In this document: positions 1 through 64,000 of the stretch, in pieces
Layout: every line of letters begins with the position of its first letter
Position numbering within the stretch: position 1 is the stretch's first letter
Source: Pseudomonadota bacterium
GTDB taxonomy: Bacteria > Pseudomonadota > Alphaproteobacteria > Micavibrionales > Micavibrionaceae
Reading direction: 5' to 3'
DNA length: 64,000 nucleotides
NCBI GenBank assembly: GCA_029558635.1
Contig: JAKQEE010000052.1
Location: forward strand, 1-64,000
Translations under genes and position numbers: made by a program
The notes under the pieces: model-generated
Told to the model about the DNA's origin: nothing
Databases searched by the model: none
Seen by the model: only the letters and a program-made list of their open reading frames with translations

Positions 1-1233
1 TATAACGACCTCTCATCATTCCTCACCGCCGCCGGAGGAAGTTTCACCCGCAATTCTATCGCTACCTATTACGATGCGGCGGGAACGCTCCAAACCGCCA
101 GCGCCAACACCCCGCGCTTCGATCACGACCCCGTCACCCACCTTGCCAAAGGGATTCTGATCGAGGAGAGCCGGACAAATTACCAAAAGAACAGTAATTT
201 TTTAGGAATTGGCGGGGGGACATATACGGCAAACCAGAATTTTTCAAACTGGTCACTTCAGTATCCTGCGGGACTTACAGGGCAAAGTACAACGATTACT
301 CCTGGAGCATCCAATGGGATTCCATTTCTTGATATTCGTATGCAGGCAACAAACAGTGGCGCATCTACCGCATACATCACCTTTGCCCCACTCACTGCAG
401 ATAGCATGACTGTTGTCAGCGGGGATAAGACGATTGCTTCGGCTTGGTTTGGTGTAACATCCTACTCCTCAGTTGGAGGAGCCTGCGGTGTCTATGTTCA
501 GAACAGATCTATGACAGCTGGCGGAGCTTTCCTGCCAGCTAGTCCTGTTGTCAGTCTTTCTGGGGTTTCTGCATACCAAAGGCGTGTTACATCCTCTACG
601 ACACATGCAGCGACCGCTGGCACGGCAGCATTATGGAGTTTTATTTCCATGCCAGCCGGAGCAACTTGCGACATCACATACCGTATTGGATCCCCGCAGA
701 TAGAAAAAGGCGCCACATTTGAAACCTCCTATATTCCGACGGGAGTTAATGTCACCGCAACGCGGCAAGCGGACGCCTTATCTATACCGACTGGTGCGTG
801 GTACAATTCATCATCAGGAAGTTTGATGGCATCATCAGATGTTATTCCTTATGATGCGAGTTTATCAGGGGCAATTTCCATCGCTTTCTTTAATGATGGA
901 ACAGGGAACAATCAGTGGGGTCTAAGATACGACACTGGAGGAACATTGACAGCATCCCCATTCTGGAATGGCGGCGTCAATCAAACAACTTTATACACGC
1001 CACCAGTTTTGTCCGCAACCAATTCTACGGTTCATGCACTGTCACTGGGAACTCGTAGTACGGTAGCGAACGGTGGGGCTGTTCAGTCTGGAACATATTC
1101 TGCCTCTCCGACGATAACAAATCTTGATATTGGAAGAAATCTTTCAACGGCCTATTTAAATGGCTGGATTAAAAAACTAAAATACTACCCCGCGCGCGTG
1201 AGTGACACACAGTTGCAATTGCTGACGCAGTAG
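1..1233 (+). CDS. Secreted mosaic surface protein, array copy 1 (5' end outside window)
   Basis: The reading frame is open from base 1 to a TAG at 1231-1233, so the N-terminus lies left of the window. The visible part starts in a block shared with the next two genes (YNDLSSFLTAAGG, then TPRFDHDPVTH and KGILIEE), the kind of module found in phage head-spike and tail-fibre proteins. A unique beta-rich region follows, then the joint QIEKGATFETSYIPT, a second unique LamG-like region, and the shared tail KYYPARVSDTQLQLLTQ. It is the first of four co-directional genes separated by only 10-11 bases, so probably one transcript. Intact relatives carry Sec signal peptides, which argues for a secreted or cell-surface carbohydrate-binding or adhesive role rather than a virion part. 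That role is inferred. Confidence 0.82.
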   Translation, partial: YNDLSSFLTAAGGSFTRNSIATYYDAAGTLQTASANTPRFDHDPVTHLAKGILIEESRTNYQKNSNFLGIGGGTYTANQNFSNWSLQYPAGLTGQSTTITPGASNGIPFLDIRMQATNSGASTAYITFAPLTADSMTVVSGDKTIASAWFGVTSYSSVGGACGVYVQNRSMTAGGAFLPASPVVSLSGVSAYQRRVTSSTTHAATAGTAALWSFISMPAGATCDITYRIGSPQIEKGATFETSYIPTGVNVTATRQADALSIPTGAWYNSSSGSLMASSDVIPYDASLSGAISIAFFNDGTGNNQWGLRYDTGGTLTASPFWNGGVNQTTLYTPPVLSATNSTVHALSLGTRSTVANGGAVQSGTYSASPTITNLDIGRNLSTAYLNGWIKKLKYYPARVSDTQLQLLTQ

Positions 1234-1243
1234 GGGGCGGAGA

Positions 1244-2857
1244 ATGAACAATCTTCTAAAATTCTTGAGCGTCTTCTGTCTGGTACCTCTTCCGGCCTTT
1301 GCCGCGCCGCTGTCATTTACGGTGAATATGAGTGAAGCCGTGACTGTGGATACAAGCGGGGGCACACCGCGCATTGCGGTCGATGTCGGCGGAGTGACAC
1401 GGTATGCGGGGTATACGAGCGGGTCTGGCTCTTCGGCCCTGACGTTTAATTACACACCACAGGCGGGCGATGTCGATCTGGACGGGGTATCCTTATCTTC
1501 TCCGGTTAATCTCAATGGCGGGGCGATTGCTGATTTAAACGGCAACGCGATTTCTAATCTGACGTTTATCCCGCCCAACACAGCGAATGTCAAGATCAAT
1601 TACCCCTCTCTGAGCATGGATTTTGTGTATGATGCCGATGGGCGGTACACATTAAACGGCACAGCCTATAACGATCTGTCGTCATTTCTCACCGCAGCCG
1701 GAGGAAGTTTTACCAGAAATTCAGTTGGAACCTATTTTGATTCAACCGGAACGCTCCAGACTGCCTCTGCCAACACCCCTCGCTTCGATCACGACCCCGT
1801 TACCCACGCCGCCAAAGGCATCCTGATTGAAGAAAGCAGGGCGAATTTAAACCGATATTCGGAGCAATCGGATAATGCTGTTTATAATAAAAGAAACTGC
1901 ACCATCTCTGTAAACGCTATTGTTACGCCGAATGGGACTGTGACTGCTGACAAAGTTGTTGAGGATACTGGATCTGTCTTTAAAGAGTTGCAAATTGTAA
2001 ATACGTCTGTTTCTGCTGCGCCCTATACTGTTTCTGCTTTTGTAAAACCGGCAGGTCGTAACTATATGTATCTTTATGAGAGCCAAACAGAAAAATCTGT
2101 CGTTTTTGACTTATCTTTAGGAACGGTAAATGGAAATTACACGGGAGGTGGAGGATCACTTGCTCCTGCTTATGGTATATCGTTAGTCGGTAACGGGTGG
2201 TATCGTGTATGGATGACATGGAACGCAAATGTAGGAATCATTTCTTACATTGCTTTTGGCTTGCGTAATGCGATCGGTAATTTCAATTCTGGTTATGCTG
2301 GTGATGGCATATCCGGTATTTACATCTGGGGTGCACAGTTAGAGCAAGGGGCGTTTCCGACCTCCTATATTCCAACCACCACTGCTACCGTGACAAGGCA
2401 AATTGACGGGCTAACGCTGCCGACAGGATCATGGTTCAATATGGCTGAGGGGAGTTGGGAATCTCAATTCTCTATACCTTACTTTTATTCGGCTTCGCCT
2501 CGATTAGTGGCTTCTGATTCATATGCGGGAACCTTTTTGAGTTTGAATTTTGATACAACAACGACATTTAAAGCAAGCGTCTATGATGGGACAGGTATTG
2601 GGACCGTTAATAATTCTCTTATTGGTTCGGTCTCTAAAGCGGCAAGTGCGTATACAAGTACAGACAAGTATATCAATTTGAATGGCGGAGCAGTTATATC
2701 TGGGGTTAGATCAAACACTTACCCACTAACCCCAACTAGTAATATTTTTATCGGTAGATCATCAGCAAGTGACCAGCGTTATTCTGGAACTATTCAGGGC
2801 ATAAAATACTACCCCGCCCGCGTGTCTGACACGCAGTTGCAATTGTTGACGCAATAG
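1244..2857 (+). CDS. Secreted mosaic surface protein, array copy 2
   Basis: This 537-residue protein has a Sec signal peptide (hydrophobic to about residue 20, ending AFAA). A SwmB-like repeat domain covers about 21-112 (FTVNMSEAVTV, DVGGVTRYA, GDVDLDGVSLSSP). Next comes the phage-spike-like block around 125-205 (FTRNSVGTYFDSTG, RFDHDP). A first unique sandwich-like module runs to about 362, then the conserved joint QLEQGAFPTSYIPT and a second unique module to about 520. The shared tail KYYPARVSDTQLQLLTQ closes it. Conserved modules are nearly identical to copy 3 while the two inner modules differ completely and are more AT-rich. The start ATG follows a GGAG-like site 10 bases after the previous stop. 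Probable surface adhesin or glycan-binding protein; substrate unknown. Confidence 0.85.
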   Translation: MNNLLKFLSVFCLVPLPAFAAPLSFTVNMSEAVTVDTSGGTPRIAVDVGGVTRYAGYTSGSGSSALTFNYTPQAGDVDLDGVSLSSPVNLNGGAIADLNGNAISNLTFIPPNTANVKINYPSLSMDFVYDADGRYTLNGTAYNDLSSFLTAAGGSFTRNSVGTYFDSTGTLQTASANTPRFDHDPVTHAAKGILIEESRANLNRYSEQSDNAVYNKRNCTISVNAIVTPNGTVTADKVVEDTGSVFKELQIVNTSVSAAPYTVSAFVKPAGRNYMYLYESQTEKSVVFDLSLGTVNGNYTGGGGSLAPAYGISLVGNGWYRVWMTWNANVGIISYIAFGLRNAIGNFNSGYAGDGISGIYIWGAQLEQGAFPTSYIPTTTATVTRQIDGLTLPTGSWFNMAEGSWESQFSIPYFYSASPRLVASDSYAGTFLSLNFDTTTTFKASVYDGTGIGTVNNSLIGSVSKAASAYTSTDKYINLNGGAVISGVRSNTYPLTPTSNIFIGRSSASDQRYSGTIQGIKYYPARVSDTQLQLLTQ

Positions 2858-2868
2858 GAGAGCAGAGA

Positions 2869-4455
2869 ATGAAAACACTTTTGCAATCCCTTTGTTTTTT
2901 TTGCCTGATGCCGATTTCGGCCTTTGCCGCGCCGCTATCGTTCACGGTGAATATGTCGGAAGCGGTAACGGTTTCGGGCTGTCCTGCCAATTGCCCGCGC
3001 ATTGCGGTCGATGTTGGAGGGGTGACAAGATATGCCAGTTATGCGTCCGGTACAGGCGGGTCAGCGTTGACTTTCACCTATACGCCGCAGGTAGGGGATG
3101 TCGATCTCGACGGCGTGACTGTGTCCTCTCCGGTCGATCTTAACGGAGGAACCATTGTCGATCTCAATGGCAACGCGATTTCTGATCTGACCTTTACCCC
3201 GCCCAACACAGCGAATGTCAAAATCAATTATCCCTCGCTCGGGATGGATTTTGTGTATGACGCCGATGGGCGGTATACCTTAAACGGTACGGCGTATAAT
3301 GACCTGTCGTCATTTCTGACTGCTGCAGGAGGAACATTCTCGCGTGGTTCTGTCGGAACATATTTTGATTCAACCGGCACCCTCCAGACCGCCTCTGCCA
3401 ACACCCCCCGCTTCGATCACGACCCCGTTACCCACGCCGCCAAGGGTATTTTAATCGAGGAACAAAGGACGAATTTACTCGCCTATTCCGAGCAGTTTGA
3501 TAATGCCTCATGGGTAAAAAGTAATTCTACTATTGTTGCAAATGCTACAACGGCGCCCGATGGGACAATGACGGCAGATAAGCTTGTTGAAAATACAAAT
3601 AATTCAACGCATTACATGTGGATCGCTCCCACCATGACCAGTGGAGTTGCATACACATTTTCAGTATTTTTAAAAAAAGCAGAAAGAGACATCGCAATTA
3701 TTGATTCTGATACCGATGGAACCCCGGGATGGGTTTATGTGGACTTATCAAACGGCACTTTCGGAGCACAATCTGGAACCCTTTTATCAAAATCGATCAT
3801 TGCGGTAGGGAGTGATTGGTATAAAGTATCAATCAGCTATACTGCAGACAGAGTAGCTATGCAGCCTTGCGTTTTTTTGGCAAATAATATCCCTTCTTAC
3901 TCTTATATCGGTGATGGCACATCCGGCATTTATGTCTGGGGTGCGCAGCTGGAACAAGGCGCATTTCCGACATCCTACATCCCCACCACCAACGCCGCCG
4001 TGGCGAGACATGGGGATATTTTTCAAATTCCCTATAGTGCCAATTTTCTATCTACAAAGGGGGCTTGGTATGCGGAAGCTTTCAACGCGCCCGATACTTC
4101 ATTCAAGCGTATTATCGGAACCAATATAGCCGACGGATATCTTACATACGGAACAAACGGAGCAGCACTGCAATCCTGGGATGGTGTATCCAATATGCAG
4201 GTCACCATCTCTCCATCAGCTTCGGATTCCATCTATGGGAAATATGCACTTGGATGGGATAATTCTACCATGACAAGGTCATTGGTAGCAAATGCAGGGG
4301 CAATTGGTTCAGGGGGCTATGCGGACGGATACCAGCAGTCAACTGCAGTTTGGATTGGGGGGGCTGGGGGCTATGCTTTAAACTCTCATGTTCGTAAAGC
4401 AAAATACTACCCCGTGCGCGTATCGGACACGCAGTTGCAATTGCTGACGCAATAG
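2869..4455 (+). CDS. Secreted mosaic surface protein, array copy 3
   Basis: This 528-residue protein has the same plan as copy 2: Sec signal peptide, SwmB-like domain with an added pair of cysteines (VSGCPANCPR), phage-spike-like block (RFDHDPVTHAAKG), a variable module, joint QLEQGAFPTSYIPT, second variable module, and tail KYYPVRVSDTQLQLLTQ. The first variable module has a short similarity to copy 2 (YSEQFDNASW versus YSEQSDNAVY) and then diverges. A G7 tract lies at 4357-4363 near the 3' end, where slippage would shift the frame. It is separated by 11 bases from copy 2 and 10 from copy 4. Function is inferred as surface binding; no enzyme motif is visible. Confidence 0.85.
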   Translation: MKTLLQSLCFFCLMPISAFAAPLSFTVNMSEAVTVSGCPANCPRIAVDVGGVTRYASYASGTGGSALTFTYTPQVGDVDLDGVTVSSPVDLNGGTIVDLNGNAISDLTFTPPNTANVKINYPSLGMDFVYDADGRYTLNGTAYNDLSSFLTAAGGTFSRGSVGTYFDSTGTLQTASANTPRFDHDPVTHAAKGILIEEQRTNLLAYSEQFDNASWVKSNSTIVANATTAPDGTMTADKLVENTNNSTHYMWIAPTMTSGVAYTFSVFLKKAERDIAIIDSDTDGTPGWVYVDLSNGTFGAQSGTLLSKSIIAVGSDWYKVSISYTADRVAMQPCVFLANNIPSYSYIGDGTSGIYVWGAQLEQGAFPTSYIPTTNAAVARHGDIFQIPYSANFLSTKGAWYAEAFNAPDTSFKRIIGTNIADGYLTYGTNGAALQSWDGVSNMQVTISPSASDSIYGKYALGWDNSTMTRSLVANAGAIGSGGYADGYQQSTAVWIGGAGGYALNSHVRKAKYYPVRVSDTQLQLLTQ

Positions 4456-4465
4456 GGGGCAGATA

Positions 4466-5791
4466 ATGAAAAATCTTCTAAAATTCTTGAGCGTCTTCTG
4501 TCTGATGCCTTTATCGGCGCAGGCCGCGACGGGTATTCCGTTTACGATCAATATGAGCGAGGCGGTAACGGTTTCGGGCTGTCCTGCAAATTGCCCGAGG
4601 ATCGCGGTGGATGTCGGAGGAGTGACGCGGTATGCCGAATACAGCGCGGGCAGTGGAACCAATACGCTGACTTTTACCTATCAGATGGTGTCGGGTGATG
4701 TCGATCTGGACGGGGTTTCCCTGTCCTCGCCGATTGACCTCAATGGGGGATCGATTACAGACCTCAACGGAAATAATGCAACATTAACCTTCGTGCCGCC
4801 GAATACGTCTGGCATTCTGGTGAATGCGGCGGTCCCAAGTGGCTATACGGCGACGTTCATCGACCGGACGGTCACAAACGCCAATAAAACGGCAATGGGG
4901 TTTACCCTAACCCATGGGAAGGCAGGACATACGTATAACTACACGATTTCAAGCTCTGGCGGCGGAACACCATTGACCGGAACGGGCACCACGACGGGCG
5001 CAGCTCAAGCCATCAACGGCATTAACCTGACGTCTTTGCAGGACGGCAAGCTGACATTGTCGGTGACCGTGACCGATTCTTTGGGGGGAACGGGTGTGGC
5101 TGCAACCGACACAGTGCCGATGGCGGTTCTGGATGCCTCGCTGGTCGGGCACTGGACGTTTGATGCCAATGATATTTCGGGCGTCACGGCCTATGACCGG
5201 TCTGGCCAGGGCAACAGCGGAACCCTTACCAACGGCCCGACCCAAGTCGTTGGTCAGGTCGGTGGCGCCCTCAATTTCGATGGGGTGAATGATTTTGTTG
5301 CTGCAGGTGACGTTTTGGACATGGGGTTAAATGATTGGTCGGTAGTTGCTTGGGTTAAAACAAATGGAAACGGTTCAATTATGAGTGTTGTCAGCAAGGC
5401 TGCTGCGCATGTGCAAAACTACCGTTATGCGACGTTTGTAAGTGGTGCAGGAAGAGGATATCCTTTCATGCAAGGAAATGGGGGGGCTGACGTTGAACCA
5501 GTTGGGGGGGCTGATGTTGCTAATGGCGCTTGGCACTTGTTATCGATCGTGTTCGATAGAGATGGGAATGTTGATCAATATGTTGATGGGGCGTTTGATA
5601 TAGGTCAAAGCATCGCCCATTGGCAGGCGGCAAATATGCAGTCTGCAAACCCTTTCCGGATTGGGTCATATACTGCGGCCGATAACATTTCAACATATGC
5701 TATTTTCAATGGCTTTATCGACGATGTCCGTATTTACAACCGCGCCCTAAGCGCAGGAGAAATTGCAACTTTGTATAGCTCAATGCAGTAG
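4466..5791 (+). CDS. Secreted LamG-domain surface protein, array copy 4
   Basis: This 441-residue protein has a Sec signal peptide (ending SAQAA) and the same cysteine-bearing SwmB-like domain as copy 3 (to about residue 115). An Ig-like or cadherin-like segment follows at about 118-218. The C-terminal half is a recognisable LamG / concanavalin-like domain (LVGHWTFDANDISG at about 222, GALNFDGVNDFV, FIDDVRIYNRALSAGEI near the end). It lacks the phage-spike block and the shared KYYPARVSDTQ tail of the other copies, so only the N-terminal cassette is shared. Its first codons match those of copy 2 more closely than copy 3, suggesting shuffling by recombination. Two G7 tracts lie at 5480-5486 and 5504-5510. 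Likely a secreted glycan-binding protein. Confidence 0.85.
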   Translation: MKNLLKFLSVFCLMPLSAQAATGIPFTINMSEAVTVSGCPANCPRIAVDVGGVTRYAEYSAGSGTNTLTFTYQMVSGDVDLDGVSLSSPIDLNGGSITDLNGNNATLTFVPPNTSGILVNAAVPSGYTATFIDRTVTNANKTAMGFTLTHGKAGHTYNYTISSSGGGTPLTGTGTTTGAAQAINGINLTSLQDGKLTLSVTVTDSLGGTGVAATDTVPMAVLDASLVGHWTFDANDISGVTAYDRSGQGNSGTLTNGPTQVVGQVGGALNFDGVNDFVAAGDVLDMGLNDWSVVAWVKTNGNGSIMSVVSKAAAHVQNYRYATFVSGAGRGYPFMQGNGGADVEPVGGADVANGAWHLLSIVFDRDGNVDQYVDGAFDIGQSIAHWQAANMQSANPFRIGSYTAADNISTYAIFNGFIDDVRIYNRALSAGEIATLYSSMQ

Positions 5792-5833
5792 GAATCCCGG
5801 GGCAAAAAATCAGGTAGGACCTGCGGTGTCTTT

Positions 5834-5853
5834 GGGGAAAATATCCCCTTCTT
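5834..5853 (+). terminator. Weak candidate terminator after the surface-protein array
   Basis: Forty-odd bases after the last array gene there is a 5-bp hairpin (GGGGA at 5834-5838, TCCCC at 5844-5848) followed by TTCTTT. A second small inverted repeat (CAGGT/ACCTG) precedes it. The stem is short, so this is only a candidate end for the array transcript. Confidence 0.3.
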
Positions 5854-6031
5854 TCTGATCTGATCTTTACATGAGCGTTGTTTGTTGTTGGGGCTGGAAC
5901 GGTCCACCATCTGTAAACGAGGGTTGTTTTCTCCCTTTTCTTTTTGTTCCCTTCTGATATGTAGGTGGAGCGGCCCCTGAAGTTGGTAAAAGCCGTATCC
6001 CCTGTGATAGACTGAAAGGAAGAGCTTAACA

Positions 6032-6056
6032 GCGCACTTACGCAAACTGCGTTTGC
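6032..6056 (-). other. oriT: Candidate oriT of IncQ/R1162 type (nic core plus inverted repeat)
   Basis: Read on the minus strand, an inverted repeat (GCAAAC, 3-base loop, GTTTGC; 6056-6042) is followed after one G by TAAGTGCGC (6040-6032). The known R1162/RSF1010 oriT has the same order: an inverted repeat directly followed by TAAGTGCGC, cut after TAAGTGCG. By analogy the nick would fall between 6033 and 6032. The site lies about 120 bases upstream of a MOBQ relaxase gene. With this polarity the array side would enter a recipient first and the relaxase gene last, as in IncQ plasmids. The motif match is seen directly; function is inferred. Confidence 0.6.
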
Positions 6057-6157
6057 AGCGCTTCTTTGAAGCTCATAAAGAGCGCTGATCAGGCCTAAAA
6101 ATTGCCGAATCAGCGCCATAAATCGGGTGCCGGATCACAAAACAGGGTGTGTGATCG

Positions 6158-8422
6158 TTGGCGATTTATCATTGTTCTTTGCGTGTGTTCTCTCGGGCAG
6201 AAAACCATTCTGCCGTGGCTGCGGCTGCCTATCGGTCGGGGCAAAAACTGGTCGATGAGCGCACAGGAACTATTCATCGCTATGAAAAACGTCATGGCGT
6301 AGTGAAAGCTTTTATCCTGATGCCCGAGATCGCCCCCGATAGGTATAGGGACAGGTTTGCCCTATGGAACGCAGCCGAAGAGATTGAGACACGCAAGAAC
6401 TCCCGTGTGGCTAGAGAGGTCATTATTGCTCTCCCTTATGAATTGAATACACTTGAGCGGGAGAGCCTCACACGGGACATGGCGGCTTACTTGGTCGAGA
6501 AATACCGCGTTGCGGTGGATATCGCCATCCATAGCCCTTGTGAAGGAGACGGGCACGACCCCAGAAACCACCATGCACATCTTCTCTTTACCACGCGGGA
6601 GCTGACCCCGGAGGGTTTGGGAGCCAAAACCCGTATTCTGGATGACAAAATAACGGGTCCCCAGCAGATCGAGATCATTCGGGAAGTCTGGGAGACTTTG
6701 GCCAATGATGCTCTCAAACGCGCTGGACGCTCAGATGTGACGATAGACAGAAGAACGCTAGAAGCCCAAGGGATAGAGCGTATCCCTCAAATCCATGAGG
6801 GAAAGGCTTCGACCTACGCTGAAGAGCTGAATAGAGCTAGTAGAGAAACTGAAGAAACAGAGGATGAAGACGATACCGGCACAGAAGACGGGGACGAGGG
6901 AAAGACAGAGGGCAAGAAATCCGGTTCAGGAGACCAAGGCCGCCTGTCACCGGATATGTCCCCGAAGGAAAATACGGGAATAGACAGATTAACATCTGAA
7001 GACAAAACAGATTCCAGGAAAGATCCTTTTGGGCGAGAAAAGACCCGTGCGGAATTTAACGCCGAGATCAAAGCCCTGAACAAAGAGCGAGCTGAATATC
7101 CCGATAAACCCTTGAATGACCAGATCAAAGAAATCGAACAGGAAATCGACCATCTCGATAGACGGGTTGAGCGTCTGGAAACACTTTTGGACAAAACATC
7201 CCTGCCCCAGAAGCTCCAGAAGCTGATCGGCGATATAGCTGCCAAGGCTAAAGAATTTCTGAGTATCCGGACAGAAGACCAGATTAAACGAGCCTTATCG
7301 GAATCAGAAAAAGAAGAGCGGCACGAACGCCAGATTGCAAGATATGGCAGAATCTACAGGGAAAGCATTCATTCCCAAATTGCAGAAATGAAAAACAAGA
7401 TAGAAACCCTGCAATCGAGAGAAACAGAATACAAGAAATATCGTTCTTTTGTGACTATGATTGAAACAGAGGTAATGAAGCTCCGCGCAACTCAAACCCA
7501 CGCGCTTAATACTCCACAGAAGCCGGATATTGGCACTCCACTCACGGCGCCAGCAGCCAAAGCTATCGAGCATACAAAGGCACCAAGCAAGGTAGATGGA
7601 CAGATTCAGGAAACCAAAGGCAAGGTTCCTGAGGAGTACAAGCCATCTCCGAGGACTGAGACACTACAAACGAGCTTTGATAAAGCCCAACCCGACAAAC
7701 AGCCAAGAGCCTCCAATAGGCGGGACGCAAGCGTTCAGGAAAAGGCAACTCCATCTATAACTCAGACTATCCCATCGGAGGCTGAGAGAGCCACCACCAG
7801 ACCAGCAGAAGAAAAATCCCATACTTCAAGCCTACAAGAAAGACAGACTACAACAAAGATAACGGGAGTAAAGATATCTGCCCCAGTGGAACAACGGACC
7901 GACCCAAAGAATTACAAGATCGAAGCCAATGCGCAGACCAAACAAATGCTGGATAAAATTCAGACGGAACTAAAGGCGCAGAAAAACCAAGAAGCCTTAC
8001 AAAAACAAGAGCAATCCCAAACGACTGAGAAGGTAGACGGATTGAAGGGGAAATTCCGCAAACTGGAATCGCCACCTATCAAGGAAGAGGATTTTCTTCG
8101 CAAGACTAAAGCCGAGGCAGAAAGAAAACGGCAGGACATTCCACCGGAATACCGCGCCCCCCCTTATACAGAAGCGGAGCTACATCCCAAGCTGCAACCG
8201 GAACCAAAGACTGCTCACCCACCGCAAGATGAAGGTGTTTTAGACAAATTCAAAAAAATGTGGAAACAGGAAACCTCAAAGCCTCAATCAAATCCCGATC
8301 AACCAAAACAACAAGCCAAATCCAGAAAGCCTATGTCGTCACCATTTAATCAGGCTGCGTGCAAGCCAAAAATGGATGGTTTTGACCATGATGTTCAATC
8401 AAAACCAGAGAAAAATATTTAG
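6158..8422 (+). CDS. mobA: MOBQ-family relaxase (MobA/MobL)
   Basis: This 754-residue protein begins MAIYHCSLRVFSR, the standard opening of MobA/MobL relaxases, so the TTG at 6158 is the likely start even though it is a rare start codon. Tyr25 in AAAAYRSG is the expected catalytic tyrosine. The metal-binding histidine motif is DPRNHHAHLLF (about 134-144, with HAH at 139-141). The relaxase domain ends near residue 230. The remaining two thirds is charged, coiled-coil and low complexity, with no helicase Walker motif, so it is not a full TraA. Relaxases nick oriT and pilot single-stranded DNA during conjugation; a candidate oriT lies just upstream. No type IV secretion genes are visible, so the element is probably mobilizable rather than self-transmissible. 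Confidence 0.9.
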   Translation: MAIYHCSLRVFSRAENHSAVAAAAYRSGQKLVDERTGTIHRYEKRHGVVKAFILMPEIAPDRYRDRFALWNAAEEIETRKNSRVAREVIIALPYELNTLERESLTRDMAAYLVEKYRVAVDIAIHSPCEGDGHDPRNHHAHLLFTTRELTPEGLGAKTRILDDKITGPQQIEIIREVWETLANDALKRAGRSDVTIDRRTLEAQGIERIPQIHEGKASTYAEELNRASRETEETEDEDDTGTEDGDEGKTEGKKSGSGDQGRLSPDMSPKENTGIDRLTSEDKTDSRKDPFGREKTRAEFNAEIKALNKERAEYPDKPLNDQIKEIEQEIDHLDRRVERLETLLDKTSLPQKLQKLIGDIAAKAKEFLSIRTEDQIKRALSESEKEERHERQIARYGRIYRESIHSQIAEMKNKIETLQSRETEYKKYRSFVTMIETEVMKLRATQTHALNTPQKPDIGTPLTAPAAKAIEHTKAPSKVDGQIQETKGKVPEEYKPSPRTETLQTSFDKAQPDKQPRASNRRDASVQEKATPSITQTIPSEAERATTRPAEEKSHTSSLQERQTTTKITGVKISAPVEQRTDPKNYKIEANAQTKQMLDKIQTELKAQKNQEALQKQEQSQTTEKVDGLKGKFRKLESPPIKEEDFLRKTKAEAERKRQDIPPEYRAPPYTEAELHPKLQPEPKTAHPPQDEGVLDKFKKMWKQETSKPQSNPDQPKQQAKSRKPMSSPFNQAACKPKMDGFDHDVQSKPEKNI

Positions 8423-8452
8423 GCTTTATGGTGCTGATTTTTTACAAAAAGT

Positions 8453-8479
8453 CATGAAAATAACGTTTTTCATGTTTTT
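8453..8479 (+). terminator. Candidate terminator after the relaxase gene
   Basis: An 8-bp hairpin (CATGAAAA at 8453-8460, TTTTCATG at 8467-8474) is followed by TTTTT. It sits 30 bases after the relaxase stop. The stem is AT-rich, so termination would be weak. Confidence 0.4.
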
Positions 8480-8496
8480 CCTGTATTTTTCTACAT

Positions 8497-8583
8497 AATA
8501 AACTAATTGTGATAAAACGTAATAAACTAGTATTGGTTGTGATAAAACGTGATAAACTAACATAGGTACGGCGTGATAAACTA
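8497..8583 (+). promoter_or_regulatory. Ordered repeats upstream of the Fic fusion gene (probable operator)
   Basis: The nonamer (A/G)ATAAACTA occurs four times in direct orientation, starting at 8497, 8521, 8551 and 8575, so with spacings of 24, 30 and 24 bases. The second and third copies are each preceded by GTGATAAAACGT (8509-8520 and 8539-8550), giving a 30-bp repeat unit. The last copy ends 16 bases before the ATG. Each long unit starts with TTGTGA, which could serve as a -35 element. The downstream protein has an N-terminal winged helix like AbiEi, a family known to repress its own operon through repeated sites. The array is therefore probably an autoregulatory operator; iterons are the alternative. 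Confidence 0.6.
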
Positions 8584-8599
8584 GAAAGACTTTAAGCTT

Positions 8600-10117
8600 A
8601 TGGCAAAACCTTCCGAAAAACTGGCAGAATCTCTTGAAGAGCTTCACGCTCTGCAAATGCGAGGCAAGGTGGCAATCAAATCCGGTGACTTGGGGCGGAC
8701 GCATCGTGAGCGGCTGATAAAAAACGGTTTCTTACAAGAGGTGATGAAAGGGTGGTATATCCCGATACGGCCAGACGATAAGGCGGGAGAGAGTACTGCG
8801 TGGTATGCGTCGTTCTGGAATTTCTGCGCGGCCTATCTGGAAGAGCGCTTTGGACAGAAATGGTGTTTGTCTCCCGAACAATCCCTGTTTCTTCATATCG
8901 GAAAAACAACAGTTCCAGCCCAATTGTTGGTCAGGGCACCAGAGGCACATAATAATACAATCGGTTTTCCGCATAAAACATCCCTTCTTGAAGTAAAGGC
9001 CGCTATACCAGAAAAATCAGGACTTGTTACGGTAGAAGGGCTTAATCTTTTCTCTCTTCCTGCCGCGCTTTTGGCGTGTTCTCCGAATTTTTATACTCAA
9101 TATCCAACGGATGCACGCGTAGCACTTTCCGGTGTTCGTGATGCTTCTGAGGTTTTGGAATTATTATTAGAGGGGGGGAAAAGTGTTGTTGCTGGACGAT
9201 TAGCGGGGGCGTTTCGCAATATCGGACGAGGGCGATTAGCTGATGAAATTTTGAAAGGAATGAAGGCAGCAGATTATGACGTCAGAGAGAGTGATCCGTT
9301 TGCGGCACAGAGTCCTATTTTATTCTCGAACCGCCCTGAATCTCCCTATGTCAACAGAATGCGTTTGATGTGGCAGGAGATGAGAGCGCCTATCGTATCT
9401 CGTTTTCCAAAAGCTCCGAAACTTCCCAAGAAGCCAGAAGCATATTTGAAACGGGTTGATGAGGTGTTTGTGTCCGATGCTTATAACTCGCTTTCTATTG
9501 AAGGGTATCGTGTCAGTCGTGAGTTGATTGAGAGGGTGCGCGATGGGGCGTGGAATCCGGATTTGAATGAAGAAGATAAAAGTCACCGTGATGCTTTGGC
9601 CGCAAAGGGATATTGGCAAGCTTTCCAGTCTGTTAAACAAAGTGTCGAACGGGTTTTGAAGGGCGAGAATGCGGGAGATGTCGCTGATGATACTCATAAT
9701 GATTGGTATAGAGAATTGTTTAGCCCAAGTGTCACGGCGGGTTTGTTGAAGCCCTCTGATCTTGCCGGATACCGAAACAATCCTGTTTATATCCGGAAAT
9801 CAAAACACGTTCCGCCCAATGTTGATGCCGTACGCGATATGATGCCCGCATTCTTCGATTTATTGCGGGAAGAGCCTAACCCCGCTGTTCGTGCAATTTT
9901 GGGGCATTTCGTTTTTGTCTATATCCACCCTTATATGGATGGAAATGGCAGGATGGGACGTTTTCTGATGAATGTGATGTTAGCCTCTGGCGGCTATCCG
10001 TGGATGGTTGTTCCGGTGGAACGGCGCAACGATTATATGAAGGCCTTGGAGAAGGCAAGCGTAGGTCAAGACATTGAAAGTTTCGCCGACTTTCTTGCGA
10101 GTCTGATCGAGCAATAG
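8600..10117 (+). CDS. AbiEi-like winged-helix / Fic-domain fusion protein
   Basis: This 505-residue protein has an N-terminal winged-helix segment resembling AbiEi antitoxins (about 18-57: MRGKVAIKSGDLGRTHRERL then GFLQEVMKGWYIP) and an AbiEi-like middle (about 60-230). The C-terminal half is a Fic domain with the complete motif HPYMDGNGRMGR at 443-454. An inhibitory-helix motif of the (S/T)xxxE(G/N) type, SLSIEG, lies at 297-302, N-terminal to the Fic core, as in class II Fic proteins. Fic domains usually transfer AMP from ATP to a target protein, and the inhibitory glutamate blocks ATP binding. The design suggests a self-regulating toxin-like or defence protein on the mobile element. A G7 tract at 9172-9178 lies inside the coding region. 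The ribosome site is weak. Target unknown. Confidence 0.85.
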   Translation: MAKPSEKLAESLEELHALQMRGKVAIKSGDLGRTHRERLIKNGFLQEVMKGWYIPIRPDDKAGESTAWYASFWNFCAAYLEERFGQKWCLSPEQSLFLHIGKTTVPAQLLVRAPEAHNNTIGFPHKTSLLEVKAAIPEKSGLVTVEGLNLFSLPAALLACSPNFYTQYPTDARVALSGVRDASEVLELLLEGGKSVVAGRLAGAFRNIGRGRLADEILKGMKAADYDVRESDPFAAQSPILFSNRPESPYVNRMRLMWQEMRAPIVSRFPKAPKLPKKPEAYLKRVDEVFVSDAYNSLSIEGYRVSRELIERVRDGAWNPDLNEEDKSHRDALAAKGYWQAFQSVKQSVERVLKGENAGDVADDTHNDWYRELFSPSVTAGLLKPSDLAGYRNNPVYIRKSKHVPPNVDAVRDMMPAFFDLLREEPNPAVRAILGHFVFVYIHPYMDGNGRMGRFLMNVMLASGGYPWMVVPVERRNDYMKALEKASVGQDIESFADFLASLIEQ

Positions 10118-10247
10118 ATGTTCTGATTTTCCCTCTTGTTGGTTTGGTAAGAGCATGAGACAATTCTTTGTCTGATTATTCTTTCTGCTGTTTCCCATTT
10201 TTTGAAATTGGTGTGGATAAGTGTGAAATAGTCGCGCCAGATTTTGG

Positions 10248-10286
10248 CTTACACATCTCTTACACACTTACACAAAACCTTACACA
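10248..10286 (+). repeat. Four direct CTTACACA repeats beside the attachment site
   Basis: CTTACACA occurs at 10248, 10259, 10267 and 10279, all in one orientation, 60-95 bases from the tRNA-Leu fragment. Short direct repeats near an att core are typical arm-type binding sites of tyrosine integrases. That function is inferred from position; the repeats themselves are clear. Confidence 0.5.
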
Positions 10287-10342
10287 TTTTAACCTTTTTC
10301 AAAAAATATTCAATTAAATCAATTAGATAGTCATTTTTATCC

Positions 10343-10397
10343 GACTCAAAATCTGGTATCGAAAGATGTGTCGGTTCGAGTCCGACCACCCGCACCA
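10343..10397 (+). other. tRNA-Leu(CAA) 3' half: attachment-site remnant (attL/attR)
   Basis: The sequence matches the 3' half of a leucine tRNA: anticodon loop with CAA at 10347-10349, 3' anticodon strand TCTGG (10352-10356), long variable arm folding as ATC-GAAA-GAT, T arm GTCGG/CCGAC (10370-10386) with loop TTCGAGT, acceptor strand CACCCGC (10387-10393), discriminator A and an encoded CCA (10395-10397). The D arm, 5' acceptor strand and a fully matching 5' anticodon strand are absent, so it is not a working tRNA. Such 3' copies arise when an element integrates in a tRNA gene. The crossover lies at or near the anticodon loop. argS begins the conserved chromosome 15 bases further on. Confidence 0.8.
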
Positions 10398-10411
10398 TTT
10401 ATCCTTTTTTC

Positions 10412-12151
10412 TTACATCTGTTCGATGCGCGGGATGCCCAGCAAGTCCATGGCTGTGCCCAGATAAATCTTGCTGAGCTGAACCAGCGCGGCACGGGCAT
10501 GGCGCGTCTCAGAATCCGGTTCTGAGTTGATCGGGCATTCCGCATAAAAGGCGTTGAATTTCCGTGCTAGTTCGTAAGTGTAGCTGGCAAATATATTCGG
10601 CTTTAATTTCTTGCATGAGTGATCGACACTTTCATTGAGCGCCGAGAGATGGGCCAAGAGTTGCAATTCGCTAGTCTTGTCCAGTTTGGCCCAATTCACG
10701 GTTCCGTCTTGGGTGTTGTCTTCGCTTTTTCTTTGCAGGCTCGAAATCCGTGCATACACATATTGCAGGTAGGGGCCGGTGTGGCCTTCCATTGTCAGCC
10801 AACTGTCCATATCAAAAACGATTTTGCTTTCGGGATCGACTTTGATCATGCCGTAGCGCACGGCGGAGCACGAAATTTTTTTGGCAACGTCGTCGATTTT
10901 GGCTTCATCCCATTCGGTGCCATAGCGTTCTTTTATAATGTTTTTGGCGTGGGATTCGAGTTCGTCGATCAGTTGCAGGATCGGAACGATGTTGCCTTTA
11001 CGCGAGGACATGGCGCCGTTTTTGGTTTCGACCATTTCATAGGCGAGGTGATAGCAGCGTTCGGCTTCCTTGAAACCCATCAGGTCCAGTGTGGCGAAAA
11101 CCTGTTTGAAGTGGTGCGATTGGCGGTTATCGACGACATAAACGCAGGTGTCGGGTTTTTCCTTTTCAAAGCGGCGCAGGGCTAGGGCAAGGTCTTTGGT
11201 GGCGTAGAGGCCGCGCCCGTCGGATTTACGCAGCATGCAAAATCCAAGATTTTTATCCGAAAGGTCGGCGCCGATGGCGCCTTGATCCTTGATGAAAACG
11301 CCTTTAGCCAGATAGTCTTCCACAACTTGGGAGGAGGCCTCGGAGACGTCAGATTCGCATGTATCACCGTCGAATTTGATATCCAGCCATCCATAGACTT
11401 CGTGGAACATATCAAGCGACCATTTGCGCGTTTCTTTCCACATGTCGTAGTAATGGCCGTGGCGTTCTTCGATTTGCTTCAGGACGTCCGAGATTTCTCC
11501 CTTGATCCGTTCGGCATCGTCGCCTTGGGCTTCTTCCTGTTCGGTGGTTGAGGCGACATACATTCTACCAAGCCATGTGCCGGGGTTTTCTCCCTTTGCC
11601 GGAGCAAGGTTGTATTTGCCGATATACCACAGGCATTTTGCGACATGCGCGCCTTCGTCGCCGTGATAGTTTTCGGCATAGACGTGATGTCCGGCTTGTT
11701 TCAACAGGCGGCAGAGCGTGTCGCCCAGAACGGAGTTCCGTGTGTGGCCGATATGCATTTCCTTATGGGTGTTGGGCTGGGAATGTTCGATCAAGTAACG
11801 GTGCGGTTCGCGCGTTGCAATGGGCATTACGTCGGTGGAAGTGATGCCTTGTTCCAGAATGTTGCCAATGACACTTGCGGACAGGGTGATGTTCAGGTAC
11901 GGCCCGCTTTGTTCTGCCGCTGTGATCTCTTTGTCAGCGGACAGTTTATCCGCCAAGGTCGTTCCCAGATCTTTTGGGTTCATTTTGGCTTGTTTTGCCA
12001 CGGCAAAGGTTTTGAAGGCGTATTGGCCCAGATGCGGCTGGGGGCAGGCCTCAATGCTCTCATAAATATCAGTAACGGCAGCTTCAATGCCTGCGTTTGC
12101 CAGAGTCACAGCGATTTTTTCGGAGAGAAGTGTTTTGGTTTTATCGTACAT
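10412..12151 (-). CDS. argS: Arginyl-tRNA synthetase
   Basis: This 579-residue class I synthetase charges tRNA-Arg with arginine in the cytoplasm. It has an N-terminal Add-1-like domain (about 1-110), the HIGH signature exactly as HIGH at 133-136, a KMSKS equivalent MSSRKGN at about 381-387, and a DALR anticodon-binding domain ending in the usual PRIEQM-type C-terminus with terminal Met. Length is normal for the family. It is the first core gene to the right of the integrated element and its 3' end lies 15 bases from the tRNA-Leu remnant. No terminator is obvious between them. Confidence 0.97.
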   Translation of the reverse strand: MYDKTKTLLSEKIAVTLANAGIEAAVTDIYESIEACPQPHLGQYAFKTFAVAKQAKMNPKDLGTTLADKLSADKEITAAEQSGPYLNITLSASVIGNILEQGITSTDVMPIATREPHRYLIEHSQPNTHKEMHIGHTRNSVLGDTLCRLLKQAGHHVYAENYHGDEGAHVAKCLWYIGKYNLAPAKGENPGTWLGRMYVASTTEQEEAQGDDAERIKGEISDVLKQIEERHGHYYDMWKETRKWSLDMFHEVYGWLDIKFDGDTCESDVSEASSQVVEDYLAKGVFIKDQGAIGADLSDKNLGFCMLRKSDGRGLYATKDLALALRRFEKEKPDTCVYVVDNRQSHHFKQVFATLDLMGFKEAERCYHLAYEMVETKNGAMSSRKGNIVPILQLIDELESHAKNIIKERYGTEWDEAKIDDVAKKISCSAVRYGMIKVDPESKIVFDMDSWLTMEGHTGPYLQYVYARISSLQRKSEDNTQDGTVNWAKLDKTSELQLLAHLSALNESVDHSCKKLKPNIFASYTYELARKFNAFYAECPINSEPDSETRHARAALVQLSKIYLGTAMDLLGIPRIEQM

Positions 12152-12265
12152 ATTATTGCTTTTGCTTTATTTTTGTTTTGGAGATGACTTGGAAGGATAC
12201 ATGGACCTCCGCAAAAAATCCATAGCAACAATAGGGAAATTCGGGACGTTTTGCGGATTTGACGG

Positions 12266-13399
12266 TTAAGCGCGTCGTCGCAAATGGTCCAGAAAGGTGT
12301 TGACGCTGTCTTTCAGGGACTGCGATTGGCTAGCGACATGGTCAGCAGCTTGCAAAACCTCGTCGGCGGCTTTGCCGGTTGTGGTGGCGGCTTCGGTCAC
12401 TTCGCTGACCAGCTTGACAAATCCGGCCGAAATCTGGGCGGCTTCCTGCACGTTTTCGGCAATGGCGGTGGCGGCCTCGTTCTGGCGGTCGACTGCGTCC
12501 GAGATTTCCGATGATACTTGTTCGATTTGCGAGATGGTCGTCGAAATAGAGTCCATTGTGGCCGCCGATCCTTTTGTGGCGGCTTGCATGGTGACGATCC
12601 GTGCCGTGATTTCTTCGGTGGCGTTGGCTGTCTGTCCGGAGAGGTTTTTTACTTCATTTGCGACAACAGCAAAGCCGCGTCCGGCTTCTCCGGCGCGGGC
12701 GGACTCAATCGTGGCGTTGAGAGCCAGCAGATTGGTCTGGACCGCGATGTCGCTGATCATTGTAACCACGGTGCTGATTTCCTGCGATTCATCGACGAGT
12801 TCACTAATGTTTTTGGTGCTGGTCTGGGCTTCAGTCACGGCGCGGTTAGCAATCTGTCCAGAGGCCATGACTTTTTCGCGGATTTCGTTGATGGAAAACG
12901 ACAAATCCCGTTCGGCTTCTGCGGCGCTTTTCATGCCGGCGTCCACTTTGCGTGAGTCCTGATCCAGAGAAGAGGCCAAATTTTGCGTTTTCAAAGAAGC
13001 TTCATCCATCGAGCGGGCGGCGACATCCAATTGGGTGGCCGATGAAAACAAGGTGTTGATGACGTTTCCAACTTCCGCACCGAAGTCGTTCACAGCTTTA
13101 TTGATTTGCATGCGGCGCCGTTCGGCCATCCATGTGTTCCAGACCATGAAGAAAAAGACGACGGCACCAGATCCCATGGCAGCACCGGGAATCATCAGGC
13201 CGTAGAGTTTTATTTTTTTGGCGAGGGGAGAGGCCAGAATGTCATCCGCTGAAACCGATTTTGCGGAAGCCAGATCTTCAATTAGATCTTCAATCATTTG
13301 CTCGCGTTGCCACGACAAGACCAGAACCGCCAAGCCGCCCAGCGTCACAAGGAAAAGGACCAAAGCGGTCGAGAGAATGAGTTTAGCTCTAAGGGACAT
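12266..13399 (-). CDS. Methyl-accepting chemotaxis protein with a minimal sensor
   Basis: This 377-residue protein has a transmembrane helix at about 7-27, a short exposed stretch of about 40 residues, a second helix at about 68-90, and a cytoplasmic signalling domain. The highly conserved hairpin tip is present ([20 protein letters not shown] then [11 protein letters not shown]), which binds CheA/CheW. No HAMP domain is obvious and the periplasmic part is too small for a normal ligand-binding domain. It may therefore sense membrane or energy state, or work in a mixed receptor array. No other che gene is in the window. It is transcribed away from the esterase gene, with a 160-base divergent promoter region. 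Confidence 0.9.
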
Positions 13400-13559
13400 C
13401 GTGTAAAAAACCTGCTCCTTATAAAGCCTATCAAAATCAGTCTGTAAGTAAAGCGTTTCGATCTGTCTTCTTCTGGGAATATCGATTGATTTGCTCTGCC
13501 AATGGGGGGGATTATATCAATAGGTGCGTTTTACTTGTCATAGGGTGGAGTCTTCGAGG

Positions 13560-14411
13560 ATGAATATGTGGCTTTTTGGGATTTCGTTGGCCTGTTGTGG
13601 TTCGGTTTTGTTGACCGGATTTGCAAATGGTTCTTATGCGCGTGACTTTGCTGGTCAGACCAGAGTCATCAACAATCGTGAAGTGATCATCCATATGCCG
13701 CCTGTGACGCCTGAATTCCGTCAGCGGTCGTTGGTGGTGGTGTTGCATGGCGGGTTGGGGAGCGCCGCACAGGTGCAAAAAGCCTATAAGATTGACGAGA
13801 CCGCGGACAAATACGGATTTATTGTCGCTTATCTGAATGGAAGCCGTGCGTCCCATGTGCTGTCTGAAGAACGCCATGCGTGGAATGGCGGTGGTGGATG
13901 TTGCGGTTATCCTTACAAACAAAATGTCGATGATGTCGAATATATTTCTTCGACGGTTAAAATTATTGCGCGTGAATACGGGATTACGGATGGGCGCGTT
14001 TACGGCACGGGGCATTCCAATGGCGGGATTATGGCGCAACGTATGATGTGTGAAACAGATGTGTTTACAGCGATTGTTCCGGTGTCCGGCCCGTTGATGA
14101 TTGATGTCAAGTCCTGCCCGTTTGCGGAGGGGAAAAAGATTCTCTCCATTCATGGTCGAGACGATGTCAATGTTCCCATCACCGGTGGCAAGGGAACGAA
14201 AGGTATTACCAATATTTCATTTAAGCCTCAGTCCTATGGGCAGGATGTATTCAGAAAATCTGGGGCGACCTATATTCTGGATGCCATCGAGGGGGCGGAT
14301 CACCGGATGGATCATATCCAGTCCGCCATCCTGAAAAACGAGGGGGTCAGTTTTCAGGAAAAGATCGTCCGTTTCTTCGGGTTGGACAAGGGGGCTGCGG
14401 GTCGCCGTTAG
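13560..14411 (+). CDS. LpqC / polyhydroxybutyrate-depolymerase-like secreted esterase
   Basis: This alpha/beta hydrolase is about 283 residues long with an N-terminal signal sequence (hydrophobic 3-22). It carries the oxyanion motif VVLHGGLGS (about 60-68), the nucleophile elbow GTGHSNGG (Ser153), a likely acid in [10 protein letters not shown] and a histidine in GADHRMD. The arrangement matches the LpqC/PHB-depolymerase family (COG3509). I chose the ATG at 13560, which follows GGAG at 13547-13550; the ATG at 13566, following GAGG at 13556, is equally possible. An upstream in-frame ATG at 13524 would bury the signal peptide. The 3' end overlaps uvrA by four bases, convergently. Substrate cannot be told. 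Confidence 0.8.
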
Positions 14412-17272
14412 GATACCCGTTTCTTGGGCTTAGGTTTCAGCATCGGAGCGAGGTAATGTCCGGTGTAGCTGGCCTTTTCCCCCGCAATATCTTCTGGCGT
14501 TCCGGTGGCGATAATTTGTCCACCGCCCGACCCACCCTCTGGTCCGATATCGATGATCCAGTCGGCGGTTTTAATCACATCAAGGTTATGTTCGATGACC
14601 AGAACCGTGTTTCCGGTCTCCACAAGGCGGTGCAGAACTTCGAGGAGTTTGCGGACATCTTCGAAATGAAGTCCGGTGGTGGGCTCATCCAGAATATAGA
14701 GTGTCTGCCCTGTGGCGCGTTTCGAGAGTTCTTTGGCCAGTTTTACGCGTTGCGCTTCGCCGCCTGAAAGGGTGGTGGCGGGCTGGCCTACTTTGATGTA
14801 GTCGAGGCCGACTTCGTGAAGAGTTTCGAGTTTTCCGCGGATCGACGGGATGGCCTTGAAGAATTCGCAGGCCTCCTCAATCGACATATCGAGAACGTCG
14901 CTGATGGATTTGCTTTTATATTTTACGTCGAGCGTTTCGCGGTTATATCGCTTGCCCTTGCATTCTTCACAGGTCACATAAACATCGGGCAGGAAGTGCA
15001 TTTCGATTTTGATGACACCGTCGCCCTGACAGGCTTCGCAGCGTCCGCCCTTGACGTTGAACGAGAAACGGCCGGGGTTGTAGCCGCGGGCTTTGGCTTC
15101 GGGGAGGCCCGCAAACCATTCGCGGATGGGGGTGAAGCATCCTGTATAGGTGGCGGGATTTGACCTTGGTGTGCGGCCAATGGGCGATTGGTCGATGTCG
15201 ATGACTTTGTCGAGATATTCCGTGCCCTCCATGGATTTATAGGGTGAAGGAATGTCCGATGTGCGCATCAGTTTTTTGCTGACGGCCTTAAAAAGTGTAT
15301 CGAGAATCAGGGTCGATTTTCCGCTGCCTGAGACGCCAGTGACGCAAGTGAAAGTTCCCAATGGAATTTCTGCCGTGACGTTTTTAAGGTTGTTGCCGGT
15401 TGCGCCAACCAGTTTCAAAATTTCACGTTTCTTGCCGCGTGTTTTACCGGAACGGCGTGTTGCAGGAACGGTGATTTGTTTTCGACCTGTCATATAGTCT
15501 GCGGTGATGCTGTCCTTGTTGGCAAAAACTTCATCCGGTGTGCCCTGTGCAACAATCTGTCCGCCATGAATTCCTGCACCGGGGCCCATGTCGATCAGGT
15601 AATCGGCGGAACGGATGGCGTCTTCGTCATGTTCGACGACCAGAACCGTGTTGCCGATGTTGCGCAAGTGAGTCAGGGTTTCAAGGAGACGGTGATTGTC
15701 GCGTTGGTGCAGGCCGATAGAGGGTTCATCAAGAACATAGAGAACGCCCGTCAAGCCTGATCCGATTTGAGATGCCAAGCGAATGCGCTGGCTTTCACCG
15801 CCTGATAGAGTTCCCGATGCGCGGTCGAGCGAGAGGTAGTCGAGTCCTACGTTTTTCAGGAAGTTCAGGCGTTCGTTGATTTCTTTCAGAATGCGAACGG
15901 CGATATCGTTTTGCTGTTTGGTTAGTTTGTCGGGGAGTTTTGCAAACCAGTCATGCGCTTCGGCGATTGAAAATTTTGTTGTCTCGGAAATATGTTTTTT
16001 GTTGATTTTGACGGCTAATGCTTCGGGTTTCAGGCGTGCGCCTTGGCAGGATTCACATAGCGAGCTGCTTTGATATTTCGAGAATTCTTCGACCATCATC
16101 TGGCTTTCAGTTTCCTTGAAGCGGCGTTCGAGATTGGGGATCACGCCTTCGAAGACGCGTTTTTGTTCGTATGAGTTTTTGCCTTCACCATAGCGGAAGG
16201 TGATTTCTTTCTCGCCGCTGCCGTAGAGGAGGACGTCACGAACTTTTTCGGGGAGTTTGTTCCATGGGGTAAAGATGTCGGCTTTGTATGCGCGGCAAAC
16301 ATCTTCCATCGCGCCGATATAATATTTGGCGAAGCTTTTTGACCACGGTTCGACAGCGCCGTCGGCGATGGTTTTGTTTTCATCCGGAATGATAAGTGCG
16401 GGGTCCATATAGAGCGTGACGCCCAACCCGTCACAGTCAGGGCAGGCGCCGTGCGGGGAGTTGAACGAGAACAGGCGCGGTTCGATTTCGGGAATGGTAA
16501 AGCCCGAGACAGGGCAGGCGAATTTTTCCGAATAGATCGTTTCTTCGTGGTTGTCGGCGTTTTCGACAATCACAAGGCCATCGGCAAGTTTGAGCGCCGT
16601 TTCAACCGAGTCGGCCAGACGGTTGCCCAGATCATTACGGATCACCAGACGATCAACCACCACGGCAATATCATGTTTGAATTTTTTATCAAGCGTTGGG
16701 GCATCAGTGATTTCATAGATTGTGCCGTCGATTTTGATTCGCTGAAAACCCTTGGCCTGCAATTCTTTCAGTTCTTTTTTGTATTCACCTTTGCGACCGC
16801 GGACAATTGGGGCGAGGATATAGAGTTTGGTGCCGTCACCCATCGCCATGATGCGGTCAACCATTTGCGTGACCGTCTGGCTTTCTATGGGTTTGCCGGT
16901 GGCTGGGGAATAGGGAATACCGACCCGCGCCCAGAGGAGACGCATATAATCGTAGATTTCAGTGACTGTGCCGACTGTCGAGCGCGGGTTGCGGCTGGTT
17001 GTTTTTTGTTCGATGGATATGGCGGGGGAGAGTCCTTCGATGGAGTCCACGTCCGGTTTTTGCATCATCTCGAGAAACTGGCGGGCGTAGGCTGACAAGC
17101 TTTCGACATAGCGGCGTTGCCCTTCAGCGTAGATCGTGTCGAATGCAAGCGAAGATTTCCCCGATCCCGAAAGGCCCGTGACGACGACGAGCTTATCCCG
17201 TGGAATGTCGAGGTTGACATTCTTCAAATTATGTTCGCGGGCCCCGCGGATCGAAATGGTGGTGAGCGCCAT
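14408..17272 (-). CDS. uvrA: Excinuclease ABC subunit A
   Basis: This 954-residue UvrA is the damage-recognition ATPase of nucleotide excision repair. It has two ABC modules: Walker A motifs GLSGSGKSS (about 33-41) and GVSGSGKST, and ABC signatures [12 protein letters not shown] and [12 protein letters not shown]. The zinc-binding cysteine pairs are present (CPDC, CESC, CEAC and CEEC). Length is typical. It lies directly downstream of recA on the same strand, but an intrinsic terminator sits between them, so it probably has its own promoter. No GTTC-type SOS box is evident in its short upstream region. Confidence 0.98.
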
Positions 17273-17331
17273 AAAAACCTGTTTGTCTGCTATGGGGCAT
17301 TATCTAGGAGGAAGGCGGGGAATAGTCAAGG

Positions 17332-17357
17332 AAAACGGGGCGTTTGCCCCGTTTTTT
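17332..17357. terminator. Bidirectional intrinsic terminator between recA and uvrA
   Basis: A perfect 10-bp stem (AAAACGGGGC at 17332-17341, GCCCCGTTTT at 17346-17355) with a GTTT loop has a T run on either strand's 3' side. It ends the recA transcript on the minus strand before uvrA starts. Confidence 0.85.
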
Positions 17358-17367
17358 GTTATTTGGT

Positions 17368-18501
17368 TTAGGCGGATTTCTTGGCTTTTGGCGCTGCCGG
17401 AGCATCATCTTCAGTGGTGAGGTCCGCTTCCCGCGCTTCGGTGGTGTCTTCCGGTCCGGTCAACATGGCGGCGGCCACAACACCGGATTGTTGAAGGATT
17501 GCGTTTTCCAGTTTTTTGGCGAGTTCAGGATTGTCGCGCATAAATTGTTTGGCGTTTTCACGACCCTGACCGATGCGTTGTCCATCATAGGAGAACCATG
17601 CGCCGGATTTTTCGACCAGATTGGAGGTCACGCCGATGTCGATCAGTTCTCCGGTTTTGGAAATACCTTCACCGTACATGATATCGAACTGCACTTCGCG
17701 GAACGGGGGAGCCATTTTGTTCTTCACAACTTTGACCCGTGTCTGGTTACCGGTGACGGTTTCCTTGTCTTTGATCGATCCGATGCGGCGGATATCCAAA
17801 CGGACGGAGGCGTAGAATTTCAGAGCGTTACCGCCGGTGGTGGTTTCAGGCGAGCCGAACATCACGCCGATTTTCATGCGGATCTGGTTGATGAAGATCA
17901 CAACTGTGCGTGAGCGGGAGATGGAGCCGGTGAGTTTGCGCAACGCCTGAGACATCAGGCGGGCCTGAAGACCGACATGGCTGTCGCCCATCTCTCCTTC
18001 GAGTTCGGCGCGGGGGACGAGGGCGGCGACCGAGTCGATCACCAGAACATCGAGTGCACCGGAGCGGACGAGGGTGTCGGCGATTTCAAGGGCTTGCTCG
18101 CCTGTGTCTGGTTGAGAGATCAGCAAATTTTCAACGTCACAGCCCAGTTTTTTGGCATAGCCGGGGTCGAGTGCGTGTTCGGCATCGACAATGGCGCAGG
18201 TGCCGCCCATTTTCTGGGCTTCGGCAATGACTTGCAGGGCAAGAGTGGTTTTCCCAGACGATTCAGGGCCGAAAATTTCAACGATACGGCCACGTGGCAG
18301 TCCGCCGATTCCCAAGGCAATATCCAGCCCTAACGAACCGGTCGGGATTGCCTCCACATCCATATGTGTGTCATCGCCCGCGAGTTTCATAATCGAGCCT
18401 TTGCCGAAGGCGCGCTCGATTTGGGCCAGAGCGGCTTCAAGAGCTTTATTCTTTTCCGATTTGTCCATGGATTCGTTTCCCTTAAATGGTGTGACTGACA
18501 T
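17368..18501 (-). CDS. recA: Recombinase A
   Basis: This 377-residue RecA forms the ATP-dependent filament on single-stranded DNA that drives recombination and LexA autocleavage. The Walker A motif GPESSGKT is at 78-85. DNA-binding loops ([35 protein letters not shown]) and the [12 protein letters not shown] stretch are intact. Two starts are possible: Met at 18501 and Met12 at 18468, each preceded by an AAGGGA site. Most RecA proteins begin close to the second. The gene stands alone, with an SOS-like operator upstream and an intrinsic terminator downstream. Confidence 0.98.
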
Positions 18502-18561
18502 GATTTTTCCCTTTCTTTATATTGAGCACGATTCGTGTGCTACTGCCCATAAAGAATTTGT

Positions 18562-18598
18562 ACCATATTTGTTCTTTTTGTAAAGAACAAAAGAGAAC
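18562..18598 (-). promoter_or_regulatory. recA promoter with overlapping LexA-like operators
   Basis: On the minus strand, a possible -35 TTGTTC (18590-18585) and -10 TATGGT (18567-18562) are 17 bases apart. A perfect 10-bp inverted repeat (TTTGTTCTTT at 18568-18577, AAAGAACAAA at 18582-18591, 4-base spacer) fills the spacer and overlaps the -35. GAAC recurs at 18595-18598, giving GAAC-N6-GAAC, one base short of the alphaproteobacterial LexA spacing of N7. A further near match, GTTC-N7-GTTT, lies at 18614-18628. LexA control is expected for recA, but the exact operator is uncertain. Confidence 0.6.
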
Positions 18599-18637
18599 AA
18601 AATAAAAACGTTTGTTCTTCTGTTGTTTATCAATGAG

Positions 18638-19018
18638 TTAGGCGGAAAGATCGGCGATGGTGCCGCGTTGATCGGGTGGGATATTGACGATCTTGGTGTT
18701 GTGAGTGAGAGCGGCTTTGATGGATTCCTTGGCCTGGAAGCCGTGATTGTCGATCACGCGCTGTTTGAGAGCGCGGCTGGCGTCAAGGCGCTGGGCTGAG
18801 GTGTTTTTATGGGTGAGGCCGAACTCGGTGTTGGAGGCATCCTGTTGGGCCGCTATGGTATAGGCAGAGGGTTCGGCGCTGACATTCACATTCTGGAGTG
18901 CGGCTATGCGCTCTTTGGATGAGTTGGTATTGGAGAGGCCAAATTGAGCCGTTGACGACTCAAGCCTTCTGATCGTCGCATAGACACTTTCTCTTCCGGA
19001 AGGTATGGATGAAACCAT
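18638..19018 (-). CDS. Hypothetical protein with two internal repeats
   Basis: This 126-residue soluble protein was not recognised. It contains two related segments, TAQFGLSNTNSSKERIAAL and NTEFGLTHKNTSAQRLDA, about 43 residues apart, each followed by an alanine-rich helical stretch. There is no signal peptide or membrane segment. The ATG is preceded by AAGGAAG at good spacing. It lies between cckA and recA on the same strand. The stop codon is about 40 bases upstream of the recA operator region. Function unknown. Confidence 0.65.
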   Translation of the reverse strand: MVSSIPSGRESVYATIRRLESSTAQFGLSNTNSSKERIAALQNVNVSAEPSAYTIAAQQDASNTEFGLTHKNTSAQRLDASRALKQRVIDNHGFQAKESIKAALTHNTKIVNIPPDQRGTIADLSA

Positions 19019-19083
19019 CTTCTTGCTTCCTTATTCTCACACTACGCCATTTTCCAGTTTAGCGGAGCGGCATTAAGAATTTG

Positions 19084-21378
19084 TTAATCTTGTAGGACTT
19101 CCTTGACCTTGGCGGCCAAGTCTTTGAGAGTGAAAGGTTTGGGCAGGAACCAGATTTTTTCACCCAATGTGTCTTTGAGTTTTTCTTCCGTGTAGCCGGA
19201 GATGAAAATGATTTTAAGGTCGGGGTTTACTTCGCGGATTTCTTTGGCTAGCGTTGGGCCGTCTTTGCCGGGCATCATCACGTCGGTGATCAGCAAATCT
19301 ATCGGTTGGTCGAGGTCTTTGAAAACATCCCATCCGGCTTCACCGTTTTCGGCAGTCAGGACTTCGTAGCCTTTGTTTTTGAGGGCTCGGGTCGAGAAGG
19401 TTCGCACCGCGTCTTCATCTTCGACCAGCAGAATACGGGCTGAACCCGTCAGATCACCGACTTGTTCTTCGGTCTCTTTGGTTTCCTTGATTTCTTCTTT
19501 GGCCTCTTCTTCCGTGACGCAGGGAAGGTAGACCCTGAAGGTTGTTCCTTTGCCGACTGTACTGTCAACGCCCAGATACCCACCTGTCTGGCGGATAATG
19601 CCGTACACGGTGGCCAGTCCCAAACCTGTTCCTTTACCGACATCCTTGGTGGTGAAGAAGGGTTCGAAAATTCGGGCGAGAATATCCGGTGGAATCCCCG
19701 TTCCGGTGTCGGTCACGTCGATTCGTATCCAATCACCCACAGGCATTGTGTCTTGCCCGAAGGTCATAGAGTCTTCGTTATGGAAGTGCGAGGTGGTGAT
19801 GGTCAGCGAGCCACCGTCGGGCATGGCGTCGCGGGCATTGACCGCCATATTGACCAGAACCTGTTCCATCTGGCCGCTGTCAACTTTGACCAGACCCAAA
19901 TCCTGTCCATGAACCAAATTCAATTCGATGTTGACGCCGATCAGACGGCGCAGCAGGTGTGCGAGTTCGGTGAGGATGTCGGTGACGTCCTGAACCTGCG
20001 GACGCAGGGTTTGCTGGCGTGAGAAGGCGAGCAATTGGCGGACCAGATTGGCGGCGCGATTCGAATTCTGTTTGATTTGCTGGATATCGCCGAAGGACGG
20101 ATCGCCCGGTTTGTGACGCAGGAGCAGCAAGTCGCAGAAGCCGATGATGGCGGTCAGAAGGTTGTTGAAATCGTGGGCGATCCCGCCCGCCAGTTGACCG
20201 ACGGCCTGCATTTTCTGGGATTGGATAAACTGGCTCTCGAGATTTTTCTGTTGCGAGAGATCAAGGAAGTGGACCGCAATATTCTCTCCGTCCGAGAAGA
20301 GGCGGGCGTACATCTGGCAAGGAGACGAGTTTTGCTGTTTGATATTCCAGACACGGACCTCAATCGGGTCCTTGATTGTTTCGCCATTTTTAATGCGTGT
20401 CAGAATGTCGGTAACAGTCGGCCAGTCGCCAAAGTCGATCATGTCATTGAAGGAGAATTGTTCGACTTGCGGGATTTTCTTACCCTGCATTTTGGCCAAA
20501 GTCAGGTTGCAGGCCTTGACGTTCAAATCCTTGTTGACGATGGCGATGCCGACGGGGGCTTCCTCGAAAAACTGGCGGAAGCGGCTTTCCGAGGCATGAA
20601 GTGCCTCGCGGATGGCCTGTTCGGAGCTTAAGTCGTTGACCACGGCGCGAGTGCGGACCATGCCGTTGCCTTCGTGGACAACTGTCTGGGTGATGGCGGC
20701 CAGAAACTCGCGGCCTCCTTTTCCTTTCATGCGGACGTCGGCGATCTGGCGTACTCCACCGTTTTCCTTGATGTCGTACGGGGCGCCGTCTTCGGGCGGG
20801 GCCACCAGAAAATCGTGCAGATATCCGGAGGATAGGAGGTCGTCGACATTTTTGCCAACCCAGCGGGCAAAAGTCGCATTCACAAATTCAAAGCGGCCTT
20901 TTTCATTGACCGAGAAAAACCCGACCGGTGCGTTGTCAGTGTAGTCGGTCAGTTTTGTGTGTTCTTCGTTAAGGCGTCTTTGTTGTTCGTGCTCGGTGGT
21001 GAGGTCGTCAAGTCGCCAGTGAACGTAACCTTTCCACGTGTTGACCGGTTGGGCGGTGATTCTGTACCAGCTTCCCTGACCCTCGAAATCGTGGCCCATC
21101 TCGACTTTGTTGATTTCCCCTTTTCGGGCTTCGGAAGAGAGGTGGGAAAATCTTTTTCTGATTTCGTCCGTGCCGCCGAAAAAGAGAATTAACGATTCAT
21201 AGGAGGGTTGGCCGAAAGGGGTGCATAACGTGTCGAATTTCGAGTTGGACAGGATGAGGTTGTTGTTTTCATCCATGATCATGCGAGCATTGCGCGAGAT
21301 TTCAAAAATTTCGAGCAGCAGACTATGATCGCGATTTTTTCCAAAGGGCAGGAATTTCGATAGGGTCCAAGTTTTCAT
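19084..21378 (-). CDS. cckA: Hybrid sensor histidine kinase CckA, apparently without membrane anchor
   Basis: This 764-residue protein has three PAS-like domains (about 20-125, 140-250 and 262-375), then a HisKA domain with the phospho-acceptor in GGIAHDFNNLL (His402). The catalytic ATPase domain follows, with the N box at NARDAMPDGG (about 514) and G boxes DTGTGIP and GKGTGLGL. A receiver domain carries Asp699 in LLITDVMMPG. This order and sequence match CckA, which phosphorylates CtrA and CpdR through ChpT; chpT is at 52854-53501. Most CckA proteins start with two transmembrane helices. Here the N-terminus (MKTWTLSKFLPFGKNRDHS) leads straight into the first PAS domain. It lies beside flhB, a neighbourhood recalled from other alphaproteobacteria. 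Confidence 0.92.
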   Translation of the reverse strand: MKTWTLSKFLPFGKNRDHSLLLEIFEISRNARMIMDENNNLILSNSKFDTLCTPFGQPSYESLILFFGGTDEIRKRFSHLSSEARKGEINKVEMGHDFEGQGSWYRITAQPVNTWKGYVHWRLDDLTTEHEQQRRLNEEHTKLTDYTDNAPVGFFSVNEKGRFEFVNATFARWVGKNVDDLLSSGYLHDFLVAPPEDGAPYDIKENGGVRQIADVRMKGKGGREFLAAITQTVVHEGNGMVRTRAVVNDLSSEQAIREALHASESRFRQFFEEAPVGIAIVNKDLNVKACNLTLAKMQGKKIPQVEQFSFNDMIDFGDWPTVTDILTRIKNGETIKDPIEVRVWNIKQQNSSPCQMYARLFSDGENIAVHFLDLSQQKNLESQFIQSQKMQAVGQLAGGIAHDFNNLLTAIIGFCDLLLLRHKPGDPSFGDIQQIKQNSNRAANLVRQLLAFSRQQTLRPQVQDVTDILTELAHLLRRLIGVNIELNLVHGQDLGLVKVDSGQMEQVLVNMAVNARDAMPDGGSLTITTSHFHNEDSMTFGQDTMPVGDWIRIDVTDTGTGIPPDILARIFEPFFTTKDVGKGTGLGLATVYGIIRQTGGYLGVDSTVGKGTTFRVYLPCVTEEEAKEEIKETKETEEQVGDLTGSARILLVEDEDAVRTFSTRALKNKGYEVLTAENGEAGWDVFKDLDQPIDLLITDVMMPGKDGPTLAKEIREVNPDLKIIFISGYTEEKLKDTLGEKIWFLPKPFTLKDLAAKVKEVLQD

Positions 21379-21416
21379 GACGGAAAGAATGACAGAAAAT
21401 CAGGAAAAAGAAAAGA

Positions 21417-22493
21417 TTACCTGATTTTGCCTTTCTTTTTGTACACAAAGGAGATGATTTCGGCGACGGCCTTATACAGGTCTTCGGGAATCATTTGGTC
21501 GATTTCCACCGTGTCATAAAGAGTGCGGGCCAGTGGCGGGTTTTCAAACAGGATGATGTCGTGTTCCTTTGCGACTTCGCGGATGCGCATGGCGACCTCG
21601 TCGATCCCTTTGGCGATCACAATCGGTGCGTCGGCCACATCTGTGTCGTATTGAAGGGCCACAGAAAAGTGGGTCGGGTTGGTGATGACCACGTCGGCTT
21701 TGGGGACGTTTTGCATCATGCGCTGGCGCGCGCGTTCCATGCGAATTTGTTTCAATTTTCCTTTGATGAACGGATCCCCTTCGGTTTGTTTGTATTCGTC
21801 CTTGACCTCTTGCTTGGTCATGCGCATTTGTTTGTTGAATTCCCATTTCTGGTACAGTAGGTCGGCCAGCGATATGGCCAATAGCGCCACGAGAATTCCA
21901 ACCATCATGCGAATGGACAAAGACTCGCTTTCTTCCAGCATTTCTATCGGGGTAAGGTCGATCGTGTGTTCGATGCCGTCGAAATAGGGGTAAATCAGGA
22001 CGAACCCGACGACGCCGACAGTTGTCATCTTCAGCAGGCCTTTGACGAACTCCATGATTGAGCGCAACGAGAAGAGGCGGGCAAAGCCTTTGAAGATCGA
22101 AATTTTCGACGGGTCGGGTTTCAGGACTTCGGGAGCTAGCATCGGACCGATTTGCATCAGGGGGCCAATGAGGGCGGCAAGAAACAGAGCAATGAAGAAA
22201 AAAATCGAGGCGCTGGCGGCGTGTTTGAAGGTTTCGGTCAAGACCATGCCGATTCCGCCTGGCGTGCCCGGCATGGTGTGGGCTTGGGCAAAAAATTCAC
22301 GCAGGAAATCGGTGAGGCGAGAGAACATATAAGGGGTCGCCGTGCCGATTAAAATGGTCGCAGCTAAGAGGATGACCCATGTGTTCAGGTCACGCGATTG
22401 CGCGACCTGCCCCCGCTTTCGACCTTCTTCGAGTTTCTTGGGGGTGGGGTCTTCTGTTTTTGACGCGTCGTCTGGTTTTTCGTCGTCTGCCAT
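21417..22493 (-). CDS. flhB: Flagellar type III export switch protein FlhB
   Basis: This 358-residue protein has a charged N-terminus (KTEDPTPKKLEEGRKRGQV), four hydrophobic segments between about 37 and 215, and a cytoplasmic domain with the autocleavage motif NPTH at 272-275. FlhB switches the flagellar export gate from rod/hook to filament substrates by cutting itself at Asn-Pro. fliR and fliQ are not adjacent. The neighbours are cckA downstream and a DNA-binding coiled-coil gene upstream, on the same strand but across a palindromic repeat. The complete motif indicates a working flagellar system. Confidence 0.96.
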   Translation of the reverse strand: MADDEKPDDASKTEDPTPKKLEEGRKRGQVAQSRDLNTWVILLAATILIGTATPYMFSRLTDFLREFFAQAHTMPGTPGGIGMVLTETFKHAASASIFFFIALFLAALIGPLMQIGPMLAPEVLKPDPSKISIFKGFARLFSLRSIMEFVKGLLKMTTVGVVGFVLIYPYFDGIEHTIDLTPIEMLEESESLSIRMMVGILVALLAISLADLLYQKWEFNKQMRMTKQEVKDEYKQTEGDPFIKGKLKQIRMERARQRMMQNVPKADVVITNPTHFSVALQYDTDVADAPIVIAKGIDEVAMRIREVAKEHDIILFENPPLARTLYDTVEIDQMIPEDLYKAVAEIISFVYKKKGKIR

Positions 22494-22565
22494 CCGGCTT
22501 TTCCTAACCCTATTATTATGGCAGGTTTTTTTGGGGAGATATAGTTATTATCTCTGGATACATAA

Positions 22566-22618
22566 TGTCATGCCCGCTTTAAGCGGGCATCCAGATCCCC
22601 GCCTGCGCGGGGATGACA
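22566..22618. repeat. REP-like palindromic repeat element
   Basis: A 53-base element is bounded by TGTCAT and ATGACA and contains two hairpins: TGCCCGCTT/AAGCGGGCA with almost no loop, and ATCCCCGC/GCGGGGAT with a CTGC loop. The two halves are joined by CCAG. Similar interspersed palindromes occur in many alphaproteobacterial genomes. It lies between two co-directional genes and could also stop or stabilise transcripts. A degenerate relative lies at 60393-60442. Confidence 0.75.
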
Positions 22619-22632
22619 ATATTTTGATGAAA

Positions 22633-23193
22633 TTACGCGGCGCGGATTTTATTGATTTTATCCACGATTTTCGACCAGATCGCGCCACCCATTTCGGAAA
22701 TGCTTTCCTGCTGGTTGTTTTCGTTCTCCGCCATCATCTTCATGCGCTCTTCCATACGGCGTTTGCGGGCTTCACGCTCACGGGCTTCGCGTTCGCGCAT
22801 TTCCTGTTTCAGATCTTCGGCCTGCTTTTGGGAATTCTGGTTGGTGATCATCAGTTGCTGGGCTTGCTTCTGCCACTGGTCGCGCTGGTCTTTCATATCT
22901 TCCAGTTGTGTTTCGGTCATATGCAACTGGTCTTCCAGCGAGCGGCAGCGCATTTTGACGCGTTCCATTTCCAGCATGTCGTGGGCGCGTTGCAGCTCGG
23001 CACGGACCATAGCTTCCTGATCGACCTTTTTTGGGAAAGCGCCATAAACGCGTTCCAGTTCGGAGGTGTCGATTTCCTTTTCGTCTGACTCATTGATGCT
23101 GTAGGACAGGCGACCGGATTTCAGCGCGCGCTGAATCGTCGATTTGGATTTACCCGTCAGATCTGCCGCTTGCGCAACACTCACTTTGGCCAT
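22633..23193 (-). CDS. Helix-turn-helix coiled-coil protein
   Basis: This 186-residue protein has an N-terminal MerR/excisionase-like helix-turn-helix (about 3-48: VSVAQAADLTGKSKSTIQRA then LKSGRLSYS). A very long charged coiled coil follows (about 60-160, rich in E, R, K, Q, M) and then a short amphipathic tail ending in DKINKIRAA. This layout resembles KfrA-like and other plasmid or chromosome DNA-organising proteins, but I do not recognise the family. The start ATG follows AAGGGGG at ideal spacing. It is upstream of flhB on the same strand with a palindromic repeat between. Possibly a DNA-binding regulator or tether; target unknown. Confidence 0.75.
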   Translation of the reverse strand: MAKVSVAQAADLTGKSKSTIQRALKSGRLSYSINESDEKEIDTSELERVYGAFPKKVDQEAMVRAELQRAHDMLEMERVKMRCRSLEDQLHMTETQLEDMKDQRDQWQKQAQQLMITNQNSQKQAEDLKQEMREREAREREARKRRMEERMKMMAENENNQQESISEMGGAIWSKIVDKINKIRAA

Positions 23194-23323
23194 GAAGTAC
23201 CCCCTTGGTATGATCCGGCTGTTAACACTTTATTCTTTGGAATGCGGACAGGGTTAGCACATTCCAAAGTCCGGTTTCAAGTTTTCCCGCGTTGGAAGCC
23301 AAAAATATTGTGAGTAGCAGGGG

Positions 23324-24082
23324 TTAAGCGGCTGATTTTTCCGTGCGTTTGTTCAGCAAGTGGCTGAGTTTCTGCCATTGAGCGCCTGAAAACAGATGGG
23401 CGTAGATGAAGGGCAGCCAGCCTTTTTTCCGGAAATCGAGGAAGGTTTTCTCGTCGAGTTCTGACAATTTTTTCTCGTCGATAATGCGGAAACCGGAGAA
23501 ATTGATCTTTTTTCCGCCGGGGACCATGATTTCGGCACTGCGCTCGACCAGCAGACCTGCTGCAATCAGGTCCTTGCCGAAGGCTGTCGTCTGGTGCGCG
23601 GCAGCGTGGTAGGATTTGCAGAATTCCAGTGCGTTCTTGGAAAGGGGGGTGGCTTCGCCGTCATCAGTGAAAAAGCGTTGGTCGCCGCTCTTTTCAACTA
23701 CGGCCGAGTCGGTATCAACGCACAGGGTCAGTTGGTCGTTTTCCGGATGTTCCGAGAAAATGAACGGGTAACGGCGGATGTAGGAGGGGATGTAGGTTTC
23801 GCCTTCCCAGTTGCCTTTATCGTCAATATAGAGGTTTTCGCTGTCTCTGAGACCCAGAATGGCGACTGGTGTGGCGCTGGCGTCGGGGCTGAAGGCTATG
23901 GGATAGAAATGGCAGATTTGGGGCATCTCGATCATGGTGATCGGGACGGCATTGACCTTTCCGGCAAACCCCAGTCCGAAATTCTTTTTCAGGGCCATCG
24001 TTTTATGTTTTTCGGCGTCCAGAGGCTCCGGTTTTTTGTAAAACAGAGGAAGGGAGGCTTGAGGGGCGGTGTTCTTGGTCAT
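23324..24082 (-). CDS. SapC family protein
   Basis: This 252-residue protein matches the SapC family (PF07277). The characteristic features are the N-terminal LFYKKPEPLDAEKH, the central MPQICHFYPIAFS and PVAILGLRDSENLY, and YIPSYIRRYPFIF followed by a C-terminal helical region. SapC was named in work on paracrystalline surface layers; its biochemical role is not settled. There is no signal peptide. It is divergent from the UDP-glucose dehydrogenase gene, sharing a 133-base promoter region. A link to surface polysaccharide or surface layers is only suggested by that pairing. Confidence 0.85.
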   Translation of the reverse strand: MTKNTAPQASLPLFYKKPEPLDAEKHKTMALKKNFGLGFAGKVNAVPITMIEMPQICHFYPIAFSPDASATPVAILGLRDSENLYIDDKGNWEGETYIPSYIRRYPFIFSEHPENDQLTLCVDTDSAVVEKSGDQRFFTDDGEATPLSKNALEFCKSYHAAAHQTTAFGKDLIAAGLLVERSAEIMVPGGKKINFSGFRIIDEKKLSELDEKTFLDFRKKGWLPFIYAHLFSGAQWQKLSHLLNKRTEKSAA

Positions 24083-24215
24083 TTTGTCATCCTAAATTGT
24101 GTCAACCGCTGCATTCTAGCCATGTTGGGCCTTCAGGAAAAGGGTAAAATTTTCTTTTCTTTTGGCCGTGAAGGATATAGCTTGCCGCCATGTTTCACAG
24201 CATGGAAGGTTTGAA

Positions 24216-25568
24216 ATGAAAATTGGTGTCGTAGGGACTGGTTATGTCGGTCTGGTGTCGGGAACATGTTTTGCCGAGTTCGGGGTCGAGGTCGTTTGCG
24301 TGGACAAGGATGCCCGCAAGATCGAGATGCTGAAAAGAGGCGGAATTCCGATTTACGAACCGGGTCTTGACGATCTGGTGGCCAAGCAGGTGAAGGCCGG
24401 ACGGTTGTCTTTTACCACAGATCTGGCTGAAGCGGTTCGTGATGCCGATGCGGTTTTTATTGCCGTTGGCACGCCGCCGCGCGTCGAAGACGGGCAAGCC
24501 GATCTGACCTACGTATTTCAAGCTGCCGAAGAAATTGCCCAGCATCTTACCGGTTATACTGTGATTGTCGATAAATCGACGGTTCCGGTCGGTACGGCAC
24601 GCAGAGTTGCCGAAGCAATCCGCAAGGCCAACCCGAATGCCGATTTCGATGTTGTATCCAATCCCGAGTTTTTGCGTGAGGGAGCTGCGATTGACGACTT
24701 TCTGCGCCCTGACCGTGTGGTGGTTGGTGTGGAGAGCGAGCGTGCCCGTGAAGTGATGCGCCAGCTTTATCGTCCGCTGTATATCAACGAGACGCCGATG
24801 GTGATGACGTCGCCTGAAAGTGCCGAGATCATCAAATATGCGAGCAACGCGTTCCTTGCCGCCAAGATCACCTTTATCAATGAAATTGCCAATCTGTGCG
24901 AAGCCGCGGGCGGCAATGTTCAGGACGTTGCCAAGGGGATGGGGCTGGACGGTCGTATTGGGTCGAAGTTTTTGCATGCCGGTCCCGGTTATGGCGGGTC
25001 GTGCTTCCCGAAAGATACGTTGGCGCTGGTCCAGATCGGGCAGAATTTCGGTGCGCCGCAGACGTTGGTCGACAAGGTTGTTGAAATCAATCATGACCGT
25101 CAACGCGAAATGGCTGACCGTGTGATTGCCGCTTGTGGTGGCGACGTGAAGGGCAAAAAGATTGCCGTTCTCGGGATCGCCTTCAAACCCAACACCGATG
25201 ATATTCGTGAAGCGCCGTCGCTGGTGATTATTCCGGAATTGCAAAAGGCTGGTGCCAAAATTGCAGCGCATGATCCGGTTGCCATGGAGAATGCCAAGAA
25301 GGTTCTCTCTGATGTTGAATGGTGCGATGATGCGTATGCGCCGATGCGCGATGCCGATGCACTGGTGATTGTGACTGAATGGAATGAATTCCGCGGATTG
25401 CAACTGGACCGTGTCGAGGAATTGTTGAAATCGAAAACCATCGTTGATTTGCGCAATATCTACAAATTGCCGGAGATGCAGGCGCGCGGGTTCCGTTATA
25501 TTTCGATCGGTCGTCCGGCGCTTGATGGCGGGCAGGCTGTTTCCCAGAAATTGCGCGCCGCTTCGTAA
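24216..25568 (+). CDS. ugd: UDP-glucose 6-dehydrogenase
   Basis: This 450-residue enzyme oxidises UDP-glucose to UDP-glucuronate with two NAD+, feeding capsule, exopolysaccharide or lipid A decoration. The N-terminal Rossmann motif is GVVGTGYVGLVSG (about 4-16). STVPVGT lies at about 121-127 and the catalytic cysteine in GYGGSCFPKD (Cys263). The C-terminal domain has GIAFKPNTDDIREAPS. The ATG at 24216 follows GGAAGG at 24204-24209 and begins exactly at the family N-terminus. An in-frame upstream start at 24162 would add 18 unsupported residues. No glycosyltransferase cluster is adjacent. Confidence 0.96.
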   Translation: MKIGVVGTGYVGLVSGTCFAEFGVEVVCVDKDARKIEMLKRGGIPIYEPGLDDLVAKQVKAGRLSFTTDLAEAVRDADAVFIAVGTPPRVEDGQADLTYVFQAAEEIAQHLTGYTVIVDKSTVPVGTARRVAEAIRKANPNADFDVVSNPEFLREGAAIDDFLRPDRVVVGVESERAREVMRQLYRPLYINETPMVMTSPESAEIIKYASNAFLAAKITFINEIANLCEAAGGNVQDVAKGMGLDGRIGSKFLHAGPGYGGSCFPKDTLALVQIGQNFGAPQTLVDKVVEINHDRQREMADRVIAACGGDVKGKKIAVLGIAFKPNTDDIREAPSLVIIPELQKAGAKIAAHDPVAMENAKKVLSDVEWCDDAYAPMRDADALVIVTEWNEFRGLQLDRVEELLKSKTIVDLRNIYKLPEMQARGFRYISIGRPALDGGQAVSQKLRAAS

Positions 25569-25649
25569 TTATAGAAAATATATTTGATCTTTGATTCGGT
25601 TTTTTGTATAGATACCCTCTACAAAAAATCAGAACTGCGAAGATTAAGA

Positions 25650-26042
25650 ATGCCTGACAGGTTATGGAGTGCAGTGGGGATAGCGGGCGGTCTTCTGACT
25701 CTTGCGTTTGCCTCTGTTTCGTCGACCCAGAAATCCCATGATGAAGAGGTTTATCCGATTTCTCCGGAACATGGATCTTGCATTATCACTTACAAGCCGG
25801 GAAGTGATGAGGAAGTGATCCGCGCCTATATCGAACACAACGATCTGGTCAAGTTTCAAGCCTCTGTCGCGAAAGATGGGCGTTATTCGTGGATGGTTAA
25901 ACCTGATATGAGAACAAAGCTTCGCGATAAGGATTGGTCCGAGGTCGCAAACGGAACCATCACCGTTCGTCCTCGTAAGGGGCAGTGCGAGGTTCGCATT
26001 GGTCGAGCAGTGACGCTATATCAGATTAGCGGCGTCAATTAA
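25650..26042 (+). CDS. Hypothetical exported protein
   Basis: This protein of about 130 residues has an N-terminal hydrophobic segment (about 4-23: LWSAVGIAGGLLTLAFASVS) that reads as a signal peptide or anchor. A small mixed domain with two cysteines follows (HGSCIITY and KGQCEVRI), which could form a disulfide outside the cytoplasm. The ATG at 25650 places the hydrophobic segment at the N-terminus; a longer in-frame version from 25584 lacks a ribosome site. It ends four bases before the convergent pgi gene. Not recognised. Confidence 0.65.
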   Translation: MPDRLWSAVGIAGGLLTLAFASVSSTQKSHDEEVYPISPEHGSCIITYKPGSDEEVIRAYIEHNDLVKFQASVAKDGRYSWMVKPDMRTKLRDKDWSEVANGTITVRPRKGQCEVRIGRAVTLYQISGVN

Positions 26043-26046
26043 AAAT

Positions 26047-27642
26047 TCAGTAATTGCCGGAAATATTTTGCAATAACCCTTTGGTCGAGACATCGAGTTC
26101 GGGGTCTGTTTTTTTGCTTTCCAATAGCGCACGCAGAGGCTTGGCCAGTTTTTTGCCAAGCTCGACGCCCGGTTGGTCGAAGCTGTTCAAATGCCACACT
26201 GCGCCTTGAACGAAGATTTTGTGTTCGTAGGCCGCAATCAAAACTCCCAGATAGAACGGAGTCAGTTCCGGAAGAACGATCGTCGTTGACGGGCGATTGC
26301 CGGTAAAGACGCGGAACGGGTCGCCGTCTGCCTCTTCATGCGTTTGACCAACGGCCAGTGCACGCGATTGTGCCAGACAGTTGGCCATCAGCGATTGATG
26401 ATTGGCCGTCAGATTATGATGCGGTTTGTTGCAAATAATAAAATCCGCGGGGATCGGCAGCGGTGATTGGTGAACCAGTTGCATGAAGGAATGCTGGCTG
26501 TCGGTTCCGGCTTCGCCGAAAATGACGGGGCCGGTGGCGTAATTTACGACATGTCCGTCGCGGTCCACTTCCTTGCCGTTCGATTCCATATCGGTCTGCT
26601 GGATAAATTTGGCGAGTTTTCCAAGGCGCATATCGTAGGGTAGTAGCGCATGGGCTGGATAGTCGTAGAAATTCCGGTACCAGATTCCCAAAAGTCCCAT
26701 CAGCATCGGAATATTTTTGTCCGGCGGTGCGGTTGCGAAATGTTCGTCCATCGCGTGTGCGCCGTCCAAAAGCTTTCTGAAATTGTCAAAGCCGATGGCG
26801 ATGGAAATGGACAGACCTATGGCTGACCACAGGGAATAGCGGCCGCCGACCCAGTCCCGTATCGGGAACATGTTCTCTTGTGCGATGCCGAATTTTTGGA
26901 CGGCGTCGAGGTTGGTCGAGAGGGCTACGAAATGTGTTGCTACCGCTTCGGCTGGAAGGGTTTCCAGCAGCCAGTTCTTGGCGGCGTTGGCATTCAGCAT
27001 TGTTTCTTCGGTCGAGAAGGTTTTTGAGGCAATGACGAAAAGGGTTGTCTCAGGGTCAAGTGTTTCCAGTGTGCGCGATATGTCGTGACCATCGACGTTC
27101 GAGACAAAATGGATTTCGGGGCCATCATTGTAATCGTGCAAAGCTTCGACGACAAAGCGCGGACCGAGATCTGATCCCCCAATACCGATATTGACGATGT
27201 TTGTAATCGGGCGTCCGGTAAAGCCTTTATGCGCGCCGTTTCTGATTTGGTCCGAGAAGTCTTTCATTCTGGTCAGGACATCGTGGATGACGGGGATGAT
27301 ATTTTCACCATCGACCATGATTTTCGATGTGACCGGTGCGCGGCAGGCAATATGGAGCACCGCGCGGTTCTCGGTGTGGTTGATTTTCTCTCCTGCGAAC
27401 ATGGAGTCTCGTAATTTTCCGACTCCGGATTCTTTTGCCAGATTCGCTAGCAGGGAAAGGGTCGTTGGTGTTGCCAGATGTTTCGAAAAATCGAACAGCA
27501 TATTATGAAAGGGAATTGAGAAATGTTCGAACCGTTCCGGCTTTGCCAGTTCTTCGCGCAATGACAAGTCGCGCATATCATCATGCTGATGTGCTTTTAG
27601 CTTTTGCCATGAGGGAAGTGTGGTTGGGTTCGGCATCGTCAA
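26047..27642 (-). CDS. pgi: Glucose-6-phosphate isomerase
   Basis: This 531-residue enzyme interconverts glucose 6-phosphate and fructose 6-phosphate. Family signatures are present: NIGIGGSDLGP (about 154-164), SKTFSTEETMLN, and the active-site signature FGEAGTDSQHSFMQLVHQ, which reads FGEPGTNGQHSF in most homologues. The second signature HLNSFDQPGVELGKKLA contains the catalytic lysine. The change from PGTN to AGTD is unusual but conservative. Length is normal. It sits six bases downstream of rnd on the same strand, so the two are probably co-transcribed. Confidence 0.97.
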   Translation of the reverse strand: MTMPNPTTLPSWQKLKAHQHDDMRDLSLREELAKPERFEHFSIPFHNMLFDFSKHLATPTTLSLLANLAKESGVGKLRDSMFAGEKINHTENRAVLHIACRAPVTSKIMVDGENIIPVIHDVLTRMKDFSDQIRNGAHKGFTGRPITNIVNIGIGGSDLGPRFVVEALHDYNDGPEIHFVSNVDGHDISRTLETLDPETTLFVIASKTFSTEETMLNANAAKNWLLETLPAEAVATHFVALSTNLDAVQKFGIAQENMFPIRDWVGGRYSLWSAIGLSISIAIGFDNFRKLLDGAHAMDEHFATAPPDKNIPMLMGLLGIWYRNFYDYPAHALLPYDMRLGKLAKFIQQTDMESNGKEVDRDGHVVNYATGPVIFGEAGTDSQHSFMQLVHQSPLPIPADFIICNKPHHNLTANHQSLMANCLAQSRALAVGQTHEEADGDPFRVFTGNRPSTTIVLPELTPFYLGVLIAAYEHKIFVQGAVWHLNSFDQPGVELGKKLAKPLRALLESKKTDPELDVSTKGLLQNISGNY

Positions 27643-27648
27643 TTTCTT

Positions 27649-28806
27649 TCAGAGTTTCATTTTTCTGATTTTATTTTTTTCGATGGTCAGAGCCAGCTTT
27701 CCGGTGACAAGTTGTTCGGCATACTTTCCGAAAATATCATGGCGCCAGCCTTGGGTGAGCGCGTGTGGGGCTTCGGGGGATTGAGCATAGTCTTCGAGAT
27801 CGCCGGAGGAGGCAATCAGTCTAGCCGCAACGTTGTGTTCGCTCGCCTGAATGCGGAGCAACATCTTGAGCATTTCCAGCACCGGAGCGAGTTTGGGCGG
27901 GAACGGGTTTTTGGTTTCAAGTTTAGGGCAGTCTTCATCTTTGACATTCAGACCTTTTTCAATGATAGGGAGAAGTGCTTTGCCAAACTTTCCTTTTGCC
28001 ATGTCTGCCGATATGCCGCGGATGCGGGCCAGATCGTTTTCGGTAAGAGGTTTCTGGAAAGCGAGGTCAACCAGCGTTTCGTCTTTTAAAATGCGGGCGC
28101 GGGGGACATCCTTGCGCTGGGCTTCTGTTTCGCGCCATGCGGCGAGTTCACGCAAGACCCCCAGATCGCGCGCTTTGGCTGAGCGGATTTTTAGACGCCG
28201 CCATGTCTCATACGGGTCGATATCATAGAGAGCAGGGTTGGCCAGCGCCGCTGTTTCTTCTTCGACCCAATGGTGGCGTTCCTTGCTTTGCAGATGGTCT
28301 TCGAGATAATCATAAATATCGACGAGATGAATGACGTCATCAAGTGCGTAGGCAATTTGTTTTTTGGTAAGCGGGCGGTGGGACCAGTCGGTGAACTGGC
28401 TCGATTTATCGACTTTGATTTTGCAAATGTCGGTAACCAGCGTTTCATATCCTGCCTGTTCGCCGTAACCGCACACCATCGCCGCGATTTGGGTATCGTA
28501 GAGCGGAGCCGGAACTTTTCCCGAAAGCTGATAGATGATTTCCAAATCCTGACGGGCGGCGTGAAAGACCTTCAGAATTTTTGTGTTATTCATCAGGTCC
28601 CAAACGGGGGAGAGGTCGATCTCTTCTTCTGTCGAGAGGACATCGACGGCCACGGCGTTTTTATCCGGTCCCGACAATTGGATCAGGCAGAGTTTAGCGT
28701 AATAGGTCCGCTCGCGCATGAATTCCGTATCAACAGTGATAAACGGGGCATCGGCCACGGATTTGCAGAATTCTTTCAGGGCGTTATTGGTCGTGATCAG
28801 GGTCAT
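27649..28806 (-). CDS. rnd: Ribonuclease D
   Basis: This 385-residue 3'-5' exoribonuclease acts in tRNA 3' maturation and RNA turnover. The DEDDy motifs are visible: Asp/Glu in FITVDTEFMRE (about 22-32), FHAARQDLEIIY (about 81-92) and the Tyr-Asp motif in YALDDVIHLVDIY. HRDC-type helical regions follow (RAKDLGVLRELAAWRE; then LTENDLARIRGISAD). It is upstream of pgi with a short gap. Confidence 0.95.
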   Translation of the reverse strand: MTLITTNNALKEFCKSVADAPFITVDTEFMRERTYYAKLCLIQLSGPDKNAVAVDVLSTEEEIDLSPVWDLMNNTKILKVFHAARQDLEIIYQLSGKVPAPLYDTQIAAMVCGYGEQAGYETLVTDICKIKVDKSSQFTDWSHRPLTKKQIAYALDDVIHLVDIYDYLEDHLQSKERHHWVEEETAALANPALYDIDPYETWRRLKIRSAKARDLGVLRELAAWRETEAQRKDVPRARILKDETLVDLAFQKPLTENDLARIRGISADMAKGKFGKALLPIIEKGLNVKDEDCPKLETKNPFPPKLAPVLEMLKMLLRIQASEHNVAARLIASSGDLEDYAQSPEAPHALTQGWRHDIFGKYAEQLVTGKLALTIEKNKIRKMKL

Positions 28807-28864
28807 ATCGCTGTTTAGACGATAGAAGCGTCAAAAGGAATAGGGAAATTATTGACATAATCTA

Positions 28865-29062
28865 TCAAACGTCGTTCGATTGCCTAAGAACATTGAATAA
28901 TCGTCTCAGGGTGAGGTATCCCAGTCCGATGGCCAGAGGGGGCAGTGTGCCGTGCCACATGGCTGGACACCATGGGCCGACGTCGAGCCGGTACCAGAGG
29001 GCATAACCGCCCACGGCCAGCAGAAGTGCAACAACGTCTTTAAGTCCGATATCCATATCCAT
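28865..29062 (-). CDS. Small membrane protein
   Basis: This 65-residue protein has two hydrophobic helices (about 8-23 and 38-54) separated by a short loop with a single cysteine (GPWCPAMW), and a positively charged tail (LRRLFNVLR). It is not recognised. It lies in the gap between rnd and aspS and has a plausible AGGAGA-type site upstream of the ATG. Its reality rests on membrane-like composition only. Confidence 0.5.
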   Translation of the reverse strand: MDMDIGLKDVVALLLAVGGYALWYRLDVGPWCPAMWHGTLPPLAIGLGYLTLRRLFNVLRQSNDV

Positions 29063-29205
29063 CCCCTATTATAGGAGAAAGAACGTTAAGATTTGTCCAA
29101 AATGCTTTGTCATAGTCTTTGTGATATGTGGCAAAAAACCATTGGAAATCCCCATTCCAACGGCTATAAAAGCGGCTGAACCTTTAACCGAGAAGTCCTG
29201 ATAAT

Positions 29206-31119
29206 ATGAATAAAAACAAATACCGTTCCCATACTTGCGGCGCGTTGCGCCTGTCTGATGAAGGTCAAATCGTTACCCTGTCGGGGTGGATTGCCCGTAT
29301 GCGTGACCATGGCGGGGTGGTGTTCATTGATTTGCGGGATACTTACGGTGTCACGCAATGTGTGGTGGATCAGGATTCTCCGGTTCTTAAAGAGATCGAA
29401 AACTGGCGCGTTGAGTCGGTTGTAACGCTTGAGGGCAAGGTCAAAAAACGTGCCGACGGGACGGCCAATGCCAAACTCCCGACCGGTGAGATCGAGGTTT
29501 ATATTACCAAGGCAACTCTTCAGTCAGGTGCTGAAGTTGTGCCGTTCCAGATTGCCGAACCTGACCAGACGGGTGAGGATATTCGCCTGAAATACCGCTA
29601 TCTGGATTTGCGCCGCGAGGGAATGCATTCCCGCGTGCGTCTTCGTAACAATATGATTGCCTCTCTCCGTCGCCGGATGTGGGACCAAGGGTTTCAGGAA
29701 TTTAATACACCTCTACTGACAGCGTCTTCGCCTGAGGGCGCGCGGGATTATCTCGTGCCGTCGCGTTTGCATCCAGGAAAATTCTATGCATTGCCGCAGG
29801 CCCCGCAACAATTCAAGCAATTGCTGATGGTGTCGGGTTTTGATCGGTACTTCCAGATTGCGCCGTGTTTCCGCGATGAAGACGGTCGGGCTGATCGTTT
29901 GGCTGAGTTTTATCAGCTCGATATGGAGATGTCGTTTATCGAACAGGGCGATATTTTTCACGTGATGGAACAGGTAATCGGCGGAACGTTCGAGGAATTC
30001 TCGGGCTGGCAGGGCACGAAACACGCGGTGACGCCTGCGCCGTGGCCGCATTTGACATGGGATGAAGCGATGATGAAATACGGGTCGGACAAGCCGGACC
30101 TGCGCAATCCTCTCGTGATTTGTGATGTCACCGAAATCTTCAAGCGTGATGATGTCACGTTTAATGCGTTCAAATCGGTGATTGCGTCGGGCGGTGTGGT
30201 GCGGGCTATTCGTGCGCCGCAAGTGGGGGACAAACCGCGCAGTTTCTTTGATAAGCTTAATGACTGGGCGCGTGGCGAAGGTGCTCCGGGGCTTGGGTAT
30301 ATTACTTTTGATACTAAAGGTATGGCTTTAGAAGTTAGCGAAATAATTTCAGATGGTCGTGTAGTCAATGTTGAAAGTTTCTATTATGAGTATTCTAAAG
30401 AAAAAACGTTCAAAGAAGCGTTTAAAGGCCCGATAGCTAAATTTTTATCGGAAGAAGCTTTATTGGAATTGACAAAAGTTTCTTCCCTTGAGGATGGCGA
30501 CGCAATTTTCTTTGTCTGCGATAAGCCCGCGAAGGCAGCATCCATGGCCGGTAAAGCGCGGACAAAAATCTGCGACGATATGGGTGCGTTGCAAACGGGG
30601 CAATTTAAGTTCTGCTGGATTGTCGATTTCCCGATGTACGAGATGGACGAGAAAACCGGCAAGGTCGATTTCTCGCATAACCCGTTCTCGATGCCGCAAG
30701 GTGGCTTGGATGCGTTGAACGGCTCCGATCCGTTGCAGATTAAGGCATTCCAGTATGATTGCGTGTGTAATGGTTTTGAACTCTGTTCAGGCGGCATTCG
30801 TAACCATCGTCCCGATGTCATGGAAAAGGCTTTTGCGATTGCCGGATATCCACGTGAAGTGCTTGAGAAGAAATTTGGTGGGATGTTGAACGCGTTCCAG
30901 TACGGGGCCCCGCCGCACGGTGGCTGTGCCTTCGGGATCGACCGGATGGTGATGATTTTGGCCAACGAGCCGAACTTGCGCGAGGTTTATGCGTTCGTGA
31001 TGAACGGCGCGTATGAAGACCAGATGATGGGTTCGCCGTCTGAGGCGTCCGAGCAGCAGCTTAAAGATCTTCATCTTAAAATCGACCTCGGCAAACCGAA
31101 AATTCAGGCGGCCAGTTAA
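29206..31119 (+). CDS. aspS: Aspartyl-tRNA synthetase with an extra low-GC segment
   Basis: This 637-residue class II synthetase charges tRNA-Asp. It has an N-terminal OB-fold anticodon-binding domain (about 1-110), motif 2 ([20 protein letters not shown], about 222-241), a GAD insertion domain and motif 3 ([11 protein letters not shown]). It is 35-45 residues longer than usual. The excess lies in the GAD region at about residues 371-407, between GYITFDTKG and [14 protein letters not shown]. That insertion sits in a 180-base tract (about 30301-30480) of about 31% GC by hand count, against about 53% on both sides. The frame is intact and catalytic motifs are unaffected. The segment looks acquired or under a special constraint. 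Confidence 0.96.
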
Positions 31120-31121
31120 GC

Positions 31122-31484
31122 ATGAGACATTTTTCCGGCATTTGGGCGCTTTTGCTGCTGGTCTTCGCGATCAGGGCGATGGTGCCTGCCGGATTTATGC
31201 CGGATATGGGGGCGGGGTCAGGGCATCTGATTATGATCTGTTCTGGTGTCGAAATGAAACAGATCGTGGTCGGTGAAGACGGCCAGCCTGTTCAGAAGCA
31301 AGAGGCTCCGTGTCCATATTCTTTTCTGTCTGCCGCGATGAATTCTGTTGATGCGCCGGAGATTGGAACGGTTTGGTACCGCGCCGAATTTTCCGAACCC
31401 GTCTTTTCTGAAAACGATGTTCTTCATGATTTGTATCATGCCGGACAATTTGTTTTGATCCACGCGCCGCCTTTTTTCTCCTGA
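31122..31484 (+). CDS. DUF2946-like protein
   Basis: This 120-residue protein starts two bases after aspS. It has an N-terminal hydrophobic segment (IWALLLLVFAIRAM) followed by VPAGFMP and MICSG, features of DUF2946 proteins. DUF2946 genes often precede TonB-dependent metal receptors, and here a copper-type receptor follows 40 bases later. A role in periplasmic metal handling is inferred from that association; the biochemical function is not known. Histidine and methionine residues near the termini (HLIMICSGVEMKQ; HDLYHAGQ) could bind metal. Confidence 0.75.
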   Translation: MRHFSGIWALLLLVFAIRAMVPAGFMPDMGAGSGHLIMICSGVEMKQIVVGEDGQPVQKQEAPCPYSFLSAAMNSVDAPEIGTVWYRAEFSEPVFSENDVLHDLYHAGQFVLIHAPPFFS

Positions 31485-31524
31485 TATTTTCTTTCTTTGT
31501 CTAAAATATTTTCAGGAGAACTTT

Positions 31525-33582
31525 ATGTCCCGTACTTTTCAAAACGGCCTGTTGGTCGGTTCTGCGTTATTATCTGTTTTGCCTTTGATGGCTTCCGCGC
31601 GTGCGGAAACATCGCTTCCCGAAATCGGGGTCGAGGCACTTTTTACCAATCCGTTTGTTCCATTTTATAGCACTCCTGCGCCGATTGGCGGAGGGGATGG
31701 CGGTCAGTATCTCACATCCGTGACCGGTGTTACCGGTTCGCGGATGGGTGGGCACGGGATCGAACCTGTGATCCATGGCCAGCAACAGACCCAGCTCAAT
31801 GTGTTGAATGACGGGGCTTATATTCACGGGGGATGCCCCAACCGGATGGACCCGCCGACGTCCTATGCGCCGCCGGAGAGTTTCGATTCCATTACAGTGA
31901 TGAAAGGGTATCAGTCGGTCAAATACGGGCCGGGTGGTACGGGTGGTACGGTGTTGTTTGAACGCAAACCGCTTGCTTTCACTGATGATGCGTTCGGAAC
32001 CAAAGCCACTGTCAATGCGGGGATTGAATCGAACGGTCAGGCGCGTGACGCCGGAATTGACGTCGGGGCGGGGAATAAATCCGTCCAGATGCGGGCTTTG
32101 GCATCGCATTTCTCGATGGACAATTATGAGGATGGGCGCGGGCAGGAAGTTCGTTCCGCGGCAACGTCTGAAAGTTTTGCGTTGCTTCCGGTGTGGATGC
32201 CGACGCCCGATACCACCCTTAAGGCAGGTGTCGAGTTGACCCGTATGGATGATGTGCTGTTTGCCGGAGCGGGGATGGATTCGCCTTATTCCAACGGTCT
32301 GACCCAGCGTTTTGCGGTCGATCACCGAATGTATGGTGATGTGGTCAAGGGGCTGTCGTTCAAGGCCTATAAAAGCGATGTCGATCATATCATGGACAAT
32401 TTCACGCTTCGGACCAATACGGGGATGAAGATGAAAACATTGTCCGAGTCGGCGACATTTGGCGGAACTGTTGAAGGGGATCTTGATGTGGCGGGTGTGC
32501 CGTTATCCGTCGGGGTTGATCTTCAGAATAACGACCGTTGGGCCAAACGCTATAGCGGGATGGCTATGGCGACCGATGCCACCACGCCGCAATCCTATAT
32601 GTGGCCGGATGTCCGTATCCGTCAGACGGGTGTGTTTGCCGAGGCCGATCCGACATTGTCGTCCGGTGTGCGGATGCGGGTCGGGGCGCGGTATGACCGC
32701 GTGACTGCCCGTGCCGATGCAGCAGACACAGTTTTTGGTGCGGTCAGTGCCAACACGCTTTACATCAATCATTACGGCATTACGGCAGAAGACGTGACCG
32801 AGAATAATTTCGGCGGCCTGTTGCGGTTGGAATATGATGTTCAGCCCGATGTGACATTGTTTGCTGGGTTGAGCCGTTCGGTGCGTACCGCCGATGCGAC
32901 CGAGCGTTATATGGCATCGAATAGTGGTGTGGCGGCGAGCCGTTGGGTCGGGAATCCAGACCTCTCGCCTGAAAAACACCATCAGATTGATGCGGGTGTG
33001 ACGTTTGGGGCGTCTCAATGGTCGAACACGGTGTCCGGCTATTATGATCGTGTGAGCGATTATATTTTCCGCGATCTGGCGCGTGGACAAGACGGCATTG
33101 TTGCGACATCCGGTGAAACTATCTATCGCAATATCGGTGCGACGTTGATGGGGCTTGAATATGAAACGTCCTATCAACTGACGTCCAATTGGATGCTCGG
33201 TGGAGCTGCAACGTGGACTTACGGCCAGAACCGGACGGACAGCGATGCTCTCTCGCAAATTCCTCCGCTTGAGGGAAAACTCACGGTTGATTACACGCGC
33301 GATATCTGGTCGTTCGGGTCAGCGTGGAATTTTGCGATGAAACAAAACCGTATTGATAGCGATACAGCGCAGCGCGATGTGCAGAAGACACCCGGATACG
33401 GAACGCTTGATCTCTATGCAAAAGCAGACCTTGCGCCGTTTGAAGTGCGTCTGGGGGTCAGCAATCTGTTTGACAAAACTTATGCGCGTCACCTGAACCG
33501 GAGCAACGCCGTTGATCCGACCGAGATTCAGGTGAACGAGCCAGGTCGTTCGGTTGGATTGAGGATCAATGCCCGATTCTAA
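31525..33582 (+). CDS. TonB-dependent copper receptor
   Basis: This 685-residue outer-membrane receptor has a signal peptide (cleaved near ASARA, about residue 27), a plug domain and a 22-strand barrel ending in an aromatic residue (GLRINARF). Hallmarks of the copper-receptor subfamily (OprC/NosA type) are HGGCPNRMDPPTSYAPPESF in the plug and GAGMDSPYS further on. The cysteine in HGGCPNRMDPP and nearby methionines are the expected copper ligands. The gene is preceded by a DUF2946 gene and overlaps a tonB gene by 14 bases, forming a compact copper-acquisition operon after aspS. Confidence 0.93.
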   Translation: MSRTFQNGLLVGSALLSVLPLMASARAETSLPEIGVEALFTNPFVPFYSTPAPIGGGDGGQYLTSVTGVTGSRMGGHGIEPVIHGQQQTQLNVLNDGAYIHGGCPNRMDPPTSYAPPESFDSITVMKGYQSVKYGPGGTGGTVLFERKPLAFTDDAFGTKATVNAGIESNGQARDAGIDVGAGNKSVQMRALASHFSMDNYEDGRGQEVRSAATSESFALLPVWMPTPDTTLKAGVELTRMDDVLFAGAGMDSPYSNGLTQRFAVDHRMYGDVVKGLSFKAYKSDVDHIMDNFTLRTNTGMKMKTLSESATFGGTVEGDLDVAGVPLSVGVDLQNNDRWAKRYSGMAMATDATTPQSYMWPDVRIRQTGVFAEADPTLSSGVRMRVGARYDRVTARADAADTVFGAVSANTLYINHYGITAEDVTENNFGGLLRLEYDVQPDVTLFAGLSRSVRTADATERYMASNSGVAASRWVGNPDLSPEKHHQIDAGVTFGASQWSNTVSGYYDRVSDYIFRDLARGQDGIVATSGETIYRNIGATLMGLEYETSYQLTSNWMLGGAATWTYGQNRTDSDALSQIPPLEGKLTVDYTRDIWSFGSAWNFAMKQNRIDSDTAQRDVQKTPGYGTLDLYAKADLAPFEVRLGVSNLFDKTYARHLNRSNAVDPTEIQVNEPGRSVGLRINARF

Positions 33583-34285
33583 CGATCCGATTTTTAAATC
33601 CAAATGGGACAGGGGGGTGTTTTCTCCCCTGTCCGTTTCCGTTGCCTTGCATGCGATGGCGATTGTAGGGCTTTCCGGTTTTCTGGGGAATTGGGGGGTG
33701 CAAAAAATGATGGCGCAACCCGAACCTGAAATCTGGGTCGAGGTGGTGATGGCCGATGTTCCGGATCAGAAGGAGGAGATCGTTCAGGATGCGCCCCCTG
33801 TTCAGAAGATATTGCCTCCCGTGCCGATGCCGTTACCCGAAGAACGTGACGTGGAGAGTGCTCCCGAGAAAAACCCCTCCGAATATCAGAATGAAAAGGA
33901 GGAGTTGGAGAAACCCGTTTCGCCTGTCCAGCCTCCGGTTTCTGCCCAGGCACAGACCAGGCAGGCCGCAGCGCAATTGCGTGGGGTCGGGGATGCGGAG
34001 TCTTATACCGCTCATATAGTCTCGCGCATCAATGCCCATAAATTTTATCCTTCCCATGCGCGGCAGCGACATGAGGAGGGAGATGTGGTTTTGTCGTTTC
34101 ATGTGTCGCGCAGCGGTGATGTAGGCAATATCCGTATTGTCCAGTCGTCCTTCTCTCACGCATTGGACGGTGCAGCGATTCAGGCGGTCAAAGCGTCCGC
34201 GCCGTTTGACCCTCCGCCGTCTTATCTTCCAGAGAGGCTCCTTCAATTCAATCTCCCCATACGTTACCGGTTGAAGGAGAAGTAG
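33569..34285 (+). CDS. tonB: TonB energy-transducing protein
   Basis: This 238-residue protein has one N-terminal membrane helix (about 22-40: LSVSVALHAMAIVGLSGFLG), a proline/glutamate-rich periplasmic spacer (about 50-130) and a C-terminal TonB domain (about 140-235: YTAHIVSRINAHKFYPSHAR, GDVVLSFHVSRSGDV, LDGAAIQAVKASAPFDPPP). It couples the ExbB/ExbD proton channel to outer-membrane receptors. Overlap with the receptor gene implies dedicated service to that copper receptor. exbB and exbD are not in the window. Its 3' end overlaps the convergent GGDEF gene by 38 bases. Confidence 0.93.
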   Translation: MPDSNDPIFKSKWDRGVFSPLSVSVALHAMAIVGLSGFLGNWGVQKMMAQPEPEIWVEVVMADVPDQKEEIVQDAPPVQKILPPVPMPLPEERDVESAPEKNPSEYQNEKEELEKPVSPVQPPVSAQAQTRQAAAQLRGVGDAESYTAHIVSRINAHKFYPSHARQRHEEGDVVLSFHVSRSGDVGNIRIVQSSFSHALDGAAIQAVKASAPFDPPPSYLPERLLQFNLPIRYRLKEK

Positions 34286-34886
34286 GAGCGGGGCTTTCCC
34301 TTTCCTTTTTTGTCTGTTTTCGTTTCTTCTTTTGTTTTCTCATCAATTCGTCTGCGTGCTTCAGGTTTTCCAACGGTGAAAGTTTTTCATCGTAAGAAAA
34401 TACGCCAATACTTCCCCTGATCGGAATTTCCATGTCCTGAATGGTCAGGGAGAGTTCACCGTCGAGCATCAGTTCCAGACGTTTGACAACCGTCCGGTTG
34501 GCCAGTTCGGGTGTTGTTCCAACCAGAAACAGGACGAATTCATCGCCACCTTTGCGGATGGCGATGTCGTCTTTGCGGATATTTTTGCGGATGGTTTTTC
34601 CCAACAGGCGCAGCGCGTCGTCGCCGACATCATCGCCGAATTTTTTGTTCAGTTGACCGAAATCGTCGAGGTCGATGAAAAGGAGGGCTATCCGTTCTTC
34701 CATAGACGAGTTGCGTCGTTCGGCAATGTGGTGGTGTACATTGTCCAGCATACGGCGGTTGTGGAGTCCGGTCAGATCGTCAGTGACCGCCATGAATTCC
34801 CAGTATCTGGCGTTCTCTCGCGCTTTTAGCAGTTCTGTTTTCAGGGTGTCGATGATCTGCCGGGATTTCGACCATCTTGTCATCAC
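34248..34886 (-). CDS. Diguanylate cyclase (GGDEF), small soluble protein 1
   Basis: This 212-residue protein is almost only a GGDEF domain. A short helical lead is followed by TDDLTGLHNRRML, DLDDFGQLNKKFGDDVGD and the active-site loop RKGGDEFVLF. The product-inhibition site RxxD is present as RKDD, five residues before GGDEF. It should make cyclic-di-GMP from two GTP. There is no sensor domain beyond the helical lead. The C-terminal tail is lysine-rich. It overlaps the convergent tonB by 38 bases. Confidence 0.92.
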   Translation of the reverse strand: MMTRWSKSRQIIDTLKTELLKARENARYWEFMAVTDDLTGLHNRRMLDNVHHHIAERRNSSMEERIALLFIDLDDFGQLNKKFGDDVGDDALRLLGKTIRKNIRKDDIAIRKGGDEFVLFLVGTTPELANRTVVKRLELMLDGELSLTIQDMEIPIRGSIGVFSYDEKLSPLENLKHADELMRKQKKKRKQTKKERESPAPTSPSTGNVWGD

Positions 34887-34979
34887 ACAAAAATCCCAGA
34901 CTTTTCTTTTAGTCTAACACGCGGCGCGTTAGAGGGATGTGAAGAATGGATAAAGTTTATTCCACATTCTTGGAAAAGC

Positions 34980-35771
34980 TTAGGCGGGATTCAAGATGTT
35001 GCCGGTTGGTGCTGCGCATGCTCTGGGGATGTGAATTTTTCCTTCACGATCCTTGTCAATATACATCAGGCGGTCTGCTTCAGATATCAGGGCTTTGGAC
35101 GATTCAATTTTTTTCTCTTTTTCCGTGGTCGATGCCAAACCGAAACTGAATCCACCGAATTTAACAGTCACGGCGCTTCCTGTTTTATCAAATGTTTCAA
35201 CTTCCCAGTCCGGTGCTTCTTTCTGAAGTTGGGTCAATCTGTGTTTGATTATTTTCGGATCAAGTGAGTTGGTGAATACAATACTGAATTCATCTCCACC
35301 AGTTCGTGCCAGAAAGTCACCTGTGCCAATCCGGAAACGGTCTTTCATTTTTTGTGCGAACATACGAAGCAGGTCATCTCCTGCCAAGTGGCCGAGATTG
35401 TCATTAACAGGTTTGAAGTTATCCAGATCGAGCAGGGCGTAATGGATTTCTTCGCTTGTCCGCGCTCTTTGCTGGAACTGGATATCTAACATAACGTCGA
35501 ATGCCGCACGGTTCGGGAGATCGGTCAATGCATCTTTAACCGTCGATTCCACCAGTAGTTTGTTATTTTGTTCTGCGGTTTCCCGTGCTTTGCGCTCTTC
35601 TGCCAAGGCTGTCTGCAATTTTCGAATGGTTTCGTAAGGGTCCTGATAAGGGGAGTTTCCTGTTGTCGAGGTAAAGGTAGGGACAAGGCTGCCTACTCCG
35701 CCCAGACCCAATTGGGACAGGACTCCATAGGATGACTGATTTGGAATTGCCGGTTTTGCCATTGCTCGCAC
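34980..35771 (-). CDS. Diguanylate cyclase (GGDEF), soluble protein 2
   Basis: This 263-residue protein has an N-terminal low-complexity region, a short coiled coil (about 48-72: KLQTALAEERKARETAEQNN) and a GGDEF domain (DALTDLPNRAAF; LDLDNFKPVNDNLGHLAGDD; active loop RTGGDEFSIVF). The RxxD inhibitory site is not conserved: the position reads GTGD. The enzyme may therefore lack the usual feedback. The coiled coil could drive the dimerisation required for catalysis. It is the second of three small GGDEF genes in a row on this strand. Confidence 0.92.
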   Translation of the reverse strand: MRAMAKPAIPNQSSYGVLSQLGLGGVGSLVPTFTSTTGNSPYQDPYETIRKLQTALAEERKARETAEQNNKLLVESTVKDALTDLPNRAAFDVMLDIQFQQRARTSEEIHYALLDLDNFKPVNDNLGHLAGDDLLRMFAQKMKDRFRIGTGDFLARTGGDEFSIVFTNSLDPKIIKHRLTQLQKEAPDWEVETFDKTGSAVTVKFGGFSFGLASTTEKEKKIESSKALISEADRLMYIDKDREGKIHIPRACAAPTGNILNPA

Positions 35772-35873
35772 ACCCGCTCCTATTTTACCGGAGCTGAAAT
35801 TAACTTTTTGGTTATAAAGATTAACGAGATATTAACATAAAAAAGACAGGTGTGCAAACTTTTTGCCCAAAAT

Positions 35874-35964
35874 AAAAAGGGCCCCCGATTGGGTGGAGGG
35901 CCGCAATCGGGGGTAGGGAATCCAGCATTCCGGGGTTGGGTAAGGGATGAGGAAGAATGCTGGG
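35874..35964 (-). ncRNA. Candidate small RNA with two C-rich loops and an intrinsic terminator
   Basis: On the minus strand, two hairpins follow the stop codon of the third GGDEF gene. The first has a 9-bp stem (35963-35955 with 35930-35922) and a 24-base loop rich in CCTC and CCC runs. The second has a 10-bp stem (35913-35904 with 35891-35882) and the loop CGGCCCTCCACC, followed by CCC and five T. Exposed pyrimidine-rich anti-Shine-Dalgarno loops with a terminator resemble the CCUCCUCCC-loop small RNAs (cuckoo/CcsR type) of alphaproteobacteria. It may be processed from the 3' UTR of the upstream gene. Expression is not shown. Confidence 0.5.
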
Positions 35965-35983
35965 CTGGAAACCTTTTTAAAAT

Positions 35984-36619
35984 CTATTGGATGCTGGCGC
36001 ACTCCTTTGCTTGTTTGTTGGCGTACATTGCATGGTCGGCGGCGGCAAAGATTTCCGCGGCTCGGTTATTCTTGCTGTAGGGCTTCATGCCGATGCTGGC
36101 GCTGATCCTTACTTCTTCACCGTCCCAGATCAGGGAGAGGTTGTTGAGCTTCCAGATTAGCGATTGGATGCGGCTGAGCATGGCATCTGCCGCGGTGTCG
36201 GCCATCAGGACGACGAATTCGTCGCCACCCAAACGGGCTGCGGTGTCCATATCGCGGATTTCAAGCGAGAGGACTTGACCGACCAGTTTCAGGCAGGCAT
36301 CTCCCGCCGCGTGGCCGTGTGTGTCATTGATTCCTTTGAAATTGTCCATGTCGATAATGAGCAAAATTCCTCCGGACGAATTGCCGCGACGGACACGGTC
36401 CAGTTCAGCATCGAAGGCCTGTTCAAAACCACGGCGGTTCTTGAGACCCGTCAGCATGTCGGTGGTGGCTGTTTCTTCGAGTTTCGAGATTTGCTTTTTA
36501 AGGGTTCTGATCTGGCGGCGGCTCTGGTCCAGTTCGGACTGGATCTGGCTGAGCAGAGCCATAGCCGTTCCCAGAATGCGGCGGTTATTTTCCTGTGTTT
36601 GGGGCATTACTGTATCCAT
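35984..36619 (-). CDS. Diguanylate cyclase (GGDEF), soluble protein 3
   Basis: This 211-residue protein has an N-terminal coiled coil (about 18-50: ALLSQIQSELDQSRRQIRTL) and a GGDEF domain: TTDMLTGLKNRRGF, IDMDNFKGINDTHGHAAGD and the active loop ARLGGDEFVVLM. The inhibitory site RDMD is in place five residues before GGDEF. It should synthesise cyclic-di-GMP with feedback control. The gene is divergent from eipB across a 257-base region. Its 3' UTR carries the candidate small RNA. Confidence 0.92.
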   Translation of the reverse strand: MDTVMPQTQENNRRILGTAMALLSQIQSELDQSRRQIRTLKKQISKLEETATTDMLTGLKNRRGFEQAFDAELDRVRRGNSSGGILLIIDMDNFKGINDTHGHAAGDACLKLVGQVLSLEIRDMDTAARLGGDEFVVLMADTAADAMLSRIQSLIWKLNNLSLIWDGEEVRISASIGMKPYSKNNRAAEIFAAADHAMYANKQAKECASIQ

Positions 36620-36876
36620 AGACTAAAATTTCCCTCGTCTTTTTGTATGAAAAGGGTATTGCGAAAGCCGTGCCAGATTCGGTTCCGTCTCGTAAGTATT
36701 GGAAAACCGCGTTTTTTCTCTTTTTCAGGTCGAGTTTCCTGTTTGTTTACCCTTCTTTTTAGGGGGTTAAGACTTTTTTTCCTATAAATAGGGTAGAATT
36801 TTCCAGATAACGTGGTTGGGGCGTGCAATGCGGCACCTCTCCTTTTCAGGAGGGTTTCCTTCCTGTAGTATGAGGC

Positions 36877-37782
36877 ATGGTCAGTTTGGGGTTTTCTAAA
36901 GTGGTTTTTTCGAAAAAAGCAGTCTTTCCGGTTGCTCTGTTGGGAGGGGCGCTCGGGTTCTTTTTATTCTCGTCTGTGACGATGGCGGCGTCTCCTGTTG
37001 TACCCTCGCCTGAAAAGGCCGCGAGGGAGTCTCTCGCGTCGCATGAAGCCGTCTACGATATTCGTATGAGTTCATCCAAGAGTGGAGCGCAGATTCTCGA
37101 TATTCGCGGAAAGATGCTTTATTCGCTCAAGAAATCCTGTGTCGGCTGGATCACGGATCACCGCTTCACCATGTCCTATGAATATAGTGATGCGCCGGCC
37201 ATTCAGGTCGAAACCCGTTTTGCCAGTTTTGAAAGCTATGACGGACAGGTGATGGATTTTTCATCGTCGCGCAGCCGCAATGGTGAGATTTACGAAGAAG
37301 TGCGCGGCAAGGCCCGTATCGGCGAAGCGGTTTCCAAAGATAATTTTGTGCTTTACTCAATGCCCAAGAATTTGCGTTACGATTTGCAAGGAGCCACTTT
37401 GTTTCCGATGGCTCATACTTACAAGTTGATCGATTCGGCGCGGCAAGGCAAACGGGTTGTGAATGAAGTGGTGTTCGACGGCAGCGATGATCAGGGGCCG
37501 GTTGAAATCAATGCTGTGATCGGCAAGCAGAAGGTGAATAGGGACGATTCGCGCGGTTCGTCCAAATTTGTTGACGGGGAGCTTTTAAAGGCTCCGTATT
37601 GGCCGATGCAATTGGCGGTTTTTCCCATGGATTCCAGCAGTTCTCTGGCGGATTACGAGCTGAGTATGGATGTTCTTGAAAATGGAATTGTGCGGGACAT
37701 GAACGTTGATTATCATGATTTCTCGATATCGCAAAAATTGGTGGCACTTAAATCCGTGCCTCCCGAAGAATGTAAGGAATAG
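36877..37782 (+). CDS. eipB: EipB-like periplasmic envelope-integrity protein (DUF1849)
   Basis: This 301-residue protein has an N-terminal signal sequence (hydrophobic about 15-37, cleavage near TMAA) and a DUF1849 fold (HEAVYDIRM, GRxxYSLKKSCVGWITDHRF, FDGSDDQGPVEI). EipB of Brucella is a periplasmic beta-spiral protein held by a disulfide between a cysteine early in the fold and one at the extreme C-terminus. Here Cys88 and Cys299 occupy those places. It supports cell-envelope integrity. It is followed directly by divK, six bases later. Confidence 0.88.
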   Translation: MVSLGFSKVVFSKKAVFPVALLGGALGFFLFSSVTMAASPVVPSPEKAARESLASHEAVYDIRMSSSKSGAQILDIRGKMLYSLKKSCVGWITDHRFTMSYEYSDAPAIQVETRFASFESYDGQVMDFSSSRSRNGEIYEEVRGKARIGEAVSKDNFVLYSMPKNLRYDLQGATLFPMAHTYKLIDSARQGKRVVNEVVFDGSDDQGPVEINAVIGKQKVNRDDSRGSSKFVDGELLKAPYWPMQLAVFPMDSSSSLADYELSMDVLENGIVRDMNVDYHDFSISQKLVALKSVPPEECKE

Positions 37783-37788
37783 AGTTTT

Positions 37789-38226
37789 ATGCAAGAGTCT
37801 CCGATGCGTGGCAAAAAGGTCCTGATTGTCGAGGATAACGAGCTGAACATGAAATTGTTTCATGATTTGCTTGAAGCTCATGGTGTCGAGACGGTGCAGG
37901 CACGGGACGGCAAAAACGTTCTGGTGTTGGCCCGTGAAAACAAGCCCGATCTGATTTTGATGGATATCCAGTTGCCGGAAGTCTCGGGGCTGGATGTCAC
38001 CAAATGGCTCAAGGAAGATGACGAGTTGAAAACGATTCCGGTGGTGGCAGTGACGGCCTTTGCGATGAAGGGTGACGAGCAGAAAATTCGCGAGGGTGGA
38101 TGCGAGGATTATATTTCCAAGCCTATTTCCGTGGTGAAGTTTATCGAGATGGTTCAGAAATTTCTGGTGAAGGAGAATGAGTCTTCGGAATCTTCCGAAC
38201 CCGATTCTGAAACCGGTGCGGCGTAA
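37789..38226 (+). CDS. divK: Single-domain response regulator DivK
   Basis: This 145-residue receiver-only protein has the acidic pair in [11 protein letters not shown], phospho-acceptor Asp59 in [13 protein letters not shown], and the conserved Thr ([11 protein letters not shown]) and Lys (DYISKPISV). The [13 protein letters not shown] signature and position directly before pleD identify it as DivK. DivK signals cell-pole identity through DivL to CckA. The C-terminus has a short serine/glutamate-rich tail. It is separated from pleD by 32 bases, so an operon is likely. Confidence 0.93.
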
Positions 38227-38258
38227 GACAAATCAAAAGAAAGAAGTAATAGGTCGGT

Positions 38259-39653
38259 ATGACAGCGCGTGTCCTTGTAGTTGATGATATTTTGCCCAAC
38301 GTCAAATTGCTCGAAGCCAAATTGATGGCCGAGTATTATGAGGTTGTGACGGCGCTCAATGGTCCCGAGGCGCTCAAAAAGGTTGCGGAAAATAACCCTG
38401 ATGTGGTGTTGCTTGACGTGATGATGCCCGGTATGGACGGTTTCGAGGTCTGCCGGAAGATCAAGGATAATCCGGTTACTGCCCATGTTCCCGTGGTTAT
38501 GGTGACGGCGCTGACCGATGTCGAAGACCGTGTGCGTGGCCTTGAGAGCGGGGCGGATGATTTTCTGTCCAAACCGGTCAATGATGTGGCGTTGATGGCG
38601 CGGGTGCGTTCTCTGGTCCGTCTTAAAATGACGGTCGATGAGTGGAAGGCACGTGAGAGTACGGCGTCGCAGTTGGGTGTCGCGGACGGGGCATCATCGG
38701 TGATGCAGCAGCCGGTCGATCATGCCCGTATTCTGATTCTGGAGGATATGGCGTTTGAATCAGACAAGATCCGCGATACGATGTTGCGTGACCAGAATAC
38801 GACGACGGTTGTTCAAACCGGTATGGAAGCGATGAAGGAAATCTCGGCCAATGATTTCGACCTGATTTTCCTGTCGCTCAATCTTAAAAACGAAGATGGT
38901 ATTCGCTTCTGTTCGCATTTGCGTTCCAACGAGCGCAGCCGCGCCATTCCTGTGATCTTGATCGGCAATGAAGACGATATGGAGAGGATTGCCCACGGAC
39001 TTGAGATCGGGGCGTATGATTATCTGCTTCGTCCGCTTGACAAGAATGAGATGCTGGCGCGATGCCGGACCCAAATTCGCCGCAAACGCTTTCAGGACAA
39101 GCTTCGCGCCAATTACGAGATTTCGCTGTCGATGGCGTTGACCGATGCTCTCACAGGGCTTTACAACCGCCGTTATTTCGAAGTCCACATGCAGAAAATG
39201 TTGCAATCGGCGCGGGAAAATCACAAGCCGCTCGGGTTCCTTTATATGGACATCGACCATTTCAAATCGGTCAACGATACGCATGGTCACCAAGTCGGGG
39301 ATGAAATCCTCAAGGGCTTTGCTGCGCGGGTCAAAGATGCTCTGCGTTCGTTTGACCTTGTTGCCCGTCTGGGTGGGGAAGAGTTCGTGGCGATCCTGCC
39401 GGATACGACACCGGATGTCGCCTATGCCGTTGCCGAACGTCTGCGCAAGGTGGTGGCCGATACGCCGTTTCCATGCAGCGCCGAGGGCGGGGTTTTGACG
39501 GTGACATCGTCATTCGGTGGTGTAGTATTACAGGGTGAAGAGCTGAACCGCGTTGCGGTTCCCGATGTGATCCAGCGTGCAGATGTACAGCTTTATGAAG
39601 CCAAGCATAATGGGCGGAATTGTGTCTACTTCGAAGGCAAAGGAAGACTTTAA
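38259..39653 (+). CDS. pleD: Response regulator-diguanylate cyclase PleD
   Basis: This 464-residue protein has REC1 (about 1-120, phospho-acceptor Asp53 in VLLDVMMPGMDG). REC2 (about 155-275) has DLIFLSLNLK in place of the phospho-acceptor motif and so acts as an adaptor. The GGDEF domain carries GGEEF at 372-376. The inhibitory site RSFD is at 363-366. This architecture is that of PleD, which on phosphorylation dimerises at the developing pole and makes cyclic-di-GMP for the swarmer-to-stalked type transition. divK is immediately upstream. Confidence 0.95.
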   Translation: MTARVLVVDDILPNVKLLEAKLMAEYYEVVTALNGPEALKKVAENNPDVVLLDVMMPGMDGFEVCRKIKDNPVTAHVPVVMVTALTDVEDRVRGLESGADDFLSKPVNDVALMARVRSLVRLKMTVDEWKARESTASQLGVADGASSVMQQPVDHARILILEDMAFESDKIRDTMLRDQNTTTVVQTGMEAMKEISANDFDLIFLSLNLKNEDGIRFCSHLRSNERSRAIPVILIGNEDDMERIAHGLEIGAYDYLLRPLDKNEMLARCRTQIRRKRFQDKLRANYEISLSMALTDALTGLYNRRYFEVHMQKMLQSARENHKPLGFLYMDIDHFKSVNDTHGHQVGDEILKGFAARVKDALRSFDLVARLGGEEFVAILPDTTPDVAYAVAERLRKVVADTPFPCSAEGGVLTVTSSFGGVVLQGEELNRVAVPDVIQRADVQLYEAKHNGRNCVYFEGKGRL

Positions 39654-39664
39654 CATTTCTTTTT

Positions 39665-39740
39665 TGTCATTCTGAGCGCAGCGAAGAATCTCCCTGAAAC
39701 AAGAGAGATTCTTCGGTCGTTTTACTCCCTCAGAATGACA
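39665..39740. repeat. Interspersed palindromic repeat (TGTCATTCTGAG type)
   Basis: A 76-base nested palindrome lies 12 bases after the pleD stop. The outer arms are TGTCATTCTGAG (39665-39676) and CTCAGAATGACA (39729-39740). The inner arms are CGAAGAATCTC (39682-39692) and GAGATTCTTCG (39705-39715). Repeats with these ends are widespread in bacterial genomes and probably spread as non-autonomous elements. It shares the TGTCAT/ATGACA ends with the element at 22566-22618, though the interiors differ. Confidence 0.75.
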
Positions 39741-39759
39741 GAGTTTTGATGAATCAAAA

Positions 39760-39789
39760 AAACCCGCTCAGAAATATCGAGCGGGTTTT
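39760..39789. terminator. Bidirectional terminator between pleD and rpmG
   Basis: A perfect 10-bp stem (AAACCCGCTC at 39760-39769, GAGCGGGTTT at 39779-39788), with an A run before and a T after, serves the convergent pleD and rpmG transcripts. It is 52 bases from the rpmG stop. Confidence 0.8.
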
Positions 39790-39840
39790 GAAGTTTCTTG
39801 CAACCAACACGCCTCGGAAGAAGCGTGAAGCTCTTAAAAC

Positions 39841-40065
39841 CTATTTCTTGTGCGGGGGCATTTTCTTTTCTTCGAAAAGAACGTGGCAGCCGAGCTTGCC
39901 GGTTTCAGGGTTGATGGCCCGTGGGTCGTACTTGCGGAATGCCATTTTTTCCGTGATGTTCTTCGGGTTTTTCAAAATATAATAGGTGAAGCCGGTCGGG
40001 TTGCCCTTGACGTTTTTCCCCGTGCTCACCAAACGAACCTTAACAATTGCGCCTTTTTTAGCCAT
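39841..40065 (-). CDS. rpmG: Ribosomal protein L33, extended form
   Basis: This 74-residue protein has the L33 core: VKVRLVSTG, TYYILKNPKNITEKM and FRKYDPR. It lacks the CxxC zinc pairs (one Cys only). Typical alphaproteobacterial L33 has about 55 residues. The extra length comes from a GKNVKGNP insert and a longer segment around PRAINPETGKLGCHVLFEE with a lysine-rich tail. It is a structural protein of the 50S subunit. It lies downstream of rnr on the same strand with an 83-base gap. Confidence 0.9.
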   Translation of the reverse strand: MAKKGAIVKVRLVSTGKNVKGNPTGFTYYILKNPKNITEKMAFRKYDPRAINPETGKLGCHVLFEEKKMPPHKK

Positions 40066-40148
40066 TTTCTTAACCTTTTAAGTGGAATTCAGGGCGTCAC
40101 CATAAGGATTTTTGGCGCGGTGTCAAGGAAAATTGGGGTGTTTTTTAC

Positions 40149-42524
40149 CTAGTCCCGATCGCGTTTTGGACCTTTAAACCCGCTTTTTGACGGGGATTTG
40201 CCACTTTTCCCTTGTTCTTTTGGTTTTTGGTCGCGTTTTTCACCGGATTTTTTGTCATCTTTTTTGCCACTCTTCTTAGAAGGGTGTTTGCCTTTGGATT
40301 TAGGTCCTGAGGAGCGTTTTTCGAAATGGCGTCTGGGGGCGGATGGTTTGCCGCTTGATTTATACCCATCGACTTCGGCCCCTGCGTCGGCGCCGACCAG
40401 TTCGAAGACGGTGCTTCCTGTCAACGGGTCGGCTTCGACAATCCTGACCAACACGGGGGCTCCCAAACGGAAGATGCGGCCTGTCCTGCGTCCCACCAAG
40501 GCGTGGTGGGCTTCGTCGTGGATGTAATAATCGCTCGGCAGTGAGCGGATGGGGACGAGACCATCGGCCCCCGTGGCGGTGAGTTTGATAAAGAGGCCAA
40601 AGCGCGTGACGCCGCTGATCCGGCCTTCGAATTCCACGCCGATTTTGTCTTTCAAATAGGCGGCGGTGAAGCGGTCAACCGAATTGCGTTCGGCTTCGGC
40701 GGATGTTCTTTCTGTCGATGAAATATGTTCGGCGATTTCGGACATCTTGACCGTTTCGTGGTCGGTGAGTTCACCATCACCTAATTTGTAAGAGCGAATG
40801 AGCGAGCGGTGGACCATCAAATCGGCATAACGGCGAATGGGCGAGGTAAAGTGGGCGTAGCGTTGGAGGGCCAGACCGAAGTGGCCGATATTTTCGGGGT
40901 CGTACACGGCTTGGGCTTGTGAGCGCAGAATGATTTCAGAAATGAGAAAGCCCATCGGCATTTTTTTTGCTTTTTCCAAGAGGCTGTTGAGTTGCGCGGG
41001 GCCTGCGACGCCACTTTTGGGAAGCGTCAATCCGAACGCATCGAGGAAGGTCGAGGCGGACATCAATTTCTCACCCGTCGGGCGGTCGTGAATGCGGTAC
41101 ATGCATGGGGCTTGTTTGGCCTCTAACGCTTCGGCGGCCGCAACGTTGGCCAAGATCATAAATTCTTCGATGACCTTATGGGAGTCGAGGCGTTCGCGCA
41201 CGGCAACGCCTGTCATCTCGCCTGCGTCATTGACCACGATTTTGCGTTCGGGAATGTCGAGGTCGAGCGCGCCACGTTTGACGCGGGCGGCATCCAGAAT
41301 TTTCCACGCTTCGTAGAGCGGTTTGATAACATTATTCATGAGCGGCGCGGTGGTGTCGTCGGTGTTCCCGTTCACCGCGTCTTGCACCTGTTCATAGGTC
41401 AGGCGCGCGCGCGACATCATCAGGCCGCGCACGAATTTATGACGGAGAAGTTTTCCGTCCGCGTTGATCCACATATGAACGGCCAAGGTGGCACGCGGTT
41501 CATGCGGGCGGAGCGAACAGAGGTCGTTCGAGAGTTTTTCAGGCAGCATCGGCAAGACACGGTCGGGGAAATAGGTCGAGTTACCGCGCAGATAGGCTTC
41601 CTTATCGAGTTTTGATCCGTGCGTCACATAATGGGCAACGTCGGCAATGGCCACAATCAGATGATATCCGCCTTCGTTGTTTTTGTCCGTGTCGGGTTCG
41701 GCGAAAACCGCGTCATCAAAATCGCGGGCGTCTTTGCCGTCAATCGTAACCAACGGGAAATCGCGCAGGTCTGTGCGGTTGCCCAGCGGCGGGATCACCA
41801 TATCTTCTGTTTCAAGAATTACTTCTTCGGGGAAGTACGGGCGAAGACCCGCCTCAAAAAGAGCCATCAGGCTGATGGCTTTCGGGTCGTCGGCTTCGCC
41901 GATCACTTCCACCACGCGGACTTTTTTACGAAGGGCAGAACGCGAGGGTTGAATTTCTGCAACGACGACTTGATTAGGCTCCGCGCCGTTTAGTTCGGTC
42001 GACGGGATATCAAAATCATGCTTTGCGCGGCGGTCGATGGGGGAGAGAAGGTAGCCACCTTTCACCTGTTTGATAAAGCCGACAACGCGGGCGGTGGCGG
42101 CATCAACTTTTTTGAGGAGTTGAGCTTCGAAGATATTGTGTCCGGCTTTGCGGACGCGGACCAGCGCGCGGTCGCCCACGGTCAAGGACGGGTGGCCCTT
42201 GCGGTCGGGCATGATTTCGATGCGCGGCGGCTTTCCTTGTAAATCTTCTTGCCATTCGGCGGGGGTCGCGAGCAGGTCGCCGTCAATGTCGATCTCGGTA
42301 ATCTCGACCACGCAGACAGGTGGGAGCGAGTCGGCAATTTTATAGGATTTACCTTGATCTTTTATAATCAGGCCGTCTTGTTCGAGGTCTTTTAAAAGTT
42401 TTTTAAAGGCAATGCGGGCAGGTTCACCCTTGATGCCAAAGGCCGTAATCAAATCGCGCTTGGTCATGGCCACCCCGAATTGTTCGAGGAGTTTCAAAAC
42501 CGAATCTTTGTCTGGGAGTTTCAT
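40149..42524 (-). CDS. rnr: Ribonuclease R
   Basis: This 791-residue 3'-5' exoribonuclease degrades structured RNA. It has an N-terminal helix-turn-helix region (about 1-65), cold-shock-like domains, and the RNB catalytic domain with the acidic motif TIDGKDARDFDDAVF (about 262-276). A C-terminal S1 domain follows (VEFEGRISGVTRFGLFIKL), then a very basic lysine/serine-rich tail of about 70 residues typical of RNase R. Length is normal. An inverted repeat around 42526-42555 lies just upstream. A small unknown gene precedes it on the same strand. Confidence 0.97.
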   Translation of the reverse strand: MKLPDKDSVLKLLEQFGVAMTKRDLITAFGIKGEPARIAFKKLLKDLEQDGLIIKDQGKSYKIADSLPPVCVVEITEIDIDGDLLATPAEWQEDLQGKPPRIEIMPDRKGHPSLTVGDRALVRVRKAGHNIFEAQLLKKVDAATARVVGFIKQVKGGYLLSPIDRRAKHDFDIPSTELNGAEPNQVVVAEIQPSRSALRKKVRVVEVIGEADDPKAISLMALFEAGLRPYFPEEVILETEDMVIPPLGNRTDLRDFPLVTIDGKDARDFDDAVFAEPDTDKNNEGGYHLIVAIADVAHYVTHGSKLDKEAYLRGNSTYFPDRVLPMLPEKLSNDLCSLRPHEPRATLAVHMWINADGKLLRHKFVRGLMMSRARLTYEQVQDAVNGNTDDTTAPLMNNVIKPLYEAWKILDAARVKRGALDLDIPERKIVVNDAGEMTGVAVRERLDSHKVIEEFMILANVAAAEALEAKQAPCMYRIHDRPTGEKLMSASTFLDAFGLTLPKSGVAGPAQLNSLLEKAKKMPMGFLISEIILRSQAQAVYDPENIGHFGLALQRYAHFTSPIRRYADLMVHRSLIRSYKLGDGELTDHETVKMSEIAEHISSTERTSAEAERNSVDRFTAAYLKDKIGVEFEGRISGVTRFGLFIKLTATGADGLVPIRSLPSDYYIHDEAHHALVGRRTGRIFRLGAPVLVRIVEADPLTGSTVFELVGADAGAEVDGYKSSGKPSAPRRHFEKRSSGPKSKGKHPSKKSGKKDDKKSGEKRDQKPKEQGKSGKSPSKSGFKGPKRDRD

Positions 42525-42575
42525 GAGTTCATGGTATCAGGATTCAAGTGTCCGTACCATGAATCAGTGAGGTTA

Positions 42576-42914
42576 TTATTTGGCAGGGTGGTAATCCATT
42601 GCACGAAGGTGAAACTTCTTGACCTGCGGATTAGCCGAGAGTTCCTTAAACTGTTCGTTCGTTCCGACGGAGGCTATCCTGAAATCCCGGTCCATTTCCG
42701 GCATGAGGTTGATGCCAAGTTTGCTCATTTCTTGTCTGACTATTTGTGCGGCATGCTGAAAGGCTTCACGATTTTGTCTGCACCGCTCCAATACATTCCA
42801 TGACGTTCCCCATGCAATTTCGGGTTCGACAAACAATGTTGTCGTTTCGCCGTTCTTCAGTTTTGCCAGTGCCGTTCTGACTTCGGCAGGTGCTTTGTTG
42901 TTATATCTTTTCAT
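42576..42914 (-). CDS. Hypothetical protein
   Basis: This 112-residue soluble protein was not recognised. It is mostly helical and charged, with a single cysteine (LERCRQNREAF) and a C-terminal FHLRAMDYHPAK. It has no signal peptide or membrane segment. It lies upstream of rnr on the same strand across a 51-base gap. Its coding composition is AT-richer than its neighbours, so recent acquisition is possible. Confidence 0.6.
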   Translation of the reverse strand: MKRYNNKAPAEVRTALAKLKNGETTTLFVEPEIAWGTSWNVLERCRQNREAFQHAAQIVRQEMSKLGINLMPEMDRDFRIASVGTNEQFKELSANPQVKKFHLRAMDYHPAK

Positions 42915-43038
42915 AAGTTTTTTCTTTTTTAACTATTACTTTGGAATTTTCCGTGTTTATAGTTAAATTTTCCATTATGTCAACACTGTTTTATGTGATT
43001 CGCAATATAAACTTCAATTGGCTAGCAAATGCTATTAG

Positions 43039-43067
43039 AAGGGTGGTTTGAGTCCGTTACCACCCTT
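43039..43067 (+). promoter_or_regulatory. Leader hairpin upstream of the cytosine deaminase gene
   Basis: A perfect 9-bp stem (AAGGGTGGT at 43039-43047, ACCACCCTT at 43059-43067) with an 11-base loop lies 34 bases before the ATG. There is no T run on either side, so it is not an intrinsic terminator. It could be a leader structure or an operator. Confidence 0.35.
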
Positions 43068-43101
43068 TACGGGTGTTGTGTAGAACAGGAGAGCCAAGAT
43101 T

Positions 43102-43689
43102 ATGACCCTTTTTATTACCAAAGATACCCCCGTCAGTGATGCGGTTTTGAATGTGATTGCCCATTTGCCAACGACAAGTCTGGCGGCCACGGTCGAGGAT
43201 GGATTCTTTCAAAAACTCTCGGATGCCGATTTTATGCGGATTGCGGTGCTGCTCGCGCAAAAGGGCTATGACGAGGGTGGATGTCCGATTGGTGGCGTGG
43301 TGATCGACAATAAAAGTCGCAAGATTATGGGCAAGGGGCATAACACGCTGGTTCAGGAAAGCCACCCCTATAACCACGGTGAGACTTCGGCCATTCGCGA
43401 TGCGGGGCGGATTGATTTCAGCAAGACGACGATTTTTACCACGCTTTCGCCCTGTGATGTGTGTGCGACCTTGATTTATATGCGCCAGTTCGCCCGTGTG
43501 GTGGTGGGTGATGTGACCAGTGCGTCGGGGAATGAAGATATGATCCGTTCCAAAGGCGTTCAGGTCGATATTCTGGAAGACCTGCAAGGAATCGCTCTTT
43601 ATTCCAAATACCGCGCCGAGAAACCCGATCAGGACATCGAAGACTGGAAGGGGTTGGCGGAGGTTTGTAAGGGTAAGGCGTGTTGCTAA
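43102..43689 (+). CDS. Cytosine deaminase of the yeast (Fcy1) type
   Basis: This 195-residue zinc enzyme of the CDA fold has the metal and proton-shuttle residues HGET (His92, Glu94) and SPCDVC (Cys118, Cys121). The motif GCPIGGVVIDN, the TTLSPCD stretch and the C-terminal pattern EKPDQDIEDW resemble yeast cytosine deaminase rather than bacterial CodA, tRNA adenosine deaminase or guanine deaminase. About 45 extra N-terminal residues precede the fold. The predicted reaction is cytosine to uracil plus ammonia (pyrimidine salvage), though the substrate could differ. GGAG lies about ten bases before the ATG. It stands alone, upstream of lpxC. Confidence 0.8.
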   Translation: MTLFITKDTPVSDAVLNVIAHLPTTSLAATVEDGFFQKLSDADFMRIAVLLAQKGYDEGGCPIGGVVIDNKSRKIMGKGHNTLVQESHPYNHGETSAIRDAGRIDFSKTTIFTTLSPCDVCATLIYMRQFARVVVGDVTSASGNEDMIRSKGVQVDILEDLQGIALYSKYRAEKPDQDIEDWKGLAEVCKGKACC

Positions 43690-43709
43690 ATTTTCATTTA
43701 TTTTCAATT

Positions 43710-43725
43710 TGTTACATTTGTAACA
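43710..43725. promoter_or_regulatory. Perfect palindrome upstream of lpxC
   Basis: TGTTACA and TGTAACA arms flank TT, a 16-base perfect palindrome 88 bases before the lpxC ATG and 21 after the deaminase stop. It looks like a regulator binding site. A second inverted repeat (TAGCCT at 43763-43768, AGGCTA at 43776-43781) lies nearer the gene. The regulator is unknown. Confidence 0.4.
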
Positions 43726-43813
43726 CAGCGCAATAGAGCGTGATTGGACGTATGGGGGGCGGTAGCCTATCTTTCAGGCTAGGTTAACCCATTCAAAACG
43801 CTCTTTTATTTCT

Positions 43814-44737
43814 ATGCAACACACTCTTCAGAACATTGTCACTCTTTCCGGCGTCGGGCTTCATTCGGGGGCCGAGACGGTTTTGCACATCAGGCCTGCC
43901 GAGGCTTCTGCCGGTTTGTCGTTCGTTCGTGTTGATGTCGCGGGAAAAGATAACGTCATTCCCGCCCGCTGGGACCATGTGGTCGATACGCGCCTTTGCA
44001 CGGTTGTCGGCAACAAGGACGGGGTTACGGTTGGGACCATCGAACATTTGATGGCGGCACTGGCAGCTTGTGGTGTTGATAATGCTGTCATTGAGCTGGA
44101 CGGTCCGGAAGTGCCAATTATGGATGGCTCTTCGGCTCCGTTTATTGAAGCGATTCTTGATGTCGGTCTTAAAACTCAGACGGCACCGCGTCGTGCCCTG
44201 AAAATCCTCAAGGAAGTTTCAGTTCGTGATGGTGACAAGGTTGCAACCCTGAAACCCGGTGTCGGATCGAAATACAAAATTGAAATTGATTTCCCTCATC
44301 CCGAAATCGGTCGTCAAATGGCTGAAGTCGATATGTTCGGCGAGGAATTTATCGACCGGATTGCTGAAGCGCGGACATTCGGGTTTTTGCATGAGGTGAA
44401 TGCCTTACGCGCGATGGGTTTGGCATTGGGTGGATCGTTGGACAATGCCATCGTTCTTGACAAGGATTCCATCATGAATCCCGAAGGATTGCGTTCGCCC
44501 AATGAATTTGCGTGCCACAAGGTTCTGGACGCGGTCGGCGATATCTATATCGCGGGCGGTCCGATTGTCGGTGTGTTCGAAGCTTCGAAACCCGGTCACA
44601 ATATGAACAATCTGGTTTTGCGCGAATTGTTCTCCCGTCCGGATGCGTTTGTCTGGGTTGATCTGTATATGGATCATGTGCCCGAAAGCGGCGTCGTGCC
44701 CTTCCAGAAAACCGTTCAGGCGGCTGTGGCCGTTTAA
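43814..44737 (+). CDS. lpxC: UDP-3-O-acyl-N-acetylglucosamine deacetylase
   Basis: This 307-residue zinc amidase catalyses the committed step of lipid A synthesis. Zinc ligands are His78 (GTIEHLMAAL), His235 and Asp239 (CHKVLDAVGD). The general acid/base His262 is in KPGHNMNN. The N-terminal LSGVGLHSG is typical. Length is normal. In alphaproteobacteria lpxC is often followed by bamD and recN, exactly as here. Presence of lpxC shows that the organism makes lipopolysaccharide. Confidence 0.97.
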   Translation: MQHTLQNIVTLSGVGLHSGAETVLHIRPAEASAGLSFVRVDVAGKDNVIPARWDHVVDTRLCTVVGNKDGVTVGTIEHLMAALAACGVDNAVIELDGPEVPIMDGSSAPFIEAILDVGLKTQTAPRRALKILKEVSVRDGDKVATLKPGVGSKYKIEIDFPHPEIGRQMAEVDMFGEEFIDRIAEARTFGFLHEVNALRAMGLALGGSLDNAIVLDKDSIMNPEGLRSPNEFACHKVLDAVGDIYIAGGPIVGVFEASKPGHNMNNLVLRELFSRPDAFVWVDLYMDHVPESGVVPFQKTVQAAVAV

Positions 44738-44808
44738 ACCCCATAAAAGCTCTTGGTCTCTTCCCTCCTTGGTGGTAGAAAAGATAGGTCTATCACAGAG
44801 GAATTTGC

Positions 44809-45639
44809 ATGCAAAAATTCATTGCCCGTTTACTGGTCACGTCCGTTCTGTCCGTCGGGATTCTGAGCGGATGTTCGTCTGAAGAGAAGCAGGATCCGCT
44901 AACCGTTGATCGTCCGGCTGACCAGATTTTCAAGGAAGCAGACGCGGCCGAAAAAGAAGGCAACTACAAAAAAGCGTCTGTTCTTTATTCCGAGGTCGAG
45001 CGGCAGCATCCGTATTCCGATTACGCAACCTTGTCCCAGTTGCGTCAGGCCGAAGCTGCTTATTCGGCTTTAAAATATGATGATGCGGTCATTGCGCTTG
45101 AGCGGTTTGTAGAATTGCACCCCGGGCACGATCAGGTTCCTTACGCTTATTACATGATGGCGATGTGTTATTACGAACAGATGACCGATGTGGCGCGGGA
45201 TCAGGGCATGACCAAGTTTGCGCTTGAAGCTTTGGATACGGTTATCAACCGTTTTCCGGACAGCAAGTATGCGCGGGATGCCGAGCTGAAGCGTGATCTG
45301 GTTCTCGATCACCTTGCGGGCAAGGAAATGGAAGTCGGCCGTTATTACGTGAAAAAGAATGAATATAATGCCGCCATCAACCGCTTCCTGATGGTCGTCA
45401 AAGAGTATCAAACCACAACTCATGTTCCCGAAGCGTTGCACCGTCTGGTCGAGAGCTACATGGTGTTGGGTCTGAAAGACGAGGCAACTCATGTTGCGGC
45501 AGTTCTGGGGCATAATTTTCCCGGCAGCCAGTGGTATGAGGATTCCTATGCGCTCCTCGATCCTGCGCAGCGGCGAAAACTGGATGATAAACGATCGTGG
45601 GTAAGCCGGACGATGGATTCCCTCTTGACGCCTGACTAA
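44809..45639 (+). CDS. bamD: Outer-membrane assembly lipoprotein BamD
   Basis: This 276-residue lipoprotein has a signal peptide ending in the lipobox LSGC (Cys22). It contains five TPR-like repeats (IFKEADAAEKEGNYKKASVL; QLRQAEAAYSALKYDDAVI and later). BamD is an essential part of the BAM complex that inserts beta-barrel proteins such as the copper receptor in this window. GAGGAA lies upstream of the ATG. It sits between lpxC and recN on the same strand. Confidence 0.95.
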   Translation: MQKFIARLLVTSVLSVGILSGCSSEEKQDPLTVDRPADQIFKEADAAEKEGNYKKASVLYSEVERQHPYSDYATLSQLRQAEAAYSALKYDDAVIALERFVELHPGHDQVPYAYYMMAMCYYEQMTDVARDQGMTKFALEALDTVINRFPDSKYARDAELKRDLVLDHLAGKEMEVGRYYVKKNEYNAAINRFLMVVKEYQTTTHVPEALHRLVESYMVLGLKDEATHVAAVLGHNFPGSQWYEDSYALLDPAQRRKLDDKRSWVSRTMDSLLTPD

Positions 45640-45659
45640 AATCCTGAGGATTATGGAGA

Positions 45660-47330
45660 ATGCTGAATGCGCTCCACATCAAAAATGTCGTTCTGATCGA
45701 GCACTTATCGCTTTCGTTCTCTGACGGCCTATCGGCTTTGACGGGGGAGACCGGGGCGGGGAAGTCCATTCTTCTTGATTCCTTGGGATTGGCACTGGGC
45801 GCGCGGGCGGAAACATCGTTGGTGCGGCGCGGGTCCGATCAGGCGAGTGTTTCAGCAGAGTTTGATTTGCCTCCGTCCCATCCGGTTCGGGCGTTACTCG
45901 AAGAGCAGGGAATTTCAGTTGGAGACGAGTTGATTTTACGCCGGACGCTGGCGGCGGATGGGCGCAGTCGTGCTTTTATCAATGATGAAAATGTCAGTGC
46001 CGGATTTTTGAAGACGGTTGGGGAGACTCTGGTCGATATTCATGGTCAGTTCGAGACTTATGGCCTTTTAAATCCAGCAACGCATCGTATCGTTTTGGAT
46101 CAATATGCCGGAAATCATGATTTGGTTTCAAAGACTTCTGCGGCTTTCCGACAGTGGAAGGATGAAGAGGGGGCTTTGCTTGCGGCACGCGCCGAGGCAG
46201 AGCTTGCTTTACGGGATGAAGAGTATGTGCGGGCCTGTTGTGAGGAACTGGAAAGTCTGGCTCCCGCTGAGGGTGAGGAAACCGAGCTGGTTGAAAAAAA
46301 GAAAAAGATTCAACATGTTGATGCACTTCGTGAATGTTTTTCCTTTATTGCGGAGGCACTCGGCGGGGAGGCGGGGGCCGATATGCAGATCGGGCAGGCG
46401 TGCCGGATACTTTCCCGCAATCTCGACAAAATCGGTGACGGGGCGCAAGAGCTTCTTGAGACTATGACACAAGCGTCTGAAACGATTCAGGAGGCTCATC
46501 GCCAGTTGGATCGTTTGGTTCATTCTTTGGATGTTGGCGGGCTGGATTTGGAGAGTATCGAAGATCGTCTTTATGCGCTGCGGGCGTGCGCGCGGAAACA
46601 TCATTGCGCGGTTGACGAGTTATCGCAGCGTTTGGACGAGTTTCGCGGCAAGCTGGATCTTGTGGATCGGCAAGATGATGTGCTGGAAAAACTTGAGCGC
46701 AAAGTTCGTGAATCAAAAGAGAAATACAGGCTTTGCGCCGAAGAGCTTCATAAAAAACGCAAGGTCGCAGCGCAACAGCTTGATAAGATTGTCAATTCTG
46801 AATTAAAACCTCTTAAATTAGGCAAATCTGTGTTTGAAACTTCGGTTGAACTGTGTCATTCTGAAAATGCATGGGGAGTTCAGGGCTTTGACGATGTCCG
46901 GTTTCTGGTCGCAACCAATGCATCATCTGATCTGGGTCCGGTTTTCGGGCCTCTCAACAAAATTGCTTCGGGTGGGGAAATGGCGCGCTTTATGCTCGCG
47001 CTGAAGGTCGTTTTGGCCGATTCCATGCCCGGTTCAGGGGTCTTTGTCTTTGACGAGATCGACACCGGTATCGGCGGGGCCACCGCCAGTGCCGTCGGGG
47101 AGCGTTTGGCAAAACTGGCCGAGAAGCATCAGGTGATGGTTGTGACGCATTCGCCGCAAGTCGCTGCTCAGGCTCGCCATCACTGGATGGTGTCCAAGAC
47201 CGGTGGGGTGACCGAGGTTATTTCACTGGAAGGGAAAACCAGACAGGAGGAGATCGCGAGGATGCTCTCGGGCGCCGAAATTACGGGGGAAGCCAGAGCG
47301 GCGGCCGCAAGATTGATGGATACGGGTTAA
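45660..47330 (+). CDS. recN: DNA repair protein RecN
   Basis: This 556-residue SMC-like ATPase is involved in double-strand-break repair. Walker A GETGAGKS is at about 29-36, long coiled coils fill about 150-370, and the ABC signature and Walker B lie in KIASGGEMARFMLALK and GVFVFDEIDTGIGG. Length is typical. It is 20 bases downstream of bamD and likely co-transcribed with it. No SOS box is seen directly upstream. Confidence 0.96.
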   Translation: MLNALHIKNVVLIEHLSLSFSDGLSALTGETGAGKSILLDSLGLALGARAETSLVRRGSDQASVSAEFDLPPSHPVRALLEEQGISVGDELILRRTLAADGRSRAFINDENVSAGFLKTVGETLVDIHGQFETYGLLNPATHRIVLDQYAGNHDLVSKTSAAFRQWKDEEGALLAARAEAELALRDEEYVRACCEELESLAPAEGEETELVEKKKKIQHVDALRECFSFIAEALGGEAGADMQIGQACRILSRNLDKIGDGAQELLETMTQASETIQEAHRQLDRLVHSLDVGGLDLESIEDRLYALRACARKHHCAVDELSQRLDEFRGKLDLVDRQDDVLEKLERKVRESKEKYRLCAEELHKKRKVAAQQLDKIVNSELKPLKLGKSVFETSVELCHSENAWGVQGFDDVRFLVATNASSDLGPVFGPLNKIASGGEMARFMLALKVVLADSMPGSGVFVFDEIDTGIGGATASAVGERLAKLAEKHQVMVVTHSPQVAAQARHHWMVSKTGGVTEVISLEGKTRQEEIARMLSGAEITGEARAAAARLMDTG

Positions 47331-47364
47331 ATATTAATTAAGTAAAGTGTAGTTAGATTGTAGA

Positions 47365-48615
47365 ATGGCCGGAAACTTTCAAATTTCAGATACATTTGCC
47401 GCTACAGGGGAAGACAGCGGGTTTATCGAAGTCGGTAACGGTCATCATCTTCATTACAAGAGAATGGGCAAGCGTGGTGGGATTCCCGTGATCGTCCTGC
47501 ATGGCGGTCCCGGTGGGCAGATGGCTCCTGATATGGGGCTTTATGATCCGGCGGTTTATGATGTTGTCTTTTTCTCCCAGCGCGGATGCGGTGAGTCTTG
47601 GCGTGACGGCAATCCGCAAAAGCCTGACGAGGGAGCTTCTCCTGAAGACATGCGCTCTTACTATCTGCGCAAAATCGAAAATGAAAGCGGGTACAACACC
47701 ATTCCTCACCTGATTGAAGATGTCGAGGCGGTGCGTCATGCGTTCTGGCCCGACAAACAAGTCAATGTTTCCGGCGGGTCATGGGGTGGGTCTTTGGCGA
47801 TGCTGTATGCAGTTTATTATCCCCAGCATGTGGACCGGTTGTTGCTTAGGGCGACATCGTTGATCGAGTTGTGCGGGTCGATGAATCCTGCCGACAAAGT
47901 GGCAACCCAGCGCCAGTTTGATAAAAATATACATTTTCAACGGTTCTATGCCAAGATGGAAGAGCTCGATGGGCGGGATTTTCCGTTTAGCGAAATTATG
48001 GAGCGTCTTTATTACGGGCTTCACGATATCGGCAACCGTGCGTGGACGGACGAGCAGAAATGGGAAGCCTCCTGTGCTTGGCGTCACTGGAATCAGGATT
48101 TGTCGTTCAAAGGCGGTGCGCCGGAGAGCGTTCATATCGCGGTCGATCGCGATATGGAACGTACGCTGAAAATTGCATCTATTTTTTCCTATTATTCGGA
48201 GATTGAATATCCAAAATTCGGTCCCCGGTTTCTGGAACAGAATTTGCCTGGGCTAATCGGGAATATTCGTGTCGATTTTGTTCACGGGTTCGGCGATGAA
48301 ATTTGCCCGCTGAAAAATGCCATGGATGCCGCAACGTGGATCAGTGGCGAAGATTGCACGCTTGACATGCTTCATGCCGTCGGTTTCTGGACCAGTAATG
48401 ACGGCAAGGTTCGTGTATTCCCGACCCAGACGGGGCATTCCGAAAAAGACAAGGGGATGGGGTATGTTTTGAAGGCTGTTACGGAAGATTGGAGAGGGAG
48501 GGACGCTGCATTGCAAGACCTTTATCCGGCACTTGTTCCTTATGTTCCCGTTCAGGATACCGCAGTTCTGGTTGTTCAACAACTTCAAGACGGTCAAGCT
48601 GTCCGACTTCTCTGA
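47365..48615 (+). CDS. Proline iminopeptidase-like alpha/beta hydrolase
   Basis: This 416-residue protein resembles peptidase family S33. The oxyanion motif is HGGPGGQMAPDM (about 46-57), followed by the characteristic FFSQRGCGES, the nucleophile elbow GGSWGGSLAM (Ser about 137), an acid in VHGFGDEICP and the catalytic histidine near QTGHSEKD. Proline iminopeptidases release N-terminal proline from peptides. It is longer than the usual 310-320 residues, through an extended lid and C-terminal tail, so the substrate may differ. It follows recN closely on the same strand. Confidence 0.85.
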   Translation: MAGNFQISDTFAATGEDSGFIEVGNGHHLHYKRMGKRGGIPVIVLHGGPGGQMAPDMGLYDPAVYDVVFFSQRGCGESWRDGNPQKPDEGASPEDMRSYYLRKIENESGYNTIPHLIEDVEAVRHAFWPDKQVNVSGGSWGGSLAMLYAVYYPQHVDRLLLRATSLIELCGSMNPADKVATQRQFDKNIHFQRFYAKMEELDGRDFPFSEIMERLYYGLHDIGNRAWTDEQKWEASCAWRHWNQDLSFKGGAPESVHIAVDRDMERTLKIASIFSYYSEIEYPKFGPRFLEQNLPGLIGNIRVDFVHGFGDEICPLKNAMDAATWISGEDCTLDMLHAVGFWTSNDGKVRVFPTQTGHSEKDKGMGYVLKAVTEDWRGRDAALQDLYPALVPYVPVQDTAVLVVQQLQDGQAVRLL

Positions 48616-48661
48616 TTTCCTGTTATTATTTCCCTGTTTCCCTGTCCTCGAATCCTGCTAA

Positions 48662-50976
<2,315 letters not shown>

Positions 50977-51000
50977 GTGGAAACTCCGGTCACAAGTAGG

Positions 51001-52041
51001 TTAGAGGATAAACGATTTTCCTTTGTCGTCCTTATTAAAAACATTATTCTCGAGAAAAGTAAAGAAGCGGTCAAGAAAAGCCGATCTGTATTCATCTTTC
51101 TCCATCAGAATTTCGTGGCTGGCCCCATCAAGCTCCTGTAATTCGCAGTTTTTAATATGGCTTGCGGCTTTGCGCTTGGCTTTATTGCTGACCCGAAGGT
51201 CATTTCCAGCCAGTGCGATGAAAACAGGGACATCAATCTTTTCCAGATAATCTTTCTTTTTCAAAAGCAGGCATGAATTTACGGCATCATACAGCCATTT
51301 GTTGGTCGGGCTTCCGGTGGCCAGATGTGAATATTCGGGGTGCAACAAGAAGGCGTTTTGCAACGTTCCGCGTTCCGGATCATGTGTGTAATAGTTGGGT
51401 ATTCGGGTTCTGTTGCGGAATTCCTCGTGCCAGTCGCTTCCCCCTGAAACATAGGCAGTGGGTCGTAAGGCCATAAATTTGACAAGTAATTTTGTGACAA
51501 AATCCGGTATGGGATCAAAGGTTTTGATTTTAATCATCGGCGCAGTCATTACGGCGGCACAAAAAATTTGTTGGCCACGACTGGTCTTGTTGTATTCGAC
51601 GAGATAGCGCAGCGCCAGATGTCCGCCCATCGAATGACCGAACAGAATCATCGGCAAACGTTTGTGGTTATCTTCGGCATCAATTGCCGCCGAGAGAACG
51701 ATTTCATCCACCAGTATATGAATGTCTTTCAGGAGTTCATCGAACCCTGCCGAGTGGCGTTTGTGCGGATTGTCGAGATAACGTCCCGAACCGCCCTGTC
51801 CGGGAAGGTCGATAATGATCGGTTTGATGTTTCTGGATTCCAGATCGTGACAGAACTCGAAATATTTTTCGCCGAAATCCCCCAGTCCGCCCAGAATGAG
51901 AACGATGGCGCTGTATATTTTGCGCGAGCGGGGTTGGCCGTAGCGGATTTTGATGCCGTTCAGAGTGCGAAAACTCCAATCCCAGTTTTCGGGTGGCTGG
52001 AACCGCGGTTGGGAGAGGATGGGATGGGTGTCGTCGATCAT
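51001..52041 (-). CDS. Lysophospholipase-like alpha/beta hydrolase
   Basis: This 346-residue protein belongs to the Hydrolase_4/PldB group. It has VLILGGLGDFGEKYFEF at the oxyanion region (about 47-63), IIDLPGQGGSGR, the nucleophile elbow FGHSMGGHLALRY (Ser about 137), an acid in FIALAGNDLRVS and a histidine in LDGASHEILME. The family hydrolyses lysophospholipids or monoacylglycerols. There is no signal peptide. It lies 24 bases upstream of the small gene at 50752-50976 on the same strand. Confidence 0.85.
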   Translation of the reverse strand: MIDDTHPILSQPRFQPPENWDWSFRTLNGIKIRYGQPRSRKIYSAIVLILGGLGDFGEKYFEFCHDLESRNIKPIIIDLPGQGGSGRYLDNPHKRHSAGFDELLKDIHILVDEIVLSAAIDAEDNHKRLPMILFGHSMGGHLALRYLVEYNKTSRGQQIFCAAVMTAPMIKIKTFDPIPDFVTKLLVKFMALRPTAYVSGGSDWHEEFRNRTRIPNYYTHDPERGTLQNAFLLHPEYSHLATGSPTNKWLYDAVNSCLLLKKKDYLEKIDVPVFIALAGNDLRVSNKAKRKAASHIKNCELQELDGASHEILMEKDEYRSAFLDRFFTFLENNVFNKDDKGKSFIL

Positions 52042-52120
52042 GATAGTCTTTCAAATTTGCTTTCGGACGGCGTTATCTCACTCCTAGCCTAGGTCCACTG
52101 GGCGATATTTTCGGGGTGCA

Positions 52121-52483
52121 TTATGGCTCTGGTGGGGCGTTCGGGACGAGATTTCCCGAAATATACCATGTTTTGTCCGCCAGGTCAGGGAAATTTGCAC
52201 GTTTGGCGGGATGTCCCTTTAATAGTTCGTTTGGTGTATTTTTCTTTTTTTGCAGCCGTTCCATGCGAATGCGGGTTTCAACCGCGCGCAGAAACGCGCG
52301 GTGGCGGGTCAAAAGCGAAAAGAATTCGATTCCGGCGCGGGAGCGGAAACCGTGTTTGGTGGCATTGAGGGCGGAACGGGATTTGCCTTGAGCGGTGCGC
52401 GGGCCGGTGGAGCTGGTCCACGGTTTCCATTTCCTGATGGCGGCACTTTGTCTGGCGCGTTCTTCCGGTGTCCAGTGGCGCAT
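52121..52483 (-). CDS. Hypothetical protein with TGPRTxxGKxxSxxNAxKHG motif
   Basis: This 120-residue basic protein contains STGPRTAQGKSRSALNATKH followed by GFRSR. This motif recurs in many small bacterial proteins of unknown role, often linked in genomes to phage- or DNA-related genes. The rest is basic and helical with a TPEERARQSAAIRKWKPW opening. It begins two bases after the stop of the gene at 52486-52788, so the two are translationally coupled. A nucleic-acid-binding role is possible from its charge but not shown. Confidence 0.65.
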   Translation of the reverse strand: MRHWTPEERARQSAAIRKWKPWTSSTGPRTAQGKSRSALNATKHGFRSRAGIEFFSLLTRHRAFLRAVETRIRMERLQKKKNTPNELLKGHPAKRANFPDLADKTWYISGNLVPNAPPEP

Positions 52484-52485
52484 CG

Positions 52486-52788
52486 TCAGTCTTTTTGTTG
52501 GGAGTCGAGCAGATTATGGGTACGCAAGGCCCGTACGCATTGGCTTTGGGCGCGGAGGGCCGCCATATAATATCTCGACGGGTCCAGACTTTTTTCCGAT
52601 TTCTCCAGAAGACGGTGAAAGGCTGTGTTGAGCGTTAAGGCCTGAAGTTTCAGCAGGTCTTTCAGTTGGTCCGTGGAGAGCGCATTGGTGAGTTCGGATT
52701 TGTCCATCGGGACTTTGCCCATTTTTTCCATCATCCGCGAGATGGTGTGGTGGGCCATTTGTTGACCCGATGTGTCGTTGGTATCCAT
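52486..52788 (-). CDS. Hypothetical helical protein
   Basis: This 100-residue soluble protein was not recognised. Helical segments include LSTDQLKDLLKLQALTLNTA and YYMAALRAQSQCVRALRTHN. It is the upstream member of a two-gene unit with the TGPRT-motif protein, separated by two bases. The pairing suggests the two work together. Confidence 0.6.
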   Translation of the reverse strand: MDTNDTSGQQMAHHTISRMMEKMGKVPMDKSELTNALSTDQLKDLLKLQALTLNTAFHRLLEKSEKSLDPSRYYMAALRAQSQCVRALRTHNLLDSQQKD

Positions 52789-52853
52789 TCGGCCTATGAT
52801 AGGAATAAAATCTTATTTGTCAAGGGAATTCGGATGACTAGATAACCGGATGT

Positions 52854-53501
52854 TTAGGCGTTTTGTTTCAGGGACCAGATGACCTTGTTGTCTTCGGCGG
52901 CTTTCAGGGCGAGGGTAAAGTCGTAGCTTCGCGCGGTCAGGCCCAGAATATAAGGGTGCACGAGGCGGGGGTCGAGGTCGGCCACGGGCAAGGTTCCGGC
53001 CAAGGCGGCTTCGACATTTTCACGGACTTTGGCATCCGGCCCTTCCGCTGTCACCAGCAATTCTTTTCCTGAACCCGGATCGGCGAAAACCGTGCCGCCT
53101 TTGGGCAGGTTTTCAAGGGCGAGGAGGAGCGTTCCCATCAGGATTTTGGCCGCGCCTGTGGCTTTTATATCAATGCCCAGCGGACCGTAGGGGTCCCAGC
53201 TCTGGCGGACTTTACCATCGGTGCGGACCAGTGCACCGAACGCTTTCTGGATGTCTTCGGGTTTCAGATTGCCGTCGCGACCGCCTGCGCCGTAGGCAAT
53301 GCGGAAGGCCTGCAATCTTGCTCCGGCAGAGGCTGCGCTGTGGCCGATCAGCTCGGTCGCCTGCTTCGTTGCGTCGGGGTCGTCGGCTGCATCTTCCATG
53401 AATTCCAGCCCGTTATTGATCGCCCCTACGGGCGACACCAGATCGTGGCAGATGCGCGAGGCCAGAAGTTCAAGCAGGGTGGTGGTATCTTGTTGGGACA
53501 T
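52854..53501 (-). CDS. chpT: Histidine phosphotransferase ChpT
   Basis: This protein of about 215 residues has the phospho-acceptor histidine in LLASRICHDLVSPVGAINNG (His19 from the chosen start), a DHp-like helical pair and a degenerate ATPase-like C-terminal domain without nucleotide motifs. ChpT relays phosphate from CckA to CtrA and CpdR. I chose the ATG at 53501 because GGAGA precedes it and homologues begin close to this point. A longer frame from 53615 would run into the divergent gene's promoter. cckA is 31 kb away in this window. Confidence 0.9.
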   Translation of the reverse strand: MSQQDTTTLLELLASRICHDLVSPVGAINNGLEFMEDAADDPDATKQATELIGHSAASAGARLQAFRIAYGAGGRDGNLKPEDIQKAFGALVRTDGKVRQSWDPYGPLGIDIKATGAAKILMGTLLLALENLPKGGTVFADPGSGKELLVTAEGPDAKVRENVEAALAGTLPVADLDPRLVHPYILGLTARSYDFTLALKAAEDNKVIWSLKQNA

Positions 53502-53633
53502 TTTATGAATTCTCCGATTTCGGGCGTTAACCTTTGCAAAAAACAGGTGATTCGCCAAGGGGGGTGTGGAAAAGCCTGTAAATTTAACCCTTTTTTTCTT
53601 GGTGGGATTATACAAAATGATTATGGTGAGCCC

Positions 53634-55916
53634 ATGGATGACATTACTGGAAAAAAATTCAGTCTTCAGGACTGGGTCACTCGTCGCGCGGCGAATCAGT
53701 CGGGCGGGGTGGCTGCGCGGGGGGCGGCGGTCGAGCCGTTATCAATCAAGAAAGCCGTGAATGGCGACGATGTTCACGAGATCGTCCAAGATGAGTCTGT
53801 GACGATCACGACCGTGAGTGTCGAAGAGACTGCGCCGGCAGCAACCGAAGCCGAAAGCAAATCCAGCCATGCCGAAGTGCTGGCCAAAGACGTTCTCTCC
53901 AAAGTCGAGGCGCGCGCTGCCAATCCGGTTCAACAATTGCAAATCGTCCGCTTGCTCAGCGACCTCGGCGAGCGGTTGCGCCAAAGCGAAAAAGAACGCG
54001 AGATCCTGTGGAAAGAAATTGAAGTTTGCCGCAAGCAGATCGACGGTCTTGAATCCAAGAATTCGGAATCCAAAAAAGCTTACCTGTCGCTCGAAGAGGC
54101 TGCGGCGGGCAAGGAAGATTTTATCAAGGGGCTTCTCGATAAACAGGCCGAGCTTGAAACGTTACTCAAGAGTCAGAATGAGGCTCTAGCGCAAAACAAA
54201 TCCGAGAACGAAAAATTCGAAGAGCGCCTCGACCAGAAACTCAGCGGGATCGAAACCGCTACCGGAAGCGCCATCGTCCGGATCGAGGACGCTCTGGCCG
54301 AAAATAATAAATTGTCCAAGCGGATTGAACAGCTTTCCCAAGATAAAGCTCGTCTCAATCACAAGCTCGAGGTGATGGAAGAAACTCTCAAACAAACGCA
54401 AGAAACTTTGAAGGCCAAGGCCCTTGTGCTGTTGACCGATCAGGCGCTTGCGGCTAAAACTTCTGCGCCGCAGGTTCAGGCGTGGACCGGAGACGATACG
54501 CTCCGCATGTCGAAAATCGGCGAGGGCAGTGCTGTCCCTTCGAACGGGCCGGTGTCCGATATTGCTGCGTCGATCAAACAGGGTAAGAAGGAGAAAACTT
54601 CCGACATGAATAATACGGCGTTTCTGGCAGCACTGGTTGTTTTGGGAATTGCGGGCGGCGTTTTGCTCAGCCAGATCAATTTCAAATCTCTGCCGTCCGT
54701 TTCATGGTCGAAAGAGTCCGGTGCCAAGGCAGTTGAAGTTCCTGCCGCTGCGGATTCCGCTCAGGACGAGCAACTCGAGCCTGCCGATCAGGACGTTTTG
54801 ATGTCGGATATCGCCAAGCTCGCCAACCAGATCGAGCCAGCCACCCGCGCGGAAGAGAAACCCGACGCGGCAGATCTTTCTGTTCCGCATGACGATGTGG
54901 AGATCAGCGAGTTCGACAAGGCAATTGACGCCGAAGATCAGGCTTTGGAACGGTTTCAGGCCGAAAAGCCCGCCGGTGAACTAAGCGCGCGTATTAAACC
55001 GGATAAAGCATTACCAAAATCCGTTCGTGAAATTGAAGCCAAAGCTTTTGACGGCAATGCCGCGTCCCAACATGATCTGGCTGCGATCTATACTGCCGGT
55101 CATATGGGCGTGAAAGTCAATTACGAGCGCGCGGCCAAATGGTTTACCGAGGCTGCGTATCAGAATGTCGCCAATGCGCAATATAATCTCGGCGTTTTGT
55201 ATCATCAGGGTCTGGGTGTGGCCAAAAATGTCGGCAAAGCCATCGACTTGTACCGCGTCGCGGCGGCTAACGGACATCCCGAAGCCGAATACAATCTGGC
55301 GATTGCGTATATCGAAGGAGTCGGTTCGGAATATAATCCGCAAATCGCTGCCGTCTACTTCCAAAAATCGGCAAGCGGTGGTGTGGTCGAAGCGGCTTAT
55401 AACCTTGGTCTCTTGCACGAGAACGGTTTGCTGGGCGAATCTCAACCTGACGAGGCTGTGTTCTGGTATACGCTTGCGGCCAATAAAGGTGACGAGCAGG
55501 CTAAGGCCGCCTTAAAACAGATCAAGACGCAGCTCAGCATGAGCGATGAAGATGCCGAGCGCATCGTCGAGCGGATTGCCAAAACCAAGCCCGGGTTTGT
55601 CAATGATGCCGGAAAGGCCGCGTTGCCCGATCCGGTCAAGCTTCCGGCTGTTTCGTCAGATGAAAAGAGTGCAGGTGGTTCCGCTTTGATCAAAGAATTG
55701 GCCATTGATCCGATGACCGTTTCGCAAATTCAGGAACAGTTGATCCGTTTGGGGCTTTACAAAGGGATGCCCAATGGCGAGATGTCGTCGTCCGTGACGG
55801 AGGCCATCAAAACCTATCAGGCACAGCATGGATTGAAAATGGACGGTTTCCCGACCGACACTTTGCTGGTGTATATCCTGACCAATGAATCAGAACCGGC
55901 TGCCGGCACGGAATAA
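53634..55916 (+). CDS. PodJ-like polar localization protein (coiled coil, Sel1, peptidoglycan-binding)
   Basis: This 760-residue protein starts at the ATG at 53634 (MDDITGKKFSLQDWV). A long cytoplasmic coiled coil covers about 100-270. One transmembrane helix lies at about 328-346 (AFLAALVVLGIAGGVLLSQI). The periplasmic part has Sel1/TPR-like repeats at about 470-630 (AQYNLGVLYHQGLGVAKN; AEYNLAIAYIEGVG; AAYNLGLLHENGLL) and a peptidoglycan-binding domain at about 692-748. Caulobacter PodJ, which organises the flagellar/pilus pole, has the same domain order. It is divergent from chpT, with about 130 bases between them. The name is by architecture; sequence-level orthology is not proven. Confidence 0.82.
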   Translation: MDDITGKKFSLQDWVTRRAANQSGGVAARGAAVEPLSIKKAVNGDDVHEIVQDESVTITTVSVEETAPAATEAESKSSHAEVLAKDVLSKVEARAANPVQQLQIVRLLSDLGERLRQSEKEREILWKEIEVCRKQIDGLESKNSESKKAYLSLEEAAAGKEDFIKGLLDKQAELETLLKSQNEALAQNKSENEKFEERLDQKLSGIETATGSAIVRIEDALAENNKLSKRIEQLSQDKARLNHKLEVMEETLKQTQETLKAKALVLLTDQALAAKTSAPQVQAWTGDDTLRMSKIGEGSAVPSNGPVSDIAASIKQGKKEKTSDMNNTAFLAALVVLGIAGGVLLSQINFKSLPSVSWSKESGAKAVEVPAAADSAQDEQLEPADQDVLMSDIAKLANQIEPATRAEEKPDAADLSVPHDDVEISEFDKAIDAEDQALERFQAEKPAGELSARIKPDKALPKSVREIEAKAFDGNAASQHDLAAIYTAGHMGVKVNYERAAKWFTEAAYQNVANAQYNLGVLYHQGLGVAKNVGKAIDLYRVAAANGHPEAEYNLAIAYIEGVGSEYNPQIAAVYFQKSASGGVVEAAYNLGLLHENGLLGESQPDEAVFWYTLAANKGDEQAKAALKQIKTQLSMSDEDAERIVERIAKTKPGFVNDAGKAALPDPVKLPAVSSDEKSAGGSALIKELAIDPMTVSQIQEQLIRLGLYKGMPNGEMSSSVTEAIKTYQAQHGLKMDGFPTDTLLVYILTNESEPAAGTE

Positions 55917-55921
55917 TTATT

Positions 55922-56785
55922 TTAAAGAGTATTTGTTTCGACAACCCACCAGTGAGGATGGGTTGTTTTTATTTGCGCGGCGGCGGTGCTGGCCGCTTGC
56001 GTGGTCGGAAAAATGCCGAAACAAGTCGCGCCGCTTCCCGACAGACGCGAGAGCAGACAGTCCGGTTGTTTACCGATTTCTTCCAGAACTTCGGCGATAA
56101 CGGGTTCGGTTTTGATCGCGGGTGCGGTCAGGTCGTTGGTTGTGCGGGCGTTTAGAAAATCCGCAAGGTCCTTCGGTGTGTCGAATTTATCCAGCCAAGA
56201 AACGGGTGCGGAAAAATTTTCCATCGAGAGGTTTTTGTAAACGGTTGGTGTCGCGCAATGTTTGCGCGGGTTCACCAGCAGCAGCGGGCAGGGCGGCAAA
56301 TACGGCGTGTCTTTTGTAATGTCGTTTCCAGTGCCGCGCATGATGACCGGATGAGGCGCGTGAAGGCAGGCGGTGATGTCGCTGCCCAACGCGGAGGTGA
56401 TGCCTGATAAATCGGCCTGTATGCCGTAGATCTCCGCCATTTCTTTGAGAAGAGTGGCGCAATCGCTTGACCCGCCACCCAATCCGCCACCGACGGGAAT
56501 GTTTTTCTCAAGAGTGATGCGGAAGGGGAAATTCTTTCCGGTTTTTTCCGAGAGGGCCGCAATGGATTTTGTTATCAGATTGTCTTCGGGAAGCTCACCC
56601 GCCAGTTCCCGTGCGAACGGGCCGGTGATGTGAAGCGAAAATTTTTCAGATGGTTCGATGGTGATATTGTCGCCAAATGCGGTAAAGGCCACCAGTGAAT
56701 CGAGTAAGTGATAGTTGTTTTCCGTTTTGCCCAGAACATGCAGATGCAAGTTGATCTTTGCAGGGGCAGTGAAAACCCTAGTCAT
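55922..56785 (-). CDS. ispE: 4-diphosphocytidyl-2-C-methyl-D-erythritol kinase
   Basis: This 287-residue GHMP kinase acts in the non-mevalonate isoprenoid pathway. The N-terminal APAKINLHLHVLGK, the ATP loop PVGGGLGGGSSDCA (about 106-119) and the C-terminal LSGSGATCFGIF are all present. Its start overlaps the end of the TPR lipoprotein gene by eight bases, so translation is coupled. The TPR/ispE pairing recurs in alphaproteobacteria. Confidence 0.96.
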   Translation of the reverse strand: MTRVFTAPAKINLHLHVLGKTENNYHLLDSLVAFTAFGDNITIEPSEKFSLHITGPFARELAGELPEDNLITKSIAALSEKTGKNFPFRITLEKNIPVGGGLGGGSSDCATLLKEMAEIYGIQADLSGITSALGSDITACLHAPHPVIMRGTGNDITKDTPYLPPCPLLLVNPRKHCATPTVYKNLSMENFSAPVSWLDKFDTPKDLADFLNARTTNDLTAPAIKTEPVIAEVLEEIGKQPDCLLSRLSGSGATCFGIFPTTQAASTAAAQIKTTHPHWWVVETNTL

Positions 56786-58547
56786 TTGTGGCCAGTTTTT
56801 CCTTGGTGGGTGCTATGGCAACGGCCGATTGCGGCAGGCCGTTGTCGATTTTGGCCTGAATTTTTTCGATCTCTTTCTCGTTTTTGGTGAAACTCAAGGC
56901 GCGTTTCCATTGAAAGCGTGCTTCCTGTTTCCGTCCAACACGCCAGTACGCGTCACCCAGATGGTCATTGATTTCCGATTCGTAGGGCTGCAGCTCGACT
57001 GCATTTTCCAAGGTCTTCACGGCGTCGGAAAATTTTCCGATGCGGAAATATACCCAACCCAGAGAATCGATGATGGCGCCGTCATCGGGTTTGAGACGGG
57101 CAGCTTTTTCGATCATCTCGGCGGCTTTATCAAGATTGCGGTCTTGGTCCGCCCATGTGTATCCCAGATAGTTAAGGACATAAGGCTGGTCGGGTTCGTA
57201 GGCCAGCGCATCGGTCAGGTCTTTTTCGGCGCTGTCCCAGTTTGCGAGGCGTTCGTTGACGATGCCGCGCGAGAACAGCAATTGCCAATGTTCTTGCGGC
57301 ACTTTGTTGTCGAGCATGTCAAAGGCTTTGTTGTAGGCCTCAAGCGCTTCTTTATATTTTTCCGACTCGCGGTAGATGTCGCCGATCTGGATCTGGGCGG
57401 AAACGTTGTTGTTCTTTTCAACAAGGTCGGAGAGAACGCGAATGGCTTCGTCTTTTTGTCCGTCCATTTCAAGGAGCATAGCGGTCTGGCGTTCGATGGT
57501 TTCGACTTGCTCCCGATTGCCTTTCGTGTCGATTTTCGAGAGATAGGCAATGGCGTCTTTGTATTGTTTGTTGTCGGCCGCGAACTGGGCCAGTTGCTCC
57601 AGCGCGCCGGATTCGTTCGGGTCGAGGAAGTAGGACATTTGCGCAAACAGCAGGCCTGAATCTTCATACCCGTTCGAGAGCAGACGGGCGGTGTCAAGAA
57701 GCGCGCGCGCCAATCCCTGTTGTGGGGTTACTTGCCGCGTTTCCGGCAATCTTCCGGCGGAGAGAGATTCAATCTTTTTGGTGAGGTCTTCGGTCTGGTC
57801 CTGCAGCGCGTTGCGAAGCGCAATGTAGATTTCTTTGGCTTCGTCTTTTTCTCCATATTTGGCAAAGACGTCGGCAATATCTTCGAGCGCGGCAATCGGC
57901 GTCGGCGTGTGGGTGAAGTTATAGGATTTGGCCAATTTCTGGATCGCGGCCTTATCGCCCGCGAAGTCGGCAATCAGAATAGCCTGATAAAGGAAAGACG
58001 GAGAATCTTTCAGAGTCTCGGGTTTGAATTTTCCTTCGGCGCCGTCAATCCATGCCCCCAGAAGCGGGACAATCGCCAAGCTTAGCCCATCGGCTTTGAT
58101 CGTGTCAGTACGGGTGCGGGCAGCGTCGTATCGTGCGTTCTTGAAATCATCCAGTGCGACAATGAGAGCGGCCAGAGATTCTCCTTTGTCCTTCTCGACA
58201 AGTTTACCCGCCATAGAGACGGCGCTCTCGAAATTTCCAGACCCTAAAGAGAGCGCCATCACGCGGCGCTCGATATCGGCGTTGTTTGGTGTCTTATTCA
58301 GAATATCGCCGAAATAATCACTGGCTTTCGACCAGTCATGTCTGGACTGGGCGTGTTGTCCGGCGAGGTAACTGCCCGATACGGTCTTGATAACAGGCAT
58401 CTGGACCGGAGCGTAAAAGCCGACAAGCGGACTCTCGTTATTTTGCCCCGAGGTTTCTTCGCTTTGCGGGGTTTGCGCAGTGTCGTCGCAGGCCACCAAA
58501 GTCAGGGCGGTGGTGAGAAGCAACAGGGAGCGAAGAGTTTGTTTCAT
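56778..58547 (-). CDS. TPR-repeat lipoprotein
   Basis: This 589-residue protein has a lipoprotein signal (LLLLTTALTLVACDD; lipobox LVAC, Cys20). About ten TPR units fill the rest, clearest in the C-terminal half (WDSAEKDLTDALAYEPDQP; LDKAAEMIEKAARLKPDDG; FSDAVKTLENAVELQP). It is probably a periplasmic or outer-membrane scaffold. Partner unknown. It overlaps ispE by eight bases. Confidence 0.88.
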   Translation of the reverse strand: MKQTLRSLLLLTTALTLVACDDTAQTPQSEETSGQNNESPLVGFYAPVQMPVIKTVSGSYLAGQHAQSRHDWSKASDYFGDILNKTPNNADIERRVMALSLGSGNFESAVSMAGKLVEKDKGESLAALIVALDDFKNARYDAARTRTDTIKADGLSLAIVPLLGAWIDGAEGKFKPETLKDSPSFLYQAILIADFAGDKAAIQKLAKSYNFTHTPTPIAALEDIADVFAKYGEKDEAKEIYIALRNALQDQTEDLTKKIESLSAGRLPETRQVTPQQGLARALLDTARLLSNGYEDSGLLFAQMSYFLDPNESGALEQLAQFAADNKQYKDAIAYLSKIDTKGNREQVETIERQTAMLLEMDGQKDEAIRVLSDLVEKNNNVSAQIQIGDIYRESEKYKEALEAYNKAFDMLDNKVPQEHWQLLFSRGIVNERLANWDSAEKDLTDALAYEPDQPYVLNYLGYTWADQDRNLDKAAEMIEKAARLKPDDGAIIDSLGWVYFRIGKFSDAVKTLENAVELQPYESEINDHLGDAYWRVGRKQEARFQWKRALSFTKNEKEIEKIQAKIDNGLPQSAVAIAPTKEKLATND

Positions 58548-58619
58548 GCGCGAAGTCCGTTTTTTGTGTCTGTTTCAATCATATAGGGGGCAAAGGCCCA
58601 GCGTCCAGCCGAAAGTGTC

Positions 58620-60242
58620 CTACATCCCTGTATAATTCGGGCCGCCGCCACCTTGGGGCGTGGTCCAGTCGATATTCTGGGACGGATCCTTGATGTCGCA
58701 GGTTTTGCAGTGGACGCAGTTCTGAGCGTTGATGCGGAAAGACTTCCGGCCGTTTTCCTCGACAATTTCGTAAACTCCGGCGGGGCAGTAACGCTGCGCG
58801 GGTTCAGCCCATTCGGGAAGGTTGACACTTATCGGGATGGACTTGTCGCGGAGTTTCAGGTGACAGGGTTGGTCTTCTTCGTGATTGGTGTTCGAGAGAA
58901 AGACCGAGGACAGACGGTCAAAGGTCAGGACGCCATCGGGTTTGGGGTAATTGATCGGTGTGCTGTCTTTGGCTTTTTTGAGGCCCGCGTGGTCGGCGTG
59001 GTTTTTAAGGGTGTAGGGGATCATCCAGCCGCCGATGGTCTGGAAGGCTGCATGGATCAGGCCGCAAATACGACCGCGATGGAAGCCTGCGCGGATGTTG
59101 CGGACTTTATAAAGCTCTTTATGGAGCCAGCTTTTCTTATAGAGATCGGTGTAGCTGGTGCATTCTTTGTCATTGAGTTGGGAGGCAATAGCAACGGCTG
59201 CCAACATGCCCGATTTGATCGCAGTGTGGTTGCCCTTGATTTTCGCGACGTTTAAAAATCCGGCGGTGTCCCCTACCAGCAAGCCGCCGGGGAAGGTGAG
59301 TTTGGGGAGGGACTGGAACCCGCCTTCGACCAGTGCGCGTGCGCCGTAGGAAATGCGTTTGCCGCCTGCGAGAAGTTTTGCAAAGTAAGGGTGGGTTTTG
59401 TGTCTCTGCATTTCCTCGAATGGCGAGAGGTACGGGTTGGTGTAGTCGAGGCCCACGACGTAACCGATGGAGACCAGATTTCCTTCCATGTGATAGAGCC
59501 ACGAGCCGCCATAGGTTTTGCAATCAAGCGGCCAGCCCAACGTGTGGACGACGTGGCCTTGTTTGTGGTTTTCGGGCTTAACCTCCCAGATTTCTTTGAC
59601 GCCGAGGCCATAGGTTTGCGGGTCGGCGTTTTCTCGCAGATTAAATTGTTTGATGATTTGTTTGGTGAGCGAGCCGTGGCAACCTTCGGCCAGCACCGTA
59701 TGTTTGGCGTGGAGTTCCATACCGGGTTGGAAGGCGGCGGTTTTCTCGCCCTCTTTATTTATGCCCATATCACCTGTGGCGACGCCCTTTACCGAGCCGT
59801 CATCATTATAGAGAATTTCGGTAGCGGCGAAGCCCGGGTAAATTTCAACGCCCAGACCTTCGGCCTGACCCGCCAGCCATTTGCCCAAGGCGCCGAGCGA
59901 GATGATGTAATTTCCAGTGTTGTGCATTTGCGGCGGGGTGGGGAGTTTGATCGTTCCTTTTTCGGTGAGGAAGAGAAAGTCATCGGTGGTCGCGGGGCAG
60001 GTGAGGGGTGCACCCAGATCTTTCCAGTTCGGGATTAGTTCATCCAGCGAACGGGGTTCGAAGACCGCGCCGGAGAGGAGATGCGCGCCGATTTCCGAAC
60101 CCTTTTCCAGAATGCAGACCGTGATCTCGGGGTTGATCTGCTTCAGGTGAATGGCGCAGGAAAGGCCAGCGGGGCCACCGCCGACGATGACCACGTCGTA
60201 GGTCATAGAATCTCGATCAGTGTGTGTCGTAGCTTGGGTCAT
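58620..60242 (-). CDS. Electron transfer flavoprotein-ubiquinone oxidoreductase
   Basis: This 540-residue enzyme passes electrons from ETF to the quinone pool at the inner membrane, serving fatty-acid and amino-acid oxidation. The FAD-binding motif is [17 protein letters not shown] (about 17-33), and [18 protein letters not shown] is characteristic. The C-terminal iron-sulfur motif [16 protein letters not shown] supplies three cysteines, with the fourth in [10 protein letters not shown]. Length is normal. Family identity is clear; etfA and etfB are not in the window. Confidence 0.96.
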
Positions 60243-60392
60243 TGTATTTCGTGTGGACTTGTTATGCGAAGTGGTTGCGTGGTCTTACACTCTATATATA
60301 AAGTAAGTTTTGTGGTTGGGAAACCTATTAAAGCTGAGAATAAGGGGCTCCTGTCAGAAAAGCAGGTGGCGTAAAGCGCTGCATATCTTATT

Positions 60393-60442
60393 CTGGATCC
60401 CCGATCGGCAGTCGGCTGGTGCCTCCTCTGTCGGGGATGACA
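60393..60442. repeat. Degenerate REP-like element
   Basis: An 8-bp stem (ATCCCCGA at 60397-60404, TCGGGGAT at 60431-60438) with a 26-base loop is preceded by CTGG and followed by GACA. It matches the second half of the element at 22566-22618 (CCAGATCCCC ... GGGGATGACA). It sits in the divergent region between the ETF-quinone oxidoreductase and glycosylase-like genes. Confidence 0.55.
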
Positions 60443-60467
60443 GGGGGGGAGGTAGAGAGGGATATAT

Positions 60468-61244
60468 ATGAATTCAACACTTTCCGCACAGGACATGGCT
60501 TCGGCCCTGCAATTTTATACGGAGATCGGCTGGGATGAGCCGATGGAGAATTTTGCACAAGACCGCTTGACGCCAGCGGTTGCGGTAGTTCCTGTTTTAT
60601 CCCAAGACAAACCCAAAAATGCCCCCCGCGAGATGCTGGGCGCGGCGGAGGCAATGTCTCCGGCCAGCGATCTGGCAGCGGCCGCGCAAAATCTGGAAGA
60701 GTTGAAGAAGGCGATTGCGGAATTCGATGGGCTTGCCATTCGCAAGACGGCCACCCATTCGGTGTTTGCTGATGGCAACCCGAACGCAAAGGTTATGATT
60801 GTCGGCGAAGTGCCGGATGCTGATGACGATAAATCGGGCGTCGCTTTTTCTCCGGCTGGTGAGGCGGGGCAGCTTCTCGACAAGATGATGGGGGCCATCG
60901 GGTTAAATCGTGGAGAATCCGTCTATCTGACTCATGTGTTGAATTGGCGGCCTCCGGGCGGGCGTTCGCCGACTGCTGCTGAAATTGATTTATCGTTGCC
61001 GTTTCTTAAGAAGCATATTGCGCTGGTGAAGCCGCAGTTCCTGCTGTTTTTCGGGGCGTTGCCTGCCAAAGCGTTGCTCGGTCGCTCGGAAACAATGACC
61101 AAACTGCGCGGCCAGTGGTTCGAGTATCAAGGGATTCCGTGTCTGGTGACTTATCCGCCTTCGTTCCTGATCAAATCTCCTGCCAAGAAGCGGGAGGTCT
61201 GGGACGATCTGCAGGATTTTCAGAAAAAGAGCGCAGCCTTTTAA
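60468..61244 (+). CDS. Uracil-DNA glycosylase superfamily protein with lost active-site motifs
   Basis: This 258-residue protein clearly has the family 4 uracil-DNA glycosylase fold: VFADGNPNAKVMIVGEVPD, GEAGQLLDKMMGAIGL, NWRPPGGRSPT, and LRGQWFEYQGIPCLVTYPPS then FLIKSP. Key positions are changed. GEAPG is GEVPD. The cysteines usually binding the 4Fe-4S cluster are absent at the FDGLAIR, NWRPPG and LSLPFL positions. The nearly invariant HPA motif reads PPS, so the catalytic histidine is gone. It may be an inactive or repurposed DNA-binding relative, or a lineage-specific glycosylase. The frame is intact over full length, so it is not a simple pseudogene. Confidence 0.82.
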   Translation: MNSTLSAQDMASALQFYTEIGWDEPMENFAQDRLTPAVAVVPVLSQDKPKNAPREMLGAAEAMSPASDLAAAAQNLEELKKAIAEFDGLAIRKTATHSVFADGNPNAKVMIVGEVPDADDDKSGVAFSPAGEAGQLLDKMMGAIGLNRGESVYLTHVLNWRPPGGRSPTAAEIDLSLPFLKKHIALVKPQFLLFFGALPAKALLGRSETMTKLRGQWFEYQGIPCLVTYPPSFLIKSPAKKREVWDDLQDFQKKSAAF

Positions 61245-61263
61245 ATGACGTTCCCTTTTGCTC

Positions 61264-61851
61264 TCAGAGCGTAAAAGTGATGATGCGCTGTTTGTTGTCA
61301 GCCAGTACTTTCGCTGTGTAACGGATGATATCACGTTCGTCGCGGAGTTTTTTCTCTTCCTTTTCGAGGCGTTTGGTTTCCTCTAAAAGTTTACCTGCCT
61401 TCCTGAAGGCTAGAGTGACAAGAAAACCGGCCAGAATGGTTGCGGTTCCACCCGCCACGATAGACGCGGCGTTGCTGTAATGCTGGGTGTTTGCGGTGTC
61501 GATCATATGTTTCGGAACGCAAAGGGTTTGTGCAGAACCGTTCTGGTTGCAGGCTTTACTGGCTGTGGCATATAGATTACCGAGTGTTCCGTTGGTTGAC
61601 GTTGCCGATTCCGCCGTTGTCTTCTGCCATGTTTCGTAGAAAAAGAACGGTCCTGTCCATGTGCTCATGGTTCCTGCCCCCATCAGTGTCAGGCCGTTAA
61701 GGCGGACTCTGGATTTCTTGGCTCTTGTTGCCTTAATTTCCGGCTCTCTGTCCAAATTCTCGTCCAGATAATCACCTTCTATCGTACACGGAACGTCTTC
61801 CAGCAGGCTGGGTGGTATATTTTCTAATCGGGACAATTTTTTCTCCATCAT
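61264..61851 (-). CDS. Hypothetical membrane protein
   Basis: This 195-residue protein was not recognised. It has an acidic N-terminus, a moderately hydrophobic stretch (about 52-75, LNGLTLMGAGTMSTWTGPFF), an external-looking loop with two cysteines (KACNQNG; TLCVPKH), a clear transmembrane helix (about 128-148, ASIVAGGTATILAGFLVTLA) and a charged coiled-coil tail (ETKRLEKEEKKLRDERD). It lies convergent to the glycosylase-like gene. Confidence 0.65.
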   Translation of the reverse strand: MMEKKLSRLENIPPSLLEDVPCTIEGDYLDENLDREPEIKATRAKKSRVRLNGLTLMGAGTMSTWTGPFFFYETWQKTTAESATSTNGTLGNLYATASKACNQNGSAQTLCVPKHMIDTANTQHYSNAASIVAGGTATILAGFLVTLAFRKAGKLLEETKRLEKEEKKLRDERDIIRYTAKVLADNKQRIITFTL

Positions 61852-62219
61852 CGTTCCGCAAGTTGTTGTGTGGATGGTATATATGTAATGTTATGCCCGT
61901 GTCAATATACATAATGTCGCATCTTGTAATAGTCTTGACTATGGTTTCTGCGCTTCTCAAGTATTCATTACTCTGTTTTTAAGTAATGTGTAGTTGTCTG
62001 AAAAGCTCTGTGAATCGTTCTGGTGCGTTTCCACATTCTTATAAATATTTATGCCGCACGGTCATGTAAAGTATTAATATTCACAAATTTACCTATTTCA
62101 ATCTTTCCTTTTTCATTTTGAATTTCAGCGGGTTAGCTGTTGGTGCGACCGTTTAGCATTTGTCGTCTCTTGTTTTTTTCTGGACAAAGATTTGGAGGGC
62201 TGATAAATCTCTGCCCGCT
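61852..62219. other. AT-rich divergent intergenic region
   Basis: This 368-base stretch separates the divergent membrane-protein and transglycosylase genes. It is clearly AT-rich with no credible gene. A perfect 12-base palindrome ATAAATATTTAT lies at 62041-62052. It presumably holds two promoters, but no single pair of boxes stands out. A GGAGGG at 62194-62199 is too far from the ATG at 62220 to be its ribosome site. Confidence 0.5.
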
Positions 62220-63764
62220 ATGCACAACGACGAAAGAACACGTGGCATGCGACCTGCTGTTTTGGCTGTCGTATGTCTCTTGAGCGGTGTGGTGTGTGGA
62301 GCTGCAAATGTCGGTTCGACGACGGTGGGAGATATTGTCCTCCCTCTCAAGAAACCGGACCTGATCCGCAAGGATAATGCGGAGAGGTCATTACAGGCAG
62401 CCACAGAACCGTCCACTTCCGAAACCGAGATTACCCTGCCGGAGGAGCTTCCGGCAGAGGCCAGTCTGTCTGGCGGCTATCATCTGGTCACCAAGGCGGT
62501 GCGCGCTCAATTGCGCCAAGGCCGCCCAACCTATGCCCTCAAGCTTCTGGCAAAAGATCCGGTGGCCCAAAAACTCAAAAATTCCGAATTCGACCGTATC
62601 AAGGCCCAGATCGCCCAGTCCTATCTGATCGAAGGTAAAATCGACCGTGCCGCGCAGGTGGCTGAAGAAGTTGTCAAGCGTTCCGGAAAATCTGTACCTC
62701 TGGCGGGCTGGGTTGCCGGACAGGCGGCTTGGCGTCAGGGCGATTATGGACGTTCCGCCGATATGTTTGCTTTGACCGCACGGTCCAAGGTGTCGTCGGC
62801 GTGGCTGGTGTCCGGTGCTTCGTTCTGGGCTGCCCGCGCCTCTTTTAAAGCCGGACGGTTTGAAGAGGTTCATCACTGGCATGAAAAAGCTGCCGCCTAT
62901 CCGCGCACGTTCTACGGTCTGGTGGCACTTAAGGCACTAGGGCGCGGCTATGAGTTTAACTGGGATCAACCGGATCTCGGTTTTTCCGATAGGGACGCTC
63001 TCGATAAATCTCCCGCCATTCAGGATGCTTTGCGTCTGGCCAAGGGCGGGCGCGTGTCGGGGGCCATTACCGCTTTGGCAAAATCGGGATGGCTTTCCAC
63101 CAATGACAAGCGCGAAGTTCTGCTGGCTTATATGATCCAGAAGAAGGTTCCGTCGCTGGTGCTGTATCTGGCGCGCAAAACCAAAAATTCCGAGGGCCGT
63201 TTCTATGATCTGGCCCTTTATCCTGAAAGCCCGTGGGAGCCGCATTCGGGTTACAAGGTGGACAAGGCCATCGTTCATGCACTGATCCGCCAAGAGTCGC
63301 GTTTCAATCCCCATGCGACCAGCCATCTGGGGGCCACAGGTTTGATGCAGCTTTTACCATCCACTGCCAAATTTGTCGCTGGCAGTGAAGAGATTGCGCT
63401 CACCGATCCCAAAACCAATATCGAAATTGGTCAGAAATATGTCGGGCAATTGCTCCGTGATCCGTCAGTTAACAACGATCTGTTCAAGCTGGCAGTTGCT
63501 TATAATGCCGGTCCGGGCAATCTGGCCAAGTGGAAGAAAAAACTGAATAACATGGACGATCCGTTGTTGTTTATCGAAAGCATCCCGTCGGGCGAAACCC
63601 GCGCCTTTGTCGAGCGGGTGATGGTCAATTACTGGATCTACCGGATGCGTATGGGCCAAGACTCGCCGTCGCTCGATATGGTGGCATCGCTCGACAAGGC
63701 AGACGGCATCCAAGTGGCTAGTGCGATCAGTTCCAATCTTGTCGCGATGGCTATGGGCCGTTAA
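62220..63764 (+). CDS. slt: Lytic murein transglycosylase (Slt family)
   Basis: This protein of about 514 residues has an N-terminal signal sequence (RPAVLAVVCLLSGVVCGA) and a long superhelical region of TPR-like helices (about 80-330). The C-terminal SLT domain has catalytic Glu359 in ALIRQESRFNPHA, then GLMQLLPSTA and AVAYNAGPGN. It cleaves peptidoglycan with formation of 1,6-anhydro-muramic ends. The start is uncertain: an in-frame TTG at 62160 adds 20 residues before the signal, and the ATG at 62247 would also keep it. Its stop directly abuts the convergent phosphatase gene. Confidence 0.92.
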   Translation: MHNDERTRGMRPAVLAVVCLLSGVVCGAANVGSTTVGDIVLPLKKPDLIRKDNAERSLQAATEPSTSETEITLPEELPAEASLSGGYHLVTKAVRAQLRQGRPTYALKLLAKDPVAQKLKNSEFDRIKAQIAQSYLIEGKIDRAAQVAEEVVKRSGKSVPLAGWVAGQAAWRQGDYGRSADMFALTARSKVSSAWLVSGASFWAARASFKAGRFEEVHHWHEKAAAYPRTFYGLVALKALGRGYEFNWDQPDLGFSDRDALDKSPAIQDALRLAKGGRVSGAITALAKSGWLSTNDKREVLLAYMIQKKVPSLVLYLARKTKNSEGRFYDLALYPESPWEPHSGYKVDKAIVHALIRQESRFNPHATSHLGATGLMQLLPSTAKFVAGSEEIALTDPKTNIEIGQKYVGQLLRDPSVNNDLFKLAVAYNAGPGNLAKWKKKLNNMDDPLLFIESIPSGETRAFVERVMVNYWIYRMRMGQDSPSLDMVASLDKADGIQVASAISSNLVAMAMGR

Positions 63765-64000
63765 TCAGAGCAAATCCAGCATTTTTGAATGAAGCGCAGG
63801 ATCGCCGCAGGCGAGAAGCGTTGGGTCGCCGTGCAGTGTTTTGGGGTGGCCTTGCCAGTCGGTGATTTTTCCGCCTGCGCCTTCGATAATCGGAACAAGG
63901 GCAATAAAATCATAGATGCCCAGTTGGTCTTCGACGATCACATCGATAAATCCGTTTGCCATCAATCCGTAGAAATAACAATCGCCTTGAAAGACCGGAT
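63765..64000 (-). CDS. HisN-like inositol monophosphatase-family phosphatase (5' end outside window)
   Basis: Only the C-terminal 78 or so residues are in the window; the frame is open to base 64000. GDCYFYGLMANGFIDVIVED, then YDFIALVPIIEGAGG and ITDWQGHP, are typical of the alphaproteobacterial histidinol-phosphatase branch (HisN) of the inositol monophosphatase superfamily. The motif YDFIALVPIIEGAGG supplies the late metal-site aspartate. Histidinol phosphate is the likely substrate, though inositol phosphatase activity cannot be excluded from this fragment. Confidence 0.8.
   Translation of the reverse strand, partial: PVFQGDCYFYGLMANGFIDVIVEDQLGIYDFIALVPIIEGAGGKITDWQGHPKTLHGDPTLLACGDPALHSKMLDLL

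Follow-up and report, generated by a model that had tools for sequence, protein, structure and literature searches.

Evidence for exchange of inner modules between constant ends in a multi-copy family of predicted exported proteins from a Micavibrio-like genus

In a multi-copy protein family of a Micavibrio-like genus, the inner modules have very probably been exchanged at three seams, and this is the strongest claim that we derive from comparing the sequences. Four genes of the family stand at the start of the DNA analysed here (the window), which is the first 64 kb of a contig of 780,335 bases (C68) in a genome of 3.65 Mb and 439 contigs (G000; completeness 100, contamination 5.91). We consider it rather likely, taking all parts of the reading together, that these are proteins with predicted Sec signal peptides whose cores are exchanged as cassettes between constant ends, with glycans on other cells as their predicted ligands; for the functional part (glycan binding, surface display, prey recognition), we see about an even chance. 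From N- to C-terminus, the main-type protein comprises the constant N module, the J block, the inserted spike-fibre-type CBM, the LamG-like lectin module and the fixed tail. The exchange boundaries lie at the end of J, at the SYIPT joint and at the tail, and homologous recombination of the RecA type would likely swap the cassettes. The predicted Sec signal would lead to export, after which the proteins may be displayed on the surface and recognise prey or partner cells. The features in the window are:

1..1233, plus strand: W1, gene of the family that is truncated by the start of the contig (ORF call); J block 1-168, CBM 169-741, joint SYIPT 727-741, LamG 742-1164, tail 1165-1230
1244..2857, plus strand: W2, complete gene (ORF call; NF048003 154.7 bits); signal 1244-1303, N 1304-1597, J 1598-1834, CBM 1835-2377, LamG 2378-2788, tail 2789-2854
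2869..4455, plus strand: W3, complete gene (ORF call); signal 2869-2928, N 2929-3225, J 3226-3462, CBM 3463-3987, LamG 3988-4386, tail 4387-4452
4466..5791, plus strand: W4, second architecture (ORF call; Pfam LamG_3 70.2 bits, residues 272-434); signal 4466-4525, N to about 4813, then a segment without assigned type, LamG_3 5279-5767
1598..1834, plus strand: seam 1, the J block of W2, which ends KGILIEE (95% protein identity to W3)
2363..2377, plus strand: seam 2, the joint SYIPT of W2 at the border of CBM and LamG
2804..2868, plus strand: seam 3, the end of the W2 tail and the 11-nt gap
6158..8422, plus strand: MobA/MobL-family gene (Pfam MobA_MobL 186 bits), 366 nt downstream of the array

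The tightly spaced four-gene array described by a sequence-only reading is real, with four ORFs on the plus strand separated by gaps of 10, 11 and 10 nt. Signal peptides had been proposed as well. W2, W3 and W4 start signal-like, ending AFA/AP or AQA/AT (read by eye from the sequence, not predicted by a program), but the contig starts inside W1, so that its signal and N module are missing from the window. W1-W3 have three stretches in common, namely the block RFDHDP, the joint SYIPT and the tail QLQLLTQ. These outer modules had been called near-identical, which is true in so far as they are conserved as protein but not for the DNA of the window copies. Between W2 and W3, the protein identity is 77% for N, 95% for J and 73% for the tail, and the synonymous differences are 0.62 for N and 0.53 for J (within-genome medians 0.70 and 0.69). 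The nucleotide identity is 72-93% among the J blocks of the window copies and 96% at the W2/W3 tail, thus occasional homologous recombination at the seams is possible. The tail, the gap and the next signal form one repeated junction that is 66-78% identical over 200 nt across four junctions (three in the window and one at the other end of the contig). The inner modules, previously described as unrelated, mostly fall into two domain types that have diverged between copies, although the LamG modules of W2 and W3 are indeed just 15% identical. The CBMs of these two genes are 43% identical and both lie above the NF048003 cut-off. The CBM of W1 is an outlier that has no NCBIfam match and for which hhalign, using a W1-type profile built from two sequences, aligns the joint alone with the W3-type CBM. 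The fourth copy had been described as keeping only the N-terminal cassette and ending in LamG. Its architecture recurs in another species (L046, L043) at 55% identity, and judging from this recurrence W4 is a second architecture of the family and no truncated remnant.

To compare the modules, we collected 75 ORF pieces of the family, two of which are from other genera and 21 of which are cut by contig ends, and aligned 41 near-complete proteins of the genus (33 pieces and one distant protein were dropped). Within genomes (116 pairs), the mean identity is 64% for N and 71% for J, compared to 20% for the CBM and 22% for LamG. For three orthologue pairs at shared loci, we found 81-87% for the CBM, 87-93% for LamG and 89-94% for N. 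The orthologous cores are conserved like the N module, and thus the cores are not simply fast-evolving. Permuting the genome labels yielded p 0.0002 for N and for J, and no effect for the CBM (0.61), LamG (0.52) and the tail (0.17). The ends resemble those of genome-mates, which we attribute to gene conversion, and the cores seem to come from a pool that is not structured by genome. Many ends are old, with median within-genome synonymous differences of about 0.7. Some similarity is recent and limited to a single block; for instance, one pair in genome G003 has synonymous differences of 0.15 in N versus 0.89 in J. Since the ends of the window array are old (W2/W3 pS 0.53-0.62), recent exchange is not shown there, except for W1 and its counterpart E1.

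The far end of C68 carries two more family genes in inverted orientation, of which E2 is complete and E1 is cut. The cut falls at the same position in W1 and E1, whose first 40 codons are identical; beyond J, their cores are 30-65% identical in nucleotides per 20-codon window. Most likely, the assembly broke in a repeat here. A protein found elsewhere (P0003) has a core as in E1, and its first ~84 residues are, by eye, exactly those of W2. The contig is bounded by inverted copies of one repeat (window position 1 and L009:18336), and recombination between them could invert the segment. After E2 follow a signal-peptide-only remnant of a family gene (L009:15292-15512) and a tRNA-Ser(cga), and the array on this side seems to have shrunk beside the tRNA gene. 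Contig C328 holds two single copies (S1 and S2), which are flanked by apparent housekeeping genes; given the contamination value of 5.91, C68 and C328 could derive from different organisms.

Shared loci were set by their flanking genes and compared in the close species pair G002/G005, whose aligned stretches are 91-95% identical. Loci A and C are colinear and have kept their cores, whereas at loci B and D the DNA identity is lost at a module seam and returns at the tail. At locus D, the identity breaks after the codons EERRTN, within codons of the seam, and is back at the last nine codons. At locus B, the first of the G005 genes is the best match for the N module of the single G002 gene (90%) and the fourth is the best match for its tail (91%), and the core of the G002 gene is unlike all four G005 genes (CBM 14-20%, LamG 16-28% for the pairs shown); here, the identity is already dropping inside J ahead of the break. 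An exchange boundary thus lies at the place equivalent to seam 1 in locus D and near that place in locus B, and boundaries just past the place equivalent to seam 2 occur in the protein pairs P0019/P0033 and P0031/P0050. In more distant species the cores at the same loci differ too, and replacement there is indistinguishable from other histories. For none of the exchanged cores did we find the DNA donor. A frameshift splits the G002 gene at locus D (L082:3307-4915), making it either a pseudogene or an assembly error.

The inner modules also combine largely independently. From 195 sequences, 109 were parsed (86 were not) and 99 remained after the removal of near-duplicates. Clustering at 45% identity resulted in three N clusters (85 sequences), three J clusters, 57 CBM clusters and 58 LamG clusters. 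Among the CBM clusters with at least two members, 17 of 18 join more than one LamG cluster, and conversely 16 of 19; at 55% identity, these counts are 16 of 18 and 11 of 13. The distances of CBM and LamG are uncorrelated (83 sequences). Those of J and LamG are weakly correlated (rho 0.12, p 0.02, 83 sequences), so the independence of modules is not perfect. In some homologues, the stretch from the signal over N and J to the CBM is 98-100% identical (~365 residues), yet the LamG modules are unrelated, and others share N and LamG at 98% and differ in their CBMs. The P proteins are known as protein sequence only and some could be chimeric assemblies; P0031 (H6864_07025) and P0050 (H6864_06800) are probably in one genome. 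The comparisons of divergence, shared loci and homologues together support the proposed exchange of inner modules between conserved blocks. Divergence was not found to be uniform along the gene, nor is the module order the same throughout the relatives (related species, not strains), the two outcomes looked for as refutation.

The idea that phage-like binding modules follow a signal-like start is supported as well. In W1, W2 and W3, a match to the phage tail protein family phrog_5939 extends from J through CBM and LamG up to the tail. NF048003 (NCBIfam GTA_spike_fiber, curated cut-off 36 bits) covers the CBM in W2, W3 and 10 other tested family proteins, with bit scores of 184.7 for W3, 182.1 for E1, 41.9 for E2, 161.3 for S1, 52.3 for S2, 61.2-125.4 for the G005 array, 48.2 for L081, 79.3 for L051 and 123.9 for P0031; the match is absent in W1, W4 and the L082 fragment of the broken gene. 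In sequence-profile searches, the RcGTA head spike fibre is the closest solved structure (E 3e-49; second alignment E 4e-42), followed by baseplate/tail proteins of two Pseudomonas phages, gp46 of Pa193 and gp45 of E217. Pfam yielded nothing above the cut-off in the W1-W3 cores (the gathering score for the LamG/ConA-like lectin, PF13385, is 27.6) and nothing credible in the N module. The latter had been likened to SwmB, but it matches no SwmB-type model (Pfam at E up to 5 in the W2/W3 N modules, NCBIfam at E up to 1); its sole family match is phrog_30287, of unknown function. All structure models are of single chains. For W3, AF2 gave a model (mean pLDDT 65) that is good over the CBM alone, where it matches the Pa193/E217 phage proteins, and that has a pLDDT below 50 over most of 387-528 and 112-133, where we claim no fold. 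The W1 model (pLDDT 86) is good almost throughout. Here, VIA-align ranks sialidase and CBM40 lectin domains best (model range 51..410, ~155 residues aligned), and plain Foldseek ranks CBM22 tandem domains first. The CBM of W1 lies at about 57-247, inside the matched 51..410. Judging from these alignment ranges and not from model coordinates, a single lectin jelly roll would be built from the end of J together with the C-terminal part, and the CBM would be inserted into it. Toxin chains occur in both fold lists and were read as general similarity of beta-sandwich or lectin folds.

Could the variable cores result from old tandem duplication and fast divergence of the binding modules, without any exchange? 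The ends of W2 and W3 are nearly saturated at synonymous sites, therefore the duplication is old. Yet such a history does not explain why cores and ends are conserved to the same degree in orthologues, why proteins that are 98-100% identical over ~365 residues differ totally in LamG, why CBM and LamG distances are uncorrelated, or why the identity at locus D breaks within codons of the seam. We thus regard it as highly improbable and insufficient alone; duplication and divergence possibly had a role alongside exchange. Conserved blocks might also mislead metagenome assemblers into joining the wrong cores: the named records of the genus are metagenome assemblies, contig ends cut 21 of the 75 family pieces, both ends of the window's contig break in a family repeat, and some of the P pairs, being protein-only, could be chimeric. 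However, paralogues differ in their seams at 50% or more of the synonymous sites in most cases, which is poor ground for misjoining, and at locus D the flanks and gene ends are collinear in two separate assemblies, so that two misjoins within one gene would be needed. Chimeras are thus quite unlikely as the explanation.

Two further alternatives concern what the family is for and where it comes from. The exchange could serve to vary the coat of the cell itself, for antigenic variation or escape from phages, instead of recognition of prey or partners, as constant ends, variable centres and tandem copies recall the phase-variable sap genes of Campylobacter fetus. In these S-layer genes, a conserved 5-prime part is followed by a variable remainder; there are tandem homologues and recombination, and one copy is expressed. 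The modules of the window family are, however, of sugar-binding types; unlike silent cassettes, each complete copy (W2, W3, E2, S1 and S2) comes with a start and a signal-like N-terminus of its own; and, unlike in the sap genes, the 3-prime end is conserved too. We therefore think that coat variation is unlikely. That the genes are remnants of a prophage or gene transfer agent is suggested by the phrog_5939 tail-protein match and the GTA spike domain, but fits badly with the signal-like starts and the constant N module, with two single copies between apparent housekeeping genes, and with a family that is multi-copy in one genus. Furthermore, Pfam showed no phage structural protein among the 20 neighbouring proteins scanned (8.6-42.5 kb), most of which have housekeeping roles. 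Taken together, this origin is very unlikely. We thus retain exchange of cores between constant ends; the replacement of whole modules does not look like the work of a diversity-generating retroelement.

The closest precedent is the MAT fibres of Bdellovibrio, which are a different family. As given in the accessible text of Caulton et al. 2024 (PMC10769870), these are made by the predator, resemble phage fibres and number 21 members (13 S74, 8 non-S74), one of which has been shown to bind glycans. As a working analogy, both families have a conserved part and diversified binding parts across multiple genes. MATs are, according to the same text, trimeric beta-prism fibres, some with S74, whereas the window family combines a spike-fibre CBM with LamG; W1-W4 have no Pfam match to S74 at E up to 0.1, and non-S74 MATs lack it too. 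Unlike MATs, the window family has three exchange seams, one of them at the fixed tail, and shows exchange at shared loci. The J-CBM-joint core is homologous to the RcGTA spike fibre Rcc01080 (NF048003). The portion of the literature available to us places Rcc01080 on a virus-like particle (PMC7296036), whereas here the core stands between a signal-like start with the N module and the LamG half, in many copies; in place of the anchoring N-terminal Leu-Gly repeat described there for Rcc01080, W2-W4 begin like signal peptides. Similarly, phrog_5939, Pa193 gp46 and E217 gp45 are virion parts, and the signal-like start and N module lie outside the matched stretches.

We propose sugar binding because of the homology to this spike fibre, whose cell binding increases with capsular polysaccharide in the accessible parts of two reports (PMC10218006, PMC7296036). 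No surface anchor was recognised in the window family. A signal peptide alone takes a protein only to the periplasm. Prey recognition is proposed on the basis of the record names, the predatory lifestyle of cultured Micavibrio (as stated in the available part of PMC3189940) and the Bdellovibrio fibres; by this analogy, the genus of the window is likely related to bacterial predators. It is possible, though we put it forward only tentatively, that an uncultured, likely predatory genus keeps a combinatorial prey-recognition repertoire in which the ends for export are homogenised per genome and glycan-binding cores that derive from spikes of GTAs or phages are traded across species as DNA cassettes, always at the three fixed seams. 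How predatory bacteria recognise their prey remains obscure, as the accessible text of PMC10769870 puts it. Cores that are exchanged independently at known seams provide a natural set of variants for mapping specificity, and with the replaced cores at shared loci this question can be tested through natural variants without culturing first. The family would also be a bacterial parallel to the shuffling of phage tail fibres.

The array had further been placed on a mobile element, which is not demonstrated: there is one MobA/MobL gene, the argS neighbourhood is not conserved, and S1 and S2 stand alone among apparent housekeeping genes. Relatives of the MobA/MobL gene match at 18 places in five of the 11 genomes of the genus. 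In the window (6158-10117), the gene that comes after it has a Fic domain and matches SoFic/PDC-S in PADLOC. The argS gene (10412-12151) is 69% identical in two genomes of the genus and 26-30% in the other eight, as if it had been replaced by transfer. No syntenic site for the array was found, as argS alone is shared with G010 and G006 around it. The protein beside the other contig end, which we take to be cytochrome-c-peroxidase-like, has no match in the ten other genomes of the genus. For the G002 gene L083, the surroundings are matched in G005 on the downstream side alone. Neither this nor the MobA/MobL gene proves an insertion.

Lastly, we analysed the distribution of the family. A profile search detected it in 22 of 104 genomes, comprising nine of the 11 in the window's genus (1-15 ORF pieces per carrying genome) and 13 of the 93 elsewhere in the taxonomic family, where there is one match per genome, or two in one case, and most are partial. 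Judging from these matches, the family is multi-copy and concentrated in one Micavibrio-like genus. Among 49 named loci, 38 are from Micavibrio-like or alphaproteobacterial metagenome genomes; for the remaining 11, the match lies at the N module. The NCBI taxonomy puts Micavibrio under Bdellovibrionota, unlike the alphaproteobacterial record titles. The protein search scored 7986 candidates and yielded 3851 relatives at E 0.001, of which the best 120 were examined. A scan of viral contigs resulted in three loci with N-module matches alone; among 392 phage records, none reaches at least 60% identity and one covers 80% of W3. No paper among the matches listed, which covered openly accessible main texts, describes such a family in Micavibrio. 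Likewise, the accessible text of the Micavibrio ARL-13 genome paper contains neither LamG nor 'surface protein' and mentions no such family. In another genus, one ORF of 1112 aa (L205:3744-7079) contains a partial and a nearly complete family unit in tandem. Single-copy proteins of ~730 aa from other genera (L069:2215-4380, L202:3388-5589, L203:4302-6479) have a weak match to the J-LamG core near their start. The one of them that was checked has other tail-fibre matches further along and no PHROG match among four neighbouring proteins.
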